From Aureispira anguillae (GTDB taxonomy: Bacteria > Bacteroidota > Bacteroidia > Chitinophagales > Saprospiraceae), in the NCBI RefSeq assembly GCF_026000115.1, contig NZ_AP026867.1:6921001-6985000 (forward strand): a DNA stretch of 64,000 nucleotides, in the 5' to 3' direction. The position numbers and the translations under genes are program-made. Positions 1 through 64,000 of this stretch are shown here, one piece after another. Each line of letters begins with the position of its first letter. Position 1 is the stretch's first letter. Under the pieces are notes generated by a model that ran no database searches, was not told the DNA's origin, and saw nothing but the letters and a program-made list of their open reading frames with translations.

Positions 1-94
1 AATTTTACTCATTTATGCGTCTTTTTTTGAATTGCTCGTCTAGTAAGATGACAAATAATTAAAAAGCAGGCTGCTAGTTTTGAGCAGTATAAAA

Positions 95-271
95 ATGAAT
101 GTTATGAAAGCGATTTATGTAATTACAGGAACGGTTTTTTTATTGGCACTGGGTACTGCCTTGGCAGAAACAAATAACAATAAAACTAGCAACTGTTGCA
201 CCACGGATTGTTGCCCTCCTACTTGTTGTGTAGATAAGGATAATAGTTGTACAGCAGATTGTTGTCAGTAA
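95..271 (+). CDS. Small exported cysteine-rich protein
   Basis: Encodes about 58 residues. The reading frame is open from a TTG at 80, but the ATG codons at 95 and 104 fit a start better because they place a basic residue just before a hydrophobic signal segment ending in an Ala-Leu-Ala type cleavage site. The mature part is only about 30 residues and holds nine cysteines, mostly as CC pairs (NCC, DCC, TCC, DCC). Such spacing suggests metal binding or a disulfide-knotted peptide in the periplasm, but this is inference; I do not recognise a family. It stands alone and converges with the hydrolase gene on the other strand. Confidence 0.6.
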   Translation: MNVMKAIYVITGTVFLLALGTALAETNNNKTSNCCTTDCCPPTCCVDKDNSCTADCCQ

Positions 272-283
272 AAGCACCTTGAA

Positions 284-316
284 TAAAAAAAGAACAGTTG
301 CTAGGCAACTGTTCTC
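284..316 (-). terminator. Intrinsic terminator of the 340-1311 hydrolase gene
   Basis: A 9-bp perfect stem (arms 292-300 and 306-314) with a 5-base loop is flanked on its low-coordinate side by a run of A, which is a U-run on the minus-strand transcript. It sits just past the minus-strand stop and may also weakly serve the small plus-strand gene. Confidence 0.7.
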
Positions 317-339
317 TTGTAACTTAAAAGCCCGTGATA

Positions 340-1311
340 TTATTTACCTTTAAAATCCATATTAGGAGCGGGTTCGCCTTTCTTTAAAAAACGGTCAAAC
401 CAAGACAATACCTCTTTATTTACCTCTTTTCTAAATGCTCGCAAACCGTGGTCGCCCCCTTCAAATATTTTTAATCGATAAGGAACTCGATGCTCATCAA
501 GAGCAAGTGCCATTTTTAGAGCGTGGGTAGATTTTACCCTCCAATCAGAGTTTCCGTGCAAGATTAGAATGGGAACATCTTTTGAAAATTGATTGGCAAA
601 GTAATAAGCAGATCGTTTTTTTAGTTCGGCTTCTTTATTTTCCCAATAATTGGGAATGAGCTCAGCATAAACACCTTGCTCCATTTGAGGGCGTTCTATT
701 GTTGTTTTGTCAGAAGGAGCACCACCAACAATGGCAGCTTTAATTTGATCGGTTTTTAGCAAGGTCAAATAGGTCATCATGCCGCCTCTACTCCAACCGT
801 ACATTCCAATTCTGCTAGCATCTGCTTTGGGCAACTCTTTGACTACTTCAATCAAATTTAATACATCATTGACGTCACTGCCTCCAAATTCATCCTTTCC
901 CTCACTTTTACCACAACCTCTATAATTACACCCAATAACAATATATCCTTCTTTTGCTAATTGGGAAAAACCATAGGCGACAGGATATTTTCTCTTTCCT
1001 TTGAATAATTGCAAGGCACCAAAATCTCTGTTTCCTCCTCGATTGTAGATAATAACTGGATATTTGCCTGCTTTTTTAGGCATGGCTACATAAGCTTCTA
1101 TTTTTAGATCATTGCTTCGATAAGTGATTTCTTCGACTTCAACTTCTTCCAAAAAACTGAATAAATCAATGAATTGATTGTTATCAAAGTCTTTGTATAA
1201 TTTGGGGTACTTTTTCCAGTCTACTTTATTTTGACTAATAATGAGCGACTTTTGGGCATATAAAAAATGAACACTTAGGCTTAATGCAATTAATAAGAGT
1301 GATTTTTTCAT
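340..1311 (-). CDS. Exported alpha/beta hydrolase, prolyl-oligopeptidase (S9) / dienelactone-hydrolase-like
   Basis: Encodes 323 residues with an N-terminal signal peptide ending near Tyr-Ala-Gln, residue 20, so it should act in the periplasm or outside the cell. The alpha/beta-hydrolase catalytic triad can be read: nucleophile Ser174 in GWSRGG, Asp256 in the GNSDWRV stretch and His288 in GGDHGL. An oxyanion-side RGG motif lies near residue 91. The layout matches S9-family peptidase or esterase domains that lack the beta-propeller. The natural substrate (peptide or ester) cannot be told from sequence. It is monocistronic with its own terminator at 284-316. Confidence 0.85.
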   Translation of the reverse strand: MKKSLLLIALSLSVHFLYAQKSLIISQNKVDWKKYPKLYKDFDNNQFIDLFSFLEEVEVEEITYRSNDLKIEAYVAMPKKAGKYPVIIYNRGGNRDFGALQLFKGKRKYPVAYGFSQLAKEGYIVIGCNYRGCGKSEGKDEFGGSDVNDVLNLIEVVKELPKADASRIGMYGWSRGGMMTYLTLLKTDQIKAAIVGGAPSDKTTIERPQMEQGVYAELIPNYWENKEAELKKRSAYYFANQFSKDVPILILHGNSDWRVKSTHALKMALALDEHRVPYRLKIFEGGDHGLRAFRKEVNKEVLSWFDRFLKKGEPAPNMDFKGK

Positions 1312-1812
1312 AAATGTTGATAGATGTTTTTTTGTTACAAAGTATTGTTTGATAACATTAGATCAGCAATACAAGGTATTAATTCAAGAAAAATTATTTG
1401 ACAGCTGTTTCCCTTATCAATGCAGTTTTGCTCAGAAAAAGTTCTAAAAGGAATCACTACTTAGATTAGTTCTAGTAATAAATCGACCAATGACATGGTG
1501 CGGATGAATTAAGGTTAGGAACATTAAAAAATAGAACTAAAGAAGAATTTTTAGAAAAATAAGCGATGATTATTTCTAAGTAAGTGTTTTTATTGGGTTG
1601 ATTTTTAGTTGGTTGTGGGCTTTCGTTCAGGGAGGGTAGAAAAAAAAATAAAAAATGATCTCATGAAGATGAATTATAAACCATATAAAATGGTTGTCTA
1701 TAATAATTTCCCTATTTTGGGCAGTTATAAGCCAATAACTGATTCATGTTTGTATTTGAAGAGGAAATTGGCTCAGACTATTTTTTATTCAATAACAAAA
1801 CAACTAATCAAC
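1312..1812. other. Long AT-rich spacer upstream of thrS
   Basis: About 500 bases separate the divergent hydrolase and thrS genes. The frame of thrS stays open upstream to 1609 (68 extra codons), but that stretch does not resemble a ThrRS N-terminus and is best read as an untranslated leader. I see no clear TAnnTTTG promoter, T-box or attenuator hairpin. Confidence 0.4.
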
Positions 1813-3750
1813 ATGATTAACATTACTCTTCCTGATGGCAGCGTTCGTAAGTATGAGTCAGGAGCAACTGGACTAGACATTGCCAAATCTATTAGTGAGG
1901 GCTTGGCTCGTAATGTATTATCGGTCAAAGTAAATGGAGAAGTATGGGATGCCACACGTCCTATTGAAAACGATGCGGCAATACAATTACTAACCTTCCG
2001 TGATGATGATGGTAAAGCTACCTTTTGGCATTCTTCTGCACATTTGATGGCAGAAGCCTTGGAAGCATTGTATCCAGGAGTTAAATTTGGAGCAGGTCCA
2101 GCACTAGAAAATGGTTTCTATTATGATATTGATTTGGGAGATCGTACGCTTTCAAGCAAAGATTTTGAAACCATTGAGAAAAAAATGCTAGAATTAGCAC
2201 GCCAAAAAAACGAATATCTGCGTGAGCCAATTAGCAAGGCAGATGCCATTCAGTTTTTTGAAGAAAAAGGCGATGAATACAAATTAGAATTAATCGATAA
2301 ACTAGAGGATGGATCAATCACCCTATACAAACAAGGTGGTTTCACCGATTTGTGTAGAGGACCACACATTCCACATACTGGTTTTATCAAGGCCATAAAA
2401 TTGACAAAATTGTCAGGAGCTTATTGGCAAAATAATGAGGAGAATGCTGTCATGACTCGTGTTTATGGAATTACCTTCCCTAAAGCAAAAGAGTTGAAGG
2501 AATACCTAGCCATGATAGAGGAAGCAAAAAAACGAGATCACAGAAAGCTAGGAAAGGAATTGGAGCTGTTTATGTTTTCTGAAAAAGTAGGAGCTGGTTT
2601 GCCAATTTGGTTGCCCAAGGGGACTGCTTTGAGAAATAGATTACAAGATTTCTTGACCAAAGAACAAATTAAGCGTGGTTATCAGTTGGTAACTACTCCA
2701 CATATTGGACACAAAAACTTGTACATCACTTCTGGGCACTACGAAAAATATGGAGAAGATAGCTTTCAGCCAATTGGAACGCCTAGAGAGGGAGAGGAGT
2801 TTATGCTAAAACCAATGAACTGTCCACATCATTGCGAAATTTATGCACATAAGCCACATTCTTACAAAGAATTGCCTTTGCGTATTGCTGAGTTTGGAAC
2901 GGTTTATCGTTATGAGCAAAGCGGTGAGTTGCACGGCTTGTCAAGAGTGCGTTGTTTCACACAGGACGATGCACATTTGTTTTGTACGGTAGATCAATTG
3001 AAGGATGAGTTTATCGAAACGCTAAATTTGACCTTGTTGGTTTTCCGAAAAATGGGCTTTTCTGATTTTACCGCTCAGATTTCGTTGCGTGATCCTGAAA
3101 AACCTGAAAAATATATTGGATCAGACGAAAATTGGAACGCTGCGGAAAGTGCGATTATTGAGGCAACACAAGAGTTAGGACTCAAAACGGTTACTGAGTT
3201 GGGCGAAGCTGCATTTTATGGTCCAAAACTAGATTTTATGGTTAGGGATGCACTTGGACGTTCTTGGCAACTAGGAACCATTCAGGTAGATTATAACCTG
3301 CCTGAGCGTTTTGAATTGGAATATACAGGAGCGGATAATGCACAGCATCGCCCTGTTATGATTCACCGTGCGCCTTTTGGATCTTTGGAGCGTTTTATTT
3401 CTGTACTTATTGAGCATACTGCTGGGAAATTCCCATTGTGGTTAACTCCAGAGCAATATGCCATCTTGCCTATTTCTGATAAATTTGTAGATTATGCCAA
3501 AGAGGTGAAAAACCAGTTGGAAGCAAAGGATATTAGGGGGTATATGGACAATAGAAATGAGACACTAAAGCGTAAAATTAGAGATGCAGAAGTGAAGAAA
3601 GTACCCATCATGTTGATTGTTGGTGGCAAAGATGTAGAAGGAGGAACTGTTTCTGTTCGTATGCAGGGAGTTGAAGATGGAGACAAAGGAGCGATGACCA
3701 TTCCTGATTTTATGGATTTCTTTAATGGTTTATTAGAACAAGAAGGATAG
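1813..3750 (+). CDS. thrS: Threonyl-tRNA synthetase
   Basis: Charges tRNA-Thr with threonine in the cytoplasm. From the ATG at 1813 the protein has 645 residues, the usual bacterial ThrRS length. A TGS domain (starting [10 protein letters not shown]) covers about residues 1-62. The editing domain follows, with His73 and His77 in HSSAH and a later CRGPH motif. The class II catalytic core carries the zinc-site stretch [14 protein letters not shown] and the motif 3 region [13 protein letters not shown]-terminal anticodon-binding domain completes it. Start choice rests on homology: an open frame extends 204 bases upstream but is Lys-rich and not ThrRS-like. A terminator follows at 3777. Confidence 0.97.
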
Positions 3751-3776
3751 TTTTATCCTAATCAAGGATACGATTG

Positions 3777-3817
3777 CCGCAACTGTTTTTTTAGCAGTTG
3801 CGGTTTTTATTTTTTTG
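3777..3817 (+). terminator. Intrinsic terminator of thrS
   Basis: A 9-bp GC-rich perfect stem (3777-3785 with 3795-3803) closes a T-rich loop and is followed by a long T-run, 27 bases after the thrS stop. Confidence 0.85.
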
Positions 3818-3948
3818 ACAAAAGACGATTCTTTGCCAGAATACTTTAGATAGCACTAGGAGTTTTTATTTTTGTGAACAGATGGGACAAAAAAATGTTT
3901 TGAAGAGTAGTTGATTGTTCTAGTTACTCAGATGAATAAAAATAAAAA

Positions 3949-4875
3949 ATGGAAGTACGGTTATTAAAAAGGGATGAAATAGATGTTCCTAAATGGAATG
4001 GTTGTGTGCATTATGCTGCCAATAGCAAAATTTATGGCTATACTTGGTACTTGGATAATGTAACCAATGATTGGATGGGCTTGGTAGAAGGTGATTATCA
4101 GTCCGTTTTTCCATTGGTTTGGAACGATAGAATGTTAAAAATTAAGCAAATTTATCAACCTTTTCTTTGCCAACAGTTGGGATTGTTTACCGTGAATGTA
4201 CGTTCTAAAGAGCGAATTGCTAAGTTTTTAGAAGCCATTCCTTCTGATTTTAAATATTGGGATATTGCCTTGAATGATGGAAATCGGAATGTGCTTAAAT
4301 TAAAAGAATATGAAGTCTTAGAAAAACAAAACTATCATTTAGATTTAAACAAGCCTTATGATGAGCTGTATCAAGCTTATTCTAAAAATATCAAACGGAA
4401 TATAAAAAAGGCCAAAAATCATAATTTGTTTCTCACTAGTAATTTAAAACCAGAAACGTTTGTAGCAGAAGTCAAAAAAGCACAAATAGCAAAGGGAATT
4501 AAGCACCCTGAAGCACTTTATCATACTGCTCATCGTATTATTTGGAATTGTCTGCATAGGGGCAAAGGAGTAATTTCAGCAGCTTTTGATACGGATAAGA
4601 ACCTCTGTGCAGCAACTTTTTTTATGTTTGATGGGGCTGCAATTATTACATTGCTCAATGTAAGCACAGCTATAGGCAAGGAGGTGGGAGCAATGGCTTA
4701 TCTCTTGGATGCTACTGTTCAACGAGAGGCGGAACGGCTAAAGTATATAGATTTTGAGGGATCGTCTGTTCCTGGTATTGCCCGTTTTTATAAGAGTTTT
4801 GGCGCTCAAAACGTTCCCTATTTTCAATTAAAAAATAATGAATTGCCTTGGTGGATCAAATGGCGTAAAAAATAG
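3949..4875 (+). CDS. FemAB/GNAT-like acyltransferase family protein
   Basis: Encodes 308 residues, cytoplasmic by appearance, with no signal peptide. The fold suggested is the double acetyltransferase-like module of FemAB and related proteins: an N-terminal half of about 130 residues, then a basic segment (SKNIKRNIKKAKN, about residues 143-155) typical of this family, then a C-terminal half with an acetyltransferase-like core ending in a Gly-Ser-Ser-Val-Pro-Gly-Ile-Ala segment before a Phe-Tyr-Lys-Ser-Phe-Gly motif. Members transfer aminoacyl or acyl groups; the acceptor here is unknown. It is monocistronic, and a TATTTTTG box at 3867 could be its -7 element. Confidence 0.65.
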   Translation: MEVRLLKRDEIDVPKWNGCVHYAANSKIYGYTWYLDNVTNDWMGLVEGDYQSVFPLVWNDRMLKIKQIYQPFLCQQLGLFTVNVRSKERIAKFLEAIPSDFKYWDIALNDGNRNVLKLKEYEVLEKQNYHLDLNKPYDELYQAYSKNIKRNIKKAKNHNLFLTSNLKPETFVAEVKKAQIAKGIKHPEALYHTAHRIIWNCLHRGKGVISAAFDTDKNLCAATFFMFDGAAIITLLNVSTAIGKEVGAMAYLLDATVQREAERLKYIDFEGSSVPGIARFYKSFGAQNVPYFQLKNNELPWWIKWRKK

Positions 4876-5101
4876 GAGCATGGCTTAGCTCTTATTAAAA
4901 GCATCAATATAACGACAGAATCATTTAAAGCGCATTTAGAATTCGTGCCGAACATCAATTAATCTATAATATCTACTTGTTTAGTTCATTTTTTCTCCCT
5001 AAATTGTAACTGTATAATAGACCTGAATGTTAGAGGTCATATAACAAAAAAAGATTATAGAAGAACTGCAATTAATAAATAGATCCATTTAAATTTTTAT
5101 T

Positions 5102-6136
5102 ATGGTAGAGGAATTAGATGACTTATTGGGGGATGATGACCTATCTTCATTTTTTGAAAACGAAGATCCCAAAAATGAAGAGGAAGATTTATTGTCGTCA
5201 TTTTTCGCAGAAGATGCTGCTTCAGAAGAAGAGGGCAATGATTTAGCGGCTTTCTTAAACGAAGAAACAGAGGGCGAAGAGGAAGATTTATTGTCGTCAT
5301 TTTTTGCAGAAGATGTTGCTTCAGAGGAAGAGGGCAATGATTTAGCGGCTTTCTTAAACGAGGAAACAGAGGGCGAAGAGGAAGACTTATTGTCGTCATT
5401 TTTTGCAGAAGATGCTGCTTCAGAGGAAGACAGCGATTTAGCGGCTTTCTTAAATGAGGAAGAACCGAATGAAGAGGAGGACTTATTGGCTTCTTTTCTA
5501 GCAGAAGATACTAGCGAAGAAGCGGGAGAGGAAGAAGACGATACAGGAATCTTTGGCGCTTTTTTAGGCGAAGAAACCGAAAAACCTGAAGCCTTATTGC
5601 CCTATAAAAAAGAAAAGCGCAAAGCAAAGGTTGATATTACCAAAAATTCGAAAGACGATAATACAATTGTTAAGCGATATACCAAACGTGAATTGGATGA
5701 CCAACTAAAGAGAGACTATAAGTATATGTTGGGAAAACCCTATATGGTTATTCAACCTCTTACCATTTTGGCAGATTATCCCTATAAAAAGAAAAAAAGT
5801 GATTCGGATATTATAGGAAGCAAAAACGTCGAATATGACTATGCTATGGTTATCGGAAAAGTACTCAAGTGGAGATCTACAGAGGATTTTAGAGGAAAAG
5901 CCTATAAGTTGGGAGAAATCATGTATATGAAGCGGGGTGTTTATTGGATTGACGGGAAAAAAGTGGAAATGGAACCTCATTTTGCAATTGTTATTCATCG
6001 TTCTTACAAGCGAATAAAATCCAAACGAATTAGAGATCTATTAGCACCGCTTAAACAGCGTTTGCGTTCAGGAAAACCATTTAGCATTTACAAAGAATTT
6101 CCAGTTATTATTGAACGGAAAGGAGCTTATAGTTAA
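5102..6136 (+). CDS. Acidic tandem-repeat protein with basic C-terminal domain, unknown function
   Basis: Encodes 344 residues with no signal peptide. Residues 26 to about 165 are four copies of a 33-residue acidic unit (two exact-length copies, then a 32-residue copy, then a diverged one) with the recurring pieces EEEDLLSSFFAED and DLAAFLNEE. These look like short amphipathic acidic helices, as found in protein-binding tails. After residue 165 the composition switches to strongly basic (Lys and Tyr rich) and a folded domain of about 150 residues follows, including EIMYMKRGVYWIDGKK. I recognise no family. The short minus-strand frames opposite the repeats are Ser/Leu-rich shadows. The next gene starts 52 bases later and may be co-transcribed. 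Confidence 0.75.
   Translation: MVEELDDLLGDDDLSSFFENEDPKNEEEDLLSSFFAEDAASEEEGNDLAAFLNEETEGEEEDLLSSFFAEDVASEEEGNDLAAFLNEETEGEEEDLLSSFFAEDAASEEDSDLAAFLNEEEPNEEEDLLASFLAEDTSEEAGEEEDDTGIFGAFLGEETEKPEALLPYKKEKRKAKVDITKNSKDDNTIVKRYTKRELDDQLKRDYKYMLGKPYMVIQPLTILADYPYKKKKSDSDIIGSKNVEYDYAMVIGKVLKWRSTEDFRGKAYKLGEIMYMKRGVYWIDGKKVEMEPHFAIVIHRSYKRIKSKRIRDLLAPLKQRLRSGKPFSIYKEFPVIIERKGAYS
5177..5470 (+). repeat. Tandem 99-bp coding repeat
   Basis: Copies at 5177-5275 and 5276-5374 are nearly identical at DNA level; a third of 96 bp covers 5375-5470, and a decayed fourth follows. They keep the frame and encode the acidic helices of the surrounding gene. The low DNA divergence points to recent duplication by slippage or recombination. 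Confidence 0.9.
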
Positions 6137-6188
6137 AATTTTCTGATTCGACCAAATATCAATTAAAAACCTTCAAATTCTGTCCTAC

Positions 6189-6752
6189 ATGAATCATTTA
6201 ATGGTATGTTGCTCAATAACGTTACTTTTCCTAACTAGCTGCTCGAACTATTGGAAGGCTGATTCTTCAAAAAGAACTTCAGCAGCTAATTTAAAAGTGT
6301 TAGATATTACAGATGGTCAATGGGACTATCTATCGGAAGACCTTGTTTTATTTACCAACTTGGAGCGGTTAAATGTCCAAAACAATGAATTATTGGAAAT
6401 GCCAGATTGTATGGACCAACTGCCTAAGTTGAGACGGTTAAATGTTTCTTCTAATCAATTGGAGGAATTGCCTGCTTCTGTTGCTGCGCTTAAGGCACTC
6501 CAACGACTTAACCTCAGCAATAACAAGTTTACAAGTTTGCCACTTGCCATTCTAGAATTAACAAATTTAGAAGTATTGGATTTAAGGAATAATAAGTTGA
6601 GCGAATTGCCCTCCGATTTGTCGAAATTAGAAAAACTTAATGCAATTTATATTGGCGGAAATAATTTCACAGAGGAACAACGAAAAATGTTTAGAAAGTG
6701 GTTACCTTACACCAAAATTATATTACGATCCAATAAACCATTACTCCGCTAG
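6189..6752 (+). CDS. Leucine-rich-repeat lipoprotein
   Basis: Encodes 187 residues. The N-terminus is a hydrophobic signal with a lipobox (Leu-Thr-Ser-Cys, Cys about residue 18), so it is probably anchored to a membrane. The rest holds about five leucine-rich repeats of the 23-residue bacterial type, with recurring L..LN.s.N.l..LP spacing, ending in a short capping segment. LRR proteins act as binding scaffolds; the partner is unknown. It sits 52 bases after the acidic repeat protein on the same strand, so the two may form a small transcription unit. Confidence 0.85.
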   Translation: MNHLMVCCSITLLFLTSCSNYWKADSSKRTSAANLKVLDITDGQWDYLSEDLVLFTNLERLNVQNNELLEMPDCMDQLPKLRRLNVSSNQLEELPASVAALKALQRLNLSNNKFTSLPLAILELTNLEVLDLRNNKLSELPSDLSKLEKLNAIYIGGNNFTEEQRKMFRKWLPYTKIILRSNKPLLR

Positions 6753-7101
6753 AAACCCGAACCGAGCTATGCGAGTTCATAAGCGTTAGCGTACTAACTG
6801 GGCATGCTTGTAGCCAAAGCTAAACCACATAAACATAGTGCACGAGAAGCTTGGTACTGTGTACCAACTGGAATGCCTAGCACCGTAGGTAAAAGCAAAG
6901 GCACTGCTTTTTTATATTTTTTGTTAACTATCTCATGAGCATAGCGAACTAAAAACTAAGCGCAGTGTCCTCATGACTGAAGGGAACTAATCAGCGGAGT
7001 ATTAATAAACATAAGTAGACCTTTTCTTTTAGGCAGTTTAGCTAGAATCTTGTGCTAACTAGTGTTTTAGAAGCAGATGGTCTATGTTCTAAATACTAAC
7101 A
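6753..7101. other. Noncoding spacer with dispersed-repeat-like sequence
   Basis: About 350 bases with no ORF. It contains motifs rich in GCTA/TAGC (for example GCGTTAGCGTACTAACT near 6783) and the 14-mer TCAGCGGAGTATTA at 6991-7004, which recurs at 48110-48123. It resembles other spacers at 27241-27360, 44690-44750, 48960-49060 and 58800-58980 and may belong to an intergenic repeat family. Confidence 0.45.
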
Positions 7102-8100
7102 ATGAAAGCATTAGTCCTTCAAGAAGTGAAACAAGCGATCACTTGTCAAGATATTTCCAAGCCAAGCCCTCAAGCCGGGCAAGTTTTAATCCAACTCAAA
7201 GCTGCTGCCATCAATCATAGAGATGTCTATATCACTCAAGGATTATATCCTGGAGTGGTTGCGCCTGTGACCTTAGGCTCAGATGGTGCAGGTCAGGTGG
7301 TTGAATTGGGTGCTGGGGTAGACGCTTCGTGGTTAAATCAAATGGTGATTCTTAATCCAAGCATAGGCTGGGAAAAGGCTTTAGAAGTACAGCCAAAAGA
7401 TTATCGTATTTTGGGAATGCCAGATAATGGTTGTTTTGCAGAGTATGTGGTGGTAGATGCCTCGCAATTATCGCTAAAACCAGCACATCTTTCTTTTGAG
7501 CAAGCAGCAGCATTGCCCTTGGCTGGATTGACAGCTTATCGAGCACTTTTTTCTCGGGCAAAAGCTACCTCAAAAGATCGAATCCTAATTTCTGGTGTTG
7601 GTGGAGGTGTAGCGTTGTTTGCCTGCCAATTTGCTATAGCACTAGGGGCAGAAGTTTATGTAACCTCTGGGTCGGAAGAAAAAATTCAAGCGGCTATTGC
7701 TTTAGGTGCAAAAGGTGGGGTAAATTATAAAGAAGAAAATTGGCACAAAACGCTTTTGAAAAAAGCAAATGGTGGTTTTGATGTTGTTGTTGATAGTGCA
7801 GGAGGTGAAGGTTTTAAATACTTTTTAGATTTGGCAAATATGGGCGGTCGGATTGTTTTTTATGGAGGAACAAGAGGAAGTTTTAAGGTCAACCCTCAAA
7901 AGGTATTCTGGAAACAGTTGTCCTTATTAGGCTCTACGATGGGAAGTACAGAGGAGTTTGAGCAAATGGTATCCTTTGTTCAGGAAACAAAATTGATGCC
8001 TGTTGTTGATAGCAAATGGGAGCTAAGTCAGGGGGCAGAAGCTTTTGACTATATGGATGCTGGAAAACAGTTTGGCAAAATTGTATTTACGATTTCATAA
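7102..8100 (+). CDS. Quinone oxidoreductase-like medium-chain dehydrogenase (zinc-binding dehydrogenase family)
   Basis: Encodes 332 residues, the typical length of this NAD(P)H-dependent superfamily. The N-terminal GroES-like domain carries NHRD and a GSDGAG motif (about residues 56-61); the Rossmann domain holds a Gly-rich VGGGV segment near residue 170 that binds the nucleotide. It lacks the structural-zinc Cys cluster of true alcohol dehydrogenases, so it is more like quinone or enone reductases. Substrate unknown. It stands alone between two long spacers. Confidence 0.85.
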   Translation: MKALVLQEVKQAITCQDISKPSPQAGQVLIQLKAAAINHRDVYITQGLYPGVVAPVTLGSDGAGQVVELGAGVDASWLNQMVILNPSIGWEKALEVQPKDYRILGMPDNGCFAEYVVVDASQLSLKPAHLSFEQAAALPLAGLTAYRALFSRAKATSKDRILISGVGGGVALFACQFAIALGAEVYVTSGSEEKIQAAIALGAKGGVNYKEENWHKTLLKKANGGFDVVVDSAGGEGFKYFLDLANMGGRIVFYGGTRGSFKVNPQKVFWKQLSLLGSTMGSTEEFEQMVSFVQETKLMPVVDSKWELSQGAEAFDYMDAGKQFGKIVFTIS

Positions 8101-8203
8101 AAAAAAGATAGCCAAGGTTAAATAAGGAACGAATTTGGATATGCCGTACTCAATTGTTTTGAATTAAACATGCTTCAATTTAATAACTTTTAGAAGGAAA
8201 TCT

Positions 8204-9484
8204 ATGATTAAAAAACTTAGTATACTTTGGGTGAGTTTATTTTGGGTAGCGGCTACAACTTATGGTCAATTATTGGAACACCAGAGCTTTCATGCGCCTA
8301 CTTATGAAGGCCAATGCATGAATTATTTTAACGATACAGCTAGTGGAGTTAATAATGTCAATGCGTTTATTTTAGCAAAAATGACAGAGTTGATGTATTT
8401 GGAACGCTTAGATTATCAGATGCGCTATATTGGAAATAGCTGCCAGCCTGTTGATACCATCTCTTCTACAGATGCATTTCGTGCGAATTCGGTCGTGACG
8501 GATTCTAATTTTCAGACGATTTACACCGAACGTTTTAAGCATTATTTTAATGGAAAATTGGAAACTGAAAAAGAGCACGAAGCCCATCAAGGGGAAGAGG
8601 GAACAGAGGAGCACATTTGTTTTAAGTACATCCAAAAAATACATACCCATACGGCACGTTTTTTAGGGATTAAATACAAATCAGGGCTAGATCCTGAATT
8701 GATGATTATCTCTACCCCAAAGACAATCTTTATTTTGTTTAGAGGCACGGATGATGTAGGAAAAAATAAATGGGCAGAATGGTTGGGAACTGATTTTAGG
8801 ATCAATCAAACGCCAGCAGGAGGTGCTTTAGTAGGAACACGAATTCATACTGGTTTTTGGCTTAGTTTTGATTTGATACGAGATGAATTGATTGAAACCT
8901 TGATTAAATTTAACGCTAAAAAGAAAAATATTTGGTTGGCAGGGCATAGTTTGGGAGCTGCTCTTTCTATTGTAACAGGAACCTACCTAAAATCTTATGG
9001 TTTTGATGTGCAAAATGTCTATGCTTATGCTTGTCCTCGTACCATAGGAAACAAGGCATTCATCCGCAAAACCAATGAACTGTTGCCGCATAGAATTCAG
9101 CGGTTCGAGTATTTTAAAGATCCTGTTACTTTGCTTTGGGCGCCAGGGTTTAAGTACGATTATGTTGGCGAACGAAATTGGTACGATGAAGAAAAAAAGG
9201 GCAACTATAAGTTGTATAAAAATACAGGTGAGCGAGTGGTAGTGACGGGGCCTTTTAAGCGTTACCCTTATATTGATCTTAGCGATAGAAAAGAAGCTCG
9301 TAGAATACGTCGAAATCAATTGAGTGGGACAATTTGTATCGGTATGGGAATGTTGCATTATCACAACCCGCAATGGTATGTCAAAGCAGCTTATAAACAA
9401 TTATCAGAAGAAGAAAAAGAGCATTTACCTAAAGTAGACGATAGTTATCCTTATCTTTACTATGGTAGAAAAGATTCAAAATAA
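8204..9484 (+). CDS. Exported class 3 lipase family protein
   Basis: Encodes 426 residues. A signal peptide ends near Tyr-Gly-Gln, residue 22, so the enzyme should be periplasmic or secreted. The class 3 lipase hallmarks are present: FRGTDD, the lid-side motif, and the nucleophile elbow GHSLGAA, followed by the conserved YACPRTIGNKAF stretch. A DPVTLLW segment after it is in the place of the catalytic Asp/His region. Likely hydrolyses acyl ester bonds in lipids. The nucleoid-associated protein gene begins only 9 bases after its stop, so the two are probably co-transcribed although their roles do not obviously connect. Confidence 0.85.
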   Translation: MIKKLSILWVSLFWVAATTYGQLLEHQSFHAPTYEGQCMNYFNDTASGVNNVNAFILAKMTELMYLERLDYQMRYIGNSCQPVDTISSTDAFRANSVVTDSNFQTIYTERFKHYFNGKLETEKEHEAHQGEEGTEEHICFKYIQKIHTHTARFLGIKYKSGLDPELMIISTPKTIFILFRGTDDVGKNKWAEWLGTDFRINQTPAGGALVGTRIHTGFWLSFDLIRDELIETLIKFNAKKKNIWLAGHSLGAALSIVTGTYLKSYGFDVQNVYAYACPRTIGNKAFIRKTNELLPHRIQRFEYFKDPVTLLWAPGFKYDYVGERNWYDEEKKGNYKLYKNTGERVVVTGPFKRYPYIDLSDRKEARRIRRNQLSGTICIGMGMLHYHNPQWYVKAAYKQLSEEEKEHLPKVDDSYPYLYYGRKDSK

Positions 9485-9493
9485 ATTATACGA

Positions 9494-10558
9494 ATGGAAC
9501 AGAATATACATATAGATGAAGTAACCATGAATAAGCTGGTACTTCACAAAGTTGGCAACAAATCTCAGGATGAAGGAATTCGAATTGCTAAAAAATTATT
9601 TAACCTGACGGATGAGCTATTAGAGGTGTTGATGTCTTACTTTTTGAGTGGATTTAAGCTAGAAGAAACCTATGAGTTTAATCATGAGGTTGATTTGACA
9701 ATGAATGAAATTTATAATTATTGTTCTTACATTTTTGAAGATGTGGAAGCTAATTTTTATGAACAATCAATCAACATTCTAAAGCATTTGTACGAAAAAT
9801 CGAATCATGTAAAGGTCAAAGGAGGGGAGTTGTACATTGCCTATTTTCAAGATTGTATTGTTGACGATGAAATGGTGGATGCCATTGGTATTTTCAAAGC
9901 AGAAAATAAAGATACCTACCTCAAACTAAAACTAGATGAGGAAGAAGAGTGGACATTGGATTTTGAAGAGGGAACGGACATTGCTAAATTGGATAAAGGC
10001 TGTTTGGTTTTTAACGTAAGCCAAGAAACAGGTTACCGAGTGGTTTCCGTTGACCTTAAGAGTGCTGATGCTAAGTATTGGAAGGATGAGTTTTTAATGA
10101 TAACGGAAGTGCAAGATGCTCGTTTTCAAACCAAATCTTACCTAGAAATGTGCAAAGAATTTGGTAAAAGCGCCTTTAAAGAAGAGGACAAACATGAGCG
10201 AGTGGATTTCCTCAATCGTTCTAAAGATTACTTTGAGCATTACAAAGAGTTTGACGAAACGGAATTTAAAGAAGTCATTTTTGAAGATAATTATGAAAAA
10301 ATTGACGCTTTTGAAGCCCACAAACAAGATTTTCAAGAGAAATTAGGCATAGAGGATACCGCAGAAGAAGGTTTTTATATCAGCAAACCTGTTGTAAAAA
10401 AAGCAAAGCGGGGCTTCAAAAATAACATCCAATTGGATACTCAAATGGAGATCAAAATTTTGTCTTCTCAGGCTCAAGCAGATGGCTTTTTGGAGCGTGG
10501 CTATGACGATGAAAAAGAAATGAAATATTATAAGATTTATTTCAACAATGAGAAATAG
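9494..10558 (+). CDS. Nucleoid-associated protein, NdpA/YejK (NA37) family
   Basis: Encodes 354 residues, cytoplasmic, close to the usual 330-350 of the 37-kDa nucleoid-associated family. Family-like features are the N-terminal segment with LVLHKVGN, a helical region around residues 40-100, then GELYIAYFQDCIVDDEMVDAIGIFK-type strands followed by an acidic stretch and a basic C-terminal region. E. coli YejK associates with the nucleoid and has been linked to topoisomerase modulation; whether this one does is inference. It lies 9 bases downstream of the lipase gene. Confidence 0.75.
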   Translation: MEQNIHIDEVTMNKLVLHKVGNKSQDEGIRIAKKLFNLTDELLEVLMSYFLSGFKLEETYEFNHEVDLTMNEIYNYCSYIFEDVEANFYEQSINILKHLYEKSNHVKVKGGELYIAYFQDCIVDDEMVDAIGIFKAENKDTYLKLKLDEEEEWTLDFEEGTDIAKLDKGCLVFNVSQETGYRVVSVDLKSADAKYWKDEFLMITEVQDARFQTKSYLEMCKEFGKSAFKEEDKHERVDFLNRSKDYFEHYKEFDETEFKEVIFEDNYEKIDAFEAHKQDFQEKLGIEDTAEEGFYISKPVVKKAKRGFKNNIQLDTQMEIKILSSQAQADGFLERGYDDEKEMKYYKIYFNNEK

Positions 10559-10588
10559 AGGTGCCAATTAAAATTTGAAAATGTAAAA

Positions 10589-10655
10589 ATGTGATAATTT
10601 GAAAATTTGAAGATGATCCACAGGGTTTCATTTTCAAATTTTCAAATTATCACAT
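10589..10655. repeat. Perfect 22-bp inverted repeat
   Basis: Arms 10589-10610 and 10634-10655 are exact reverse complements built from the AT-rich unit AATTTGAAAATTTG, with a 23-base spacer. It lies between the convergent NdpA-like and DUF2167 genes. It could end transcription from both sides but lacks a clear T-run, and the arms look more like a palindromic intergenic repeat. Confidence 0.8.
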
Positions 10656-10690
10656 TGGTAAATCAAAGACGGATATAAAAGGAGCAATGT

Positions 10691-11620
10691 TTAAGCTGGT
10701 CGATCGCCTGTAAACATACGCTTAATGGCTACAAAAAAGCCAACAACACCAACGGCAATCAATTTCCAGAACTTGAGCAATAAGACAAAAAAGCCTGTTT
10801 TGGCTAATACCTTTCCTGCAATTAATCCACCAATACCATAGGCAGCTACTTTGTCAATACTAGAATCAAAGTCCGTATATTTTTGTCCTTCCACAAAATT
10901 GACACTTGATAAAATGGCATCTACATCTTTCTCAAAAATGGGAAGTACATCCATTTCTCCAATGGCATTTAGATTAAGAAAACCGCCACGACCCAGTATA
11001 CGAATATTGTAATTGAGCGTATTAATCGGATCTTCGCCAAATTTTAATTCTTTGGCCCAATACAATTTTTTAGCTTGAGAATCATAAAAAGGAGCCGCTG
11101 CCCAGCCCACCAATTCAACAGGTGCATAACCTTGTTTGATGCGTTCATTGTTTACTGCTTTAGCATCCTTTTGCATTTCAGACAACAATTCAGCATAGTC
11201 CAAATTACTAGCCTCACTATCTTCGATATAACCTTCGTCCGAATAGTCAATTTCAACGCCAAAAGTAAAATTATCACTAACAGGAGATGTTTCTTTGGGT
11301 AGAAGCATACCTAAGCCCAAACGGCCGCTAGAAGGGTTGCCCCAAAGTTCTGTTAAAACATATTCCGTTTGTTCAGGATCAAGGTATTTGTACCCTTCAG
11401 GAACCGTTAATTGGGCAAGATCAGTTCCTGCCTTATTGAGCGTAATGGTACCGTATTGATAGTTCAAGCTATTCGAAATACTATCTACAAAGACCTGATA
11501 AGCTGCCAATTGAGCTTGTTGTTCATCGGTTAGTTCCTCTAAAGTACTTGATTCATCATTTTGAGCATACATTAAGTTTAGGCAAAAGAAGGCCCAAAGG
11601 AACATTGAGAGTTGTTTCAT
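10691..11620 (-). CDS. DUF2167 family membrane protein
   Basis: Encodes 309 residues. It has a signal peptide (to about residue 19, Tyr-Ala-Gln), a large extracytoplasmic domain with the DUF2167-like features TLPEGYKYL-style, a LWGNP motif and a GMLLP motif, and a transmembrane segment near residues 275-300 followed by a short basic tail. The function of the family is not known. It stands alone; its 3' end meets the inverted repeat at 10589-10655. Confidence 0.75.
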   Translation of the reverse strand: MKQLSMFLWAFFCLNLMYAQNDESSTLEELTDEQQAQLAAYQVFVDSISNSLNYQYGTITLNKAGTDLAQLTVPEGYKYLDPEQTEYVLTELWGNPSSGRLGLGMLLPKETSPVSDNFTFGVEIDYSDEGYIEDSEASNLDYAELLSEMQKDAKAVNNERIKQGYAPVELVGWAAAPFYDSQAKKLYWAKELKFGEDPINTLNYNIRILGRGGFLNLNAIGEMDVLPIFEKDVDAILSSVNFVEGQKYTDFDSSIDKVAAYGIGGLIAGKVLAKTGFFVLLLKFWKLIAVGVVGFFVAIKRMFTGDRPA

Positions 11621-12009
11621 AGGTAATGGTTTTGGTTTGTTAAGATATTCTTAACCATATACACCTACTAATTATGAATAGTTCCCTTGTTTTAATTTTA
11701 AATTGAGAATTATAAAAGAAGGCTTATTGGACGAATTTTTCTATTCGTTTTATGCTCTATAAAATGGGCAGTAGTAGCAGTAGTATTTCCTTCGATTCTA
11801 GCTTTTAAGAGTATGGAATATGCTTTTGCTGGAAAATGATGGGAACTTGACATTATTGAACATTTTTGGATTTGTTTAATTAACAAAAATACAAGAAAAG
11901 ATGATTTAAATACCTGTTTTATAGTGTTTTATTGAGGGGGCGTGTTTTGGCAACAATTAACAATGGAGAAGTTTACTAATTAACAATAGTATTGATTTTG
12001 GATGGCAAA
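11621..12009. other. AT-rich spacer
   Basis: About 390 bases without an ORF, between the start of the DUF2167 gene and the end of the SnoaL-like gene. A CAAAAATA box at 11884 (TATTTTTG on the minus strand) could be the -7 element for the DUF2167 gene, but no matching -33 element is evident. Nothing else is seen. Confidence 0.4.
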
Positions 12010-12011
12010 AA

Positions 12012-12050
12012 GCATAAAAAAACCTCCTTTTCATTACAGAGAAAAGAAGG
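12012..12050 (-). terminator. Intrinsic terminator of the SnoaL-like gene
   Basis: A stem of about 10 bp with one mismatch, followed on the minus strand by a U-run (AAAAAA on the plus strand near 12015), 20 bases past the stop. Confidence 0.6.
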
Positions 12051-12067
12051 TCGGTTGATAAGGGGCA

Positions 12068-12436
12068 TTATGAGGTTTGTAACTCTTTTCGGAATTCTTC
12101 AGCATCATAATAGACTTTAATGCTTTGAATCTTGCCATCAATGACCTCATACCATTCACTCATGTCTAGCTGTATAAGTTTTCCCGATGGCATTGCAACA
12201 TCCAATAGAATTTGAGTAATGACAAAATTTCCAGCTTCAACAGCTTGTTTCATTTCATTGCCTCGAACCATTGGCATAAAGCTTTCGTTTAGTTTGGCGA
12301 ATGCTTCTAAGCCTTGGACCTGATCTACGGGGCCTGTAAACGTTACGTTTTCAGCAACAACTTCTTTCCAAGAGTCTGTTCCCGTTTGTAGACCTTGACC
12401 AAAGGCATAGACTACTTTTAGCGGTGATGTTTTCAT
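12068..12436 (-). CDS. SnoaL/NTF2-like small protein
   Basis: Encodes 122 residues, no signal peptide. The pattern of a helical N-terminus followed by strands with ending WYEVIDGKIQSIKVYYD is characteristic of SnoaL-like/ketosteroid-isomerase-like cone folds. Catalytic role uncertain; small-molecule isomerase, hydrolase or binding protein are all possible. It is transcribed divergently from the HxlR regulator gene, with a 174-base shared upstream region, so HxlR control is likely. Confidence 0.75.
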   Translation of the reverse strand: MKTSPLKVVYAFGQGLQTGTDSWKEVVAENVTFTGPVDQVQGLEAFAKLNESFMPMVRGNEMKQAVEAGNFVITQILLDVAMPSGKLIQLDMSEWYEVIDGKIQSIKVYYDAEEFRKELQTS

Positions 12437-12610
12437 TTTAAAGTTTTAATAATGAGTAATTAACTTGTTATTCCGAAGTTAAAATTAATAATTAACTTGT
12501 GAAAAGCAAGTTAAATAGGTGTTTTTATTTAAAAAAAAGATGCTATCATCTAAAAAATCTAAGATTTAGAGTAGGTTAGTGTTTATTAGAAACAAAATAA
12601 TCGTTGAGGT

Positions 12611-13024
12611 ATGAAAATGAGATCGCATTGCCCAATTAATTACGCATTAGAACACATTGGAGACAAATGGTCCTTATTGATTGTAAGGGATTTGATGTTC
12701 AAGGGAAAACGACATTACAATGAGTTTTTTGAATCGGGGGAAAAGGTGTCAACTAGTGTTCTTGGCGATCGATTAAAAAAATTGGAACAGTCTGGAATCA
12801 TTTCTAAGGGGGCGGATCAGGTTAAAAAATCACGCATAAAATATAGCCTCACCAAAAAGGGGATAGATATGCTTCCTTTTATGGTGAATATGATTGTTTG
12901 GAGCAGTATCTATGATGCCAATACAGAAGCAGAGCCATCTTTTTTAGTAGCGGCTAAAGAAAATCCAGATCACTTACTCAAAACGCTGACAAAAAAACTA
13001 GAAAAGGAACACTTAGCAGACTGA
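12611..13024 (+). CDS. HxlR family transcriptional regulator
   Basis: Encodes 137 residues. The HxlR winged-helix signature is clear: a Cys in RSHCPINYALEHIGDKWSLLIVRDL (Cys near residue 7), then RHYNEF, the recognition-helix region VSTSVLGDRLKKLEQSGII and the wing YSLTKKG. Members respond to aldehydes, quinones or redox, often through that N-terminal cysteine. It sits divergent to the SnoaL-like gene, which is its most likely target. Confidence 0.93.
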   Translation: MKMRSHCPINYALEHIGDKWSLLIVRDLMFKGKRHYNEFFESGEKVSTSVLGDRLKKLEQSGIISKGADQVKKSRIKYSLTKKGIDMLPFMVNMIVWSSIYDANTEAEPSFLVAAKENPDHLLKTLTKKLEKEHLAD

Positions 13025-13040
13025 TAAACCCAGCAATTTT

Positions 13041-13805
13041 CTAAGCCAGTTGATACAAGATCGGCATGGCAGCTACCTGATTGGCATAAAAATTATCCAA
13101 GACATATTGCTGGAATGTTTTTTTGAAAATCAGAGCAGGAAGAATGTCTCGCAATTTGTCCCAACGGCAATGATTGATAACTGAATAACTAGAGTTTTCG
13201 CCAGAAAGTGGCAATAAGAGTGTTGAATTGTTTAAATGAGTCTCTTTTTCAAACCAACCTGCTGTATATTTCCAAACGGCCAAATTTTGTTGAACATCAT
13301 CGGCATAAAAATAATTAAACAAGAAAACGCCTGGTTGATTGTGGTCAACAGGACCAATTCTTCGAGCATTAGAAGCCGTAACAAAATGTGTCTGTTCCGC
13401 TGCTTGTTCTAAGGCCGTTTGAAGCGACAAAAAGGTAGCATCTTGTTTTAGTTTTGCCGCAAAGGCTTCAGATTTTACTTCTATTAATATAGCGAGATCA
13501 AATTTTGAAATTAATGCTTTATTGGTTCGTTCGTGGAGCAATTTGCCTCGTCCAGGAGGAATTAATAAGGCTTTAAAGACGGTTGCTTCAACAACATCAG
13601 GATATTCTGCCAACTTTTGACACCATTGCTTGCATTGTTGAATGAGTTGTTTTTTGCGCTTACTAAGGCTAAGAAAAAAAGGAAAAGAAGCTGTATCTAT
13701 TACCGCTGCTAGATGAATAAAGGTATGCGTAGAAGGAGCTATTAGGGTAACATTATCATAGTTTAAATGCTGATTGACAATGGTTAATTTTGAGTTCGTA
13801 TTCAT
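13041..13805 (-). CDS. Protein of unknown function
   Basis: Encodes 254 residues, no signal peptide or membrane segment. I do not recognise a family. The sequence suggests two ferredoxin-like (dimeric alpha-beta barrel type) halves; the second has NARRIGPVDHN and GVFLFNYFYADD near residues 145-170, and TAGWFEKETHL resembling strands of stress-response Dabb or ABM-type domains. This is a weak structural guess. It lies 90 bases after the Crp/Fnr regulator on the same strand and may be controlled by it. Confidence 0.7.
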   Translation of the reverse strand: MNTNSKLTIVNQHLNYDNVTLIAPSTHTFIHLAAVIDTASFPFFLSLSKRKKQLIQQCKQWCQKLAEYPDVVEATVFKALLIPPGRGKLLHERTNKALISKFDLAILIEVKSEAFAAKLKQDATFLSLQTALEQAAEQTHFVTASNARRIGPVDHNQPGVFLFNYFYADDVQQNLAVWKYTAGWFEKETHLNNSTLLLPLSGENSSYSVINHCRWDKLRDILPALIFKKTFQQYVLDNFYANQVAAMPILYQLA

Positions 13806-13894
13806 TGTTAAAAAAAGTTTATGGTTAAGAATAACTGCTTGAATTCAAAATTAAGCGATCCATTGCTTGCTTCTTTTAACAAATGATAAAAACG

Positions 13895-14458
13895 CTAGAT
13901 TTCTGCCCTAATTCTACTTAAAGAAACTTGAGTAATCCCTAGATAGTTTGCTAAATCCCCCAAACTGATTCGTTGCATCAAGCCTGGATTACTATTTAAG
14001 AAATTGAGATAACGAGTTTTGGCATCTTCTTCCAATATTTCGCTAATTCTACCCATCATATTAAGGTGGGCAAGACTGAGGAATTTTCTAAAGAAGGTTT
14101 CCAGTTTATGATGTTTGTGGCATAAGGCTTCAAATTTGTAAAAAGGAATAATAGTGAGTTCTACCGCTTCTAATGCAGTCACTTCGTATTTGCTAGGCTG
14201 CCGTTTTATCAAACTCTCTAATTCTGTAAACAAGATTCCCTCTTCAAAAAAACGCATGATAAATTCTTTGCCATTATTTTGAAAACCTAATTTGGCGACC
14301 CCTTTAGTGATAAAAAATAAATCCTTACAATAAGCATTGGATCTTAAAATAGAGGCTCCTTTTTGTTTTTGTGTGTGGGTTAAAATAGCCGCTAACTCTT
14401 CCTTTTCTTCTGAATTTAGAGGCGAAATGGTATGGCAAAATTCAACAAAATTTATCAT
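13895..14458 (-). CDS. Crp/Fnr family transcriptional regulator
   Basis: Encodes 187 residues, somewhat short for the family. Residues 25-115 form a cyclic-nucleotide-binding-like beta barrel (ILRSNAYCKDLFFITKG, FFEEGILF), and the C-terminus is a helix-turn-helix (SLGDLANYLGITQVSLSRIRAEI), the sequence stopping just after the recognition helix as in many Bacteroidota Crp-like regulators. The ligand-pocket Arg-Ser pair of true CRP is not seen, so the effector is unknown. The next gene is 90 bases downstream. Confidence 0.9.
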   Translation of the reverse strand: MINFVEFCHTISPLNSEEKEELAAILTHTQKQKGASILRSNAYCKDLFFITKGVAKLGFQNNGKEFIMRFFEEGILFTELESLIKRQPSKYEVTALEAVELTIIPFYKFEALCHKHHKLETFFRKFLSLAHLNMMGRISEILEEDAKTRYLNFLNSNPGLMQRISLGDLANYLGITQVSLSRIRAEI

Positions 14459-14607
14459 AGACAGTTATAATTTACAAGGAAAGAACGAAAATAATTTATA
14501 GCATAGCTAAAGAACAATAAAGCTAGTATTTGATTCTTGTCATTTTTTTGCGTATAATTGAAGCTGTGTTACAATAATATGCTACTTTGATGTTTTAAAC
14601 TAAATTA

Positions 14608-15984
14608 ATGGCAAAAGTACAAAAAGTATTTGCGTGTACCAGTTGTGGTACGACTTATTCTAAATGGGCAGGGCAGTGTAGTGCCTGCGAAGAGTGGAAT
14701 ACCATTCAAGAAGAGATTGTTGTTAAAGAGAGTCCTAAACAAGAGGCTAAAAAAATGTGGCGGAAGGGGACTAAGAAGGAAAAGCCTCGTCCCAAAAAAT
14801 TGGCTCAAATTGAAACGGGAACAACACAACGTAGAGCAACCCATGATGGGGAACTAAATAGAGTCTTGGGAGGTGGTATCGTGGAAGGGTCTATGGTCTT
14901 ATTGGGCGGAGAACCTGGAATCGGTAAATCAACCTTAATGTTACAGTTAGCCTTATCCTTGGATGCAAAAGTATTGTACATCTCTGGGGAAGAGAGCGAA
15001 GAACAAATAAAAATGCGTGCCAATCGTCTGGGAAAAACACCAGAGCATTGTTATATCATGTCTGATACTAGTTTGGCGAATGTCTTGATGCAGGCACAGT
15101 TGTTAGAGCCGAATATTTTAATTATCGATTCTATTCAAACCATTACTTCTGCTCATATAGAGTCAGCGCCAGGCAGTGTTTCACAAGTTCGAGAGTGTGC
15201 TACAGAGTTTCAGCGTTTTGCCAAAGAAAGTGGTGTTCCTGTATTTATAATAGGGCATATAACCAAAGAGGGAGCCATTGCAGGACCTAAAGTGCTAGAG
15301 CATATTGTGGATGTTGTTTTGCAGTTTGAGGGGGATCGAAATTATACTCATCGTATTTTGAGAACGATTAAGAATCGTTTTGGCTCTACTTCAGAATTGG
15401 GAATCTATGAAATGCAGGGAATTGGTCTAAGAGAGGTTTCTAATCCTTCAGAGCTGTTATTATCACAGAAAGAAGAAGATTTGAGCGGTTCTGCTATCGC
15501 AGCGACTTTGGAGGGAATTCGCCCGATGCTGATCGAGACACAGGCTTTGGTAAGTACAGCCGTTTATAGTTCTCCTCAGCGTTCTGCTACTGGCTTTGAT
15601 TTGCGTCGTCTGGGAATGTTATTGGCGGTACTGGAAAAACGTTGTGGTTTTCAATTTGCGAGTAATGATATTTTCTTGAACATCGCTGGTGGTATAAAAG
15701 TAAGTGATCCTGCTATTGATTTGGCAATTATTTCGGCCCTAATTTCTTCCTTAGAAGATGTGTCTTTGCCTAGTAATATTTGTTTTGCTGGAGAGATTGG
15801 TTTATCGGGGGAGATTCGTTCGGTACAGCGAGCAGAACAACGAATACAGGAGGCAAACCGTTTGGGTTTTGAACAAATCTTTGTTTCAAGGTTTAATATG
15901 AAAGGAATTGATCAAAAAAATTACGATATAGAAATTATTCCTGTTGGCAAGGTAGAAGAGTTGTACAACATCTTGTTTGCTTAA
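14608..15984 (+). CDS. radA: DNA repair protein RadA
   Basis: Encodes 458 residues, typical for RadA. The N-terminal C4 zinc finger (CTSC ... CSAC, residues 10-27), the Walker A GGEPGIGKST near residues 97-106, the Walker B IIDSIQT, the family motif KNRFGS near residue 250 and the Lon-protease-like C-terminal domain are all present. RadA is a DNA-dependent ATPase that drives branch migration in recombination repair. Single gene; the end of the operon on the other strand lies 42 bases downstream. Confidence 0.97.
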   Translation: MAKVQKVFACTSCGTTYSKWAGQCSACEEWNTIQEEIVVKESPKQEAKKMWRKGTKKEKPRPKKLAQIETGTTQRRATHDGELNRVLGGGIVEGSMVLLGGEPGIGKSTLMLQLALSLDAKVLYISGEESEEQIKMRANRLGKTPEHCYIMSDTSLANVLMQAQLLEPNILIIDSIQTITSAHIESAPGSVSQVRECATEFQRFAKESGVPVFIIGHITKEGAIAGPKVLEHIVDVVLQFEGDRNYTHRILRTIKNRFGSTSELGIYEMQGIGLREVSNPSELLLSQKEEDLSGSAIAATLEGIRPMLIETQALVSTAVYSSPQRSATGFDLRRLGMLLAVLEKRCGFQFASNDIFLNIAGGIKVSDPAIDLAIISALISSLEDVSLPSNICFAGEIGLSGEIRSVQRAEQRIQEANRLGFEQIFVSRFNMKGIDQKNYDIEIIPVGKVEELYNILFA

Positions 15985-16026
15985 TAGAAAAATAATGGAT
16001 TGAAGTAAATGCTGTTAAGGGCTTAG

Positions 16027-16314
16027 CTATTGGCTCAATTGAGTCAAGGAGTCAATAAAATTTTTGAGATTGACCTCAATTGGAGCTTTTAGTCGAATGC
16101 GTAGTGTGTCATTTCCTTCAATCCCTTTTACATCAAGCTTTTTGTGTAGCCGAATCTTAAAAAATGGTCTAGCAAAATGAGGAAAATATTGTAAATCTCC
16201 TGTCTTACCTAAGGCATGGATTAAATCCGAACTGATGGCTTCTGACAAAAGGAGTTCCTTAACAGAAGAACCATCAAAACAGTCCTCAATATGTTTGATT
16301 TGAATTACAGTCAT
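16027..16314 (-). CDS. Small protein of unknown function, last gene of V4R/desulfurase operon
   Basis: Encodes 95 residues without signal peptide or recognisable family. A single Cys lies at residue 13, and the second half is a run of basic strands (FFKIRLHKKLDV, LRIRLKAPIEV). It begins 6 bases after the stop of the cysteine desulfurase-like gene, so it is almost certainly in the same transcript. A sulfur acceptor or partner role is only a guess from position. Confidence 0.7.
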   Translation of the reverse strand: MTVIQIKHIEDCFDGSSVKELLLSEAISSDLIHALGKTGDLQYFPHFARPFFKIRLHKKLDVKGIEGNDTLRIRLKAPIEVNLKNFIDSLTQLSQ

Positions 16315-16320
16315 GATGAA

Positions 16321-17475
16321 TTAAATGGTTAAGGTTAATATTTCTTTCATAGCTTGAAGAAAGGAGTTAATTTCCGCTTCTGTTGTAAAAAAAGAAGGGC
16401 TTATTCTAACGGTACCATAAGGGGCAGAGCCAATAGATTCGTGGATAAGAGGAGCACAATGTAAGCCTGTTCGAACAACAATATTATAGTTTTGCTCCAA
16501 TAAATAACCAATGTCTGAAACCTCCAACCCCTGAACAGAAAAAGACAATAAGGTGGACTGGAATGAATAATGCGCCGTATTGGGGTAAGATATAACATTA
16601 GGATACTGAGCTAAAAAATGCCTTATTTGGTAAACATAGTGCTGTATTTTTTGGCGAATATGCTCTATTCCTGTTGTCTTAATAAATTTAACCCCTTCGT
16701 AGAGTGAAGTGATCCCTAGGTAATTAGGAGTACCTGCTTCATAATAAATAGGCAGGCTGCTTGGTTGATACAAATAATCACTTTTAGAACCTGTCCCGCC
16801 AATTTTAAGTGGTTTTAAGTGAAGCCCTTTTTTTATATAAATACCTCCTATTCCAGCGATGCCATACAAAGCCTTGTGTCCCGTAAATGCTAGAATATCA
16901 ATTTGCATTTCTTGAACATCAATAGGATACAAGCCTGCACTTTGAGAGGCATCAACAATAAACGGGATATTTTTTTTTGCGAGTGCTGTACCGATGGTTT
17001 TGAGATCATTAAGAGCACCCGTTACATTAGAACAATGATTGAGAATTACAGCGGCAGTTGTAGGGCGAAGCTCATTTTTTATGGCGTTCCAATTGATTTG
17101 CCCAAGAGAATTGCTTGGGACAATACTTAGGTTAATTGTTTGGTTCCGTTCTAGTGTTTTTAACAATCTCAGGACAGAATTATGTTCCATATTGGAAGTA
17201 ATAATATGTTTACCTTCAAGTTCTAGCCCCTTGATCGCTAAATTTAGAGACTCGGTAGCGCCAGAAGTAAAAACAATCTGCTCGGAATGAGGAACGTTAA
17301 ACAATTGAGCAAGGATTGTTCGACACTCCTTGCTCAATGAATTAGAACCAGAGCCAAAGCCGTTGCGAAGAGCATGAATCGGCGGAACCATCAATGACGC
17401 ATTGACCGCCTGCAATACATTAGGCGGTTTAGGAAAACTGGTGGCAGCATTGTTCAAATAAATTAATTCCTTCAT
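16321..17475 (-). CDS. Cysteine desulfurase-like PLP enzyme (aminotransferase class V)
   Basis: Encodes 384 residues from the ATG at 17475; an in-frame TTG sits at 17490 but the ATG gives the usual MKELIYLNNAATSFPKPP-like start. Class V features: YLNNAAT at the N-terminus, the PLP-binding lysine in TGHKALYG, and the catalytic-loop TGLHCAP with the Cys used by desulfurases. The family is closest in appearance to the cysteine desulfurase family protein type. It may release sulfur from cysteine, or act on a related amino acid. It is the fourth gene of a five-gene minus-strand operon with two V4R-like proteins. Confidence 0.85.
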   Translation of the reverse strand: MKELIYLNNAATSFPKPPNVLQAVNASLMVPPIHALRNGFGSGSNSLSKECRTILAQLFNVPHSEQIVFTSGATESLNLAIKGLELEGKHIITSNMEHNSVLRLLKTLERNQTINLSIVPSNSLGQINWNAIKNELRPTTAAVILNHCSNVTGALNDLKTIGTALAKKNIPFIVDASQSAGLYPIDVQEMQIDILAFTGHKALYGIAGIGGIYIKKGLHLKPLKIGGTGSKSDYLYQPSSLPIYYEAGTPNYLGITSLYEGVKFIKTTGIEHIRQKIQHYVYQIRHFLAQYPNVISYPNTAHYSFQSTLLSFSVQGLEVSDIGYLLEQNYNIVVRTGLHCAPLIHESIGSAPYGTVRISPSFFTTEAEINSFLQAMKEILTLTI

Positions 17476-17492
17476 GGTAAATTTGCCCAATT

Positions 17493-18107
17493 CTAGCGAT
17501 CTTCAGAAGCTTTTGTTACGATAAATTCGCCATAGGAATCACCACATTCTATTCCTTTTATCTGTTGGCATTCAAAAGTGCCAATGGGCTTCCCTTTTGG
17601 ATCATATTCACCTGCATAAGCAAGTTCCATAAACGCTGCACAAACGCCCCGAATCATATAAGCGCTCATTTTGGGAGAAGCACCAAATTCAACAATATCA
17701 GATTCATAGTAATTATAGGCTCGAACGACCATTTTTTCATTGGGTATAAGTTCAACGATTTCGGTATTGGCCCAACCCCAAGCGGTAAAAACGGCAAAGG
17801 CACCGTGTAGAATATCTTCGGGGATCTTTTCTAACATGGGCGCAACAACAGCGTTCCATTCATCAGAAGTAATAATCCCATAACCTGTATGATAGCCACA
17901 TTCGTGAGCGGCATTATAAAGGAGATATTCCTTGTAATACAGCATTTCATCAGACGATTGAGAAGTTAGTCGTTCTGCAAAAGCATTCCAAAAATCGGTT
18001 GGTAATTGATTAACGATTACATTAAATCCTTCAATAAGACCATTTTCATCTGGTAAAATGGCTATTTGAGACATTTGATCAATTATTTTTTTTCTATCTA
18101 TTGCCAT
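17493..18107 (-). CDS. V4R (4-vinyl reductase)-like protein
   Basis: Encodes 204 residues, cytoplasmic. The C-terminal third has the V4R-type ending: Cys180 and Cys188 flanking QQIKGIE, followed by a Gly-Asp and a final strand FIVTKA. The middle contains HECGYHTGYGI (residues 68-78) and an AWGWANTEIVEL strand. V4R domains bind small hydrophobic ligands and occur in BchJ and in activator proteins. The exact function here is unknown. The gene starts 1 base after the next upstream V4R-like gene and ends 17 bases before the desulfurase-like gene. Confidence 0.65.
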   Translation of the reverse strand: MAIDRKKIIDQMSQIAILPDENGLIEGFNVIVNQLPTDFWNAFAERLTSQSSDEMLYYKEYLLYNAAHECGYHTGYGIITSDEWNAVVAPMLEKIPEDILHGAFAVFTAWGWANTEIVELIPNEKMVVRAYNYYESDIVEFGASPKMSAYMIRGVCAAFMELAYAGEYDPKGKPIGTFECQQIKGIECGDSYGEFIVTKASEDR

Positions 18108-18108
18108 T

Positions 18109-18639
18109 TTATTTTTTTGTTACTTTAAAAATTGAGCTTGCTGCACCCATTACAATACTTTGTGTCTCGAAGGCATTAAAAGAGCCGCTTGGTAGTCCAA
18201 AACAAACTTCAAAAAGTGCTTCTATAAATCCTCCTGTAATGTAATTAATTGGTTTGTCGTATTCCCCCCATTTTTTGATCCAACCACTGTCTGTATGAGA
18301 GAATGGAAGTTCTACAAGACCACTATACTTACCAATAAATTTTACCTCCATAGACCCAAGACCTAGGAGTGAATAATATTGGGAACCAATGGCAACTTTA
18401 TCTTGAAGTGTTGTATGGTTGGGATGCTTAGAAAAGTAACTTAAAAGAACCGCTCGAAAACTGTCTCGTGCGCATTCTTTGAGCAGGTCTGTTTCTCCTG
18501 CATCTAGCGCCAATTGAGTGTATAAAGAGGTGTAATGATGACAATGTAAAACAGACAAAATACCATTGATATAATGCCTATTTGTTTTTTGATCAAAGTG
18601 ATGATCGTATTCTATTTCATTTTGTACAACAATAGCCAT
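18109..18639 (-). CDS. Second V4R-like protein lacking the cysteines
   Basis: Encodes 176 residues, cytoplasmic. It appears to be a diverged relative of the adjacent protein: the same layout of an N-terminal helical part, a GSMEVKFIGKYSG strand pair, and an ETQSIVMGAASSIFKV ending in place of the Cys-containing V4R tail. N-terminal HCHHY (near residue 33) could be metal binding. Pairing of a Cys-bearing and a Cys-less V4R-like protein suggests a heteromeric complex, which is inference. Gap to the downstream gene is a single base. Confidence 0.6.
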   Translation of the reverse strand: MAIVVQNEIEYDHHFDQKTNRHYINGILSVLHCHHYTSLYTQLALDAGETDLLKECARDSFRAVLLSYFSKHPNHTTLQDKVAIGSQYYSLLGLGSMEVKFIGKYSGLVELPFSHTDSGWIKKWGEYDKPINYITGGFIEALFEVCFGLPSGSFNAFETQSIVMGAASSIFKVTKK

Positions 18640-18648
18640 AGTTAATTT

Positions 18649-18831
18649 TTATTTGAATTCTTTTCTTAGTTCATTCATTGCTTGATCAAAAACTGCCAAC
18701 ATTTCGGGGGAATCCTCTGTAAGTACCGCTTTAGCACTTGGGGTTTTGGTAATTACAGCAAGCCGTATTTTGGCTTTAAGTCCACCCATTTTTTGGGCTT
18801 CGTCGTAGAATTGGATTAGTTTTTCTGCCAT
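18649..18831 (-). CDS. Small helical protein, first gene of the V4R/desulfurase operon
   Basis: Encodes 60 residues, predicted mostly helical (AEKLIQFYDEAQKM and MLAVFDQAMNELRKEF flanking a short strand AVIT). I do not recognise it. The tight 9-base gap to the following V4R-like gene, the good start, and its place at the head of the operon support a real gene. It may be a partner subunit of the V4R-like proteins. Confidence 0.65.
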   Translation of the reverse strand: MAEKLIQFYDEAQKMGGLKAKIRLAVITKTPSAKAVLTEDSPEMLAVFDQAMNELRKEFK

Positions 18832-19338
18832 AGTTTCTTACTAAATTTTGAGTTTGAGAAATAGAGGTTATGAGTATCTATAATTGATCTATTTGGGGCG
18901 ATCAATAGGGTAGATAGGACAAAGAGCTATTTATCAAATGTGTAAAACAGATAAAAATAATAATAATATATTAAAAAGTATTATTATGGTGATACTAACG
19001 GAATAAGAAAGTGATATAGATGTATATAAAAATAATCTAAGGTATACGGATAAAGTAAAGAGATAGGCCGTATAAGAAGGTTTGCCTATATGTTAAGTTA
19101 AAAATAAAAAACCACTTTTTATAAAAAATCATTGATTTTTTATAGCATACAGAACAGCATTTTATACTGGTAAACCCCTTTGGTAAAGGAGGTTTGGGAA
19201 AAGGTTAAAAAACAATTAAGTGCTTAAATCAATACTTGTAATTATGGGTATAATGAAAGGGTATATGTATTGATTTTTGAAAATCAGCTTTTTATGTGCT
19301 TGGGTTTAACCTGTTAAGAGAGCGCTAAAGAAAAAAAT
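18832..19338. other. AT-rich spacer upstream of the V4R operon
   Basis: About 500 bases with no ORF and no clear TAnnTTTG promoter for the minus strand. It holds a 23-base near-perfect palindrome (arms 19121-19131 and 19133-19143) and a short C-rich/G-rich stem near 19172-19195, either of which could be an operator or weak terminator. Confidence 0.35.
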
Positions 19339-19370
19339 ACCCCGAATTCTAATGCTTAAAATTCGGGGTG
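19330..19370 (-). terminator. Intrinsic terminator of the 19415-19867 gene
   Basis: A 10-bp perfect stem (19339-19348 with 19360-19369) with GC-rich base is followed on the minus strand by a U-run (A-run at 19331-19338). Confidence 0.85.
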
Positions 19371-19414
19371 TAAATTATAATATCATTCTGTTGTGAAAAA
19401 CAGTATTTTTTGAC

Positions 19415-19867
19415 TTAGAAGGAGCCTCCTATCCCAAATATCAAGCCGAGCAATAAGGCAAATAGGTAAAAAGCTAGAACAACGGCTGTAAGCACGCCAA
19501 TAAATTTAATAGAAGATTTTAGGTTTTCAAAACCGCTTGTAATCAAATCGGTGGATGTAGTTTCTATACCTTGTTTTACCATGACAGAAAAACGATAGAA
19601 ATAAAGTATAGGGAAGAAATAGAAGCCAGCAAAGAGCAAGTACATAAATCCGATAAAAAATCCCATTCCTTCAAATGGATCACCAGGTAGGCTAGATCCT
19701 GCAAAGGTAATCCCTATTGCTGCCAAAACAAGGAAGCCAAGTGATACAAAACCAACAATAGATAAAAATTTAGCCCATTTACAAGCGGTTAATAAGAACT
19801 GTTGTGCTTCGTTACTAATACTAAGCTCTGTATTCATTCCACTGTCTAGTTGATCGGTCAAATTCAT
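19415..19867 (-). CDS. Membrane protein, DUF5362-like
   Basis: Encodes 150 residues with three hydrophobic stretches (about 33-55, 68-92 and 120-147) and a short soluble N-terminus, followed by a Gly-Phe-Glu-Asn-Leu-Lys-type loop between the second and third. The layout matches the DUF5362 type of small Bacteroidota membrane protein, whose role is unknown. Monocistronic, with a strong terminator at 19330-19370. Start codon choice: an alternative ATG lies 10 codons downstream. Confidence 0.65.
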   Translation of the reverse strand: MNLTDQLDSGMNTELSISNEAQQFLLTACKWAKFLSIVGFVSLGFLVLAAIGITFAGSSLPGDPFEGMGFFIGFMYLLFAGFYFFPILYFYRFSVMVKQGIETTSTDLITSGFENLKSSIKFIGVLTAVVLAFYLFALLLGLIFGIGGSF

Positions 19868-20096
19868 AGTGTTTAAGTGTTTTAGAATTTTAAATAAAAT
19901 AGATTGATTAGTAAAATAACTTATTTATTATAAAAAAATAAATTTTAATGGGGTATATGATGCATTCCGCCATCTAAAACAACATAAGCTCAGCAAATAG
20001 AAGCAGCTAACATTCCCCTTGATGGATTGTACGAGATTCCTGAATATTTTAGTGAGTCAACCAAGCTGGAAAACAACGGAATGCAATCCAAAATAT

Positions 20097-20591
20097 TTAT
20101 TTTAATAAGTAAAGTTGGGCACAACCCTCTGCATCAGACAAAGCATGGTGATGATTTAATTCAATGCCCTTTCTAGCACAACAGGCGCTTAATTTAGCAG
20201 GCTTGTATCCTTTTGCACGGTATATTTTGCAGGTGCATTCCCAACGCTTTCCAAGGTTGTAATCGTCATAATCCAAACCATAATAAGCCATAGTTCCTTT
20301 CATAACACTTCTGTCAAAAGACTCATTGTGTGCCACGATTGTTTTGCCTTCCAAACGCTTGATAATTTGCGGGAAAAAGTCCAAAAAATTGGCTTGGTTA
20401 ATCGTTTCTTGGGGTTGTATACCATGCACCTTTATGGTTTGCCAAGTATAAAGATTGCCAGGCGGCTGAATTAAGGTATAAAATTTATCGGTGACGATAC
20501 TGTTTTCAACCGTAACAAGTCCTATAGCACAGGCGCTATATCTTTGGTAGGTAGCTGTTTCAAAATCAATTGCTACAAAATTCATAGGCAT
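20097..20591 (-). CDS. DEDDh 3'-5' exonuclease (DnaQ/epsilon-like)
   Basis: Encodes 164 residues, a single exonuclease domain. All DEDDh acidic residues are visible: AIDFET (Asp9, Glu11), an Asp in HNESFDRSV (near residue 93), and HHALSDAE (His and Asp near residue 150). It is likely a stand-alone 3'-5' exonuclease on DNA or RNA, as in proofreading-like or repair roles. It follows the YiiX-like gene by 47 bases and could share the priA transcript. Confidence 0.88.
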   Translation of the reverse strand: MPMNFVAIDFETATYQRYSACAIGLVTVENSIVTDKFYTLIQPPGNLYTWQTIKVHGIQPQETINQANFLDFFPQIIKRLEGKTIVAHNESFDRSVMKGTMAYYGLDYDDYNLGKRWECTCKIYRAKGYKPAKLSACCARKGIELNHHHALSDAEGCAQLYLLK

Positions 20592-20638
20592 TATTTTTTT
20601 TCAAGATAAAAACTTACAGTCTATTCATAATAGCTGAA

Positions 20639-21316
20639 TTAGTGTTGAGAATAAATTGTGGTGAGTAAATCAGAATTAAAAATGGACGCAGGAGAAATGA
20701 CTTTCTCATCTAGGGGAATAGCTCTTTTAAATCGTTCTTGTATTTTTTTCTGAACGGTTGGGTGTGTTAAATCAAAATCGGATAAGCGGGACAGCTTGCC
20801 TAGGGAAAGACCCGTTGCTTCTTTGTAGATTTTCCAAACCAATTCAGAACAATAGATCTTTTCGTCCGACCACTCAAAATAAAGGTCGTAGTGCTTTCCG
20901 TTATATCGTTGACCGATACTTTTCATTGTATTAAGTACCGAAGGGGTTAAAATCGTGGTATCTTTTAATCGTTTGACAACATAATGTCCTTTTTTACCTC
21001 GTTTGACCCAAGTTGCTAATTGGGTAAGTTGAACAGGTTCGACGGCTTCATAAACCCAATATTCATCGTTTTGTTGATAAATAATCCCTACATGACTATA
21101 GGGAGAATTGGTAGCGAGTTGGATCGCTTTGCTTTGGCTAGAATTAGAAGTTTGAAAAATAATATCCCCATTTTTGAATACAGGATGCTTAACCACCAGT
21201 TGCTCGTTGGTTAAATGGGCAGTAGTTTCTTCTTGGGTAGAAGTCTGACAACTTAAAAGCCCACCGATAAAAAACAAAGCACAACCAACCAATAGGTTCA
21301 TTTTAGATTGTATCAT
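20639..21316 (-). CDS. YiiX/YebB-like NlpC/P60-type cysteine hydrolase lipoprotein
   Basis: Encodes 225 residues. The N-terminus is a signal with a lipobox (Leu-Leu-Ser-Cys, Cys near 23), so it is membrane anchored. The permuted papain-like fold is indicated by SPYSHVGIIYQ (catalytic His near residue 76) and by YCSELVWKIY (catalytic Cys near 157). Members cleave peptidoglycan peptides or related amide bonds; the order His before Cys is the permuted arrangement of this group. Its ATG overlaps the stop of the upstream flavoprotein gene in an ATGA, so the two are translationally coupled. Confidence 0.83.
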   Translation of the reverse strand: MIQSKMNLLVGCALFFIGGLLSCQTSTQEETTAHLTNEQLVVKHPVFKNGDIIFQTSNSSQSKAIQLATNSPYSHVGIIYQQNDEYWVYEAVEPVQLTQLATWVKRGKKGHYVVKRLKDTTILTPSVLNTMKSIGQRYNGKHYDLYFEWSDEKIYCSELVWKIYKEATGLSLGKLSRLSDFDLTHPTVQKKIQERFKRAIPLDEKVISPASIFNSDLLTTIYSQH

Positions 21317-22503
21317 ATAGATGAATTAAGATGTTCAACACAAGTGGCAGCAGTAGAAAAGCAGCCTTGTAATAAAAAACCACCAGTGGGCGCATCCCAA
21401 TCAAGCATTTCACCAATGACAAATAAATTAGGATATTGTTGTAGTGAAAAATTAGCCTCCAAAGCACTTAATGAAATCCCTCCAATGGTAGAAATGGCTT
21501 CTTCAATAGGTCTTAACTTTTGGATGGGTACCTCCAAATGTTTGATCGCCTCAATAAAGCGTTCAGGAGCCAGATAGACCTCCTTAGTGGTAAACTGTTT
21601 GATGAGGGCAAGTTGGGCTTTGCTTAGCTTAAATTCATAGGCGTAGTTTTTGGTTTTTAGACGTTTTCCTTTTATGCGATTGAGTAAGCTTTGGTGAGAA
21701 TTATGAGGTTTGAAATCGATATAAATAGCATTTTGATGCTTTCTCAATGCCGTTCGTATAGCAGGTACTAGAGGATAAATGGCATTTCCCTCTAAACCAT
21801 AGTCCGTAATTAAAGCTTCGCCTTTAACTACTTTTTGTCCAATTAAAATTTGTATGTTTTTTAGGGGAGAACCAGCATAAGTGGTCTTAAAATTGGTTGC
21901 CCAATCTACCTCTACGCCACAATTGGAAGCTTGGAAATTGATAGTAGGAATCTTGATTTCATCAAAAATAGGTTTCCATTTGTTATTACTTCCTGTTATA
22001 GACCAAGAAGCTCCTCCTAAAGCAAAGATATAGGCATCTGCTTGTACAACAATTTTTTGATCTTGGTGTTGGAATATAGGTTGTTGTGAGGCATCAAAAC
22101 CAATAAACTCATGTAGGCAATGGATCTTTACCCCTTGCTTTAGCAGTTTATCTTTTATCTTTTGGAGAACGTGAATAGGTTTGATTCCCTTTTCGGGAAA
22201 AACCCGACCACTACTGCCCACAAAAGTAGGAATACCCAGTTTGTCAAGCCACTTGCGCATTGCTACGCTATCAAATTTTGATAAGGCATCTTGAAGAATG
22301 GGATGATTGGTATATTGTTGATAGAGGGCTTTGTCTGTAGCGGCATTGGTCAGGTTAAAACCACCATTTCCTGCCACTAAAAATTTACGCCCAATTGTTT
22401 TGCCTTTTTCATAGATATGAACTTCATGCATAGCACAGAGCATTTCGGCTGCCATTAATGCCGCCGAGCCACCACCAATAAGAATAATTTTTTTTGGACG
22501 CAT
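21313..22503 (-). CDS. HI0933-type NAD(P)/FAD-dependent oxidoreductase
   Basis: Encodes 396 residues, the length of the TIGR03862/HI0933-like flavoprotein group. The N-terminal dinucleotide motif GGGSAALMAAEML binds FAD, then the family motif GNGGFNLTN (about residue 46), a GGASW segment and a C-terminal GGFLLQGCFSTA motif. Substrate unknown. It lies 25 bases downstream of priA and overlaps the YiiX-like gene by 4 bases. Confidence 0.9.
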   Translation of the reverse strand: MRPKKIILIGGGSAALMAAEMLCAMHEVHIYEKGKTIGRKFLVAGNGGFNLTNAATDKALYQQYTNHPILQDALSKFDSVAMRKWLDKLGIPTFVGSSGRVFPEKGIKPIHVLQKIKDKLLKQGVKIHCLHEFIGFDASQQPIFQHQDQKIVVQADAYIFALGGASWSITGSNNKWKPIFDEIKIPTINFQASNCGVEVDWATNFKTTYAGSPLKNIQILIGQKVVKGEALITDYGLEGNAIYPLVPAIRTALRKHQNAIYIDFKPHNSHQSLLNRIKGKRLKTKNYAYEFKLSKAQLALIKQFTTKEVYLAPERFIEAIKHLEVPIQKLRPIEEAISTIGGISLSALEANFSLQQYPNLFVIGEMLDWDAPTGGFLLQGCFSTAATCVEHLNSSI

Positions 22504-22528
22504 GGTTCTAGTTGTTAAGAGAATTGAA

Positions 22529-25036
22529 TTAATAAGGATCTACATCAACGATTAGTCGAATGGTAGAAAATCCCTTTTGAGCTTTTAGATGATTTTGTAC
22601 ATCATTAATTAATTGTTTGGTATAATCTAACTGCTTTGAATTTTTTCCCAATTTTATAATAATGTCACGAATATAATAGGTTCGAATTCTAGAAATACCT
22701 GGCGTTGCGGGTCCTAAAATTCGATCTCCTAATTTGGTGCGGAGGCATTCTGCAAAAAACTTAGCAGCTTTCTCTACCATATCAGGTTTTTTGTGTTTTA
22801 ATTGAACCTTTATTAAGCGATGAAAAGGGGGGTAGCCAAAATCGCTACGTTCTTTTAATTCCCGCTGGAAAAAATTCTGAAAATTGCCCTTTTGGACTTC
22901 TTGCAATACAGGGTGATCCATTTTGTAGGCTTGGATCAATACTCGACCTTTTTTTTGCTTGCGACCAGCACGACCACTTACTTGCAACAAAAGTTGAAAC
23001 GCTCGTTCTGTTGCCCTAAAATCAGGGAAATGTAACATTTGATCTGCACTAAGTACACCCACTAAACCTACATTGTCAAAATCCAGACCTTTGGTAACCA
23101 TTTGGGTGCCTACAAGAATGTCTACTTGTTTATTGGCAAAAGTCGCAATGATTTTTTCATGCCCATGTTTTCCTTTTACAGTATCCCAGTCCATTCGTGC
23201 TACCTTGACATCTGGTAAGTAAATTTGCAGCTCATCTTCAATCTTTTCTGTCCCAAAGCCCTTAATCACTAAACTGTGATTGCCACAGGCAGGGCAAGAT
23301 TTAGGCAGTTTTCGATGATGATTACAATAGTGACAATGCAAATCATTGCTAAATTTATGATAAGTCAAACTAACATCACAATCCACACAATCAGCAGTCC
23401 AACCACAGGTATTGCAACTGTATACAGGTGCGTAGCCTCTGCGGTTCTGAAATAAAATCACTTGTTCCCCATTGCCCAAGGTTTCTTCTATTGCCTTTAA
23501 TAATTGAGGAGTGAAATGCGACTTCATCCGTTTTTTCTTGGTTTCTTCACCAGCATCTACAATACTAATATCGGGTAATGTTGCAGCACCAAACCGTTTA
23601 TTAAGTTCTACTAAACCATACTTGTTTTGTTGCACATTATAGTAGGTTTCTAGTGAGGGGGTTGCTGTTCCCAATAGTGTTTTTGCTTGATAGAGGTAAG
23701 ATAGAAAAACAGCAGTATCTCTAGCATTGTATCGAGGTGAAGGGTCATTTTGTTTGTAAGAAGGATCATGTTCCTCGTCAACAATGATAAGCCCTAAATC
23801 CGAAAAAGGCAAAAATAACGCAGAACGTGCTCCCAATATAATGGGAGTACCATGGAGTGAGTTTTGCCAAATTTCTACTCGCTCATTGTTATTAAATTTA
23901 GAATGATAAACAATGATCTGGTCGCCAAAATGTTTTTGGAGGCGTTGTACAATTTGAGCAGTTAAGGCAATTTCAGGCAATAAATAAAGAACTTGTTTTC
24001 CTTGCGCAATGGTTTCCTCCATCAATTCTACAAAAACTTGTGTTTTTCCACTCCCTGTTACTCCATGTAAGAGCACAACATTCTTTTCTTCAAAGGCTTC
24101 TTTGATTTCTACCCGTGCTTGTTCTTGTGCGTTGGACAGTTTGTAATTGCCAATAACTTCACCGTTGTATTCACTCAAACGGCTAATCTCTTTTTTATAA
24201 ATTTCTAAAATATTTTTCTCTAAGAGTTTTTTTAAACCAGCAGAACTTATTCTAGCTCGATCGTAGAGTGCCGTTTTGGGTACCTCTTCCATTTCTTTGC
24301 TCAGTTGAATATAAGCCATGAGTGTTTCTGCTTGGCGAATTGCTTTATTGCCAATGATTTCAAATGCGTCTTTTAGCTTAGTGGAGTCGCTTTGATAAGG
24401 TTCCGCTAAGCAAACCATGTCTACTTTTTTGCTTTTGTATTTATTTTTAAGTTCTTCTTTTACAAAAATAAGCCGTTTTTCCATTAAGCTTTTGATGTAT
24501 GGATAAATCGTCTTTTGATTAATCAATGCTTGGATTTCAGCAATGGATAATTCTACCCGATTAAATAAGGCTTCAAGAATGGTGTATTCCTTATCGTTTA
24601 AGGTATTGGTGGCAAAATCCTCTTCTTCAAAATCAGGTCTTAAAACAATTTTTGTCTCACTAGCTAGTTTGAGTCCCGCAGGCAAAGCAGCGTTCATCAC
24701 CTCGCCCATTGTAGAAGCATAATACTGGCTCATCCATTCCCATAACTTGAATTGTTTTGGGGTAACAACAGCTTCAGTGTCCAATACATTGAGAATGGGT
24801 TTGGGAACATAGTTGTCGGGTTCATTTTGATGAATTTGGTAGATCAAAGCAGAATAAAGTTTGCTTTTCCCAAATTGCACTTCAACACGATAACCTACCT
24901 GCACTAAATCTTTGAGATGAAGTGGTACACTGTACGTATAAAGTTTCGGTAAGGCAACAGGCACAATTACGGTGACAAATAGTCGTTGTGTCGTTGCTTG
25001 GTTGTCATTTTCCAAAAGATGGAGCAGTTGATCCAT
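22529..25036 (-). CDS. priA: Primosomal replication protein N' (PriA helicase)
   Basis: Encodes 835 residues. PriA restarts stalled replication forks. Seen in order: an N-terminal 3'-OH-binding domain, Walker A GVTGSGKTQ (near residue 325), the DEEH box VDEEHDPSYKQ, the zinc-binding insertion with eight cysteines (CNTCGWTADCVDC to CPACG, near residues 545-585), and the C-terminal helicase motifs GTQMVTKGLDFDNV and SGRAGR. Length and motifs are as expected. It heads a probable four-gene minus-strand unit with the flavoprotein, YiiX-like and exonuclease genes. Confidence 0.97.
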   Translation of the reverse strand: MDQLLHLLENDNQATTQRLFVTVIVPVALPKLYTYSVPLHLKDLVQVGYRVEVQFGKSKLYSALIYQIHQNEPDNYVPKPILNVLDTEAVVTPKQFKLWEWMSQYYASTMGEVMNAALPAGLKLASETKIVLRPDFEEEDFATNTLNDKEYTILEALFNRVELSIAEIQALINQKTIYPYIKSLMEKRLIFVKEELKNKYKSKKVDMVCLAEPYQSDSTKLKDAFEIIGNKAIRQAETLMAYIQLSKEMEEVPKTALYDRARISSAGLKKLLEKNILEIYKKEISRLSEYNGEVIGNYKLSNAQEQARVEIKEAFEEKNVVLLHGVTGSGKTQVFVELMEETIAQGKQVLYLLPEIALTAQIVQRLQKHFGDQIIVYHSKFNNNERVEIWQNSLHGTPIILGARSALFLPFSDLGLIIVDEEHDPSYKQNDPSPRYNARDTAVFLSYLYQAKTLLGTATPSLETYYNVQQNKYGLVELNKRFGAATLPDISIVDAGEETKKKRMKSHFTPQLLKAIEETLGNGEQVILFQNRRGYAPVYSCNTCGWTADCVDCDVSLTYHKFSNDLHCHYCNHHRKLPKSCPACGNHSLVIKGFGTEKIEDELQIYLPDVKVARMDWDTVKGKHGHEKIIATFANKQVDILVGTQMVTKGLDFDNVGLVGVLSADQMLHFPDFRATERAFQLLLQVSGRAGRKQKKGRVLIQAYKMDHPVLQEVQKGNFQNFFQRELKERSDFGYPPFHRLIKVQLKHKKPDMVEKAAKFFAECLRTKLGDRILGPATPGISRIRTYYIRDIIIKLGKNSKQLDYTKQLINDVQNHLKAQKGFSTIRLIVDVDPY

Positions 25037-25264
25037 TGATAATTAGCTTAGTAAGATTGTCTTAAATGTACTTCTTATACGAAGATACGCATAAAATGGA
25101 TGAAAAAAGTTAATTTTTGGACTTTTTATTACGCAAAATAATGATCTTGTTCACTATTTGATGATTTTTTATTGAAAAAGGAAGCTTAATTTTGTTTCTT
25201 TGGAAGCTGAAAGGATAGGGGAGAGAGCAAAAGGCTAGAGAATAGATTACTATTCCAGATCTAC

Positions 25265-25756
25265 CTAGATTAGAAAGTCATCAGTTGCTAGGAATTGTAT
25301 GGTTACACTAAAGATTAACAAGAAAACAAAAACAATTAACACAGATGTTAATATATGCGCATTATGCCACAACATAAGAAACATGATTCCTTTTACAAAA
25401 TTTAATAGATACAGCCTGTAATCAATACAAAGATATATGCGTCTAAAATCCCAGATTAATACTAGAATGAGCTCTCCGAGTGTTAAAGTAAACAGATACA
25501 ATCCCCACGACCAATTACAAAGCTTGTCGTTATTTATATTTCCTCTTGTATAAAAAGTATTAACAAAGCTTTCTTGCCCTAAGAGATAATTCTCTATGAA
25601 GCTCTCGCTATGATTGAGCCAATAATACGTTGCCCAGACGAATAAAACAAATAAGCTTAAAGGGAAAAAAACTTCCCTATAGTTATAGGCTTGTTTTTCT
25701 TTTTTGGGAGCTTCATTTTCTATAAAAGCCCCCTCATCAAGTATATTATTATTCAT
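25265..25756 (-). CDS. Small membrane protein of unknown function
   Basis: Encodes 163 residues with four hydrophobic segments: about 30-47, 83-102, 114-134 and 138-156. An acidic N-terminus of about 25 residues precedes them. I do not recognise a family. Monocistronic as far as can be seen. Confidence 0.6.
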   Translation of the reverse strand: MNNNILDEGAFIENEAPKKEKQAYNYREVFFPLSLFVLFVWATYYWLNHSESFIENYLLGQESFVNTFYTRGNINNDKLCNWSWGLYLFTLTLGELILVLIWDFRRIYLCIDYRLYLLNFVKGIMFLMLWHNAHILTSVLIVFVFLLIFSVTIQFLATDDFLI

Positions 25757-25850
25757 TCTTTTCTTTTATACTTCGTTGGTAAATAGGTGGCTATCGTTTT
25801 CGTTGCAACTTAAATTTAAAGAAATTCCTATTTTTATTATCCTAAACCTA

Positions 25851-25900
25851 AAAAAAAAGTCATCCTCGAAAAAATTCGGGATGACTTGTATTTTTTTTAA
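25851..25900. terminator. Bidirectional intrinsic terminator
   Basis: Arms near 25857-25868 and 25877-25887 form a stem of about 11 bp with one bulge, flanked by an A-run on the left and a T-run on the right. On the minus strand it closes the desaturase gene that ends at 25912. Confidence 0.75.
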
Positions 25901-25911
25901 TGCAATAGCGC

Positions 25912-26871
25912 TTAATGTGCTGTTGCTGCTTTTTTTACGCCCATATTAGGTTTCCCTTGGTTGGCTTCTAGTTGTTTTCTTTCTAAACGCATTGATTTTG
26001 TTCTAAAACGCTTTGAGAAAGGAGCTAGAAAATAAGCTTTTATAATGTATCCCCAGAAGTAAGACTCATTTAAGACGGGATCAATTTTGTGTTCCATTTT
26101 TTCATGTGCCTCTTTAGCTAAACTCCAGTGCATATTGGCGTTCATATGATGAACCGTGTGATAGCCATTATTAAACAAAAACCAGTTTAGCGAAAAGATA
26201 TGAGAGGCTGTAATATTACGAGAGTGGTTGTACTCTGACTCTTCATCAGCATGAACATGTTGTACAAAGTTAAAGACAACAACGGTATACAAAGAAGCTT
26301 GATGCGGTATAATAACCAAAAATAAAGCAGCTACCCAGTTAAGGTACAAAAACGTACCTACCCAAGCTAATAGCACTACAATCTGAGAAATAAATAACCA
26401 AAATTCCTTACGGTTCTTGCGATAACGCTCTTGCAAAAATTCTTTGTTGGCAAGACTTTGGTAGTAATTACTAACAAAAGGATATAACAATAATACCCAC
26501 AATTCGTTTCGCTCTGTAAAACGGTAAGTTTTTGTGTAATCAGGCTCTTTGTTGTTGTGTTTGTGATGGTTGCGATTGTGTGTAGGAATCCAACCAAATA
26601 CAGGGGTACCATAAAACAAGGTAATCCAATATTCCATTAATCGATTAAGAGGCTCCGATTTGAATATTGATACATGCATGGTATTGTGTGCGATTACAGA
26701 AACCGTTACTGCCATAAATAAATGCCAGATATATAACCCAGCAAATACCAATTTACCCCCTGTCCATAAAATGCTATCGGCATTATTCCAAGATACCCAC
26801 ATGAATGCAAACAAACAAGTGGTAATTGTCATGAATAGGAGTGTTTTTAGATCAGCTTTGTACTTCAACAT
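25912..26871 (-). CDS. Membrane fatty acid desaturase
   Basis: Encodes 319 residues with about four to five membrane segments. The three His boxes of di-iron desaturases are present: HNTMH (near residue 63), HNRNHHKH (near residue 100) and HTVHH (near residue 240). It should introduce a double bond into acyl chains of membrane lipids. Regulation is not evident; a long AT-rich leader of about 500 bases precedes it. Terminator at 25851-25900. Confidence 0.92.
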   Translation of the reverse strand: MLKYKADLKTLLFMTITTCLFAFMWVSWNNADSILWTGGKLVFAGLYIWHLFMAVTVSVIAHNTMHVSIFKSEPLNRLMEYWITLFYGTPVFGWIPTHNRNHHKHNNKEPDYTKTYRFTERNELWVLLLYPFVSNYYQSLANKEFLQERYRKNRKEFWLFISQIVVLLAWVGTFLYLNWVAALFLVIIPHQASLYTVVVFNFVQHVHADEESEYNHSRNITASHIFSLNWFLFNNGYHTVHHMNANMHWSLAKEAHEKMEHKIDPVLNESYFWGYIIKAYFLAPFSKRFRTKSMRLERKQLEANQGKPNMGVKKAATAH

Positions 26872-27378
26872 TTTTAATAAGTTTTGATGATAAGTTGTTT
26901 AGATTCTCAAATTCAATTGAGGGCAACCAAAACAAACTTAGTTGAAAATAATAACTACAAAACAGTGGTTTTGCATTTATTATAGAACATTTTTCTTTTA
27001 CCTGAAGCGTTATTTTGTTTGGTTTGAATTAAAAAAATAGATAATCAAACAAGATAAAGAGGTATAAGGTTTAAAAACAACGCAAAAATAATAAGATTTA
27101 TACAAACTTTAGCCATTAAGATTGATTTTAATTAATGAGTAGGATATTAAATAGTTGACTTTTAGTAGTATAAACTTTATTGTTATTTGTTTTTGTTTAT
27201 TTATATATATGTTCAATGAATGAAAATAAACAAAATAGCCCTAGTGACCATCTTATTTATAAGATGAATTAATAGAGGCGCACCCCTATGTTAGCATCTA
27301 ATATTATATAGCAAAGGGAAAAATAGGAAAGCGAAGCCGAACTAATCTGATGCGGAAAAGGAGAGGTTTAGAAAATGT
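26872..27378. other. AT-rich spacer
   Basis: About 500 bases with no convincing ORF, shared upstream of the desaturase gene and downstream of the 27379 gene. A short palindrome (CATCTTATTTATAAGATG, 27250-27267) and a GCGAAGCCGAACTAATC segment near 27332 resemble the GCTA-rich spacer family seen elsewhere. Confidence 0.35.
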
Positions 27379-28131
27379 TTAATTGTTGCTGGACAACATT
27401 TGTTCAATAGGGGCATCTATATTTTCGATTTCAAAATTATCAATTTCTACTTTAAAACCGCTATAGTGCGTTGCTCGAATATTTTTGAATACATAACGAA
27501 CAGCATCTGGGCGCATTGCATTTCTATCAAAAGAGTCTTTCTGATAACTTTGCCTAAAAACCATTTGATTATTAGAATTGTAAGCAGAGAGTTCAAAAGA
27601 ATGTACTTGGGTTTCAGTTGAATTAATATTGCTCAAATAGGTATAAATAGAATTATAGGATCTATTGGCTCTGCGGTTGGGAGTCTGAGTACCAAAAGAA
27701 GGAACAACCACTTCTTTTCCATCTTGGGTCATCCCTTTGATATTGGTATAAGAGATAAAGGCTTTGTTGCCATGGCGACTTCGAATAAAATTTAATGCCT
27801 TACTATTTAAAAAGCTGCCCTTTACCTCTTTGATCACCAAAGCGTCTCCATTTTCAGGGATCATAGCAATATCAAATTCAGTAATAACGACCTTACAAAC
27901 AGCAATAGTATCTGGATGTTGGCAACCTAGTTTAGTTAGGGGGCGAGTCTCATTGCTAGGGCAGTCACAGGAGGTGGCTGTTTTGGGCAAAGCAAGTGCT
28001 TGAGAAAAAGAAGGCTTGGGAATGCGTTTGCGTATTTTTAGGGTAAAAATTGTATCCGTTTCTATGATTTGTTGGGCATAAATGGAAGGGCAATAACACA
28101 ATAAAAAAATCAAGTAGAATACATATTTCAT
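27379..28131 (-). CDS. Exported protein of unknown function
   Basis: Encodes 250 residues with an N-terminal signal peptide ending near Tyr-Ala-Gln (residue 20). The mature part has a Cys-rich SCDCPSNETRP patch near residue 53 and several strands typical of a secreted beta protein, ending in FKVEIDNFEIENID. No family is recognised. It is read away from the plsC-like gene. Confidence 0.65.
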   Translation of the reverse strand: MKYVFYLIFLLCYCPSIYAQQIIETDTIFTLKIRKRIPKPSFSQALALPKTATSCDCPSNETRPLTKLGCQHPDTIAVCKVVITEFDIAMIPENGDALVIKEVKGSFLNSKALNFIRSRHGNKAFISYTNIKGMTQDGKEVVVPSFGTQTPNRRANRSYNSIYTYLSNINSTETQVHSFELSAYNSNNQMVFRQSYQKDSFDRNAMRPDAVRYVFKNIRATHYSGFKVEIDNFEIENIDAPIEQMLSSNN

Positions 28132-28391
28132 AGGAAGTTGTTTCGTTTAGCACTTAGTGGCAACTAATGATCATCAAAATTGTTGATTCAAAGGAGAATA
28201 AATAATCGCCTTGATCTTCGGGTAAACTATTCTTAAGTAAAGCGATCAATAGCCTTAACGGAACTTTAACAAAAGGTTACATTTTTTTAGTTGGCATCTG
28301 TTTTTGATGTACTAAAGGGACTAAATAAAGGTTTATTATTAACCTAATAGTTAAAGTTGAAGTTGAGAAAGGAGGGAATTTATTCAATCAC

Positions 28392-28423
28392 TTGGGTGTT
28401 ATAAATTACATTATATATCTTTG
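28392..28423 (+). promoter_or_regulatory. Candidate Bacteroidota promoter of the PlsC-like gene
   Basis: A TTG at 28392 and a TATCTTTG at 28416-28423 are 21 bases apart, close to the TTTG-N19/20-TAnnTTTG consensus. It lies about 130 bases before the start codon at 28556, leaving a long leader. Confidence 0.55.
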
Positions 28424-28555
28424 TATAACTGTTTAGTATTTTTTGTTCTTGTATAAGTCAAAAATAAGTAACGATGCAAGATACTTACTTAAATAGCATT
28501 GAAAACTTTATTCGGACAACTCTTTTAACCCATTTTGTTCTAAAAATATACAACT

Positions 28556-29356
28556 ATGCAGACATTTGACACTAAATCTTTACCTGTTCCATTAAGAGCA
28601 ATTGTTGTGCTTATGCAACGCATTTGGTTTGCTTGGTGTTGCTTGGCTACAGTATTGATAGGTCTAGTAGCGCTAATTTGTTATCTGTTTATTTTTAATT
28701 TTCTGGATGAAAAAAAAGCCCCCTATGCAGCGTATGTTGTTACCAAATGGTGGGGGAAATCTTTGCTGGCTGCTATGTTGGTTCGTGTAACATCAGAAGG
28801 ATTAGAAAAGGCAAATCATGAAGGACAGGCTTATGTTTTGGTTAGTAATCATTTATCTATTATAGACATTCCGCTTTGTATGTCAACAGCACCCGTGCCA
28901 TTTTCTTTTTTGGCAAAACAAGAAGTAGACAAGCTCCCTATTATTGGTTATTTGGCTAGGAATATGCATGTTTATGTAGATCGAAAAAGCAAAGAAAGCC
29001 GCCGCCAAACTTTTGCTAGAATGAAAAAGCACATTGATTCAGGACATTCTATTCATATTTATGCAGAGGGGACTCGAAATAAAACCAATGAATTGTTACA
29101 GGATTTTTATGATGGAGCCTTTAAATTGGCAATAGAGACTCAGCAACCCATTCTTGCTTTGACGATTTGTGGCTCGGATAGAGTATCAACTCCCAAAAAA
29201 CCGTTTTTGGGTAAGCCTGCTTGGGTGCATTGTGTTTGGGATGAGCCGATTTCTACGCAAGGAATGACTTTGGATGATTTAGAGCATTTAAAAACCATTG
29301 TTCGAGAACGAATTTTGCATAATTTAGAAAGTTATCACGCTACTTATCAGGTTTAG
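28556..29356 (+). CDS. 1-acyl-sn-glycerol-3-phosphate acyltransferase (PlsC-like)
   Basis: Encodes 266 residues. It should transfer an acyl chain to lysophosphatidic acid in phospholipid synthesis at the inner membrane. One or two N-terminal membrane segments (residues 25-55) precede the HX4D motif NHLSIID (near residue 98), the acceptor-site stretch PIIGYLARNMHVYVDR and the EGTRNK motif (near residue 165). Length fits the family. It ends 9 bases from the convergent oxidase subunit gene, with no obvious terminator between them. Confidence 0.92.
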   Translation: MQTFDTKSLPVPLRAIVVLMQRIWFAWCCLATVLIGLVALICYLFIFNFLDEKKAPYAAYVVTKWWGKSLLAAMLVRVTSEGLEKANHEGQAYVLVSNHLSIIDIPLCMSTAPVPFSFLAKQEVDKLPIIGYLARNMHVYVDRKSKESRRQTFARMKKHIDSGHSIHIYAEGTRNKTNELLQDFYDGAFKLAIETQQPILALTICGSDRVSTPKKPFLGKPAWVHCVWDEPISTQGMTLDDLEHLKTIVRERILHNLESYHATYQV

Positions 29357-29365
29357 TGATTGGTG

Positions 29366-29986
29366 CTAAAATAGTCTATTCAATAAAAAAAACAGCACTA
29401 AAAATATCCATAAACCATCCAAGAAATGCCAATAAATAGTTAGCAATTCTAAGCGCATTCGTTTGACGGGGTCCGCAAAGTATAATAAAACGGTCATGGG
29501 CTCCCGCATTTTGTTGTAGGCGTTGTACAGAAATATGGCTAAAAAAGGAATCCCGCCAGCAATATGGGCAAAATGCAACCCAGAAATCGCATACAAATAG
29601 TGTACTCCATTTCCAATGTTATCCCCAATAAGTTGAGTCCGAAAATAAAACCAACCCACTACTTGCGCTCCCATAAAAACAATTGTTAAGAGCATTGTTG
29701 TGGTTAGTGCTTTTTGATAACCAGCTGTATTGTCTGCTTTGTAGGCTTTATTTGCCTGGTGCATGGCCCAACTACTTGCCAAAAGAATAAAAGAATTTAG
29801 GATGAAAATAGGAGGTAGATAAACGCCAGTTGCACTAGTTTGGGATCGAGTAAAAACGTAACCAATAGAAAAGGCTAGAAAAAGCATGGAGAGACTTAGC
29901 AACAATAAAAATAGACCTACTTTTTCTAGTGGAAGTCCAACTGCTGAACGTTCTTGATTGGGCGTTTTTTTACGATTCTTATTCAT
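29366..29986 (-). CDS. Cytochrome c oxidase subunit III-like protein
   Basis: Encodes 206 residues with five hydrophobic segments, the short five-helix form of heme-copper oxidase subunit III. The motif SGLHFAHIAGGIPFL, corresponding to the conserved GLHxxHVxxG, and a C-terminal WHFLDGLWIFLF-like helix (WHFLDGLWIF) support the call. It occurs alone here, without other oxidase subunits, and is directly before the AsmA-like gene on the same strand (52 bases), so its partner complex must be encoded elsewhere. Confidence 0.88.
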   Translation of the reverse strand: MNKNRKKTPNQERSAVGLPLEKVGLFLLLLSLSMLFLAFSIGYVFTRSQTSATGVYLPPIFILNSFILLASSWAMHQANKAYKADNTAGYQKALTTTMLLTIVFMGAQVVGWFYFRTQLIGDNIGNGVHYLYAISGLHFAHIAGGIPFLAIFLYNAYNKMREPMTVLLYFADPVKRMRLELLTIYWHFLDGLWIFLVLFFLLNRLF

Positions 29987-30038
29987 CCTATTTCTTTGTT
30001 TAAAAACTAAATCCCCCCATTTGTTTAAGGTGTTATTG

Positions 30039-32735
30039 CTAGAACCCTTCTATATATTCCTCTTCTGTATTTTCTCCTTCATATTCAGGTATATCTTCCC
30101 ATTCTTTGGGTTGAGCCAAGGGGGCAATAATGGGTTGGTTCGCTTCTTTGTTGGTATTTTTAGCAAATTCAGCTCGCAAGGTATTGGTGAGTGCAGGTAA
30201 GTTTTGATTTAACTGAGCCTCCAAGAATCGCTTGCTGTGTTTAGGGCCAATTTTGTACGAATAATTTTCGTATAAATTACCATAGATATGGGCATAAATA
30301 TTAAATAACCCTTTTTGCCGTGCTTTAATAGCCGTTTTGTTGGGGTTGTACTTTTTAAATTTATTGGCAATGACTTGCCCTGCATTAATTTTTAGCTTAA
30401 AGTCTAAGTCATGATTAAAACCATATTCTCCACCTACTACTAAATTTAAGGCATTGCTTTGAATAAACATAGCAGGCAGTATAAATTTACCGTGCTCAAT
30501 CTTAAATTGATTGGTTAATTCTGTAAATACAATGTGCTGTAAATCTCTCATTTTGATAAAACCAGAAAAGCCTTCTAAGAGCTTCAAGTTGATTAATTCG
30601 CCATTTTCTACCCGAACATCTGCTACTACAAATAGATCATCGTGCTTAAAGTTTCCTAAAGAATCTAAAAATAAGTTGACTTTGATTAAGGATTTTAGAC
30701 GACCTCGTAAATTATCAGCGGTTAGTACCTCTTGTCCAAAATTATCGAGTTGTTCCAAGAACTTTTGAATGTCGATGTTGTCGCAATCAAGAAATAATTC
30801 TACTCGAGGTTCCTTTTCAAAATGAATTTTACTATTGAGTTCAAATTTCCCATCCATCGCATCTACTTTTACCCCTTTGAGCTGCATGGTACTATTGTTA
30901 AACTCTACCTCTCCATTAAAGTTTTGCGCCAAAACATTACCATATTTAAAGTTTACAATATTGGTAATAAAGCTTCCTTTTAGGAAAGAGGTACGATGTT
31001 CCCTACTTTCGTAAGTTTCTTTAGTTAGAGAGTCTTGCTCGGCTAGGGGAGCGGCTTCTATTTCCTCTGTAGAATGCCCACTGCCAATGGCCAATAATTC
31101 GTCTACATCCATTTTTTGAGCATGCAAAGAAGCTTGAAAGGTCAATTTTGCATTTTGAGAGTTTAGCGAATCCGATAATAAAACAGGCAGTACATTGTGA
31201 AATTCTCCATTTAAAACCGCATCACTTTCACTGGTTTTTAGGGTGACATTGCTGACATTAAAGGTGTTATTTTCTAGCGACAATTGCCCCGATTCTATAG
31301 TAGCAGGAATGTCATTAACCAGTAAATAAGCCTGCTCAAAATTAATCAAACCATCCAACTGTACTCGTGGGATTCGATACATAGAAATCATATCCTTTAA
31401 GCGTCCCTTTAGGGACAATTTGGCGATGTCAAGCCAGCCGTTTCCTTCTGTTACCTGCTCTCCAAAAAATCCGTAGACTGCATTGAGTGGAATTTTCCCA
31501 TCCAAGCCCATATTAATGGTGGGGTTTTCTAGCCCAATCATTTCCCAACTTAAATTGATGGGTTGATTATTTAAGTGTGCTTGGAAATCAATTAAATTGA
31601 GTTTAGCGGTTTGGTCATCAATTCCATTGCCATTGGTGAAGTGTACATCAAAATTTACATTTTTCATACTCCCCTCCATATTAGGGTGGGTAATTCTACC
31701 ATCCTTAAGACCAAATTTGACCTCAATAATTGGTGCATTTCGTTTGGTCGCAATGCCATTGATTCTAGCATCAAACGATAATTTTCCATTGCTTTGGAAT
31801 TGCCCTAAGGTTGCTGCGAATTGTTCAGGAATTAGTTGTAATAAAGAACCCAATAAAGCATTTTCGCTATCAAAAACCATATTGTATTCTGTGCCTTTTT
31901 CAGCCTTGGCAATTGATCCATTCACCTTAAACTCGTTGCCCTGAATGTATAATTTGATGCGTTCAAAAGAATAAATCTCGGCCGCTAAATCTAAATCCAC
32001 TGCACCATCATAAGCCAGGTCTGTTCCCTTCATATAGGTGGTCTCTCCAACCGTGATATACTCTGAATACAATTCCGCATAACTCGTCATCGTATGTTTG
32101 TTTTCATTCAGAACATTGTCTATGATAAAATCTCCTTCAAAATAAGCGGATTTGGCTTTAACTTTTATGTCATAACTCGATGCTTCATCAACATAATGGA
32201 TGGCAACATTGGATAGTGTCGCATTCGAAATCGATAAATTTAGATCTGTACTTTCAGAAGTGGTAGCTTTTTCGGAGGGTTTAAAAATATCATAATTAAC
32301 ATTGCCTTTTTTGTCACTATAAATGAATAACGCCCCATTATTGATAGCAATAGAAGTAAAGTTATAATTCCCCATTAATAATCCAAGAGTACTACATTGT
32401 AAGGAAATGCTCCCAACATCCAGTAGCTTTTCTTCCTGTCCTCCTGTCCCTTCAATTTGAGCGTCATTTAGATAAACGGCTGCTTGAGGGAATTTCCAAA
32501 TTAGGGATAAGCTAGCTTCACTAACATGCAACTCTGTTTTTAGTTGTTTGTTGAGTGCCCCAATAACCATTTCGGCAATCTGCTTTTCAAAGAGAGCTGC
32601 AACGATAATTAAACCAATTAAGGCAGTTAAGATACTTCCGCCAATAAGTTTGAGTAAAAATCTAAGTCTTCCCTTTTTTCGTGCTTTTTGGGCTTTACTT
32701 TTTTCGGCTTTTGTTTTATAATTATCTACTGACAT
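30039..32735 (-). CDS. AsmA-like family protein
   Basis: Encodes 898 residues. One transmembrane helix near residues 25-50 follows a basic cytoplasmic tail; the rest is a long repetitive beta structure with multiple LxGxIxxxx-like strands, typical of AsmA/TamB/YhdP-like bridging proteins of the periplasm. The C-terminal third has AsmA_2-like features (KEPRVELFLDCDNIDIQKF; GRLKSLIKVNL). These proteins are thought to help move lipids between membranes. A Glu-rich acidic tail ends the protein. The gene precedes the oxidase subunit gene by 52 bases. Confidence 0.85.
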   Translation of the reverse strand: MSVDNYKTKAEKSKAQKARKKGRLRFLLKLIGGSILTALIGLIIVAALFEKQIAEMVIGALNKQLKTELHVSEASLSLIWKFPQAAVYLNDAQIEGTGGQEEKLLDVGSISLQCSTLGLLMGNYNFTSIAINNGALFIYSDKKGNVNYDIFKPSEKATTSESTDLNLSISNATLSNVAIHYVDEASSYDIKVKAKSAYFEGDFIIDNVLNENKHTMTSYAELYSEYITVGETTYMKGTDLAYDGAVDLDLAAEIYSFERIKLYIQGNEFKVNGSIAKAEKGTEYNMVFDSENALLGSLLQLIPEQFAATLGQFQSNGKLSFDARINGIATKRNAPIIEVKFGLKDGRITHPNMEGSMKNVNFDVHFTNGNGIDDQTAKLNLIDFQAHLNNQPINLSWEMIGLENPTINMGLDGKIPLNAVYGFFGEQVTEGNGWLDIAKLSLKGRLKDMISMYRIPRVQLDGLINFEQAYLLVNDIPATIESGQLSLENNTFNVSNVTLKTSESDAVLNGEFHNVLPVLLSDSLNSQNAKLTFQASLHAQKMDVDELLAIGSGHSTEEIEAAPLAEQDSLTKETYESREHRTSFLKGSFITNIVNFKYGNVLAQNFNGEVEFNNSTMQLKGVKVDAMDGKFELNSKIHFEKEPRVELFLDCDNIDIQKFLEQLDNFGQEVLTADNLRGRLKSLIKVNLFLDSLGNFKHDDLFVVADVRVENGELINLKLLEGFSGFIKMRDLQHIVFTELTNQFKIEHGKFILPAMFIQSNALNLVVGGEYGFNHDLDFKLKINAGQVIANKFKKYNPNKTAIKARQKGLFNIYAHIYGNLYENYSYKIGPKHSKRFLEAQLNQNLPALTNTLRAEFAKNTNKEANQPIIAPLAQPKEWEDIPEYEGENTEEEYIEGF

Positions 32736-32890
32736 ACAAGCTTGCTTATTTTGGGTGGTTATGGTGCCAATGAAATGTTTCGGAAAGTTGAATATGGAGT
32801 TTTTGGATTACTCCTTGGTATACTAATCTAAAAGTACAAAAAACTATCTATTTCTATAATAGCTATTCTTCAATTGTTGGGGGGAGGAGC

Positions 32891-32928
32891 TAAAATAAAA
32901 AAAGCTTCTACTTTTTAAGTAGAAGCTT
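32891..32928 (-). terminator. Terminator of the tRNA-Val pair
   Basis: A 12-bp perfect stem (32902-32913 with 32917-32928), with a 3-base loop, is followed on the minus strand by a U-run (A-rich 32891-32901). It lies 5 bases after the downstream tRNA. Confidence 0.9.
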
Positions 32929-32932
32929 AAGG

Positions 32933-33007
32933 TGGGTGATGAGGGATTCGAACCCCCGACCCTCTCGGTGTAAGCGAGATGCTCTGAACCAGCTGAGCTA
33001 ATCACCC
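32933..33007 (-). tRNA. tRNA-Val (UAC anticodon), copy 1
   Basis: Reading the minus strand gives a 7-bp acceptor stem (GGGTGAT with ATCACCC), a D arm with GCTC and GAGC, an anticodon arm TCTCG with loop CTTACAC (anticodon TAC) and a T arm with TTCGAAT loop. CCA is not encoded. It is identical in sequence to the second copy 33 bases away, in the same transcript. Confidence 0.97.
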
Positions 33008-33040
33008 TAAAGGAATGTAAAATAGCAAAATCTTAAATAG

Positions 33041-33115
33041 TGGGTGATGAGGGATTCGAACCCCCGACCCTCTCGGTGTAAGCGAGATGCTCTGAACCAG
33101 CTGAGCTAATCACCC
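33041..33115 (-). tRNA. tRNA-Val (UAC anticodon), copy 2
   Basis: Identical to the copy at 32933-33007, with the same cloverleaf and anticodon TAC. It is the promoter-proximal member of the pair. Confidence 0.97.
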
Positions 33116-33147
33116 TATTTATATAATCTCTTCCTTTAAGAGCAGCA

Positions 33148-33178
33148 CAAAGATAGGACAGTTTTATGAAGTTGCAAA
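33148..33178 (-). promoter_or_regulatory. Promoter of the tRNA-Val pair
   Basis: On the minus strand a TTTG (33175-33178) is separated by exactly 19 bases from TATCTTTG (33148-33155), matching the Bacteroidota primary-sigma consensus TTTG-N19-TAnnTTTG. It lies about 32 bases upstream of the first tRNA. Confidence 0.8.
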
Positions 33179-33299
33179 TTTTTTGAAGTTTTTTTTGAAA
33201 AAAAATATAAATTTTAATTTTTATGCTCCAAAATAGAAGCAGTAGCCAATTGGATAAAGACTCGTTATTGGAACTTTATCCAATTGGTTTTGCTGCACC

Positions 33300-34355
33300 T
33301 TATTTGAGGATAATTGCCTCTAAATCTTTGACTAATTGCTGTCCTTCTTTACTTAATGCGTTTAAATTTTTGCCTCCATTTTCCTTGGACAACGCTAAGA
33401 TGACAAAATTATCGGCACACAATTCATCGGGATGAATATTATACTGTGTATTTTTTCCTACTTGTTCCCAAAAACCACTAATATCATCAATAGAATAACC
33501 GACATCTTTGTTAACAACCGACCATTGTCCTGCACGATCTCTAACTTCAAACAATTGGAAGGTTAGGTAGCCAAAAAAAGCAGGCATTTCTGCTTGGTAA
33601 TTTTTGTATCTAGAATAGATGGCAGGAATTGCTTTAAACGTTCTATTGGTTTTGGGATCTTTTACTGTTATTGCATAGCGCAAGTCAACCCCATCAGGGT
33701 TGTAGAGGACACGTTCTTTTAAGAACTCAGAAAGATTTAAGTTGGGTAATTTTTCAAAACCAATACGTTGGTACAATGCATCTCGTTTGTCTTTGTTATA
33801 TCTAGAATAGATGTGAAAAATCTCGTGAATCATAGTGGATAAGAATGTTTCATTATTAGCATCTTTATCCATATTTAGCATGGGAGCAGGGATAATAATA
33901 GAATTATCTCTAGTATAAAAAACAGAGGCACCATAGTACTTGCCTTTTGTTTTGATTAGAAAAATTTCGGGCAACTTAAGATTAGGGTCAACCTTGTAAC
34001 ACAATTCTAATGCTTTGTCAAAAATTTTCTGAGTAACTTCTTTTTCTTCTTTCGAAAATTCCATTAAGTCCTCTTGTAGCATTTTTTTGTATTGTTCTAA
34101 TACGGTTGCTCTAGGTTGCTCCTCTAGGTTTTGTTTTAATTGAATAGACATCTCTAAATTAGCCACTTTGCTGAAAAAGTCTTCTTTTTCGTCTATGATG
34201 ACCCATTTGCTGGCTTCTTTTTTTGATAGCAATTGGTAACCAGGACGTTGTTGAGAGGCTGTTTTTTTGTTAGCCTGTGGGGCACATGCAATTAGGTGGC
34301 AAACCAAAAATAGATATATAATAGCGTGTAGACTACTTAATTTTTGAAAATTCAT
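33300..34355 (-). CDS. Lipoprotein with zinc-metalloprotease motif, unknown family
   Basis: Encodes 351 residues. It is an exported lipoprotein with lipobox Leu-Ile-Ala-Cys (Cys24). The stretch STMIHEIFHIYSRY contains an HExxH zinc motif (His177 to His181), and a downstream HPDELCADN offers Glu311 as a possible third ligand. This is a gluzincin-like arrangement. The mature protein begins with a helical region (residues 45-115) and has a FLIKTKGKYYGASVFYTRDNSIIIP strand block before the motif. Family unknown; the protease call rests on the motif only. Monocistronic. Confidence 0.75.
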   Translation of the reverse strand: MNFQKLSSLHAIIYLFLVCHLIACAPQANKKTASQQRPGYQLLSKKEASKWVIIDEKEDFFSKVANLEMSIQLKQNLEEQPRATVLEQYKKMLQEDLMEFSKEEKEVTQKIFDKALELCYKVDPNLKLPEIFLIKTKGKYYGASVFYTRDNSIIIPAPMLNMDKDANNETFLSTMIHEIFHIYSRYNKDKRDALYQRIGFEKLPNLNLSEFLKERVLYNPDGVDLRYAITVKDPKTNRTFKAIPAIYSRYKNYQAEMPAFFGYLTFQLFEVRDRAGQWSVVNKDVGYSIDDISGFWEQVGKNTQYNIHPDELCADNFVILALSKENGGKNLNALSKEGQQLVKDLEAIILK

Positions 34356-34506
34356 AATACTGTTTGTTGTTGTTAAACGAAAAATTAAACAATAAAAAAA
34401 TTATTGGGACGATGAAGTCGGAAATAAGAAGGGAGATAGATTTTCTTTGCCAAAGAACGATAGGGGTAAGGTTACTTTATGTTAGTAGAAACCATATACC
34501 TAATAA

Positions 34507-35145
34507 TTATTGAATATTCATTTGCAAATAATAAATCGCCTCAGGTCCAGTACAAAACAAGAGATCTAAGATGCTTAGATTTGCTACAAAGCCTAATCTA
34601 TCTTCAAATACTTGAGGATAAGGGATGATTTTAAAATCAGAATCTTTAGGAGCAGTATAGTTTTTGGGTAAAATACAGTTTCTAAAATCTGTCACCGTTT
34701 CATCGGTAGCTTTGTTAAAAGCAGTTGTGTATTGAATGGAGGGCGCTATTTGTAAACTATTAAGAACAAGTTCTTGCAAATCTAGACAGAAATCAAACAA
34801 TAAGTCGTACTTCTTTTGATAGATTAGGCTAAAATCGTCTTGGTAATACTCAAAAAATGGACTATTCCCATAGGCAGTTTTTATACTGCGCCAATGTATA
34901 GTTTGCCAATTTTTGCTGTTGTCAATTGCCACCGTTCGGATATTTGCTTGTTGGTGCTTTCCTTTGAGCAATGGAATACTTAGCGGGACTACACCATTGG
35001 CGGTTGCAATGCAACATCTGTTTCTAAATGAGCCTTTTCTGTAGTTTTCGTGCTGTTCAATATAGAGGTTAGGATACTTTACAAATTTCGAATAATATTG
35101 TATTGGCCCTAGATATTGAATTTCGAGTAAGATAGATGTGTTCAT
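34507..35145 (-). CDS. WbqC family protein
   Basis: Encodes 212 residues. WbqC-like features are seen: an N-terminal ILLEIQYLGPIQYYSKFV block, then YRKGSFRNRCCIATANGVVPLSIPLLKG (near residues 38-65), and W-rich WQTIHWRSIKTAYGNSPFFEYY. Members are found in polysaccharide or surface assembly clusters, with a proposed role in glycan transfer that is not established. It stands alone between long spacers. The short open frame at 35161-35367 upstream is not convincing. Confidence 0.88.
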   Translation of the reverse strand: MNTSILLEIQYLGPIQYYSKFVKYPNLYIEQHENYRKGSFRNRCCIATANGVVPLSIPLLKGKHQQANIRTVAIDNSKNWQTIHWRSIKTAYGNSPFFEYYQDDFSLIYQKKYDLLFDFCLDLQELVLNSLQIAPSIQYTTAFNKATDETVTDFRNCILPKNYTAPKDSDFKIIPYPQVFEDRLGFVANLSILDLLFCTGPEAIYYLQMNIQ

Positions 35146-35826
35146 TATTTTTGGATTAAATCATTGAGACAAAGATGGTGTTTTTTGTGCAAATAAAAGT
35201 TCTAGTGCTTTATTTATAATGATGAAAGCCGCATTTTTATGCATAAACGAGCCATTTTGAAAAGAATTAAATTGAAAATAAACGATTTGAACGAACCACT
35301 TACTTAGCAGAGAGCAGGGAATGTTAATCGGAGAAGACTTTTTTAAAATTTGTAATTGGAAGATCACTCTTTTTTTGTGGATAATACTATGAACTTTATA
35401 GTTAAATATTCGAGGGAAGTTTGTATTTTGCCGTGAATTTCAAGAGTTTTTTACAATTCTATAAGAGAAGCCTTAAATTCTAAAAAAAGAATCCTATTTT
35501 TGTCGATACTAAAGTTTTAAGAAAATGCTTTAATAAAGTAGATTCGTACTGATGGTATTTTCATAGCAAATGAAAGCATACACTTATTTAAATCTAAGTT
35601 GTATTATGGATGGATTTTGTGAGAGATATTGTTAGGGATTTCCCCAAAGCTAGATTGTGCTCGAAAATGTAACTAATTAAAAGAATGAATGTTGCGTTCC
35701 TTTTTTGAAAACATTGATTTAGAATACATTTTATCACAATTAAAAATGAACTAATTTTATTTCCTTAACGAATTAGTGTCATTTTAATAAGGTATAACAA
35801 CCTAACTATTTATTAAAAGATAGCTT
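35146..35826. other. Long AT-rich spacer before the PorP-like gene
   Basis: About 680 bases. A 68-codon minus frame (35161-35367) exists but resembles random AT-rich translation. A TATTTTTG box at 35495-35502 is a candidate promoter -7 element for the PorP-like gene but is 330 bases upstream. I see no RNA gene. Confidence 0.35.
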
Positions 35827-36876
35827 ATGAAAAGATTTATATTACTCACGTTGGTTGTATGGACTATGGGGACTGTTGCAAATGCACAGCAAGAGGCCAT
35901 GTTCACCAAATACATGTTTAATCCCCTTCCTTTTAATCCTGCAATTACAGGAACTACTGGAGCATTGGATATGGTCTTGTTGCACAGGCACCAATGGTTT
36001 GGTTTAGAAGGGGCTCCGTTGACCCAACATTTTTCGATTCATTCTCCACTCAAAATCGGCAAAGAAAATGAAAATGCTTCTGTCGGAGGCTATTTGGGAC
36101 ACGATCAGATTGGAGCAACTAGAACCTTTACAGGTTATGTTACCTTTAGCTATCGTTTGAGGTTAAACAACCCTAAAAAGAAAAATAGAATTATCTATTT
36201 GAATATTGGTATTTCTGGAGGTGTTGGAAATTGGTCGGCAAATTATTCAGACCTAAATTTAGATGATACAAACGATCCTTCTTTTCAAAATTTAACGCCA
36301 AACATTTGGTTGCCCAATTTTGGAGCAGGGCTTTATCTGTATTCTAAAATGTGGTATGTTGGTATTTCTGCTCCCAAGCTTTGGTCTAATACCATGCGTG
36401 CTCGTACACAAACAGAAAATCAGAACCTGCCAATTTCTCAAGAGTACCGTCATTACTATTTGACGTTTGGTGGTGCTATTAAAATCAATGACAATTTTGT
36501 AATTCGACCATCGTTTTTACTAAAAAATGTTGGTCTTTTTGTTGCAAAAAATAGCCAAAATGACGTAGGGGCTCCTACTGAATTTAATGTTGATTTGGGG
36601 ATTTTGTTGATGAAGCGTTTTTGGATTGGAACATCTTTCCGTTCTTCTGTTGAAGCGGTTATTGGTCAAGGGTCTTCTTATGATTCTATTGATTTTTGGA
36701 TGGGAATGCGTCTTAAAAATGGTATTCGATTTGGGTTGGCTTATGATTATCCTTTAAATGCTATGGCGGGACCAGGGATTGGTTCTTATGAGGTGATGTT
36801 GGGCTATGACTTGTTTAAGACGAAAGAGCTAGAAGATGGAGGCAAAATCATTGACCCACGTTATTTAAATTTTTAA
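35827..36876 (+). CDS. PorP/SprF family type IX secretion membrane protein
   Basis: Encodes 349 residues. A signal peptide ending near Ala-Asn-Ala-Gln leads into the PorP/SprF signature QQEAMFTKYMFNPLPFNPAITGT and later repeated strands of an outer-membrane beta barrel (YYLTFGGAIKINDNFVIRPS, MRLKNGIRFGLAYDYPL). PorP/SprF members help assemble or attach type IX secreted surface proteins; many genomes hold several copies, each linked to a specific adhesin or OmpA partner. The PorE-like OmpA gene follows 113 bases downstream and is the likely partner. Confidence 0.92.
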   Translation: MKRFILLTLVVWTMGTVANAQQEAMFTKYMFNPLPFNPAITGTTGALDMVLLHRHQWFGLEGAPLTQHFSIHSPLKIGKENENASVGGYLGHDQIGATRTFTGYVTFSYRLRLNNPKKKNRIIYLNIGISGGVGNWSANYSDLNLDDTNDPSFQNLTPNIWLPNFGAGLYLYSKMWYVGISAPKLWSNTMRARTQTENQNLPISQEYRHYYLTFGGAIKINDNFVIRPSFLLKNVGLFVAKNSQNDVGAPTEFNVDLGILLMKRFWIGTSFRSSVEAVIGQGSSYDSIDFWMGMRLKNGIRFGLAYDYPLNAMAGPGIGSYEVMLGYDLFKTKELEDGGKIIDPRYLNF

Positions 36877-36989
36877 AATTATATCCGCTAACAACCAACC
36901 CTATATTTTTAATTGGTTATTGCTTTGTTAGTAGTTGTTAATATACTGAAATACGATATAGATCCTTATAACTTTTTCTTAATAGAACT

Positions 36990-39575
36990 ATGCGATTCCT
37001 AAATTATATACTAACTCTTTTTATTGTACTGGTATTTTGCGCTGTAGCAGATGCTCAACGTCCTAAACTGAATCGTGCTGAACGATTGATGGGACAGCAC
37101 AACTATACTGCAGCAATTAACCTTTACTTGAGTATCTTAGAAAAGGGTAACGATGACGATGCTATGATAGGCATAGCAGAATGTTATCGCCGTATTGGAA
37201 ACCCAGATGAGACAGAGTATTGGTATGGTTTGGTTTCTCGTATGCCTAATGCCCCTCAAAAGTCTTGGTTGTATTATGCGCAAGCATTGCAAAGAAATGG
37301 TAAATACAACGAGGCTAAGACTTGGGCCGAAAAATATGTCAGTCAGATTGAGCCCAACAATACACAGGCTATGTGGTTGATTAAATCTTGCGAGGAAGAT
37401 GTGGTACAGGATTTAAGAGCTTCTGGCAAACTGTATAAGGTGACTCCTGTGGATGAAATTAATACAGAAAACGATGAGTTTGCTCCTGCTTATTTTAAAA
37501 ATGATTTAGTATTTATTTCTGCTAGAGACCGCAAGGCGCACATCAAGCAGTTTAATCGTTGGAGCAATGAGGCCGATAAGCCATTTACAGAGGTTTATAC
37601 GACTAAAAGAAACCAAATCGGAGAGCCTGAAGAGTATATTTACAACTATGGAAAAGTAGAAAAGTTTAGCCCTTCTTTGAGTTCTAAATATCACGATGGG
37701 CCATTGACCTTTAATGCTGAGTTCAACGAAATTTATTTTACTCGATCTAATATGGACAAACCAGACGATGGTATTGTTCGATTGAAAGTTTATCAATCTA
37801 AGGGCGCTCCTAAGAAATATTCAGAACCTCGTTCTTTGCCTTTTAACAGTGATGAGTATTCTGTTTTGCATCCTTCGCTTTCTGATGATGGCGAAATGTT
37901 GTTTTTTTCTTCTGATATGCCTGGAGGCTTTGGGGGCTATGACTTATATGTTTCTTATTTGGAAGATGGTCGTTGGTCGCCTCCTGTTAATTTAGGACCT
38001 ACTGTTAATACAGAGGGAAATGAGGTGTTTCCTTTTCATCATGAGAGTGGCACACTTTATTTTGCTTCGAATGGTTTAGTAGGCATGGGAGGTTTGGATA
38101 TTTATAAAACTAGAGAAAACTATGGAGCTTGGACTGATCCTATCAATTTAGGATATCCAATTAATACCGTAGATGACGATTTTGGTTTTATCATCAATCC
38201 TGAACAAACACATGGTTATTTTTCTTCTAGCCGAAAAGGTAAGGGGGGAGATGATATTTATACCTTTACTAAATTATCTGTTACGGTTGAAATTAGCGTT
38301 TTTGACGAGGATACACAAATGCCTTTAGAGGCTGCGGATGTATTTACTCCTTGTTCTGAGGTGCAAAACTTTTTGACCAATCAAGATGGTAAGGTTATCA
38401 TGGAATTGCCTTTGAATAAGGCTTGTGATTTTGCCGCAGAAAAATTAGGCTACCAACCTAACTCGGTACGTTTGTCTTCTAAAAATCAACCTCCTGGCAA
38501 GACTTTATATGTTCAAATCCCGTTGAAGTTAGAATGTATTTTTATCGTTTCTGGAACTATTGTGGATGGTTTAACCAATTCCCCAGTGGATAGTGCGCTT
38601 GTGCGTTTGCAGTCCTATTGTGGTGGAGAACAGGATGAATTATCCATGTATACCGATGCAGAAGGTAAGTATGAATTCCGTGATGTTCGAGAGGATTGTG
38701 ATATTCGGGTAACGGTTTCTAAACCTGGTTTTACCAAGGGATCGGTGACGTTTAAAACAGGAACAGAATGCGGCGAATCTGCTGTTGCTAAAGGAGTTAT
38801 TGATACAGCAGGTGCTATTGTTAAATCAATTCCTTTGTATTGCTTTGGGGAAAATTGTGAGAAAGTAGATGGTGAGTTAGATCCTAATGATCCTAATTAT
38901 GATCCAAATAATCCTTATGGTGTTCCTGAAGATGAATGTATTAAGGATTCTATTGCGATGGATAATGGAGATATTAAAGTTGTCTTTTGTGACGATAGCT
39001 ATAAGATTGACCGATCTGGTGGAGGAACGGATTATTATACCGCAAATGATGAAAAAGATGATGATAGAAGTATAGCAACAGGATTGGCTCAGTTAGTTAA
39101 TATTTATTATGATTATGATCGAGCTAATCTTCGTTCTGATGCTAAAAAGGAACTAAAAAAGCTAGTTGCATTTCTAGATGCTTATCCTGCTGCAAAAATA
39201 AAACTAACCTCTCATACGGATGCTCGTGGTAAACGTGGTTATAATAAACGTTTGTCTAAGCGTAGGGCTGAATCGGTTGTTCGTTATTTAATGGAAAATG
39301 GAATTGATAAGAGTCGTCTAAGAGCAAAAGGAATGGGGGAAGAGGTGATGATTAATGATTGTTATGATGGAATAGAATGTAGTGAAGAGCAACATCAAGA
39401 AAATCGTCGAACAGAATTTACTGTTATAGAGTACATTCCGCCAACAATTAAAGATGCTAAATCTAAGCGTCCAACAACTATCAAAACAAATCCTTGTAAC
39501 AATTGCCCTGGTGCATCAGATGTAGAAGGAGAAGCTGGAGATATAAATAGTATAGAATCTTCTATTGAAGGATAG
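36990..39575 (+). CDS. PorE-like OmpA-family protein (TPR, PD40 propeller, carboxypeptidase-regulatory, OmpA)
   Basis: Encodes 861 residues with a signal peptide. Domain order reads TPR-like helices (residues 25-140), a WD40/PD40-type beta propeller (about 170-425, with FSSDMPGGFGGYDLY, YFASNGLVGMGGLDIY and YFSSSRKGKGGDDIY), carboxypeptidase-regulatory-like beta sandwiches (about 430-610), an acidic DPNDPNYDPNNPYG linker, then an OmpA C-terminal peptidoglycan-binding domain with YDYDRANLRSDAKKEL and the SHTDARG-type motif near residues 710-800. This matches the PorE design that ties the type IX machinery to peptidoglycan. Partner of the upstream PorP-like protein. Confidence 0.92.
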   Translation: MRFLNYILTLFIVLVFCAVADAQRPKLNRAERLMGQHNYTAAINLYLSILEKGNDDDAMIGIAECYRRIGNPDETEYWYGLVSRMPNAPQKSWLYYAQALQRNGKYNEAKTWAEKYVSQIEPNNTQAMWLIKSCEEDVVQDLRASGKLYKVTPVDEINTENDEFAPAYFKNDLVFISARDRKAHIKQFNRWSNEADKPFTEVYTTKRNQIGEPEEYIYNYGKVEKFSPSLSSKYHDGPLTFNAEFNEIYFTRSNMDKPDDGIVRLKVYQSKGAPKKYSEPRSLPFNSDEYSVLHPSLSDDGEMLFFSSDMPGGFGGYDLYVSYLEDGRWSPPVNLGPTVNTEGNEVFPFHHESGTLYFASNGLVGMGGLDIYKTRENYGAWTDPINLGYPINTVDDDFGFIINPEQTHGYFSSSRKGKGGDDIYTFTKLSVTVEISVFDEDTQMPLEAADVFTPCSEVQNFLTNQDGKVIMELPLNKACDFAAEKLGYQPNSVRLSSKNQPPGKTLYVQIPLKLECIFIVSGTIVDGLTNSPVDSALVRLQSYCGGEQDELSMYTDAEGKYEFRDVREDCDIRVTVSKPGFTKGSVTFKTGTECGESAVAKGVIDTAGAIVKSIPLYCFGENCEKVDGELDPNDPNYDPNNPYGVPEDECIKDSIAMDNGDIKVVFCDDSYKIDRSGGGTDYYTANDEKDDDRSIATGLAQLVNIYYDYDRANLRSDAKKELKKLVAFLDAYPAAKIKLTSHTDARGKRGYNKRLSKRRAESVVRYLMENGIDKSRLRAKGMGEEVMINDCYDGIECSEEQHQENRRTEFTVIEYIPPTIKDAKSKRPTTIKTNPCNNCPGASDVEGEAGDINSIESSIEG

Positions 39576-39600
39576 AGCCTTATTTATACAACATAAAAAA

Positions 39601-39631
39601 AGCGTTTAGGTTTTTCCTAAACGCTTTTTTT
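39601..39631 (+). terminator. Intrinsic terminator of the PorP/PorE-like unit
   Basis: A 10-bp perfect stem (39601-39610 with 39616-39625) with a T-rich loop and a T-run starting at 39625. Confidence 0.9.
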
Positions 39632-39886
39632 ATGCCTATTTAAGAGCATTGAGAATGCAAAAACTAATAAAAATAAAGAAAAAAAATGAACTAAACAAGT
39701 CTAAAAAACAATATTCTGTATTAGGGGTTTAAATGAAAAAAATACTTGTTTTTTTATGAAAAAAGGCGTATTATTAGCCCGTCTAAATTTGTTCAGAATC
39801 ATTTTATAGTGCATCATTGGATGCATAAAAGATTGAACAAGATTAGTATTCGGAACCGCCATTTTTTCCAAAACTCACAATATACT

Positions 39887-40891
39887 ATGTTTAAAAGTAA
39901 GACAGATTTTAATGCTTTTGATAAGAATAATAGCAAAGTAAAAAACCTAGAGGCAGCTAAAACAAAAGCCTTGACAAAGTCGGGGACTAAGAAACTAATT
40001 AACAAATTAGGTGAAAAAACTAGCTATCATCTTGTTTTGGATTACTTCGTAGATGATAAGGGAAAGACCTTGGGGCACTTCTTAGATTTAGGAGAAAATA
40101 AAAAATTAAGCAAGCATTTTGAACAGGTGGAAATGAAAGCTGGAAAGTTGGATAAGAGCATGTCCGAATCTCCTAAGAAAGCTTGTGCTGGCTTTGCTTA
40201 CATAGAACTCGTAAAAGGAAAAAAAGTGGTTCATATTGAACCCAATGCCAATTCTAAAATACCTAAGGGAAAATGGGCTAAAATTTTAAAGGACTTAAAA
40301 CCTTTGTTTGGAGGATTAAAAGCAGTTGTTGTGTTGGCTGGGGAGCTGATAGAAGCTGATCCACAAGAGGAGGGAGAAGACGTTGTTGCAAATGCAGAAG
40401 AGCCCACTAAAACAGAAAAACCTGCTACCGATCAAATAAAGGAATTGATCGTTGGCATTTCTGGTATTTTGAAAGAACAATTGCCCAAAGTTGTCTTACC
40501 AAATGTTAAATCTAAAAATGTTTCTCAGGAAGATTTAGATATTACAAGCGATTTGTTTGATAAAATAGAGGACTTCAAAGCGGTGTATGAGGAAGCAACA
40601 GCCGAAATTCAACAAAAAATTGCAAAGCACTACAATTCTATCCTTAATCAGGTTCCTAAGTTAGAAAAGATACAGCTTGCGGTTGAAAACCTATTGGGAA
40701 TTAGTGACAATGAAGTAACGGAAGAGGCACCAGATACCGCAGAAGTAAAAGCACTAAAAGAGTTGTTGGCTTATGTTAATAGTGAGATGGATTCGATCGA
40801 AAAGAATTTTACTAAGGCTAAGGATGAAATTACCAATGCCGCTTCTGAAATTATTGCTGGTGGAGAAGAATTATTGAAAGCATTATTTTAA
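39887..40891 (+). CDS. Helical protein of unknown function, first of a pair
   Basis: From the ATG at 39887 the protein has 334 residues; the frame is open from 39746 but the extra 47 codons look like untranslated leader. No signal peptide or membrane segment. The N-terminal half has a Lys-rich globular part (TSYHLVLDYFVDDKGKTLGHFLDLG), and the C-terminal half is mostly predicted helix with many Glu and Lys, suggesting a coiled coil. No family is recognised. It precedes the 591-residue gene at 40988 by 96 bases. Confidence 0.65.
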   Translation: MFKSKTDFNAFDKNNSKVKNLEAAKTKALTKSGTKKLINKLGEKTSYHLVLDYFVDDKGKTLGHFLDLGENKKLSKHFEQVEMKAGKLDKSMSESPKKACAGFAYIELVKGKKVVHIEPNANSKIPKGKWAKILKDLKPLFGGLKAVVVLAGELIEADPQEEGEDVVANAEEPTKTEKPATDQIKELIVGISGILKEQLPKVVLPNVKSKNVSQEDLDITSDLFDKIEDFKAVYEEATAEIQQKIAKHYNSILNQVPKLEKIQLAVENLLGISDNEVTEEAPDTAEVKALKELLAYVNSEMDSIEKNFTKAKDEITNAASEIIAGGEELLKALF

Positions 40892-40987
40892 TCCACAAAG
40901 CATCAAATTCACTTATTACGAAAAATTAGTTCTTGGCAAAGGAAAGATGTTGTTTTCTGCTCCAATGAACCTTAAACTATATAAGAC

Positions 40988-42763
40988 ATGCCAAAATCAG
41001 TCGCATTCGGAAAAGCACAAGAAGAACTCAAACGTTTACAAAAATTGAAACAAGAGATCTTGGGGAAAATGCCTAAGGAATCTAACTTCTTGACCAAACA
41101 ATTGATTAAACTGTTAGAAAAACAGTTGGAAAAATTAGAAGAAAAAATCAAAGAGGTAGAGCAAACTCTTGAAGAAGCTGTTACTGCTTCGGATATGGTT
41201 GATCCTGATATATTGGGTAAAACAAAAGATATTTTTGAAGGGGTTGCAGAGGGTAAAACAGATGAGGTAGTAGATGTTTTTAAAGACATTGCTAAGGATA
41301 AGGCACAGGAAATCATTGATAAAGAAATCAAGGATAAAGACCTTGCAAAGACGGTAAAGGATGCCATTGATCGTGCTAGTGAAGGAGATATGGACGGTGT
41401 GCTTGATGTGGTCAAAGATGGAGCAAAGGAAAAAGCAGGAGAGGTCATTGATAAACACATCGGAGATGAGGAAATTGCCGCTAAGTTAAAAGAGGTGCTG
41501 GATGGTGTTGCTGATGGTGATTGGGACGGAGTATTGGATACCATTAAAGATGGAGTAATTGATATTGCAGAAGGCAAACTAGAAGAGTTTATCGAGAAAT
41601 TGATTGAGCAGTTTGAGGCAGAAATCAAAATTAAGATAGAGCTGGATATGAAGGAAGAAGCCAAGGCGCTTATTCCTAAAGCATTGCAAGAGACCAAACA
41701 AAAAACAGGGCCACATTGGAGCGTAAAATTAGCGAAAAATCTTACTAAGCGTCTGTTCAAAGAATCTGTAATTATTATTAAAGATGAGATCGAGCGATTA
41801 ACTTCGGAGGATGGGCTTAAAATTTTGATTCAAATTGCTAAAGATGCAGCCTTTGAAACCCTAAAGAGTGGTTTGCTGGGTCGAAAAATAAAAGATATTC
41901 TCAAAGAATTGGTGGCGCAAGTTGCTAATCACCCTGAATTTAAGAAAATCATCAAAGACTTTAAGCGCAAAATGCTAATCATGTTTATTCGAGTAGCAGA
42001 AGAAGAAGTAGAAAAAACAGTAGGGCCTGTTTTTGATGCTTTTTTGAGAGTGCACACTCCTTGGGTAGGCACACTGCTTAGTACGGGCAAACAAACGGCT
42101 AAAATTGGTCCTTTGTGGGGTTGTGTCAGCCTTGCTTTGAGTGTACAAGCTGATTTTTCGGCTAAATTGACAGGAAAGAGAAAAGGGCTAGGAGCCATTG
42201 CTAAAGGTGGTTTATCTGGAAAAGCTTATGCAGGGGTTGGGATTCATATCGGATTTGACATTCCTGTCGTTGGGGATGTTGCAATTGAAGGAGGAGTTGA
42301 AGGTGGTCCAGAAATTAATGCTTTGGCGAGCATTGAATTGAGCTCAAAAAATGCAGTTATTCAGGGAACAGTTGTACCGATTACTGTCGATATTGATATG
42401 TCTGCAAGGTTGTATTTAGAAACACCGATTCCAAATCATATCTTAAAATATGTACCTGCTTATTTGGCTAGTACTTCTGTTGTTCAACAAACGATTTATT
42501 ATCCATTGGGACGCATCAACCTCTTAACGGCTACTACTCCAGGTTATTCTTTGACCTTCGATTTAGTCAAAAAGGAATATGCTTATATTGGGACTACTGG
42601 AGGCAAATACGATATTTCTGTTAATCCAAAAGTAAAAGCTTATATTAAAGAAACGAAAGAGGCGATAGAGCAAGCAGCACAATCTGTTGTAGATGCTGTA
42701 AATCCAACAAATTGGGATTTAAATCCTTTTGATGAAGAAGGTTGGATTGGAAGTCTATTCTAA
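40988..42763 (+). CDS. Large helical repeat protein with hydrophobic C-terminal region, unknown function
   Basis: Encodes 591 residues without a signal peptide. Residues 1-60 form a Lys-rich coiled coil. Then three tandem units of about 44 residues start near residue 80, each with the pattern (E/S/D)G-(D/T)x-(D)-xVxDxxKD followed by a helix. Residues 220-340 are helical. After about residue 345 comes a beta-rich, Gly-rich part (SLALSVQADFSAKLTGKRKG, KAYAGVGIHIGFDIPVVGDVAIEGG) that may be a membrane-interacting or barrel-like region. I recognise no family. It probably forms a transcription unit with the 39887 gene, ending at the terminator near 42812. Confidence 0.7.
   Translation: MPKSVAFGKAQEELKRLQKLKQEILGKMPKESNFLTKQLIKLLEKQLEKLEEKIKEVEQTLEEAVTASDMVDPDILGKTKDIFEGVAEGKTDEVVDVFKDIAKDKAQEIIDKEIKDKDLAKTVKDAIDRASEGDMDGVLDVVKDGAKEKAGEVIDKHIGDEEIAAKLKEVLDGVADGDWDGVLDTIKDGVIDIAEGKLEEFIEKLIEQFEAEIKIKIELDMKEEAKALIPKALQETKQKTGPHWSVKLAKNLTKRLFKESVIIIKDEIERLTSEDGLKILIQIAKDAAFETLKSGLLGRKIKDILKELVAQVANHPEFKKIIKDFKRKMLIMFIRVAEEEVEKTVGPVFDAFLRVHTPWVGTLLSTGKQTAKIGPLWGCVSLALSVQADFSAKLTGKRKGLGAIAKGGLSGKAYAGVGIHIGFDIPVVGDVAIEGGVEGGPEINALASIELSSKNAVIQGTVVPITVDIDMSARLYLETPIPNHILKYVPAYLASTSVVQQTIYYPLGRINLLTATTPGYSLTFDLVKKEYAYIGTTGGKYDISVNPKVKAYIKETKEAIEQAAQSVVDAVNPTNWDLNPFDEEGWIGSLF
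41225..41620 (+). repeat. Tandem 44-residue coding repeat units
   Basis: Three units of about 132 bp in the 591-residue protein, similar at protein level (for example KDIAKDKAQEIIDKEI, KDGAKEKAGEVIDKHI and KDGVIDIAEGKLEEFI). DNA identity is low, so the duplication is old. Confidence 0.7.
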
Positions 42764-42811
42764 AAGAAAAACGAAATACTGTTTAGCAAGTTTATAAATT
42801 GTATATAAAAG

Positions 42812-42868
42812 AAGAGTCCATTGGGAGAAAAAACCGTAAATAGGTTCTGTCCAATGGACTCTTTTTTT
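42812..42868 (+). terminator. Intrinsic terminator of the 39887-42763 pair
   Basis: Arms 42812-42823 and 42852-42863 form a 12-bp stem around a 28-base loop; a T-run follows. Confidence 0.75.
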
Positions 42869-42948
42869 ACAACTTCTAAGTTAATAAGGAAAAAAATAAG
42901 GTATCAAAAAAGATTAGGCAAATCGATAGATCATTTTTGAGGCTTTAC

Positions 42949-44652
42949 CTAAAGTAGTTGATCTAAGATCGCAGTCGCTTTATTGCCCAAATAAGCAACT
43001 TTCTCTTTTTGAAGGTGTTTTTTATAATTATTGACCAATTGTGCAGGAACAGAGGATAAATCTTGTTGTGCTAAATACATTACCTCATTTTCTTCTTTAC
43101 TAAAAGAAATTCCATCCTTGGCAAGTCTCAATTTTGCCATAAAACTAGGGAAATTATCCAATGGTAAAAACTCTACTAAGACACCACTTGGTGCTTCTTT
43201 CTTGATTCTATAAGTTAACAATTCCTCTTTGTCATCAGCGACAAGAATAGCGCCTGTCTCTGTAAAAACCATAGAGAACATAGCTAGAGACAGTTTCATT
43301 TTTTCGGCATACTCAGTAGGAAGGTCAGCCAATTTTTGGCTGTCCAAATCTTGAAATTTCCATAGTTTGCCAAATAATTTCTGAAGTACGGGAGAGGCTG
43401 CATTTTTTGCAAATTCTGCCTCATTGGCTTTGAGTGAACGAGTCTGAATATCTTGTAAAAAATCTTGAAAATAAGCCTTGATGTATTCTTGTGCCAAGGG
43501 GTGATGAGCGGCCTTGGCTGCTTTCATAAATCGATAAGCTTTATTGGTTTCTCCTTTCTTTTCATAGAGCATTCCCAAGCCATAAAAAGCTTCTTTTTGG
43601 CGCAGACTTTTAGCTTTTGCCAAGGGCATAAAGGTAGCTTCTGCTTCTTGATGTTTATTGAGTGCTGTCAAGGCTCTTCCTTTTTGCAGCAATACTCGTT
43701 CTGTTAGGCTTTTATCGTCTGTAGCCTTTTGTAAAAGAAGATCAGCATCCGCTAAAGCAGCTGCATATTCCTCTTGCTCTATCTTTGCTTCTATCAACAT
43801 TAAGAAGGCTTCTGTTTCTTGAGGATTCAATTCAATACATTTTTGTAAAGCGTCAATAGCTTGGTCTAATTCTAAAGCGTAAAGTGCAGCTTCTCCTAAA
43901 GTTCGATAAAACATAGAATGTTGCTCTTCAACTAATTCAGCGGCTTGGCGCAGATGTTCTACAGCTTTAGAGAATTGTTCTTGATTTAGTAATTCTTGTC
44001 CATAATTAAATTGATGAACATGATTGTTGGGCAACTGTTGGAGCAAACTTTCGTATAAAGGGAAGGTATCAGTGTTCCTTCCTAGATCTTTTAGTACTTT
44101 TATTTTGAGAGAAATAGCCGCCTCATTAAATGCTTCCTCTTGCTCCAAGAAAATATTTAAATCTCCTAATGCTGCTTCATGTTGGCTTAGACCATTAAAT
44201 GCTTCAGCCCGATATAAATAACTGGATAAGTTAGTGGCATCAAGTTGTATCGCTTGGTTGAGTAAATCCAATGCCTGTTGATAATCTTGATATTGTCTAA
44301 GTTGAAAACCAGCTTTAGCAATTAGAGCGTTCGTATTATTAGGATCTTTTCGGAGAATTTTCCCCCACATAATCTGAGCATCTTCTAAGCGTCCTTGAAG
44401 CTCTTTGATACGACAAAAACGAGTCATATAATCGATACTGTCAGGCTCTATTTCTAAGGCTTTAGCTAGGCAAACTTCTGCTTCGTTATAGCGACTAGGA
44501 ACGGCAAGAATTAAGGCTTCAGATAAATAGTAGTAACCAAATGCTTCTGTGGGGTATTCTGTCACGGCTTGTTTGGACAATACTTCTAATTCCGCCTGCT
44601 CATAATGTATTAAAGTATCTTCTAGTGCTACTAATAGTTGCTCTTTATCCAT
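42949..44652 (-). CDS. Tetratricopeptide-repeat protein
   Basis: Encodes 567 residues, no signal peptide. At least nine TPR motifs can be traced from residue 30 to about 375 (for example DSIDYMTRFCRIKELQGRLEDAQIMW, LSSYLYRAEAFNGLSQHEAALGDL). A distinct C-terminal domain of about 170 residues follows, beginning after the TPR block. TPR arrays mediate protein contacts; no partner is apparent from the neighbours. A long spacer separates it from the MFS transporter gene. Confidence 0.85.
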   Translation of the reverse strand: MDKEQLLVALEDTLIHYEQAELEVLSKQAVTEYPTEAFGYYYLSEALILAVPSRYNEAEVCLAKALEIEPDSIDYMTRFCRIKELQGRLEDAQIMWGKILRKDPNNTNALIAKAGFQLRQYQDYQQALDLLNQAIQLDATNLSSYLYRAEAFNGLSQHEAALGDLNIFLEQEEAFNEAAISLKIKVLKDLGRNTDTFPLYESLLQQLPNNHVHQFNYGQELLNQEQFSKAVEHLRQAAELVEEQHSMFYRTLGEAALYALELDQAIDALQKCIELNPQETEAFLMLIEAKIEQEEYAAALADADLLLQKATDDKSLTERVLLQKGRALTALNKHQEAEATFMPLAKAKSLRQKEAFYGLGMLYEKKGETNKAYRFMKAAKAAHHPLAQEYIKAYFQDFLQDIQTRSLKANEAEFAKNAASPVLQKLFGKLWKFQDLDSQKLADLPTEYAEKMKLSLAMFSMVFTETGAILVADDKEELLTYRIKKEAPSGVLVEFLPLDNFPSFMAKLRLAKDGISFSKEENEVMYLAQQDLSSVPAQLVNNYKKHLQKEKVAYLGNKATAILDQLL

Positions 44653-45139
44653 TTTAATTATTTTGATGCGTTGATGTATTTCTTAATCCGTAGGGGCTTT
44701 GACAACTCTAGTGTGACGATGCAATAGCAGCGTAGCTAATTAAATCGAGTGCTTATAGTACAACTTACCGTTTTGGATATTAGATGAGTTGCTAAAGAAC
44801 GACCAAGAGATACAAAAAACGATGATTTTTTATTTTCAAAACTTACTATCTGGGAAGATACAAATTTTAACAGAAAAATAGAACTATAAAAGAAATATTC
44901 TAGGTCAACCCAAGTAGAACTTAATTTTTGCTGAGCATGCTTTTTTTTAAGCTAAAATGTTAGGGAGAATGGATTAAATTTTCAACTCTTTATAAAGGAT
45001 GTCTGTTAATCTTATTAGATACTACCCAAAGGTAGAAAGGATACTCATTTTTTTAGATGACAATGGCGGATGCATCAAGTAGGTTATGTTTTTGAACAGA
45101 AAGAACTGAAAGGTGTAGAGTCTACGAAGATTAGATAGG
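44653..45139. other. AT-rich spacer
   Basis: About 490 bases with no ORF between the divergent TPR and MFS genes. The GCTA-rich segment near 44724-44750 (AGCAGCGTAGCTAATTAAATCG) resembles other spacers in the window. I see no clear promoter. Confidence 0.35.
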
Positions 45140-46414
45140 ATGATAAAAAGAATACTCAATGATTTTGCTAAAGTGCCTGCTCCAATTTTATATTTGATAG
45201 GAGCTGTATTCTTTATACAATTGATCGATGCCTCTTTGTTTATTTTGTTTAATTTTTATTTGAAAGATTTAGGCTATAGCGATAGTGAGATAGCCCATTT
45301 GGTTTCTTACAAATATGGAGCAATTATTTTATTTGCCTTCCCTTTAGGCTTGTTTATAAAAGGAAGGGAATTAATACACTTTTTTCGAATTGCTTCCATT
45401 GTAAGCCCTAGCTTAATGCTAATGGTCTTGTTTGCACTAGAATACAACTATACTACATTTGTGTATGTTTTGGTGTTTTTGTTTGGACTAGGAACGATTT
45501 GTATTAGTGTAACAGCAATGCCCTTTATTATTTTGAATACCCCCCAAGAACGACATTCTGAGGCCGTAACGCTTTATTTTCAAGTTTTTAGTGCGACAGC
45601 TTTTGTTTCTGGCTTGTTGAACTATTTGCTTAGTAGCCTTGCCCCTAGCTTTTTTACAGAAGGGGTGGTGTTAAAACTGTTTGGCGGCTTAGGATTTATT
45701 AGTATTTGGTTTATTTCCAAAATTGACCTTCAAGAGAATATTTCTGATCGAGTTCCGATTCGAACCTTTGTAAAAGCCTACGAATGGAAAAAAATAGGGA
45801 TAGCTATGTTTCCTACCATTTTGATTGCGACAGGAGCGGGCTTAACCATTCCATTTATCAATTTGTTCTTTTTGGCAATACACGACATTGACTCCAAGGC
45901 TTTTTCATTGTTGGGCGCCTTAAGTTTTGTTTTAGTAACGATTGTGATGCTCTTTATTCCTGCTATTCGCCGACGGTTTGGTTATAATATAGTCATTAAT
46001 GGTTTCCAATCTTTAGCGGTATTGGCTTTGTTTATAATGGCTTCTACCGAGTGGTATGCAGCATGGGAATGGGCTGCAACCTTAGCTGTTGCAGCATTTT
46101 TAATTCGTCAACCCTTGATGCAGGTTGCTTCGCCCGCAATAACTGAAATGACCATGTATTATGTTGGAGAAAAGAATCAAGAAATGATGGGAGCATTAAA
46201 CGCCTCTATTTGGTCTGGAGCTTGGTTTTTTAGCTCTATTATTTTTGGTGTATTGAGAGCGTGGAACGTTGCTTATGTGACCATTTTTATGATTACTGTT
46301 GTAATGTATTTGATTGCTACCATTGTCTATTATTGGCTGATAAAGGATTATAAACGAATGAAAGCCGCTCGTTATTCAGCAACCCAAAAGGCAGAAGAAT
46401 GGAGTGTTTTATGA
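45140..46414 (+). CDS. Major facilitator superfamily transporter
   Basis: Encodes 424 residues with about twelve hydrophobic segments spread over the whole length, typical of MFS carriers in the inner membrane. Features include the loop after TM2 (SYKYGAIILFAFPLG) and a central cytoplasmic loop near residues 195-215. Substrate not predictable. It converges with the DUF2007 gene 23 bases downstream; no clear terminator is visible between them. Confidence 0.85.
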   Translation: MIKRILNDFAKVPAPILYLIGAVFFIQLIDASLFILFNFYLKDLGYSDSEIAHLVSYKYGAIILFAFPLGLFIKGRELIHFFRIASIVSPSLMLMVLFALEYNYTTFVYVLVFLFGLGTICISVTAMPFIILNTPQERHSEAVTLYFQVFSATAFVSGLLNYLLSSLAPSFFTEGVVLKLFGGLGFISIWFISKIDLQENISDRVPIRTFVKAYEWKKIGIAMFPTILIATGAGLTIPFINLFFLAIHDIDSKAFSLLGALSFVLVTIVMLFIPAIRRRFGYNIVINGFQSLAVLALFIMASTEWYAAWEWAATLAVAAFLIRQPLMQVASPAITEMTMYYVGEKNQEMMGALNASIWSGAWFFSSIIFGVLRAWNVAYVTIFMITVVMYLIATIVYYWLIKDYKRMKAARYSATQKAEEWSVL

Positions 46415-46437
46415 TACGCTACAGAAGGTTGGGCTAA

Positions 46438-46818
46438 CTAGATATATAGCAATAAGACGAGCATAAAGGGAATAGCAATAATAAAAAAGCTAAGAAAGAC
46501 AACACGCAGTTCTTTGGGAAATTGGCGAACTAAAGGAAATTGTTTGGCAATACCATCTAAGAAATCTACAATCCAAAAATCTTTGGGGTTATTGTTGGCA
46601 TCCATAAAACCTGCTTCAATAAGGAGTTGAGAAGCCCTAACATAATCTTGTTTGTTAACTAATAATTTAGCTCCACCTATTGCTCTCGCTTCAATTGTGG
46701 TCACTTGCATAGTGAGTTCATCTCTACTAACCGTTTTAATGCCTGCTTCTTCGAGTTTTCTCTTTGCTAAAGCTAATTCTGCTAAATCATAAAAATGTTG
46801 GACAATAATTAGGCTCAT
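46438..46818 (-). CDS. DUF2007-type putative signal-transducing protein with C-terminal membrane segment
   Basis: Encodes 126 residues. The first 65 residues form the DUF2007 beta-alpha fold (VQHFYDLAELALAKRKLEEAGI then GGAKLLVNKQDYVRASQLLIEAGF). A linker follows, then a hydrophobic segment near residues 103-125 at the very C-terminus. Function of the family is unknown. It lies 3 bases after the sterol-desaturase-like gene on the same strand and is probably co-transcribed. Confidence 0.82.
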   Translation of the reverse strand: MSLIIVQHFYDLAELALAKRKLEEAGIKTVSRDELTMQVTTIEARAIGGAKLLVNKQDYVRASQLLIEAGFMDANNNPKDFWIVDFLDGIAKQFPLVRQFPKELRVVFLSFFIIAIPFMLVLLLYI

Positions 46819-46821
46819 TGT

Positions 46822-48039
46822 TTAATGGTTTAAAATGTTTTTAAATCGTCTAAAATAGACCATTGAAATTAGATGGATCAATAGAATTATTCCTTTAAAA
46901 TAAATGAAATTATTATTTATATATAATAAATGTAAAAAAATAGGAAAAAGAAGCAATCTACTTAATTCTAACCAAAAGCCAAGTCTACGTTTATCCGCAG
47001 AAAGCCCAAAACTAGCGACAGACCACAAAATAAATGCAATAGTAGTTAGGATGGGTAGTGAAAAGATGTTCTGCTCTTTAGATAACGTTGCCAGAAAAAA
47101 TGTAGTTCCCAATAACAGCAAAAGATAATGTATGGCAATATAAACACTAAGCCCATTGGGAATGATTGTATGATATTTGATTTGTTCTGATCGTTGTATT
47201 GGGGGAGGCAAAAGAGGACCTCCTGCTTCTACAGGTCGCCAACCTGGTTTTTCGAAAAGCAACCTTAATTTATCACTCCACTTTGATGTGTGGATAAATG
47301 TTGATCCTAAATCTTTATAATAGTCCAAGTTTGCCCAAATTGGATTCCAAGTAGATAGAGGTTTGGTTACTCCATAAACAACGGTTGCTTTTTCTGCCTG
47401 AAAAGTGCCAAAAATACGATCAAAAATAATCAAGGTTCCGCCGTGATTTTTATCAATATATTCGGGGTTTTGCCCATGATGTACTCGATGGTGTGATGGG
47501 GTATTAAATACATACTCAAACCACTGGGGCAGCTTATCAATAGTTTCGGTGTGAATCCAAAACTGATACAAGGTTTGTAGGGTATTAATGAGTAAAAATG
47601 AAATGGGGTCAAATCCAAGGAATGCTAAGGGCAAATAGAAAACGCCTGAAATCAGGGATTGAAAAGCCGACTGGCGCAGGGCTACAGAAAGGTTGTAATC
47701 TTCACTTTGATGATGGACAACATGAGCACCCCAAAAAATATTAATCTCATGTGAGTAGCGATGAAACCAATAATATAAACCATCAATTGCTAAAAATAGA
47801 ATTAGGTAGGACCACCAAGTAGTCGGAATTCTTAGGGGGCTTAGATGATAAAAATAGGCATAAAGCCCCAAGGTGAGAGACTTAATAAAAACACTGAGTA
47901 CTTGTTGGCTGATGCCACAACTAATATTACTAATGGCATCGTTAAAACGATATAGTTCTTGTTGATGGAATCTTGAAATTAAGAATTCAATGCCAATTAA
48001 TAGGAAAAAAATAGGAATGGCAAAGAGCATAAGGTTCAT
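46822..48039 (-). CDS. Sterol desaturase family membrane protein
   Basis: Encodes 405 residues from the ATG at 48039; a GTG lies two codons upstream. The di-iron hydroxylase histidine boxes are present: HRYSHE (near residue 95), HVVHH (near residue 107), and HHRVHH (near residue 188). Several membrane helices lie on both sides, with extra ones in the C-terminal third that is longer than the minimal family domain. It likely adds a hydroxyl group or double bond to a lipid; the substrate is unknown. Operon with the DUF2007 gene. Confidence 0.88.
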   Translation of the reverse strand: MNLMLFAIPIFFLLIGIEFLISRFHQQELYRFNDAISNISCGISQQVLSVFIKSLTLGLYAYFYHLSPLRIPTTWWSYLILFLAIDGLYYWFHRYSHEINIFWGAHVVHHQSEDYNLSVALRQSAFQSLISGVFYLPLAFLGFDPISFLLINTLQTLYQFWIHTETIDKLPQWFEYVFNTPSHHRVHHGQNPEYIDKNHGGTLIIFDRIFGTFQAEKATVVYGVTKPLSTWNPIWANLDYYKDLGSTFIHTSKWSDKLRLLFEKPGWRPVEAGGPLLPPPIQRSEQIKYHTIIPNGLSVYIAIHYLLLLLGTTFFLATLSKEQNIFSLPILTTIAFILWSVASFGLSADKRRLGFWLELSRLLLFPIFLHLLYINNNFIYFKGIILLIHLISMVYFRRFKNILNH

Positions 48040-48073
48040 AAGCACAAATTATTTATCTAGGTTATGAATGGTA

Positions 48074-48123
48074 TTACTCCGCTAACTTTTTAGCTTTTTA
48101 ACAAAAAAATCAGCGGAGTATTA
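48074..48123. repeat. Inverted repeat carrying the TCAGCGGAGTATTA motif
   Basis: Arms 48075-48083 (TACTCCGCT) and 48112-48120 (AGCGGAGTA) are complementary. The right arm lies within a 14-mer identical to one at 6991-7004, and a related ATACTCCGC occurs near 61585. No T-run is evident. Confidence 0.55.
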
Positions 48124-48193
48124 GAATGAATATAAAATACGAAATTCACGGCACATAAACCTAGATAAATAGAAAATCTGCTTCGTTACTTAG

Positions 48194-48895
48194 TTACATT
48201 GTTGCAGTCTCAGTAGATTTACGGACGATAAATTTTACACCAAAGGTAACTTCAATACTAAGGTTGATAACTCTATAATCTTCGCTAAAAGTCCTAACAG
48301 CTGTTTTAGTAGTAAAAGGATCAATGTATTGAACCTGTGTACCCTTCGGAAAAAAAACTTGGGGGGTCAAATCAGGGCTAACATTGACTTCTATAAACAA
48401 ACCAAAAGGCAGTTTAACAGGCTCCCACTCGATACCACCGCCCAGCCAAAATCCAAAGTTGATTGGCGTAACGCCTTGGGCATCCAAATTGTTGACCAGC
48501 TCATTGGCTGCGGTAACATCTAATCGAACTCCAGCAGCATAATAAGGCAGAATACTATTGAATTTAAAATTACCTTTAAGTAGGGTAGAGAGCGAGATGT
48601 TGTGGAATAAATCATTAACGCTATAAGCCGTATTGTTAAAATAACCAGAGTTGTACGAAGCACCTCTGCGATGGTAGCCCAATTGGGCGACAAAGCCCAA
48701 ACGACGAAGGGTATTTTCGCCTTGCCATTTGCCCATGGTTTCAAAAAATAGACCACTGTGATAAGAAAGCAAGGCACGCTTACTTCTTTGGGTTCCAACT
48801 AAGAGTCCACCCTTGGCACCAAAACCAATATGTTGTGCTTGTATGTTCGTACTAAAAAAAAGGAGAAAGGCAATAAAGCCAATATATTTTTTCAT
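48194..48895 (-). CDS. Outer-membrane beta-barrel protein
   Basis: Encodes 233 residues with a signal peptide ending near Ile-Gln-Ala-Gln (residue 20). The mature part is a run of amphipathic strands (GFGAKGGLLVGTQRS, AAGVRLDVTAANEL, NLSIEVTFGVKFIVR), which is the pattern of the porin-like outer-membrane family in Bacteroidota. Ligand or role unknown. A CAAAATTA box at 48943 could be part of its promoter. Confidence 0.78.
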   Translation of the reverse strand: MKKYIGFIAFLLFFSTNIQAQHIGFGAKGGLLVGTQRSKRALLSYHSGLFFETMGKWQGENTLRRLGFVAQLGYHRRGASYNSGYFNNTAYSVNDLFHNISLSTLLKGNFKFNSILPYYAAGVRLDVTAANELVNNLDAQGVTPINFGFWLGGGIEWEPVKLPFGLFIEVNVSPDLTPQVFFPKGTQVQYIDPFTTKTAVRTFSEDYRVINLSIEVTFGVKFIVRKSTETATM

Positions 48896-49099
48896 TGCTG
48901 TTGTATTATTGTTAAGTAATAGTTGGGAGGTAAGTAGATGGACAAAATTAGTAGTTTAAAAATTGGAGTATATTTTTTTCGCTAACGACTTGTAAAACGT
49001 AGCTTTAGCGGGCTAAATCGAGGCTTTTCAAGGAAGCTTAGCGGACAAAAGATGCCCCATTTAATGTTAATTATTTTGACCATCTACTTATTAATTCAA

Positions 49100-49140
49100 A
49101 AATAAAAAAGAACCTGCTAATAAGTTAACAGGTTCTGGAT
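49100..49140 (-). terminator. Intrinsic terminator of the acyl-CoA dehydrogenase gene
   Basis: An 8-bp stem (49109-49116 with 49129-49136) followed on the minus strand by a U-run (A-run at 49099-49108), 35 bases past the stop. Confidence 0.75.
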
Positions 49141-49170
49141 ATATTATTTTTCTTAACTAAATCGAATGAA

Positions 49171-50328
49171 TTAGTCTTTTAGAATTTTTCTAGAGATAAC
49201 TAGTTTTTGAATTTCAGAAGTTCCTTCTCCAATGGTACACAATTTACAATCACGGAAAAATTTCTCTACAGGAAAATCCTTTGTGAAACCATAACCACCG
49301 TGAATTTGCACCGCCTCAGTTGCCGCTCTTACACAAGTTTCAGAGGCGTAGTATTTAGCCATTGCCGAAATTTTGGTAACAGGCAAGTGATTGTCTTTTA
49401 GATACCCTGCTTTGCGAATCAACAATTCAGATGCTTCAATTTCTGTTGCCATATCCGCCAATTTGAACGAAATAGCTTGGAAACTAGAAATTGGTTTACC
49501 AAATTGCTCTCTTTCTTTAGAGTATTTTAAGGCAGCATCGTAAGAACCTTTGGCAATACCCAATGATAAAGCACCAATAGAAATACGACCACCATCTAAG
49601 ATTTTCATCGATTGGATAAAACCTTCCCCTTCTTTTCCTAGCAATTGGCTTTTGTGTACACGGCAATTGTCAAAAATAAGCTCTGCGGTTTCAGAAGCAC
49701 GCATTCCTAGTTTATTTTCCTTTTTGCCACCAGAAAATCCTTCCATTCCACGCTCAATGATAAAGGCACTCATACCGTGGCTGTCTAAAGGCTCACCCGT
49801 ACGAACAATCACTACTCCAACATCGCCAGAGCGACCGTGCGTAATCCAGTTTTTAGTACCATTGATGACATAATAATCACCATCTTTTTTGGCAACACAT
49901 TGCATTCTACCAGCATCAGAACCAGTATTAGCTTCTGTTAATCCCCAAAAAGCAACATGTTCGCCAGTAGCCAATTTGGGCAAGTATTTTTTCTTTTGCT
50001 CGTCATTACCAAACATCAAAATATGATTCGTACCTAGAGAGTTGTGTGCCGCTAGAGACAAACCAATTGAACTACAAACTTTGGTAATTTCTTCAATAAT
50101 TGTGATATATTCTTGATACCCCAAATTAGAACCTTGATATTCTTCAGGAACTAAAACACCCATAAAGCCATGCTCTCCCATTTTGTGGAATAAGTCTTTT
50201 GGAAAATGTTGTGCTTCATCCCACTCCATGATATGTGGACGGATGTGCTTTTCTGCAAAATTACGGGCACTTTCACGGATCATTTGCAAGTCTTCAGACG
50301 TATCAGGCGTCATAAAATCTGTATTCAT
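49171..50328 (-). CDS. Acyl-CoA dehydrogenase
   Basis: Encodes 385 residues from the ATG at 50328 (a TTG start nine bases upstream is less likely). FAD-dependent oxidation of acyl-CoA to enoyl-CoA in beta-oxidation or amino acid breakdown. Hallmarks: WGLTEANTGSDAGRM (FAD and substrate contacts), the WITHGRSGDVGVVIVRT block, a REQFGKPISSFQ segment, and the C-terminal active-site region QIHGGYGFTKDFPVEKFFRD with a GEGTSEIQKLVI tail. Length is normal. Substrate chain length cannot be read; the sequence style is that of short- or branched-chain enzymes. Confidence 0.93.
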   Translation of the reverse strand: MNTDFMTPDTSEDLQMIRESARNFAEKHIRPHIMEWDEAQHFPKDLFHKMGEHGFMGVLVPEEYQGSNLGYQEYITIIEEITKVCSSIGLSLAAHNSLGTNHILMFGNDEQKKKYLPKLATGEHVAFWGLTEANTGSDAGRMQCVAKKDGDYYVINGTKNWITHGRSGDVGVVIVRTGEPLDSHGMSAFIIERGMEGFSGGKKENKLGMRASETAELIFDNCRVHKSQLLGKEGEGFIQSMKILDGGRISIGALSLGIAKGSYDAALKYSKEREQFGKPISSFQAISFKLADMATEIEASELLIRKAGYLKDNHLPVTKISAMAKYYASETCVRAATEAVQIHGGYGFTKDFPVEKFFRDCKLCTIGEGTSEIQKLVISRKILKD

Positions 50329-50337
50329 CACAATCAA

Positions 50338-50683
50338 TTTTTATAGTACTGACAAAATAATATTCTACAATTAGCCATTTTTCCAAACGGAACACTATAA
50401 CTAACTATCTTTTTTAGGCTCACAAAAATAACATTTTTTTTTCAAATTATTGAAGGAAAATGCTAAAAGCTATATTTATATATACTTACGAATGAAAAAT
50501 TAATTTTTAGTGGATTATAAGTTAGGCTGAAAAAAATGCATCAAGTAACCAACCAAAATTAAATTTTTGTCACAAAATGGCCTTTATCACAGAAGAGAAG
50601 CATGCAAAAAAGTAAATGAAGCCTTAGGGCTGTCAAAGAGTTATATAACCTATATGAAATAAAACAAAAAAATAAATATTCCT
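50338..50683. other. AT-rich spacer
   Basis: About 350 bases between the divergent acyl-CoA dehydrogenase and MbnP-type loci. A minus-strand TATTTTTG (50423-50430) may be part of the promoter of the dehydrogenase gene. Otherwise nothing is recognised. Confidence 0.35.
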
Positions 50684-50715
50684 TTTGGTATTTAATCTTT
50701 CCTTGGTTATATTTG
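50684..50715 (+). promoter_or_regulatory. Promoter of the MbnP/MbnH-like locus
   Basis: TTTG at 50684-50687 and TATATTTG at 50708-50715, with 20 bases between them, match the Bacteroidota consensus. It lies 48 bases before the first gene of the copper-linked locus. Confidence 0.75.
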
Positions 50716-50763
50716 TAGTTGTTTTTAGAATAAATCTTTGAACAAAAACAATTCTTATAACTA

Positions 50764-51165
50764 TTGAAAGCCATTTTTAACATACTATTACTTTTATTAA
50801 TAACCGCACAAACAACAAAGGTTGTCGTGGTGTATGTTGCTTTTAAATGGAATCAGAATTTTATTGCTGAAACACTTTGTGAGAACAAAACTCGTCCTCA
50901 ACTAAAATGTGACGGAAAATGTTATCTTAAAAAGCAAATTAGCAAACAACAAAAGGAAGAAAAAAGTCCTCTTCACTCAAAAAAGGGGCAATCGTTTGAT
51001 TATTTCGTACTGCAAGAAAAAGTGTGGTTTTCTGCGCTAAACTGCCAACCAATAAAAATAGTAAACTCAGCAAAAAAGGTTTGTTATTCTTATTTAGATC
51101 TATTATCTAGATTGTTGGTTGTCAAATTGCTTCGCCCACCGTCCTCAATTGGTTTTAATTTATAA
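50764..51165 (+). CDS. Small membrane protein with conserved Cys cluster, upstream of MbnP-like gene
   Basis: Encodes about 133 residues from a TTG at 50764, a rare start that best fits the sequence (MKAIFNILLLLLIT). One hydrophobic N-terminal segment is followed by LCENKTRPQLKCDGKCYLKKQ, with cysteines spaced C-x9-C-x3-C (near residues 38-52), then a basic region. A protein with this CxNKxxPxLxCxGxC pattern is often next to MbnP/MbnH genes in Bacteroidota as I recall, but this was not checked. It may handle copper or thiols. The spacing to the next gene is 211 bases. Confidence 0.65.
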   Translation: MKAIFNILLLLLITAQTTKVVVVYVAFKWNQNFIAETLCENKTRPQLKCDGKCYLKKQISKQQKEEKSPLHSKKGQSFDYFVLQEKVWFSALNCQPIKIVNSAKKVCYSYLDLLSRLLVVKLLRPPSSIGFNL

Positions 51166-51376
51166 GTAAGATGTTGTTCTCTAAGAACAATGAATCCGTA
51201 TGTTATTTTTAAATGCTCCTATCAATGCTTTGTTTTATGTTATAGAATAAATAAGCGTTAATAGAAGAGTAATAACATCAATTACTATAGTATAAAATTG
51301 CTATAGTAAACAACTGCTATGTTACAATAAGTAATAAGCAGTAGAATAATTTAAAATCAATTTAAAATAAAAAATA

Positions 51377-52195
51377 ATGAAACATATAGTAAATATTTTA
51401 TTGGGGTTATCAGTGGTTCTTTTTACGTTTTCAGCTTGTAAGAAAGAAGAAGTACCGCCAACTTATGGTACGTTTAGTTTGAATTTTGATAATAAAGTAG
51501 GTTCGGATGACGTGTCATTGGTAGACGTAACAAGTACAGACTACTCGTATACCAATCAGCAGACTCAACAATTTAATATCACTCAATTAGGCTATTATAT
51601 CTCTAGAGTAGAATTGACGGGACCTAATGGTGAATATTATGCCGATGAAGTGAAAACAGGAGCAACTTCAGAAGAAGTAAAAGGATTTTATCAAGTAAAG
51701 GAGTCGGATGCTGCTTCTCAAATGATTGCACTTGCTGATGTACCAGTTGGAACCTATAATAAAATAACATTTACCCTAGGAGTAGAAGCAGACTATGTGC
51801 AGGATGGAGCAACAGGTGGTGTTTTGGATCCAGCTAATGGCGGTTGGTTATGGAATTGGGATTCTGGTTATATCTTCTGGAAGTTTGAGGGAAAATCTCC
51901 TTTTTCTTCAGGTACAGATAATAAGATTAAATTCCATATTGGTGGATGGAAAGAAATTGCTGGCAATGCAGGTGTAACGAATAATGTAAAACGCATTAGC
52001 TTGGATTTTCCTTCTTTGGCAGAAGTAACAGAAGGTGGTAGTCCTAAAGCACATATTGTGATGGATTTGCTAAAAGTATTGAATGGACATCATGCCATTG
52101 ATTTTTCTTCTACTTATATGGTTATGAGTCCTGTTGCTGGCTCCGATATAGCGCATAGTTTAGAAGATGCTTTTGAAGTACACGGTATCCACTAG
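51377..52195 (+). CDS. MbnP-like lipoprotein (copper-binding partner family)
   Basis: Encodes 272 residues. Lipoprotein with Cys21 after a hydrophobic signal (SAC). Features of the MbnP family: GTFSLNFDNKVG start, QQFNITQLGYYISRVEL strands, and the signature WLWNWDSGYIFWKFEG with several Trp residues near residue 155. In studied systems the di-heme MbnH oxidises a Trp of MbnP to kynurenine, and modified MbnP binds copper. A C-terminal HGHH-like histidine patch (LNGHHAIDF) and a final HGIH are possible metal ligands. It lies 9 bases before the MbnH-like gene. Confidence 0.85.
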   Translation: MKHIVNILLGLSVVLFTFSACKKEEVPPTYGTFSLNFDNKVGSDDVSLVDVTSTDYSYTNQQTQQFNITQLGYYISRVELTGPNGEYYADEVKTGATSEEVKGFYQVKESDAASQMIALADVPVGTYNKITFTLGVEADYVQDGATGGVLDPANGGWLWNWDSGYIFWKFEGKSPFSSGTDNKIKFHIGGWKEIAGNAGVTNNVKRISLDFPSLAEVTEGGSPKAHIVMDLLKVLNGHHAIDFSSTYMVMSPVAGSDIAHSLEDAFEVHGIH

Positions 52196-52204
52196 ACAGC
52201 TAGA

Positions 52205-53269
52205 ATGCTAGTTCAAGAAAAAACAACTAGACATCTTACTTTTGTGGTAGGATGTCTATGTTTGTTATTAGGAATGACGGCTTGTAGAGACAATGAGCCT
52301 ATTACTACAAAGGGAACCTATGATTTTGTAGCTCCCGACCATTTCCCAGCAGCCACCTATACTTTTTATAATAATCCAGTAAGCGAAAAGGGATTTAAAT
52401 TGGGAAAACGACTATTTTTTGATCCTATTTTGTCGATCGACAGTACAATTTCTTGTGCCTCCTGTCATAATCAATCGTTTGCTTTTGCTGATTTGCCTTC
52501 TCGTCCTGTTAGTATAGGAATTGATGGCTTAGTTGGAACTAGAAATGCACCAGGTTTGGCAAACTTGGCATTTATGAATGAATTTTTTGTAGATGGAGGT
52601 GTCAATCATTTGGATTTTGTACCAATGAACGCCATTGAAAGTCCATTTGAAATGGGGGAGGGAATTGCTAATGTGATTGCTAAACTTAAAGGGCATGCTA
52701 ATTATCCTCGTTGGTTTCAGGAAGCATTTAATACGACCGAAATTAATACAGCCTTGTTGATGGATGCACTTGCTCAATTCATGCTGCTAATGGTTTCTGA
52801 CAATTCTAAGTACGATCAATATTTGAGAGGCGAGGAGCGATTGACGGCAAAAGAATTGGAAGGGTTAAAACTGTTTGAGCAAAAATGCCAAAGCTGTCAT
52901 ACAGGGAGCTTGTTTACCGATCAGTTGTATCACAATAATGGAATTGATAGCGTTTTTTTGGATTCTGGACGAGCTCGTATTTCAGCTAATCCATTGGATA
53001 TTGGCAAGTTTAAAGTTCCTTCTTTGAGAAATGTTGCCGTAACTCCGCCCTATATGCATAATGCCAAATTTGCTACTTTAGAGGAAGTGCTAGAGCATTA
53101 TTCAACCCGTGTGCTGCCCTCTGCAACTGTTGATCCTTTACTGCAACAGCAGAATGGTGATCTTGGCATTCCATTAACAGAAAAGGAAAAGGAAGCAGTG
53201 CTGCTGTTTTTGCAAACACTTACCGATTATGAGTTCTTAAATAATCCAATTTTCTTTGAAGAAGAATAA
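52205..53269 (+). CDS. MbnH/MauG-like di-heme cytochrome c peroxidase family protein
   Basis: Encodes 354 residues. Exported lipoprotein (Cys27 in GMTAC). Two c-type heme-binding motifs are present: CASCH (84-88) and CQSCH (228-232). The spacing matches the two-heme bacterial peroxidase fold, with PYMHNAKFATLEEVLEHY near the C-terminal heme site. In the family MbnH oxidises a Trp of MbnP, and CCP homologues reduce peroxide. The pairing with MbnP favours the MbnH role. It ends with a hairpin at 53286. Confidence 0.88.
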   Translation: MLVQEKTTRHLTFVVGCLCLLLGMTACRDNEPITTKGTYDFVAPDHFPAATYTFYNNPVSEKGFKLGKRLFFDPILSIDSTISCASCHNQSFAFADLPSRPVSIGIDGLVGTRNAPGLANLAFMNEFFVDGGVNHLDFVPMNAIESPFEMGEGIANVIAKLKGHANYPRWFQEAFNTTEINTALLMDALAQFMLLMVSDNSKYDQYLRGEERLTAKELEGLKLFEQKCQSCHTGSLFTDQLYHNNGIDSVFLDSGRARISANPLDIGKFKVPSLRNVAVTPPYMHNAKFATLEEVLEHYSTRVLPSATVDPLLQQQNGDLGIPLTEKEKEAVLLFLQTLTDYEFLNNPIFFEEE

Positions 53270-53285
53270 AATAAATTGTCAAAAA

Positions 53286-53330
53286 CTAGCCCTAAATAGG
53301 GGGCTAGCTTTTGATATTATTTTTTTGATA
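53286..53330 (+). terminator. Terminator of the MbnP/MbnH-like locus
   Basis: A stem of about 7 bp (CTAGCCC with GGGCTAG, 53286-53307) closes a short loop and is followed by T-rich sequence. Confidence 0.65.
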
Positions 53331-53362
53331 AAGAGTCTTGGTAGTATAACTTTATTGCGTAT

Positions 53363-53977
53363 TTATTTGATTGCACAGCTTAATAGTTGTTGAGTACCAA
53401 TAAATCCCTTTAGTTGATCTCCAATTTGTACCGATCCTACGCCTTTTGGGGTTCCAGTAAAAATTACATCTCCTCTTAATAACATGAAATATTTAGAGAT
53501 ATAAGTAATCAATTCGTCAAAATTGGTGAGCATATCACTACTTACACCCTGTTGTACAACTTCTTCATTTTTGGTTAATGAAAAGTCAATCACTCCATTT
53601 TTATTTTGAGCTTCTTTTAGTGGAATAAACTGCCCAATAGCCGCAGAATGATTCCATGCTTTGGCAATTTCCCAGGGATGCCCTTTTTCTTTGCAACGAT
53701 TTTGTACGTCACGAGCGGTAAAGTCAATGCCTATCGATACTTCATTGTAATATTCTGATGCAAATTGTGGCGCAATATGCTTTCCATTCTTGCAAATTTT
53801 AAGCAAAATTTCTGCTTCGTAATGCAAATCCTTGGTAAAATCAGGGTAATACAGAGGAAAACCATCGAGCAGTTGCGCTGTGTCTGGTTTTAGGAATAAA
53901 AGTGGTGTTTGTGGGATTGGGTTGTTTAGTTCTTCTGCGTGTGCAGCATAGTTGCGTCCTACACAAATAATTTTCAT
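53363..53977 (-). CDS. Fumarylacetoacetate hydrolase (FAH) family protein
   Basis: Encodes 204 residues, the short form of the FAH family. It starts with VGRNYAAHAEELNN and has the metal-binding and catalytic blocks LHYEAEILLKICKNGK (Glu pair), GIDFTARDVQNRCKEKGHPWEIAKAW, and the C-terminal GDVIFTGTPKGVG motif. It should hydrolyse or decarboxylate a beta-dicarbonyl compound with Mg2+. Cytosolic; substrate uncertain. Confidence 0.93.
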   Translation of the reverse strand: MKIICVGRNYAAHAEELNNPIPQTPLLFLKPDTAQLLDGFPLYYPDFTKDLHYEAEILLKICKNGKHIAPQFASEYYNEVSIGIDFTARDVQNRCKEKGHPWEIAKAWNHSAAIGQFIPLKEAQNKNGVIDFSLTKNEEVVQQGVSSDMLTNFDELITYISKYFMLLRGDVIFTGTPKGVGSVQIGDQLKGFIGTQQLLSCAIK

Positions 53978-54229
53978 AAAGCCTATGTATTAGTGATAAT
54001 GAATAATGGAAGCGTACAAGAAAGTAAAAAAATATGACTTTGGTCAATTGTTTAAAGGGAAAATTTATTTTTTTAGAGCCTGTTTTTTGAAGTTTAATCA
54101 CAAAAGTTAAATTTAGGTTTAGTTTGTTGATTTTTAGTGTTTTATGAGGATTTTGTTTTTGTTTAAAAAGTATTTTGTATTTTTTTTGGTTATAAAATGT
54201 AAAAAAGTTAGCAAAAAAATCATAAAAAA

Positions 54230-54261
54230 TTTGGAACTACTAAAAAACTGCTTTATATTTG
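54230..54261 (+). promoter_or_regulatory. Orphan Bacteroidota promoter
   Basis: TTTG at 54230-54233 and TATATTTG at 54254-54261 are 20 bases apart, a near-perfect consensus. No recognisable gene follows for about 1 kb, but two terminators do. Confidence 0.75.
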
Positions 54262-54267
54262 ACTTGT

Positions 54268-54724
54268 CATTAGGAAAAAGGGAAAATCCTAATAACAATT
54301 GTTAAGTTTTAGTTCTTGTATAAACTCATGCTAATAAACACAAAGATTAAAGTGAGTTTACTCATTACATTATTCTGTAGGAAAATCGTATTTGATTGTT
54401 TTGTGAAGTGTTACGCAATTATTTATTTATTAAATACAAAAAACATACAGAGTATTATTATTAATTATTCATAGCTGAATTCATGTAATACTAAGTTGAA
54501 ACCTAAAAACCTATTGCTAAATTCAGGAGCCCATGAAGCTTGATGAATAGTTCAAACTCTAATGGTGATTAGGATTTTATTGAATACCCAAAATCCTAAT
54601 CGCTAAAGGAGTTGAAAGAAAACAAACCCTTTTACCCTAGAATAGAACAATGCAAGTTGTCTTATCTGTCTGTCTTAAATTTGAAGAGATACCTTTGTAG
54701 CAGTACAGAGGTTATCTCTTTTTT
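54268..54724 (+). ncRNA. Candidate noncoding RNA 1
   Basis: The likely transcript starts just after the orphan promoter and ends at an intrinsic terminator at 54685-54724. Strong local structure: a hairpin at 54269-54293 right at the predicted 5' end, and a 12-bp perfect stem (54567-54578 with 54590-54601) extended by a bulge and a lower stem (54551-54559 with 54608-54616). A 48-codon AT-rich frame at 54328-54474 and a 5-codon frame at 54533 (ATG AAG CTT GAT GAA TAG) exist inside but neither looks like a protein. It does not look like tmRNA, RNase P or SRP RNA. This is inference from structure. Confidence 0.45.
54685..54724 (+). terminator. Intrinsic terminator of candidate RNA 1
   Basis: Arms AGAGATACCT... 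and ...AGGTTATCTCT (54685-54697 with about 54706-54719) form a bulged stem followed by a T-run. Confidence 0.75.
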
Positions 54725-54858
54725 ATGAACTTAAACAACAGAAGAACAACCGTAAAGATACCCATGCGACAATGTACGGGAGAATCATCCTAATAACTTA
54801 AAACCTAAATGGATTGAGTCCCAGTTACTAGTGTGGAAAAATGTATAATGTAACTATA

Positions 54859-55089
54859 ATAGATGATGAATGATAGGAGTTGGAAGTAGGTGGTAATTCT
54901 ATTGCATACCATAACCAACAATATCTAAAAACCATTAAACATTAATGGAATAACCACTAATTTCTACACTCCTATATCTTCTATTTTCCCCTTCTTTGTC
55001 CCCACCCATCTTCAAAAATACGGCTAAATAAAGTTTAATTATAGAAAGGTTATAAGAGAGATGTTGATTCCCAAAACATCTCTCTTTTT
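54859..55089 (+). ncRNA. Candidate noncoding RNA 2 with long imperfect hairpin
   Basis: Segments 54859-54903 and 54944-54987 are near reverse complements, giving a long, bulged hairpin of about 40 bp around a 40-base loop. A pyrimidine-rich tract and then an intrinsic terminator (55055-55089) follow. No promoter of its own was seen, so it may be read from upstream. The long irregular hairpin is reminiscent of 6S RNA, but a degenerate mobile-element remnant is equally possible. Confidence 0.35.
55055..55089 (+). terminator. Intrinsic terminator downstream of candidate RNA 2
   Basis: An 11-bp perfect stem (55055-55065 with 55075-55085) is followed by a T-run. No ORF lies immediately upstream. 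Confidence 0.85.
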
Positions 55090-55296
55090 GTTTTGTTAGG
55101 TATTGAATCTTGCCACATTTCTACTCTTTTTGGCAAGAAAGAAGAACTTTTGGCAAAAAAAAGGCTAAATTAAGGCACGATAATCCCCCTGTGTTTGATT
55201 TAAAATTCTGATCTTTGTATTTGTAAAATCTATTGAAGGTTAGTTTGTTATGAAATGAAAGCATCAGTTGTTTAAGTGAACCTAATTATTATATAC

Positions 55297-55728
55297 ATGA
55301 CTAAGAACTTAAAATATTCCCTATTAATTTTATTGTTAGCCAACTTCTTATTAGTCATTTCTTGTTCAAAAGAAAAAGAAAAATCACCCCTCTTGGAAGA
55401 AATGTCTACTGAAATAATCCTAAATAGCACTTCAAATAGAGCAATGACTGAAGGCACAAAAGAAAAAGAAGGCATTATTGCTTTTTCTGTTCTTTATGAG
55501 GGGGATTTAGATGAAATGATTATGTCTCAATCTAGTGATTTAAACAAAATGATAGAGCTGTATGAGTTTAATTTGGAAGAACCTTTTGTTGTTGATGAAA
55601 TAATCAAAGGGATTGTTCTTAGAACAATTCAGCCTTTGGCGGATCCAATAGCCATTGCAAAAGACCTCTCTAATATAGATGGAGTTATGATGGTAGAAGT
55701 AAAAAATCTTCCGTTGAATGATGTCTAA
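55297..55728 (+). CDS. Small lipoprotein of unknown function
   Basis: Encodes 143 residues from the ATG at 55297 (a GTG at 55276 also fits the frame). Lipobox Val-Ile-Ser-Cys near residue 23. The mature part has a Lys-Glu-rich start and a compact acidic domain with a late strand MMVEVKNLPLNDV. No family is recognised. A candidate promoter is not clear; the upstream 1 kb holds the putative RNAs. Confidence 0.65.
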   Translation: MTKNLKYSLLILLLANFLLVISCSKEKEKSPLLEEMSTEIILNSTSNRAMTEGTKEKEGIIAFSVLYEGDLDEMIMSQSSDLNKMIELYEFNLEEPFVVDEIIKGIVLRTIQPLADPIAIAKDLSNIDGVMMVEVKNLPLNDV

Positions 55729-55790
55729 AATTATACCCTTAAAAATAGATTAAATTTACGAGTCAAACTTTTTTAGCCATATACTTTTAC

Positions 55791-55798
55791 TACCTTTG
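55791..55798 (+). promoter_or_regulatory. Candidate -7 element of the cystathionine beta-synthase-like gene
   Basis: TACCTTTG at 55791-55798 matches TAnnTTTG and lies 42 bases before the start codon. A -33 TTTG is not obvious. Confidence 0.5.
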
Positions 55799-55839
55799 TT
55801 ATATATAAACAACTACTTAACAAAACAACGAACAAAAAA

Positions 55840-57204
55840 ATGGCTAAGTATTATAATAACATTTTGGAGACGATTGGTAATACTCCACTTGTTAAGCTGA
55901 ATAAAATTGTAAAGAATGTACCTTGTACAGTATTGGCTAAAGTAGAAACAACGAATCCTGGTAATTCTGTAAAAGATCGTATGGCATTAAAAATGATTGA
56001 AGATGCCGAGAAACGTGGAGATCTAAAACCTGGTGGGACAATTATTGAGTGTACATCTGGTAATACAGGAATGGGAATTGCTATTGCTGCTGTTGTTAAG
56101 GGATATAAGTGTATTTTTACAACTAGTGATAAGCAGTCTAAAGAAAAAATTGACTTATTGCGTGCCGTTGGAGCAGAAGTAATTGTTTGCCCAACTAATG
56201 TGGCTCCTGATGATCCACGCTCTTATTATTCTATAGCAGAGCGTTTAAACAATGAAATCCCCAATTCTTATTGGGCGAACCAGTACGATAATTTATCAAA
56301 CCGTGAAGCGCATTACGAAAGTACAGGACCTGAAATCTGGGAACAAACAGAGGGACAAATTACCCATTTTGTTGTTGGAGTTGGTACAGGTGGTACAATC
56401 TCTGGAGTAGGGAAATACTTAAAAGAAAAAAATCCTAATATCAAGATTTGGGGAATAGATACCTACGGCTCTGTTTTTAAGAAATATCATGAAACAGGTA
56501 TTTTTGATAAAAATGAAATTTACCCTTATATAACAGAAGGGATTGGAGAAGATATTTTGCCTAAAAATGTAGACTTCGAAATTATTGATTTGTTTGAAAA
56601 AGTGACGGATAAAGATGCCGCTATTGCTACTCGTGATTTGGCACGTCTGGAAGGAATCATGGTGGGTAACTCTGCAGGGGCTGCCATTGCAGGTGTTAAT
56701 CAATTGGCAAAGGAGCTAAAAGAGGATGATTTATTAGTTGTATTATTTCATGATCACGGTAGTCGCTATGTTGGCAAAATGTTTAATGATGAATGGATGC
56801 GTGAAAGAGGCTTTTTGGATGATGTAATGACTGTTAAAGATATTATTGCCAAAAAAGAATCAAAAACATTCTTCTCTATAGATGCGAAGCAAACGGTTAA
56901 GGAAGCACTAAAATTAATGAAAGAAAATGACATCTCTCAGATGCCTGTTATGGAGGCTGGGGCTGTTGTTGGTGCTTTGAATGAAAATGATGTATTGACC
57001 TGTTTGTTGGCCAATCCAATAGAAAATAGCGACCAGCAAATTGGCAAAATCATGGTTGATCCTTTCCCTGTTGTAGAGGAAACATTGCCTATTAATAAGT
57101 TGAACCTTTATATCAACAAAAAATCAACCGCAGTAATAGCTGTTGATAAGGCAGGAACAAGTCATATTGTTACCAAGTACGATATTATTCAAGCGATGAA
57201 CTAA
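55840..57204 (+). CDS. Cystathionine beta-synthase / cysteine synthase-type PLP enzyme with CBS domains
   Basis: Encodes 454 residues. It should combine serine (or an activated serine) with homocysteine or sulfide. PLP-binding Lys45 lies in SVKDRMAL; phosphate-site motif TSGNTGMG follows near residues 70-77, and GTGGTISGVG near residue 183. Residues beyond about 340 form two CBS domains (DISQMPVMEAGAVVGALNEND and KSTAVIAVDKAGTSHIVTK), which sense adenosyl ligands in the human enzyme. No neighbouring sulfur gene is present, and it is distinct from the V4R operon enzyme at 16 kb. Confidence 0.93.
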   Translation: MAKYYNNILETIGNTPLVKLNKIVKNVPCTVLAKVETTNPGNSVKDRMALKMIEDAEKRGDLKPGGTIIECTSGNTGMGIAIAAVVKGYKCIFTTSDKQSKEKIDLLRAVGAEVIVCPTNVAPDDPRSYYSIAERLNNEIPNSYWANQYDNLSNREAHYESTGPEIWEQTEGQITHFVVGVGTGGTISGVGKYLKEKNPNIKIWGIDTYGSVFKKYHETGIFDKNEIYPYITEGIGEDILPKNVDFEIIDLFEKVTDKDAAIATRDLARLEGIMVGNSAGAAIAGVNQLAKELKEDDLLVVLFHDHGSRYVGKMFNDEWMRERGFLDDVMTVKDIIAKKESKTFFSIDAKQTVKEALKLMKENDISQMPVMEAGAVVGALNENDVLTCLLANPIENSDQQIGKIMVDPFPVVEETLPINKLNLYINKKSTAVIAVDKAGTSHIVTKYDIIQAMN

Positions 57205-57227
57205 ATTCGTCCGCAATGCTAAAAAAA

Positions 57228-57266
57228 ATGGTGGGTTGAGAAATTTCTCAGCCCACCATTTTTTTT
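57228..57266. terminator. Bidirectional intrinsic terminator
   Basis: A stem of about 15 bp (57228-57243 with 57244-57260, one mismatch) flanked by an A-run and a T-run serves the convergent cystathionine beta-synthase-like and enoyl-CoA hydratase genes. Confidence 0.9.
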
Positions 57267-57278
57267 ACAAGATAGCAA

Positions 57279-58049
57279 TTACTTTTTCTTAGAGGCTAGA
57301 AACTGTACCACTTGTCCCATAATATGACGACTTTCATCGGACATCAACTGTGTGTGCAATAGTTCTAGATCTGTTTCAAAATTGCGGGTCATTTGGTCAA
57401 CTAAACTCGCTTTTAAGGCTTTTTTGGTTTGACGAAATGCTACTGGAGGCAATTTTAAGTATTGTTGGATTTTTGCTTCTGCTTGCGCTAATGTTTGGTC
57501 TAGGTCAACTAACTCATCCACGAGCCCCAATTCTAAGGCTTCTGGTCCCTTCATTAAATAGCCTTCTAATAAATACTGATAAGCCTTGCGTTTACCAATC
57601 CAAAAAGCATAAAGGTGTAAGATACTTTCTCTAGGAGCAATACCTACTGCCATCTCATTCAGACCAATTTGATATTTCTCTCCAATGGCCATCACTCGAT
57701 AGTCGCAAGCGCAAGCCAAGATGCATCCACCAGCAGGGCTATGTCCTGTGATAGCGGCAACCAACGGTTTGCTAAAGGCTAGCATTTCGGCTGCCAATTG
57801 CAAAAAAGATCCCCAAAAATTTCGAATGCCTTCTGAGTCGTAATAAAAAACCTCTAAGAGGTCTACTCCGCCACTAAAAAAATGTGGTTTTCCTGTGAGT
57901 ACAATGCCTCCAATGGTCGTATCTTGCTCAGTCTCTCGGATTAATTGGCGCAACTCATCAATCATAGTTTGATTGAGGACATTTGCCTTGCCACGGTCCA
58001 ATTGGACAACAAGGTAGTTTCCTTTGGAGCTTATGTTTAGTGTTTTCAT
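57279..58049 (-). CDS. Enoyl-CoA hydratase/isomerase family protein
   Basis: Encodes 256 residues, the family norm. The crotonase fold is supported by GGIVLTGKPHFFSGGVDL (oxyanion-hole Gly residues) and AAITGHSPAGGCILACACDYR near residues 100-120. The catalytic Glu pair of classical hydratases is not clearly seen, the second position being a Gly-rich helix, so the exact reaction could be hydration, isomerisation or hydrolysis of an acyl-CoA thioester. Confidence 0.88.
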   Translation of the reverse strand: MKTLNISSKGNYLVVQLDRGKANVLNQTMIDELRQLIRETEQDTTIGGIVLTGKPHFFSGGVDLLEVFYYDSEGIRNFWGSFLQLAAEMLAFSKPLVAAITGHSPAGGCILACACDYRVMAIGEKYQIGLNEMAVGIAPRESILHLYAFWIGKRKAYQYLLEGYLMKGPEALELGLVDELVDLDQTLAQAEAKIQQYLKLPPVAFRQTKKALKASLVDQMTRNFETDLELLHTQLMSDESRHIMGQVVQFLASKKK

Positions 58050-58076
58050 AAAAATAATTGATTGATTTTTGATGGT

Positions 58077-58511
58077 TTAGAGGTCAATTTTGTCTACTCT
58101 ACGTTGGTGGCGACCTCCTTCAAAGTTGGTGTCCAAAAAGGCAGTAACCATTTCTAGTGCAACTGATTCGCTGACGAAGCGAACAGGAATAGCCAATACA
58201 TTCGCATTATTGTGTTGGCGTGCCAACTCTGCTAATTCTTTGGTCCAGCAAAGTGCTGCACGAATTCCTGCATGTTTGTTAACGGTGATGGCTACTCCAT
58301 TTCCACTACCACACATTACAATTCCACAACATGCTTTTTTATCTTGCACATCAGTAGCAACAGGATGTACAAAATCAGGGTAATCTACAGAATCTAGAGA
58401 ATTGGTGCCTTTATTATTAATTGTAAAACCACGTTCTTTTAAAAGGTTCATTACCGCTTCTTTGTAATCAAAGCCAGCATGGTCACAACCCAATGCAATC
58501 ACTTTTTCCAT
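58077..58511 (-). CDS. rpiB: Ribose 5-phosphate isomerase B
   Basis: Encodes 144 residues from the ATG at 58511; an in-frame start further upstream is unlike the family. It interconverts ribose 5-phosphate and ribulose 5-phosphate. Motifs: MEKVIALGCDHAGFDYKE at the N-terminus, ATDVQDKKACCGIVMCGSGNG (active-site Cys region), and RAALCWTKELAELARQHNNANVLAIP. Length 140-150 fits. 27 bases downstream of its stop lies the start of the enoyl-CoA hydratase gene, so they may be co-transcribed. Confidence 0.95.
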   Translation of the reverse strand: MEKVIALGCDHAGFDYKEAVMNLLKERGFTINNKGTNSLDSVDYPDFVHPVATDVQDKKACCGIVMCGSGNGVAITVNKHAGIRAALCWTKELAELARQHNNANVLAIPVRFVSESVALEMVTAFLDTNFEGGRHQRRVDKIDL

Positions 58512-58991
58512 TTTTATTAGTAATTTAGTAAGTTCTTTAATAAATCGTATCTGTGTATAGGGCAAACAATGGGTTGGATTATAAACTATATATTATATCA
58601 ATACCAACAGCATTGCATGAATAGTAGGCAGTTTCAAATTATTATATTCTTAAAAAAATTACTGTCTACCAAGGTTTTATCCTATACTAAAAAATCAACT
58701 ACTATGGAGTTAGATGATTTGCCAGAGTACAATTGTATTATTGAAATTGTTTAACGATTCCAAAATTGGATTTCGACATTAGAAATTTTAACCACGAAGT
58801 TGTTTAAAAATGGAGTTTTGTTGAACTGAGCCTATGGCGAACTCACGTAAGTATAATGAGTACACTCCGAAGGAGCACGAAGTAAAAATTAGCTTTAGTT
58901 TCGCTGATTTTACAATTCATTAGCGACGTAAGGCTATTAGCTTTGTTGATTTCCAGTTCTTAAACAACTTCCTCACAAAAATAGATAAAAA
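58512..58991. other. Spacer with GCTA-rich repeat-like sequence
   Basis: About 480 bases. A weak plus-strand frame (58569-58754) is not convincing. The part 58800-58980 repeats motifs such as CTGATTTTACAATTCATTAGCG, GGCTATTAGC and TTGTTGATTT, resembling the GCTA-rich spacers elsewhere. Confidence 0.35.
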
Positions 58992-59378
58992 ATGAGACTA
59001 TTAAATGTATTTGTTGCTAGCTTATTTAGCTTAACCTTATTTATTGCTTGTAGTAGTGCACCGCAAGAGGGAGTAAACTTATTATCTTGCAAAAAGTTTG
59101 AGCAAAAAATGAAAGAAACAGATGCTGTGCAATTAGTAGATGTTCGCACACCAGAAGAATTTGATGGAGGGACAATAGGCACTGCCATCAATATTGATTT
59201 TTATAGCGATGATTTTAAGGCTAGAATCGCTAAACTAGATACGGAACGCCCTTTATTTATCTTTTGTGCAAGAGGCGGCCGCAGTGGTGAAGCTAGCAGT
59301 ATTTGCAAAGAGTTGGGATTTAAGACTATTTATGATTTAGATGGTGGATACATTGCATGGAGCCAGTACAAGCGCTAG
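58992..59378 (+). CDS. Rhodanese-like lipoprotein
   Basis: Encodes 128 residues. Lipobox Phe-Ile-Ala-Cys near residue 20 makes it a lipoprotein; a single rhodanese domain follows. VDVRTPEEFDGGTIGTAINIDF is the N-terminal motif, and the active-site loop reads CARGGRSG (Cys near residue 97), the length expected for a sulfurtransferase. It may accept sulfane sulfur from thiosulfate or other donors in the periplasm. It converges with the FtsE-like gene, stops 1 base apart. Confidence 0.9.
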   Translation: MRLLNVFVASLFSLTLFIACSSAPQEGVNLLSCKKFEQKMKETDAVQLVDVRTPEEFDGGTIGTAINIDFYSDDFKARIAKLDTERPLFIFCARGGRSGEASSICKELGFKTIYDLDGGYIAWSQYKR

Positions 59379-59379
59379 C

Positions 59380-60078
59380 CTATTCGATTTCTTCAATGGT
59401 ATTGTTTTGACAAAGCAATATTTTATCTACATCTAATAATTGTGGTATTTTATTGTTGACCGTAGCAAGAATGACCGCAATGTTATGATCTTGTGCATAT
59501 TGATATATAAAATTCAATATTTCTTGTGCAGCCTGCACATCTAAATGTTGTACAGGAGCATCAACTAATAAGATGGAAGGGGCATTCAATAAAGCACGAC
59601 CAATTAATGTTTTTAGGTATTCTTTCTTTGTTAATTGGTCTGTTTTTTGATTTTTTAAATGCTCGATCCCCAAAAGTGCCAAAATTTGTTGGATTCGTGC
59701 TGATTTGTTGGCTGCGTCGCTCCAATCCGTAACACTTAGGACAAAGTCAAAGTTTTGAAGGACGGATAGTTTGGGGTCTAGCGGAAATGTATCGCTAATA
59801 ATGCCTATTTTTCTTCTTAAATAGGGCAAGGTATTGGAGTCAATTTGATGAACTAGTATCTCATCTACCACAATATTACCTTGTTGGATAGGTAGTTGTC
59901 CATAGATGCTTTGAAGTAGGCTGCTTTTTCCACTACCAGTGTTTCCCAATAAACAAACAAAATCACCTTTTCGGATAGAAAAGTTAAGGTCTTTTAATAT
60001 TAAACTGTTGTTTCTAATAATAGAAACATTGAGGAATTGGATAAAAAAATTGTTTGGCATAGAATAAAAATTATGCAT
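59380..60078 (-). CDS. FtsE-like ABC ATPase with degenerate motifs
   Basis: Encodes 232 residues (226 if the ATG at 60060 is used). The fold and length fit FtsE-type ATPases of cell division. Walker A GNTGSGKS (45-52) is intact. However, the ABC signature LSGGE is replaced by LTKKE (149-153), the Walker B pair is Asp-Ala (173-174) instead of Asp-Glu, and the H-loop His is replaced by Val207. The Q-loop also lacks its Gln. It should bind ATP but may not hydrolyse it well; a mechanical or regulatory role is possible. No FtsX gene is adjacent. Confidence 0.8.
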   Translation of the reverse strand: MHNFYSMPNNFFIQFLNVSIIRNNSLILKDLNFSIRKGDFVCLLGNTGSGKSSLLQSIYGQLPIQQGNIVVDEILVHQIDSNTLPYLRRKIGIISDTFPLDPKLSVLQNFDFVLSVTDWSDAANKSARIQQILALLGIEHLKNQKTDQLTKKEYLKTLIGRALLNAPSILLVDAPVQHLDVQAAQEILNFIYQYAQDHNIAVILATVNNKIPQLLDVDKILLCQNNTIEEIE

Positions 60079-60234
60079 AAATTTAATCTGTTGTTAGGAA
60101 TTATCAATATAATTCACTTACTTTTGTCTTAAGAGTTTTTTCTTTTGGAAAGAATGAAAATAAAAAATAAACACACACAAACATATACTAAATCCAATAT
60201 TTATAATATATAACAAAGAAAAAATGCCCAAGAA

Positions 60235-60660
60235 ATGAAGCTAAGAGTTTACATAACATTACTATTTTGCTGGATTGGAATGGGCACAGGGTTTTGTCAA
60301 GTTTCAAAAACGCTTCACCAGACATTTACACTTGATGCCGCAGAGAAAGTTAACATCAATGTGGTGGCAAAAAAAATAGAAATGAAAGAAACCAAGGGGT
60401 CTCGTATCTTGGTTGAAACAAAAGTTACCATTTCACTTCCTAATGATCGTCTTCTTGATTTTGTTTGCAACAGCGGTCGGTATGATTTAACAAAAACAAT
60501 GGATGCTACAACTAGAGAAATAACCATCTCTTCTAAAAAAACCAATGATGTTATTGTTGTTAAGGGGGAGGAATGTATTGAGGTATTGGAATATGTAATT
60601 TATATGCCAGCAAGTGTGAAATTTATCAATAATAGTACGCTAGTAGACGGAAAAGAATAA
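60235..60660 (+). CDS. Small exported protein, paralog 1
   Basis: Encodes 141 residues with a signal peptide ending near Gly-Phe-Cys-Gln (residue 22). A TACTTTTG box at 60119-60126 may be its -7 element. The mature part shares an alignable layout with the gene at 61065: KETKGSRI, F(V/L)-NSGRYxL, an ITISxKK segment, VxKGEEC, and YVxYxPASVKF. It looks like a small beta-rich secreted domain; a single Cys in the GEEC motif is conserved. Family not recognised. Confidence 0.75.
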   Translation: MKLRVYITLLFCWIGMGTGFCQVSKTLHQTFTLDAAEKVNINVVAKKIEMKETKGSRILVETKVTISLPNDRLLDFVCNSGRYDLTKTMDATTREITISSKKTNDVIVVKGEECIEVLEYVIYMPASVKFINNSTLVDGKE

Positions 60661-60699
60661 TTAATATATAAAGTTTTTTATTTTGTAAATACTGCAAAA

Positions 60700-60734
60700 G
60701 ACCTTCAACAATATTGTTGAAGGTCTTTTTTTTT
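60700..60734 (+). terminator. Intrinsic terminator of paralog 1
   Basis: A 13-bp perfect palindromic stem (60700-60712 with 60713-60725) with no unpaired loop in the linear sequence is followed by a T-run. Confidence 0.9.
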
Positions 60735-60946
60735 ACTTTTTATTTGTCAAAATAAAAGAAATAGCAATTTTTTTGAAAAAAACTAAAACAGCAATGAAAA
60801 TAAAAATGCCAATTTAATTTGGTGTTAAATTGATATTAAGGAATAAAAGCGCACAATTGCTCTAAAATGTAAAATAGAGAATGGATTTGGCTTTCTAAGT
60901 TGTTGCTGGTCAGATTACTAAAAAGGAGTTAAGTTAAAAATGCACT

Positions 60947-60976
60947 TGTTTTTTTAATGTTAATAGCTTATCTTTG
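60947..60976 (+). promoter_or_regulatory. Promoter of paralog 2
   Basis: TTG at 60947 and TATCTTTG at 60969-60976 are 19 bases apart, matching the Bacteroidota consensus. It also argues against an earlier start codon (60957) for the downstream gene. Confidence 0.75.
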
Positions 60977-61064
60977 CAGATGTGTTCCTAAAGAACCTGA
61001 CCTCACTTCCAATTGTTATTCGTTATTCCCTAAAATTTTTACACCAAGTAGAATTATTACTATC

Positions 61065-61487
61065 ATGAAATTCTTTATTATTGTTTTCTTTGCTTTTGTA
61101 TTTTCTAGTAATCTATCAGCACAAGCAACAGCTTCTGCTAATGAAACGATTACTGTATCTAATATCTCAACCATCAATTTGGATTTAGATTCAGATAATA
61201 TTGAAATCAAGGAAACAAAAGGAAGTAGGGTTATTATTGAGTCTCATATTACTCTAGAGACGATTAACAATACAACTTTGTTAGAGTTTTTGGTTAATTC
61301 TGGTCGTTATGCTTTGAAGAATGAAGCGGATGCTTCTACGCAAACTTTAACAATTACTCGTAAAAAAGTAAGTAACGTATTGTTAATAAAGGGAGAGGAA
61401 TGTAAAGAGACAGTGCGTTATGTTGTTTTAGTACCTGCTTCTGTTAAATTTGTAAACACTAGTTCTTCTACTGCAAGTATTAAATAA
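61065..61487 (+). CDS. Small exported protein, paralog 2
   Basis: Encodes 140 residues with a signal peptide (MKFFIIVFFAFVFSSNLSAQ). The frame is open to 60957, but the promoter lies inside that stretch. It is a paralog of the 60235 protein: the shared features include KETKGSR, NSGRY, the ITRKK segment, KGEEC and VPASVKFVN. Both have their own promoter and terminator, so they are separate transcription units from an old duplication. Function unknown; likely secreted or outer-surface. Confidence 0.75.
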   Translation: MKFFIIVFFAFVFSSNLSAQATASANETITVSNISTINLDLDSDNIEIKETKGSRVIIESHITLETINNTTLLEFLVNSGRYALKNEADASTQTLTITRKKVSNVLLIKGEECKETVRYVVLVPASVKFVNTSSSTASIK

Positions 61488-61510
61488 AAGAATTTCTACT
61501 CTATATATTA

Positions 61511-61552
61511 AATCCATCCTTGATCAATCAAGGATGGATTTTTTTTTTGCTT
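61511..61552 (+). terminator. Intrinsic terminator of paralog 2
   Basis: A 13-bp perfect stem (61511-61523 with 61528-61540) with a 4-base loop is followed by a T-run. Confidence 0.92.
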
Positions 61553-61864
61553 CTTTAGTTATAAATAGCGAGCTAATCTAATAAATACTCCGCAAATCTA
61601 ATATAAGTTGGTATCGAACAGTTATGCCTCATTCTAAATTAGAATACAACTATTTTTATTATGGAATAGGATCTGTTTCAGAATATATAGAAGGTGTATT
61701 TTGTTGGCAATGAACTTAGTGTATTTTGGTTTTGTTGTTTAATTTAAAGTTTGCCTAGACAACAACGAAAAAAAAAAATCATAAGATCGCAACAAAATTT
61801 AAATATTGGGGTTTAATATGTATCTTTGAATGATAGTTTTACTATTTTTTAATTAAGTGTTGCT
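61553..61864. other. AT-rich spacer upstream of the exporter genes
   Basis: About 310 bases with no ORF. TATCTTTG at 61821-61828 is a candidate -7 element 37 bases before the exporter start. The ATACTCCGC motif near 61585 matches part of the inverted-repeat family. Confidence 0.45.
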
Positions 61865-63601
61865 ATGAGTGTAGTAAAAAAACATCCCCTTAAGCGTTTT
61901 TTCCGCCTATTAGAGTTGGATCGAAAAGATATTGTATACATATATATATATGCAATTTTTGAAGGTCTTATTAGTTTGACCATTCCTGTCGGCATTCAGG
62001 CAATTATTAATTTGATTGCCCTTAATCAGTTTTCTTCTTCTTGGATGTTGCTAACCTTTGTGGTAGCATTAGGAACAGCCATAGCAGGAGCAATGAAGTT
62101 GATGCAACATATTATAACAGAGACGATTCAACAACGAATATTTACTCGTTCAGCTTTTGATTTTGCTTATAGAATCCCTAGGTTGCAAATGGAGGCAATT
62201 AAGGAAGAATATGCACCAGAGTTAATTAATCGTTTCTTTGATACGCTATCTATTCAGAAAGGGATTCCTAAAGTATTGGTAGATCTCTCTGCTGCATCTT
62301 TACAGATCTTCTTTGGGTTGATCTTACTTTCCTTGTATCATCCTTTTTTTGTAGCATTTGGTTGTGTCTTATTGGCACTCATTGTTCTTCTGGTTGTCAG
62401 TAGTTTTTCTCCAGGTTTATCCACTAGCTTGCAAGAGTCAAAGTATAAATATAAGGTAGCTTATTGGTTGGAAGAGCTTGGTCGTACTATGGGGTCTTTT
62501 AAATTGGCAGGAAGAACCCAATATCCCATAGAAAGAACGGATGAATTGGTAGGGGGGTATTTACAATATAGAAAAAAGCATTTTAGTGTTGTAAAAGTTC
62601 AGATTATTAGTGTTGTTATCCTCAAAACATTGGCGACAGCAGCACTATTATTAATTGGAGGCATCTTGGTGATTAATAATGAAATGAATGTTGGGCAATT
62701 TGTGGCTTCAGAGATTGTTATCATTATTGTTCTAAATGCGTTGGATAAGATTGTAATGGGTATGGAAACAATTTTTGATTTACTCACAGCAGTTGAAAAA
62801 ATAGGGGTGGTAACGGATTTACCCTTAGAGGATGAGTCAGGCATTGATTTTGAAGAAATTCATTGTGAAAATGGAATCTCAATTCATGTCGATAATTTGA
62901 CTTATGTATTGGGCGAACACCAACACAAAATACTAGAAAATATTAATTTAAATATCAAATCTGGAGAACGGATTTGTATTGTTGGCTCTAATGCTTCTGG
63001 TAAGTCAACCCTAATCAGAATTATTATGGGGTGGTATGATAATTTTAGAGGAACCATTTCTTATAATGATATTCCCCGTAAGAATATTAATATTGCAAGT
63101 TTGCGTTCTTATATGGGAGATCATGTATCAGAGGAGCATTTATTTCATGGAACACTTGCTCAAAACATCTCTATGGGGCGCCCAGATGTATCAATCCAAG
63201 AGGTAATCAAAGTCTGCCAGAAGGTGAATCTATCTGATTATATCAAAAGTCAACCCGAAGGACTTAATACGATCATTACCTCAGATGGGCAGAATGTTCC
63301 GCAGAGTGTTATCAAGAAAATTATTTTGGCTAGATGTATTGTCGATTTGCCTAAGTTGGTTGTCACCGAACCATTGCTTGCTGGTCTGGATAATACTGAT
63401 GCTATGCAAATGATTGATTTATTAACCAACAAACAAAATTCTTGGACGTTGATTGCTGTAACGAGAAGTGCCCAAATGGCAAAATCCTGTGATCGAATTA
63501 TTGTAATGGATAAAGGACAAATTACATTTAAGGGAACCTATGAAGAGCTGGAACAAGAGGCGTATTTTGAGCAGTTATTTGATGATATAATAAAAGAGTA
63601 A
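61865..63601 (+). CDS. Type I secretion-like ABC exporter (fused membrane and ATPase domains), degenerate ATPase
   Basis: Encodes 578 residues. Six membrane segments lie in residues 25-310, and the ATPase domain covers about 335-578. Walker A GSNASGKS (374-381) is intact. The signature is degenerate (VPQSV at 478-482 instead of LSGGQ), the Walker B Asp is Thr501 while Glu502 remains, and the H-loop His is Thr533. The peptidase domain of bacteriocin exporters is absent. The HlyD-type gene 3 bases downstream indicates a periplasm-spanning export system, with an unknown substrate. Confidence 0.85.
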   Translation: MSVVKKHPLKRFFRLLELDRKDIVYIYIYAIFEGLISLTIPVGIQAIINLIALNQFSSSWMLLTFVVALGTAIAGAMKLMQHIITETIQQRIFTRSAFDFAYRIPRLQMEAIKEEYAPELINRFFDTLSIQKGIPKVLVDLSAASLQIFFGLILLSLYHPFFVAFGCVLLALIVLLVVSSFSPGLSTSLQESKYKYKVAYWLEELGRTMGSFKLAGRTQYPIERTDELVGGYLQYRKKHFSVVKVQIISVVILKTLATAALLLIGGILVINNEMNVGQFVASEIVIIIVLNALDKIVMGMETIFDLLTAVEKIGVVTDLPLEDESGIDFEEIHCENGISIHVDNLTYVLGEHQHKILENINLNIKSGERICIVGSNASGKSTLIRIIMGWYDNFRGTISYNDIPRKNINIASLRSYMGDHVSEEHLFHGTLAQNISMGRPDVSIQEVIKVCQKVNLSDYIKSQPEGLNTIITSDGQNVPQSVIKKIILARCIVDLPKLVVTEPLLAGLDNTDAMQMIDLLTNKQNSWTLIAVTRSAQMAKSCDRIIVMDKGQITFKGTYEELEQEAYFEQLFDDIIKE

Positions 63602-63604
63602 GTA

Positions 63605-64000
63605 ATGTTAAATATATCAGAGAACAGAATCGAAAATAAAGGTTTAGAGGACTATCCTGCCTTTAAAAAAGTTACACAGTTAAATACCGCTCGAAAACTG
63701 GCGCATTGGGTCATTATCTTTTTTGTATTATTGGTGGTTATTTTGATGTTGCCCTGGACGCAACATATTGTTACCAAGGGAAAAGTAACGACCTTAAAAC
63801 CTGAACATCGCCCGCAAAGCGTTTATAGCGTCATTTCGGGTAAAATAGATCGATGGTATGTGCAAGAAGGGGAGTCGGTCGAAAAAGGAGATACCTTGGC
63901 TTTTTTATCAGAGGTAAAAGCAGGCTATTTTGATCCTGAATTATTAAGAAGGACACAAGATCAGGTCAATGCAAAACACGCTGCTAGAGAGGCGTACAAT
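63605..64000 (+). CDS. HlyD-family membrane fusion protein, 5' part cut by the window end
   Basis: An ATG at 63605 opens a frame to the last base (132 codons shown). It has a short cytoplasmic tail, one membrane helix (near residues 33-50, VIIFFVLLVVILMLPW), then PQSVYSVISGKIDRWYVQEGESVEKGDTLAFL, the lipoyl-like half-motif typical of HlyD adaptors. It bridges the inner-membrane exporter and an outer-membrane channel. It starts 3 bases after the exporter stop and is in the same operon. The 3' end lies outside the window. Confidence 0.92.
   Translation, partial: MLNISENRIENKGLEDYPAFKKVTQLNTARKLAHWVIIFFVLLVVILMLPWTQHIVTKGKVTTLKPEHRPQSVYSVISGKIDRWYVQEGESVEKGDTLAFLSEVKAGYFDPELLRRTQDQVNAKHAAREAYN

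Follow-up and report, generated by a model that had tools for sequence, protein, structure and literature searches.

A conserved five-gene operon of Aureispira combines two V4R-like proteins with a cysteine desulfurase-type enzyme and adjoins chemoreceptor genes in some other lineages

Related systems

The V4R domains of PoxR, MopR and DmpR are parts of single-chain transcription activators that also contain ATPase and DNA-binding parts. V4R domains in general are thought to bind ligands and to signal to effectors, and the V4R proteins described so far, which consist of single or fused domains, are of uncertain role (according to the available part of PMC2253512). In MsvR, a redox regulator of methanogens, V4R cysteines affect redox-dependent DNA binding, and a C-terminal cluster of three cysteines recurs in several V4R domains, as C206, C232 and C240 in MsvR (PMC3729527, in its accessible sections) and likewise in PoxR and MopR (PMC5847659, in extracts). 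A V4R-type fold is also used by the TRAPP subunits Bet3, Trs33 and Trs31, which assemble as homodimers or heterodimers of paralogues (PMC2253512, same part). Among enzymes of the family TIGR01977, EF_2568 belongs to a selenium cluster that includes a SirA-like protein (PMC2276186, in the portion available).

Here we describe an operon of Aureispira anguillae, located in a 64,000-nucleotide stretch (the window) of a 7.8-Mb genome, that combines two V4R-like proteins (V4R-1 and V4R-2) with an enzyme of the TIGR01977 family (CD) and two small proteins (p60 and p95). The AlphaFold model of V4R-1 (pLDDT, 90.9) aligns over its full length with the sensor domains of PoxR, MopR and DmpR (TM, 0.73–0.77; best E, 1.4e-7). 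Unlike those activators, however, the Aureispira proteins are two stand-alone V4Rs that lack ATPase and DNA-binding parts and have a His/Cys motif of their own. MsvR similarly has a V4R domain in which conserved cysteines matter, but it is a homodimer that acts on DNA, and a desulfurase partner is not mentioned in the sections of PMC3729527 that we could consult. The V4R-1 model also has a weaker structural match to Bet3-type TRAPP subunits, which differ in serving eukaryotic vesicle tethering. Whereas the cluster of EF_2568 has the SirA-like protein, the recurring small partner of the enzyme in the unit described here is p95, and the window genome has no SelD that reaches its cutoff. In the searched literature on V4R domains, TIGR01977, desulfurase or chemoreceptor operons and Aureispira chemotaxis, including the available parts of PMC12826048, PMC2276186, PMC2253512, PMC3729527 and PMC5847659, we found neither a description of this unit nor a paper that joins V4R with a cysteine desulfurase.

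The operon and its proteins

The five genes form a set on the minus strand of the window, from 18831 to 16027, with gaps of 9, 1, 17 and 6 bp in the ORF listing, as an earlier note made from the DNA letters had stated. The same order recurs in two other genomes of the genus: V4R-2 is found in three of its nine genomes (G000, G003 and G008), in each case with the same five genes similarly arranged. No minus-strand gene is listed in the 583 bases upstream of the operon, and the opposite-strand gene downstream (14608–15984) is, judging from its sequence, presumably radA-like. The operon has a G+C content of 37.6%, compared with 35.7% for the window, and V4R-2 has no plasmid match; we therefore rejected the idea that it is plasmid cargo. 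A defence system was rejected as well, given that the PADLOC matches of CD are limited to the desulfurases SspA and DndA and that the remaining four proteins have none.

V4R-1 (18109–18639, minus strand; 176 amino acids) and V4R-2 (17493–18107, minus strand; 204 amino acids) were both called V4R-like in the earlier note, which proposed a check against the Pfam V4R profile (PF02830). Relatives of the two proteins do match this profile, whereas the window proteins themselves have no match at E values of up to 10, a search in which filters remove most matches above 0.1. At E values of up to 1, the V4R profile is matched by 4 of 17 V4R-1 members (best, 8.3e-12) and by 2 of 18 V4R-2 members (best, 3.2e-7). 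Compared with solved structures, the V4R-1 profile matches MJ1460 (E, 0.0038; TM of the model, 0.51) and MopR (E, 0.03); no match was found for the V4R-2 profile. The two proteins align with each other (blastp E, 0.002; profile–profile probability, 93%), and we regard them, on sequence grounds, as remote relatives. The V4R fold is practically certain, as predicted by profile and model for V4R-1 and by homology for V4R-2, and the assignment in the earlier note is borne out.

The same note had described one of the pair as having cysteines and the other as having none; this was mistaken. Both contain cysteines, of which one is invariant in each protein: C33 in V4R-1 (17 of 17 rows) and C70 in V4R-2 (18 of 18 rows). 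C33 is part of a His-Cys-His-His-Tyr motif (H32-C33-H34-H35-Y36) that, together with S114-H115 and G119-W120, is invariant throughout the V4R-1 alignment. In V4R-2, G71 and T74 are also invariant, and H73 is conserved in all rows but one. The C-terminal three-cysteine cluster of several V4R domains is absent from V4R-1 across its 17-row alignment; the window V4R-2 has C156, C180 and C188, yet these three vary across the 18 rows.

CD (16321–17475, minus strand) is a class-V PLP enzyme of 384 amino acids when read from the ATG at 17475, the start from which residues are numbered here; the TTG start chosen by the ORF tool gives 389. It scores 395.2 bits against NCBIfam TIGR01977 ('cysteine desulfurase family'; cutoff, 377), in agreement with the type assigned in the earlier note. 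K201 and C340, the latter in the sequence GLHCAP, are invariant in 12 of 12 rows, and we take them, by family, to be the catalytic lysine and cysteine. By these features CD is an enzyme of the cysteine desulfurase type, predicted to release sulfur from cysteine.

The first and last genes of the operon encode p60 (18649–18831, minus strand; 60 amino acids) and p95 (16027–16314, minus strand; 95 amino acids), which had rightly been described as belonging to no recognized family: searches of Pfam, NCBIfam and PADLOC gave no meaningful match for either, or for the 176- and 204-residue V4R proteins. Relatives of p60 occur in 14 of the 18 lineages that carry the unit (see below), with G16, R23, D40 and E54 invariant in 13 rows. 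The AlphaFold model of p95 (pLDDT, 94.5) is of an alpha/beta protein without a confident PDB match, and C12 is invariant in 14 of 14 rows. The p95 gene lies inside the locus in 14 of 18 lineages; a further lineage (L022) has it at another place in the genome, and it was not found in the genomes of L028 and L030. It is probably the partner or the sulfur acceptor of CD.

Distribution and gene order

A pattern scan of one genome per species across 84,980 species returned 17 loci, and a genome search added one more (L033/L081). With Aureispira counted once, the unit occurs in 18 lineages with ten phylum labels: Bacteroidota, Ignavibacteriota, Coatesiibacteriota, Pseudomonadota, Omnitrophota, Planctomycetota, candidate division KSB1, Thermodesulfobacteriota, Eiseniibacteriota and Armatimonadota. 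Of the 17 named records, 16 are metagenome bins; several share a source study and some lie on short contigs, so that an individual label may be in error. The search of other genomes for this neighbourhood, as proposed in the earlier note, found the unit conserved; that the five genes together form a conserved unit is practically certain, and we rejected chance or a single-genome oddity because the unit recurs in other lineages.

V4R-1 lies beside V4R-2, or is fused to it, in 17 of the 18 lineages, the exception (L026) being cut by a contig end. The two form one fused chain in a Cyclobacteriaceae metagenome-assembled genome, and two more-distant genomes of family f51, which are outside the 18-lineage count, have both V4R domains in one chain of 425–439 residues. 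The neighbours of the fused forms in L006 and L007 (143–170 and 204–231 amino acids) were considered as counterparts of p95 and p60 and rejected, with profile-comparison probabilities of 0.1 and 0.2%. Three gene orders were observed: p60-V4R1-V4R2-CD-p95, CD-p95-p60-V4R1-V4R2 and, in L029, p95-V4R1-V4R2-CD.

The unit is rare. Within the phylum (395 genomes), a narrow V4R-2 profile has five matches: the window genome, G407, both f51 genomes and a fifth that covers only 40 residues (E, 0.008) and has an internal stop. In one class, a wide profile matched 3 of 197 genomes. Outside the genus, the highest V4R-2 identity to Aureispira is 83%, to an Ignavibacteria bin. In the V4R-2 tree, which has good support for only 5 of its 16 inner branches, Aureispira belongs to a ten-member group that is itself supported and that also contains Ignavibacteriota, Coatesiibacteriota, Pseudomonadota and Thermodesulfobacteriota; the other Bacteroidota row is far off. 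The high identity across phyla and this grouping speak for movement of the unit between lineages.

Chemoreceptor and kinase neighbours

In 6 of the 18 lineages (L019, L020, L021, L023, L024 and L081, the last located only after the receptor pattern had been noticed), the unit has a chemoreceptor gene (Pfam MCPsignal) as its immediate neighbour, with both in the same orientation. Under random placement, 0.16 such cases are expected and the probability of six or more is 3.4e-9, in a model that uses per-genome receptor counts and 2 kb on either side, with the count for L081 set deliberately high at 20 (real count, 6). In L015, a CheW gene precedes the unit and a Cache-HAMP protein that is ended by the contig follows it; this protein shares 59% identity with the receptor of L081 across 109 residues, and its inclusion brings the number of lineages with an adjoining receptor to seven. 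No receptor adjoins the unit in the other 11 of 18 lineages, including Aureispira, and three of these loci (L017, L018 and L026) end at contig ends. The earlier note had missed the link to chemoreceptors and kinases.

Some of the adjoining receptors appear to have no sensor of their own. Pfam finds no sensory domain in those of L019, L021 and L023; about 75 and 140 residues precede the first Pfam domain in L019 and L023, respectively, and a long unassigned region precedes the signalling domain in L021. Other signalling genes occur near the unit elsewhere. In L027, CheA lies at a distance of 1.5 kb and a receptor at 4.7 kb on the other strand; L028 has a roadblock protein and a receiver protein behind V4R-2; in L030, the fused gene is followed after 0.3 kb by a histidine kinase; and L025 has a large GAF/PAS kinase 2.6 kb on. 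Chemoreceptors are encoded in 16 of the 18 genomes searched; there are none in those of L025 and L030, in which sensor kinases stand near the unit. The window genome encodes two chemoreceptors, one of them beside CheW and with a globin domain, and neither adjoins the unit.

Across the loci compared, receptors (7 loci) and proteins with receiver or kinase domains (5 loci) are the exceptions among flanking families, the others being found in at most two lineages. The receptor linkage, which is new here, points to sensing, and the unit is likely to be linked to signalling. Co-occurrence at the genome level adds little: in one class, receptors are present in all 3 genomes with V4R-2 compared with 87 of 197 overall, which is uninformative because receptors are common in the class, and among relatives of the window genome they are present in all 3 genomes with V4R-2 and in 3 of 37 without, a weak signal given that the three are close kin.

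Proposed function and alternatives

We propose that the V4R pair is a cytosolic sensory input for chemosensory or kinase signalling that is armed by a dedicated desulfurase and carrier, a reading to which we assign a probability of roughly 0.42. It is suggested by the view that V4R domains bind ligands, together with the receptors that adjoin the pair, some apparently sensorless. V4R-1 and V4R-2 would most likely form a cytosolic heterodimer, because the pair is one fused chain in some lineages. A small ligand, a metal or a sulfur adduct at the His-Cys-His-His-Tyr motif of V4R-1 and at Cys70 of V4R-2 may alter this dimer, which would signal to the chemoreceptor array in genomes that encode one and otherwise to a histidine kinase or roadblock protein; we infer that the signal runs in this direction. 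CD would take sulfur from cysteine, and Cys12 of p95 would carry it on to the V4R pair, where it may either build the sensing centre (Fe-S or thiolate) or be the signal itself, as a persulfide state, and p60 is probably a structural linker. Sulfur or metal chemistry is proposed mainly because cysteine or histidine is invariant in both V4R proteins and p95, and the relay of sulfur to the pair is a tentative element of the model. That the unit represents a new class of intracellular chemosensory input, in which a sulfur-loaded V4R heterodimer encoded by a five-gene cassette passed between phyla reports cysteine, sulfane-sulfur or redox state to receptor arrays or kinases, is more doubtful. A conserved two-V4R unit with its own desulfurase, in several lineages next to chemoreceptors, some of them without a recognized sensor domain, is a directly testable set of partners, which bears on what might arm a V4R sensor in the cytosol, on its signalling partner and on whether sulfur or redox state enters chemotaxis by this route. 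It also gives context to families that are unnamed in the searched libraries, namely p60, p95 and this branch of V4R.

Alternatively, the unit may be a pathway of the kind suggested in the earlier note, for sulfur transfer or cofactor maturation, and have no sensory role. Sulfur would then come from CD and p95 and be used by the V4R pair, acting as a scaffold or an enzyme. The CD–p95 pair stands alone, away from V4R genes, in three Ignavibacteria-class genomes (G395, G407 and G543), the invariant cysteines of p95 and both V4R proteins would suit such a pathway, and one enzyme with a V4R-like fold, ATC hydrolase, cleaves a C–S bond (PMC5847659, in extracts). However, no ATC hydrolase profile is present among the 8 and 9 Pfam families found for V4R members at E values of up to 1, chemoreceptors, CheW, kinases or a roadblock protein are near the unit in many lineages, and beyond the receptors and the receiver and kinase proteins no flanking family recurs in more than two lineages. 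We consider this alternative unlikely.

The V4R pair may instead sense a small organic ligand, phenol-like or lipid, with CD a passenger that serves general sulfur or Fe-S needs. The closest solved folds are indeed those of phenol sensors, and the link between CD and the pair is not strict: some units lack CD, and some genomes without the unit have it. No CD of this subfamily was found in the genomes of L028 and L030 or in the two f51 genomes with fused V4Rs. In one class, CD (E below 1e-90) is present in all 3 genomes with V4R-2 and in 11 of 194 without a V4R-2 match, counts that we assume to rest on the same draw of 197 genomes. Against a passenger role, 12 of the 18 lineages have CD in the locus itself, where the genes follow one of three orders. 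CD is present somewhere in the genome in 16 of 18, being unlinked in L016, L018, L022 and L024 (E below 1e-120). The next-best listed enzyme in these four genomes reaches at most 5e-71, apart from a second such CD in the genome of L024; the assignment in L024 is unsure, as both of its CD genes fall outside the main clade, and the linked CD of L029 does likewise. CD also co-varies with V4R-2: over 13 linked loci, their pairwise identities correlate with r = 0.64, a value reached in none of 5,000 permutations, in a comparison limited to genes of the unit (V4R-1 against V4R-2, r = 0.94). In addition, the binding of a hydrocarbon would presumably not need an invariant Cys/His motif. An organic-ligand sensor with an incidental CD is quite unlikely in our view.

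TIGR01977 and EF_2568 were proposed to represent a probable selenocysteine lyase of gene clusters for selenium-dependent hydroxylases (PMC2276186, available portion). A selenium system, in which CD would be a selenocysteine lyase that serves selenophosphate, is very improbable here: CD reaches 312 bits against the selenocysteine lyase SclA model (NF040779), below its cutoff of 525, and a SelD that passes its own cutoff is encoded in only 8 of the 19 unit-bearing genomes, the window genome not among them. On the SelD count, we rejected a SelD-dependent form of this system.

Separately, G395, one of the genomes with a stand-alone CD–p95 pair, is not among the V4R-2 matches. The stand-alone pair is placed after a gene that we take to be pheS-like and before one that is presumably carboxyltransferase-like.

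The pair formed by the class-V PLP enzyme (TIGR01977 cysteine desulfurase family) and the 95-residue protein with the invariant Cys12 is located away from V4R genes in three Ignavibacteria-class genomes (L085:5652-7102, L086:6768-8203 and L087:4016-5448), flanked by what we take to be pheS-like and carboxyltransferase-like genes. This separate placement suggests a possible sulfur pair with a role of its own.

Where the two V4R-like proteins are fused into one chain (L010:8091-10556 and L011:8245-10541), the neighbours are proteins of 204-231 and 143-170 amino acids common to both genomes; profile comparison revealed no likeness of these to p60 or p95.

A chemoreceptor of any kind was found in only 6 of the 40 relatives searched. 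Inspection by eye of the chemoreceptor adjoining the unit at L021:3854-5515 shows the sequence CAECH before the signalling domain, a CxxCH motif of the kind seen in c-type haem sensors. The Aureispira genome itself encodes, outside the window, a 787-amino-acid chemoreceptor (G000:C1:605636-607999, equivalent to L082:5637-8000) that carries PAS domains as well as a bacterial globin domain at its N-terminus (PF01152, 1.7e-11). CheW (Pfam) lies behind it, followed by CheY-, CheB-, CheA- and CheR-like genes assigned by eye.

Two equally scoring tRNA genes lie side by side on the minus strand of the window (32933-33007 and 33041-33115).
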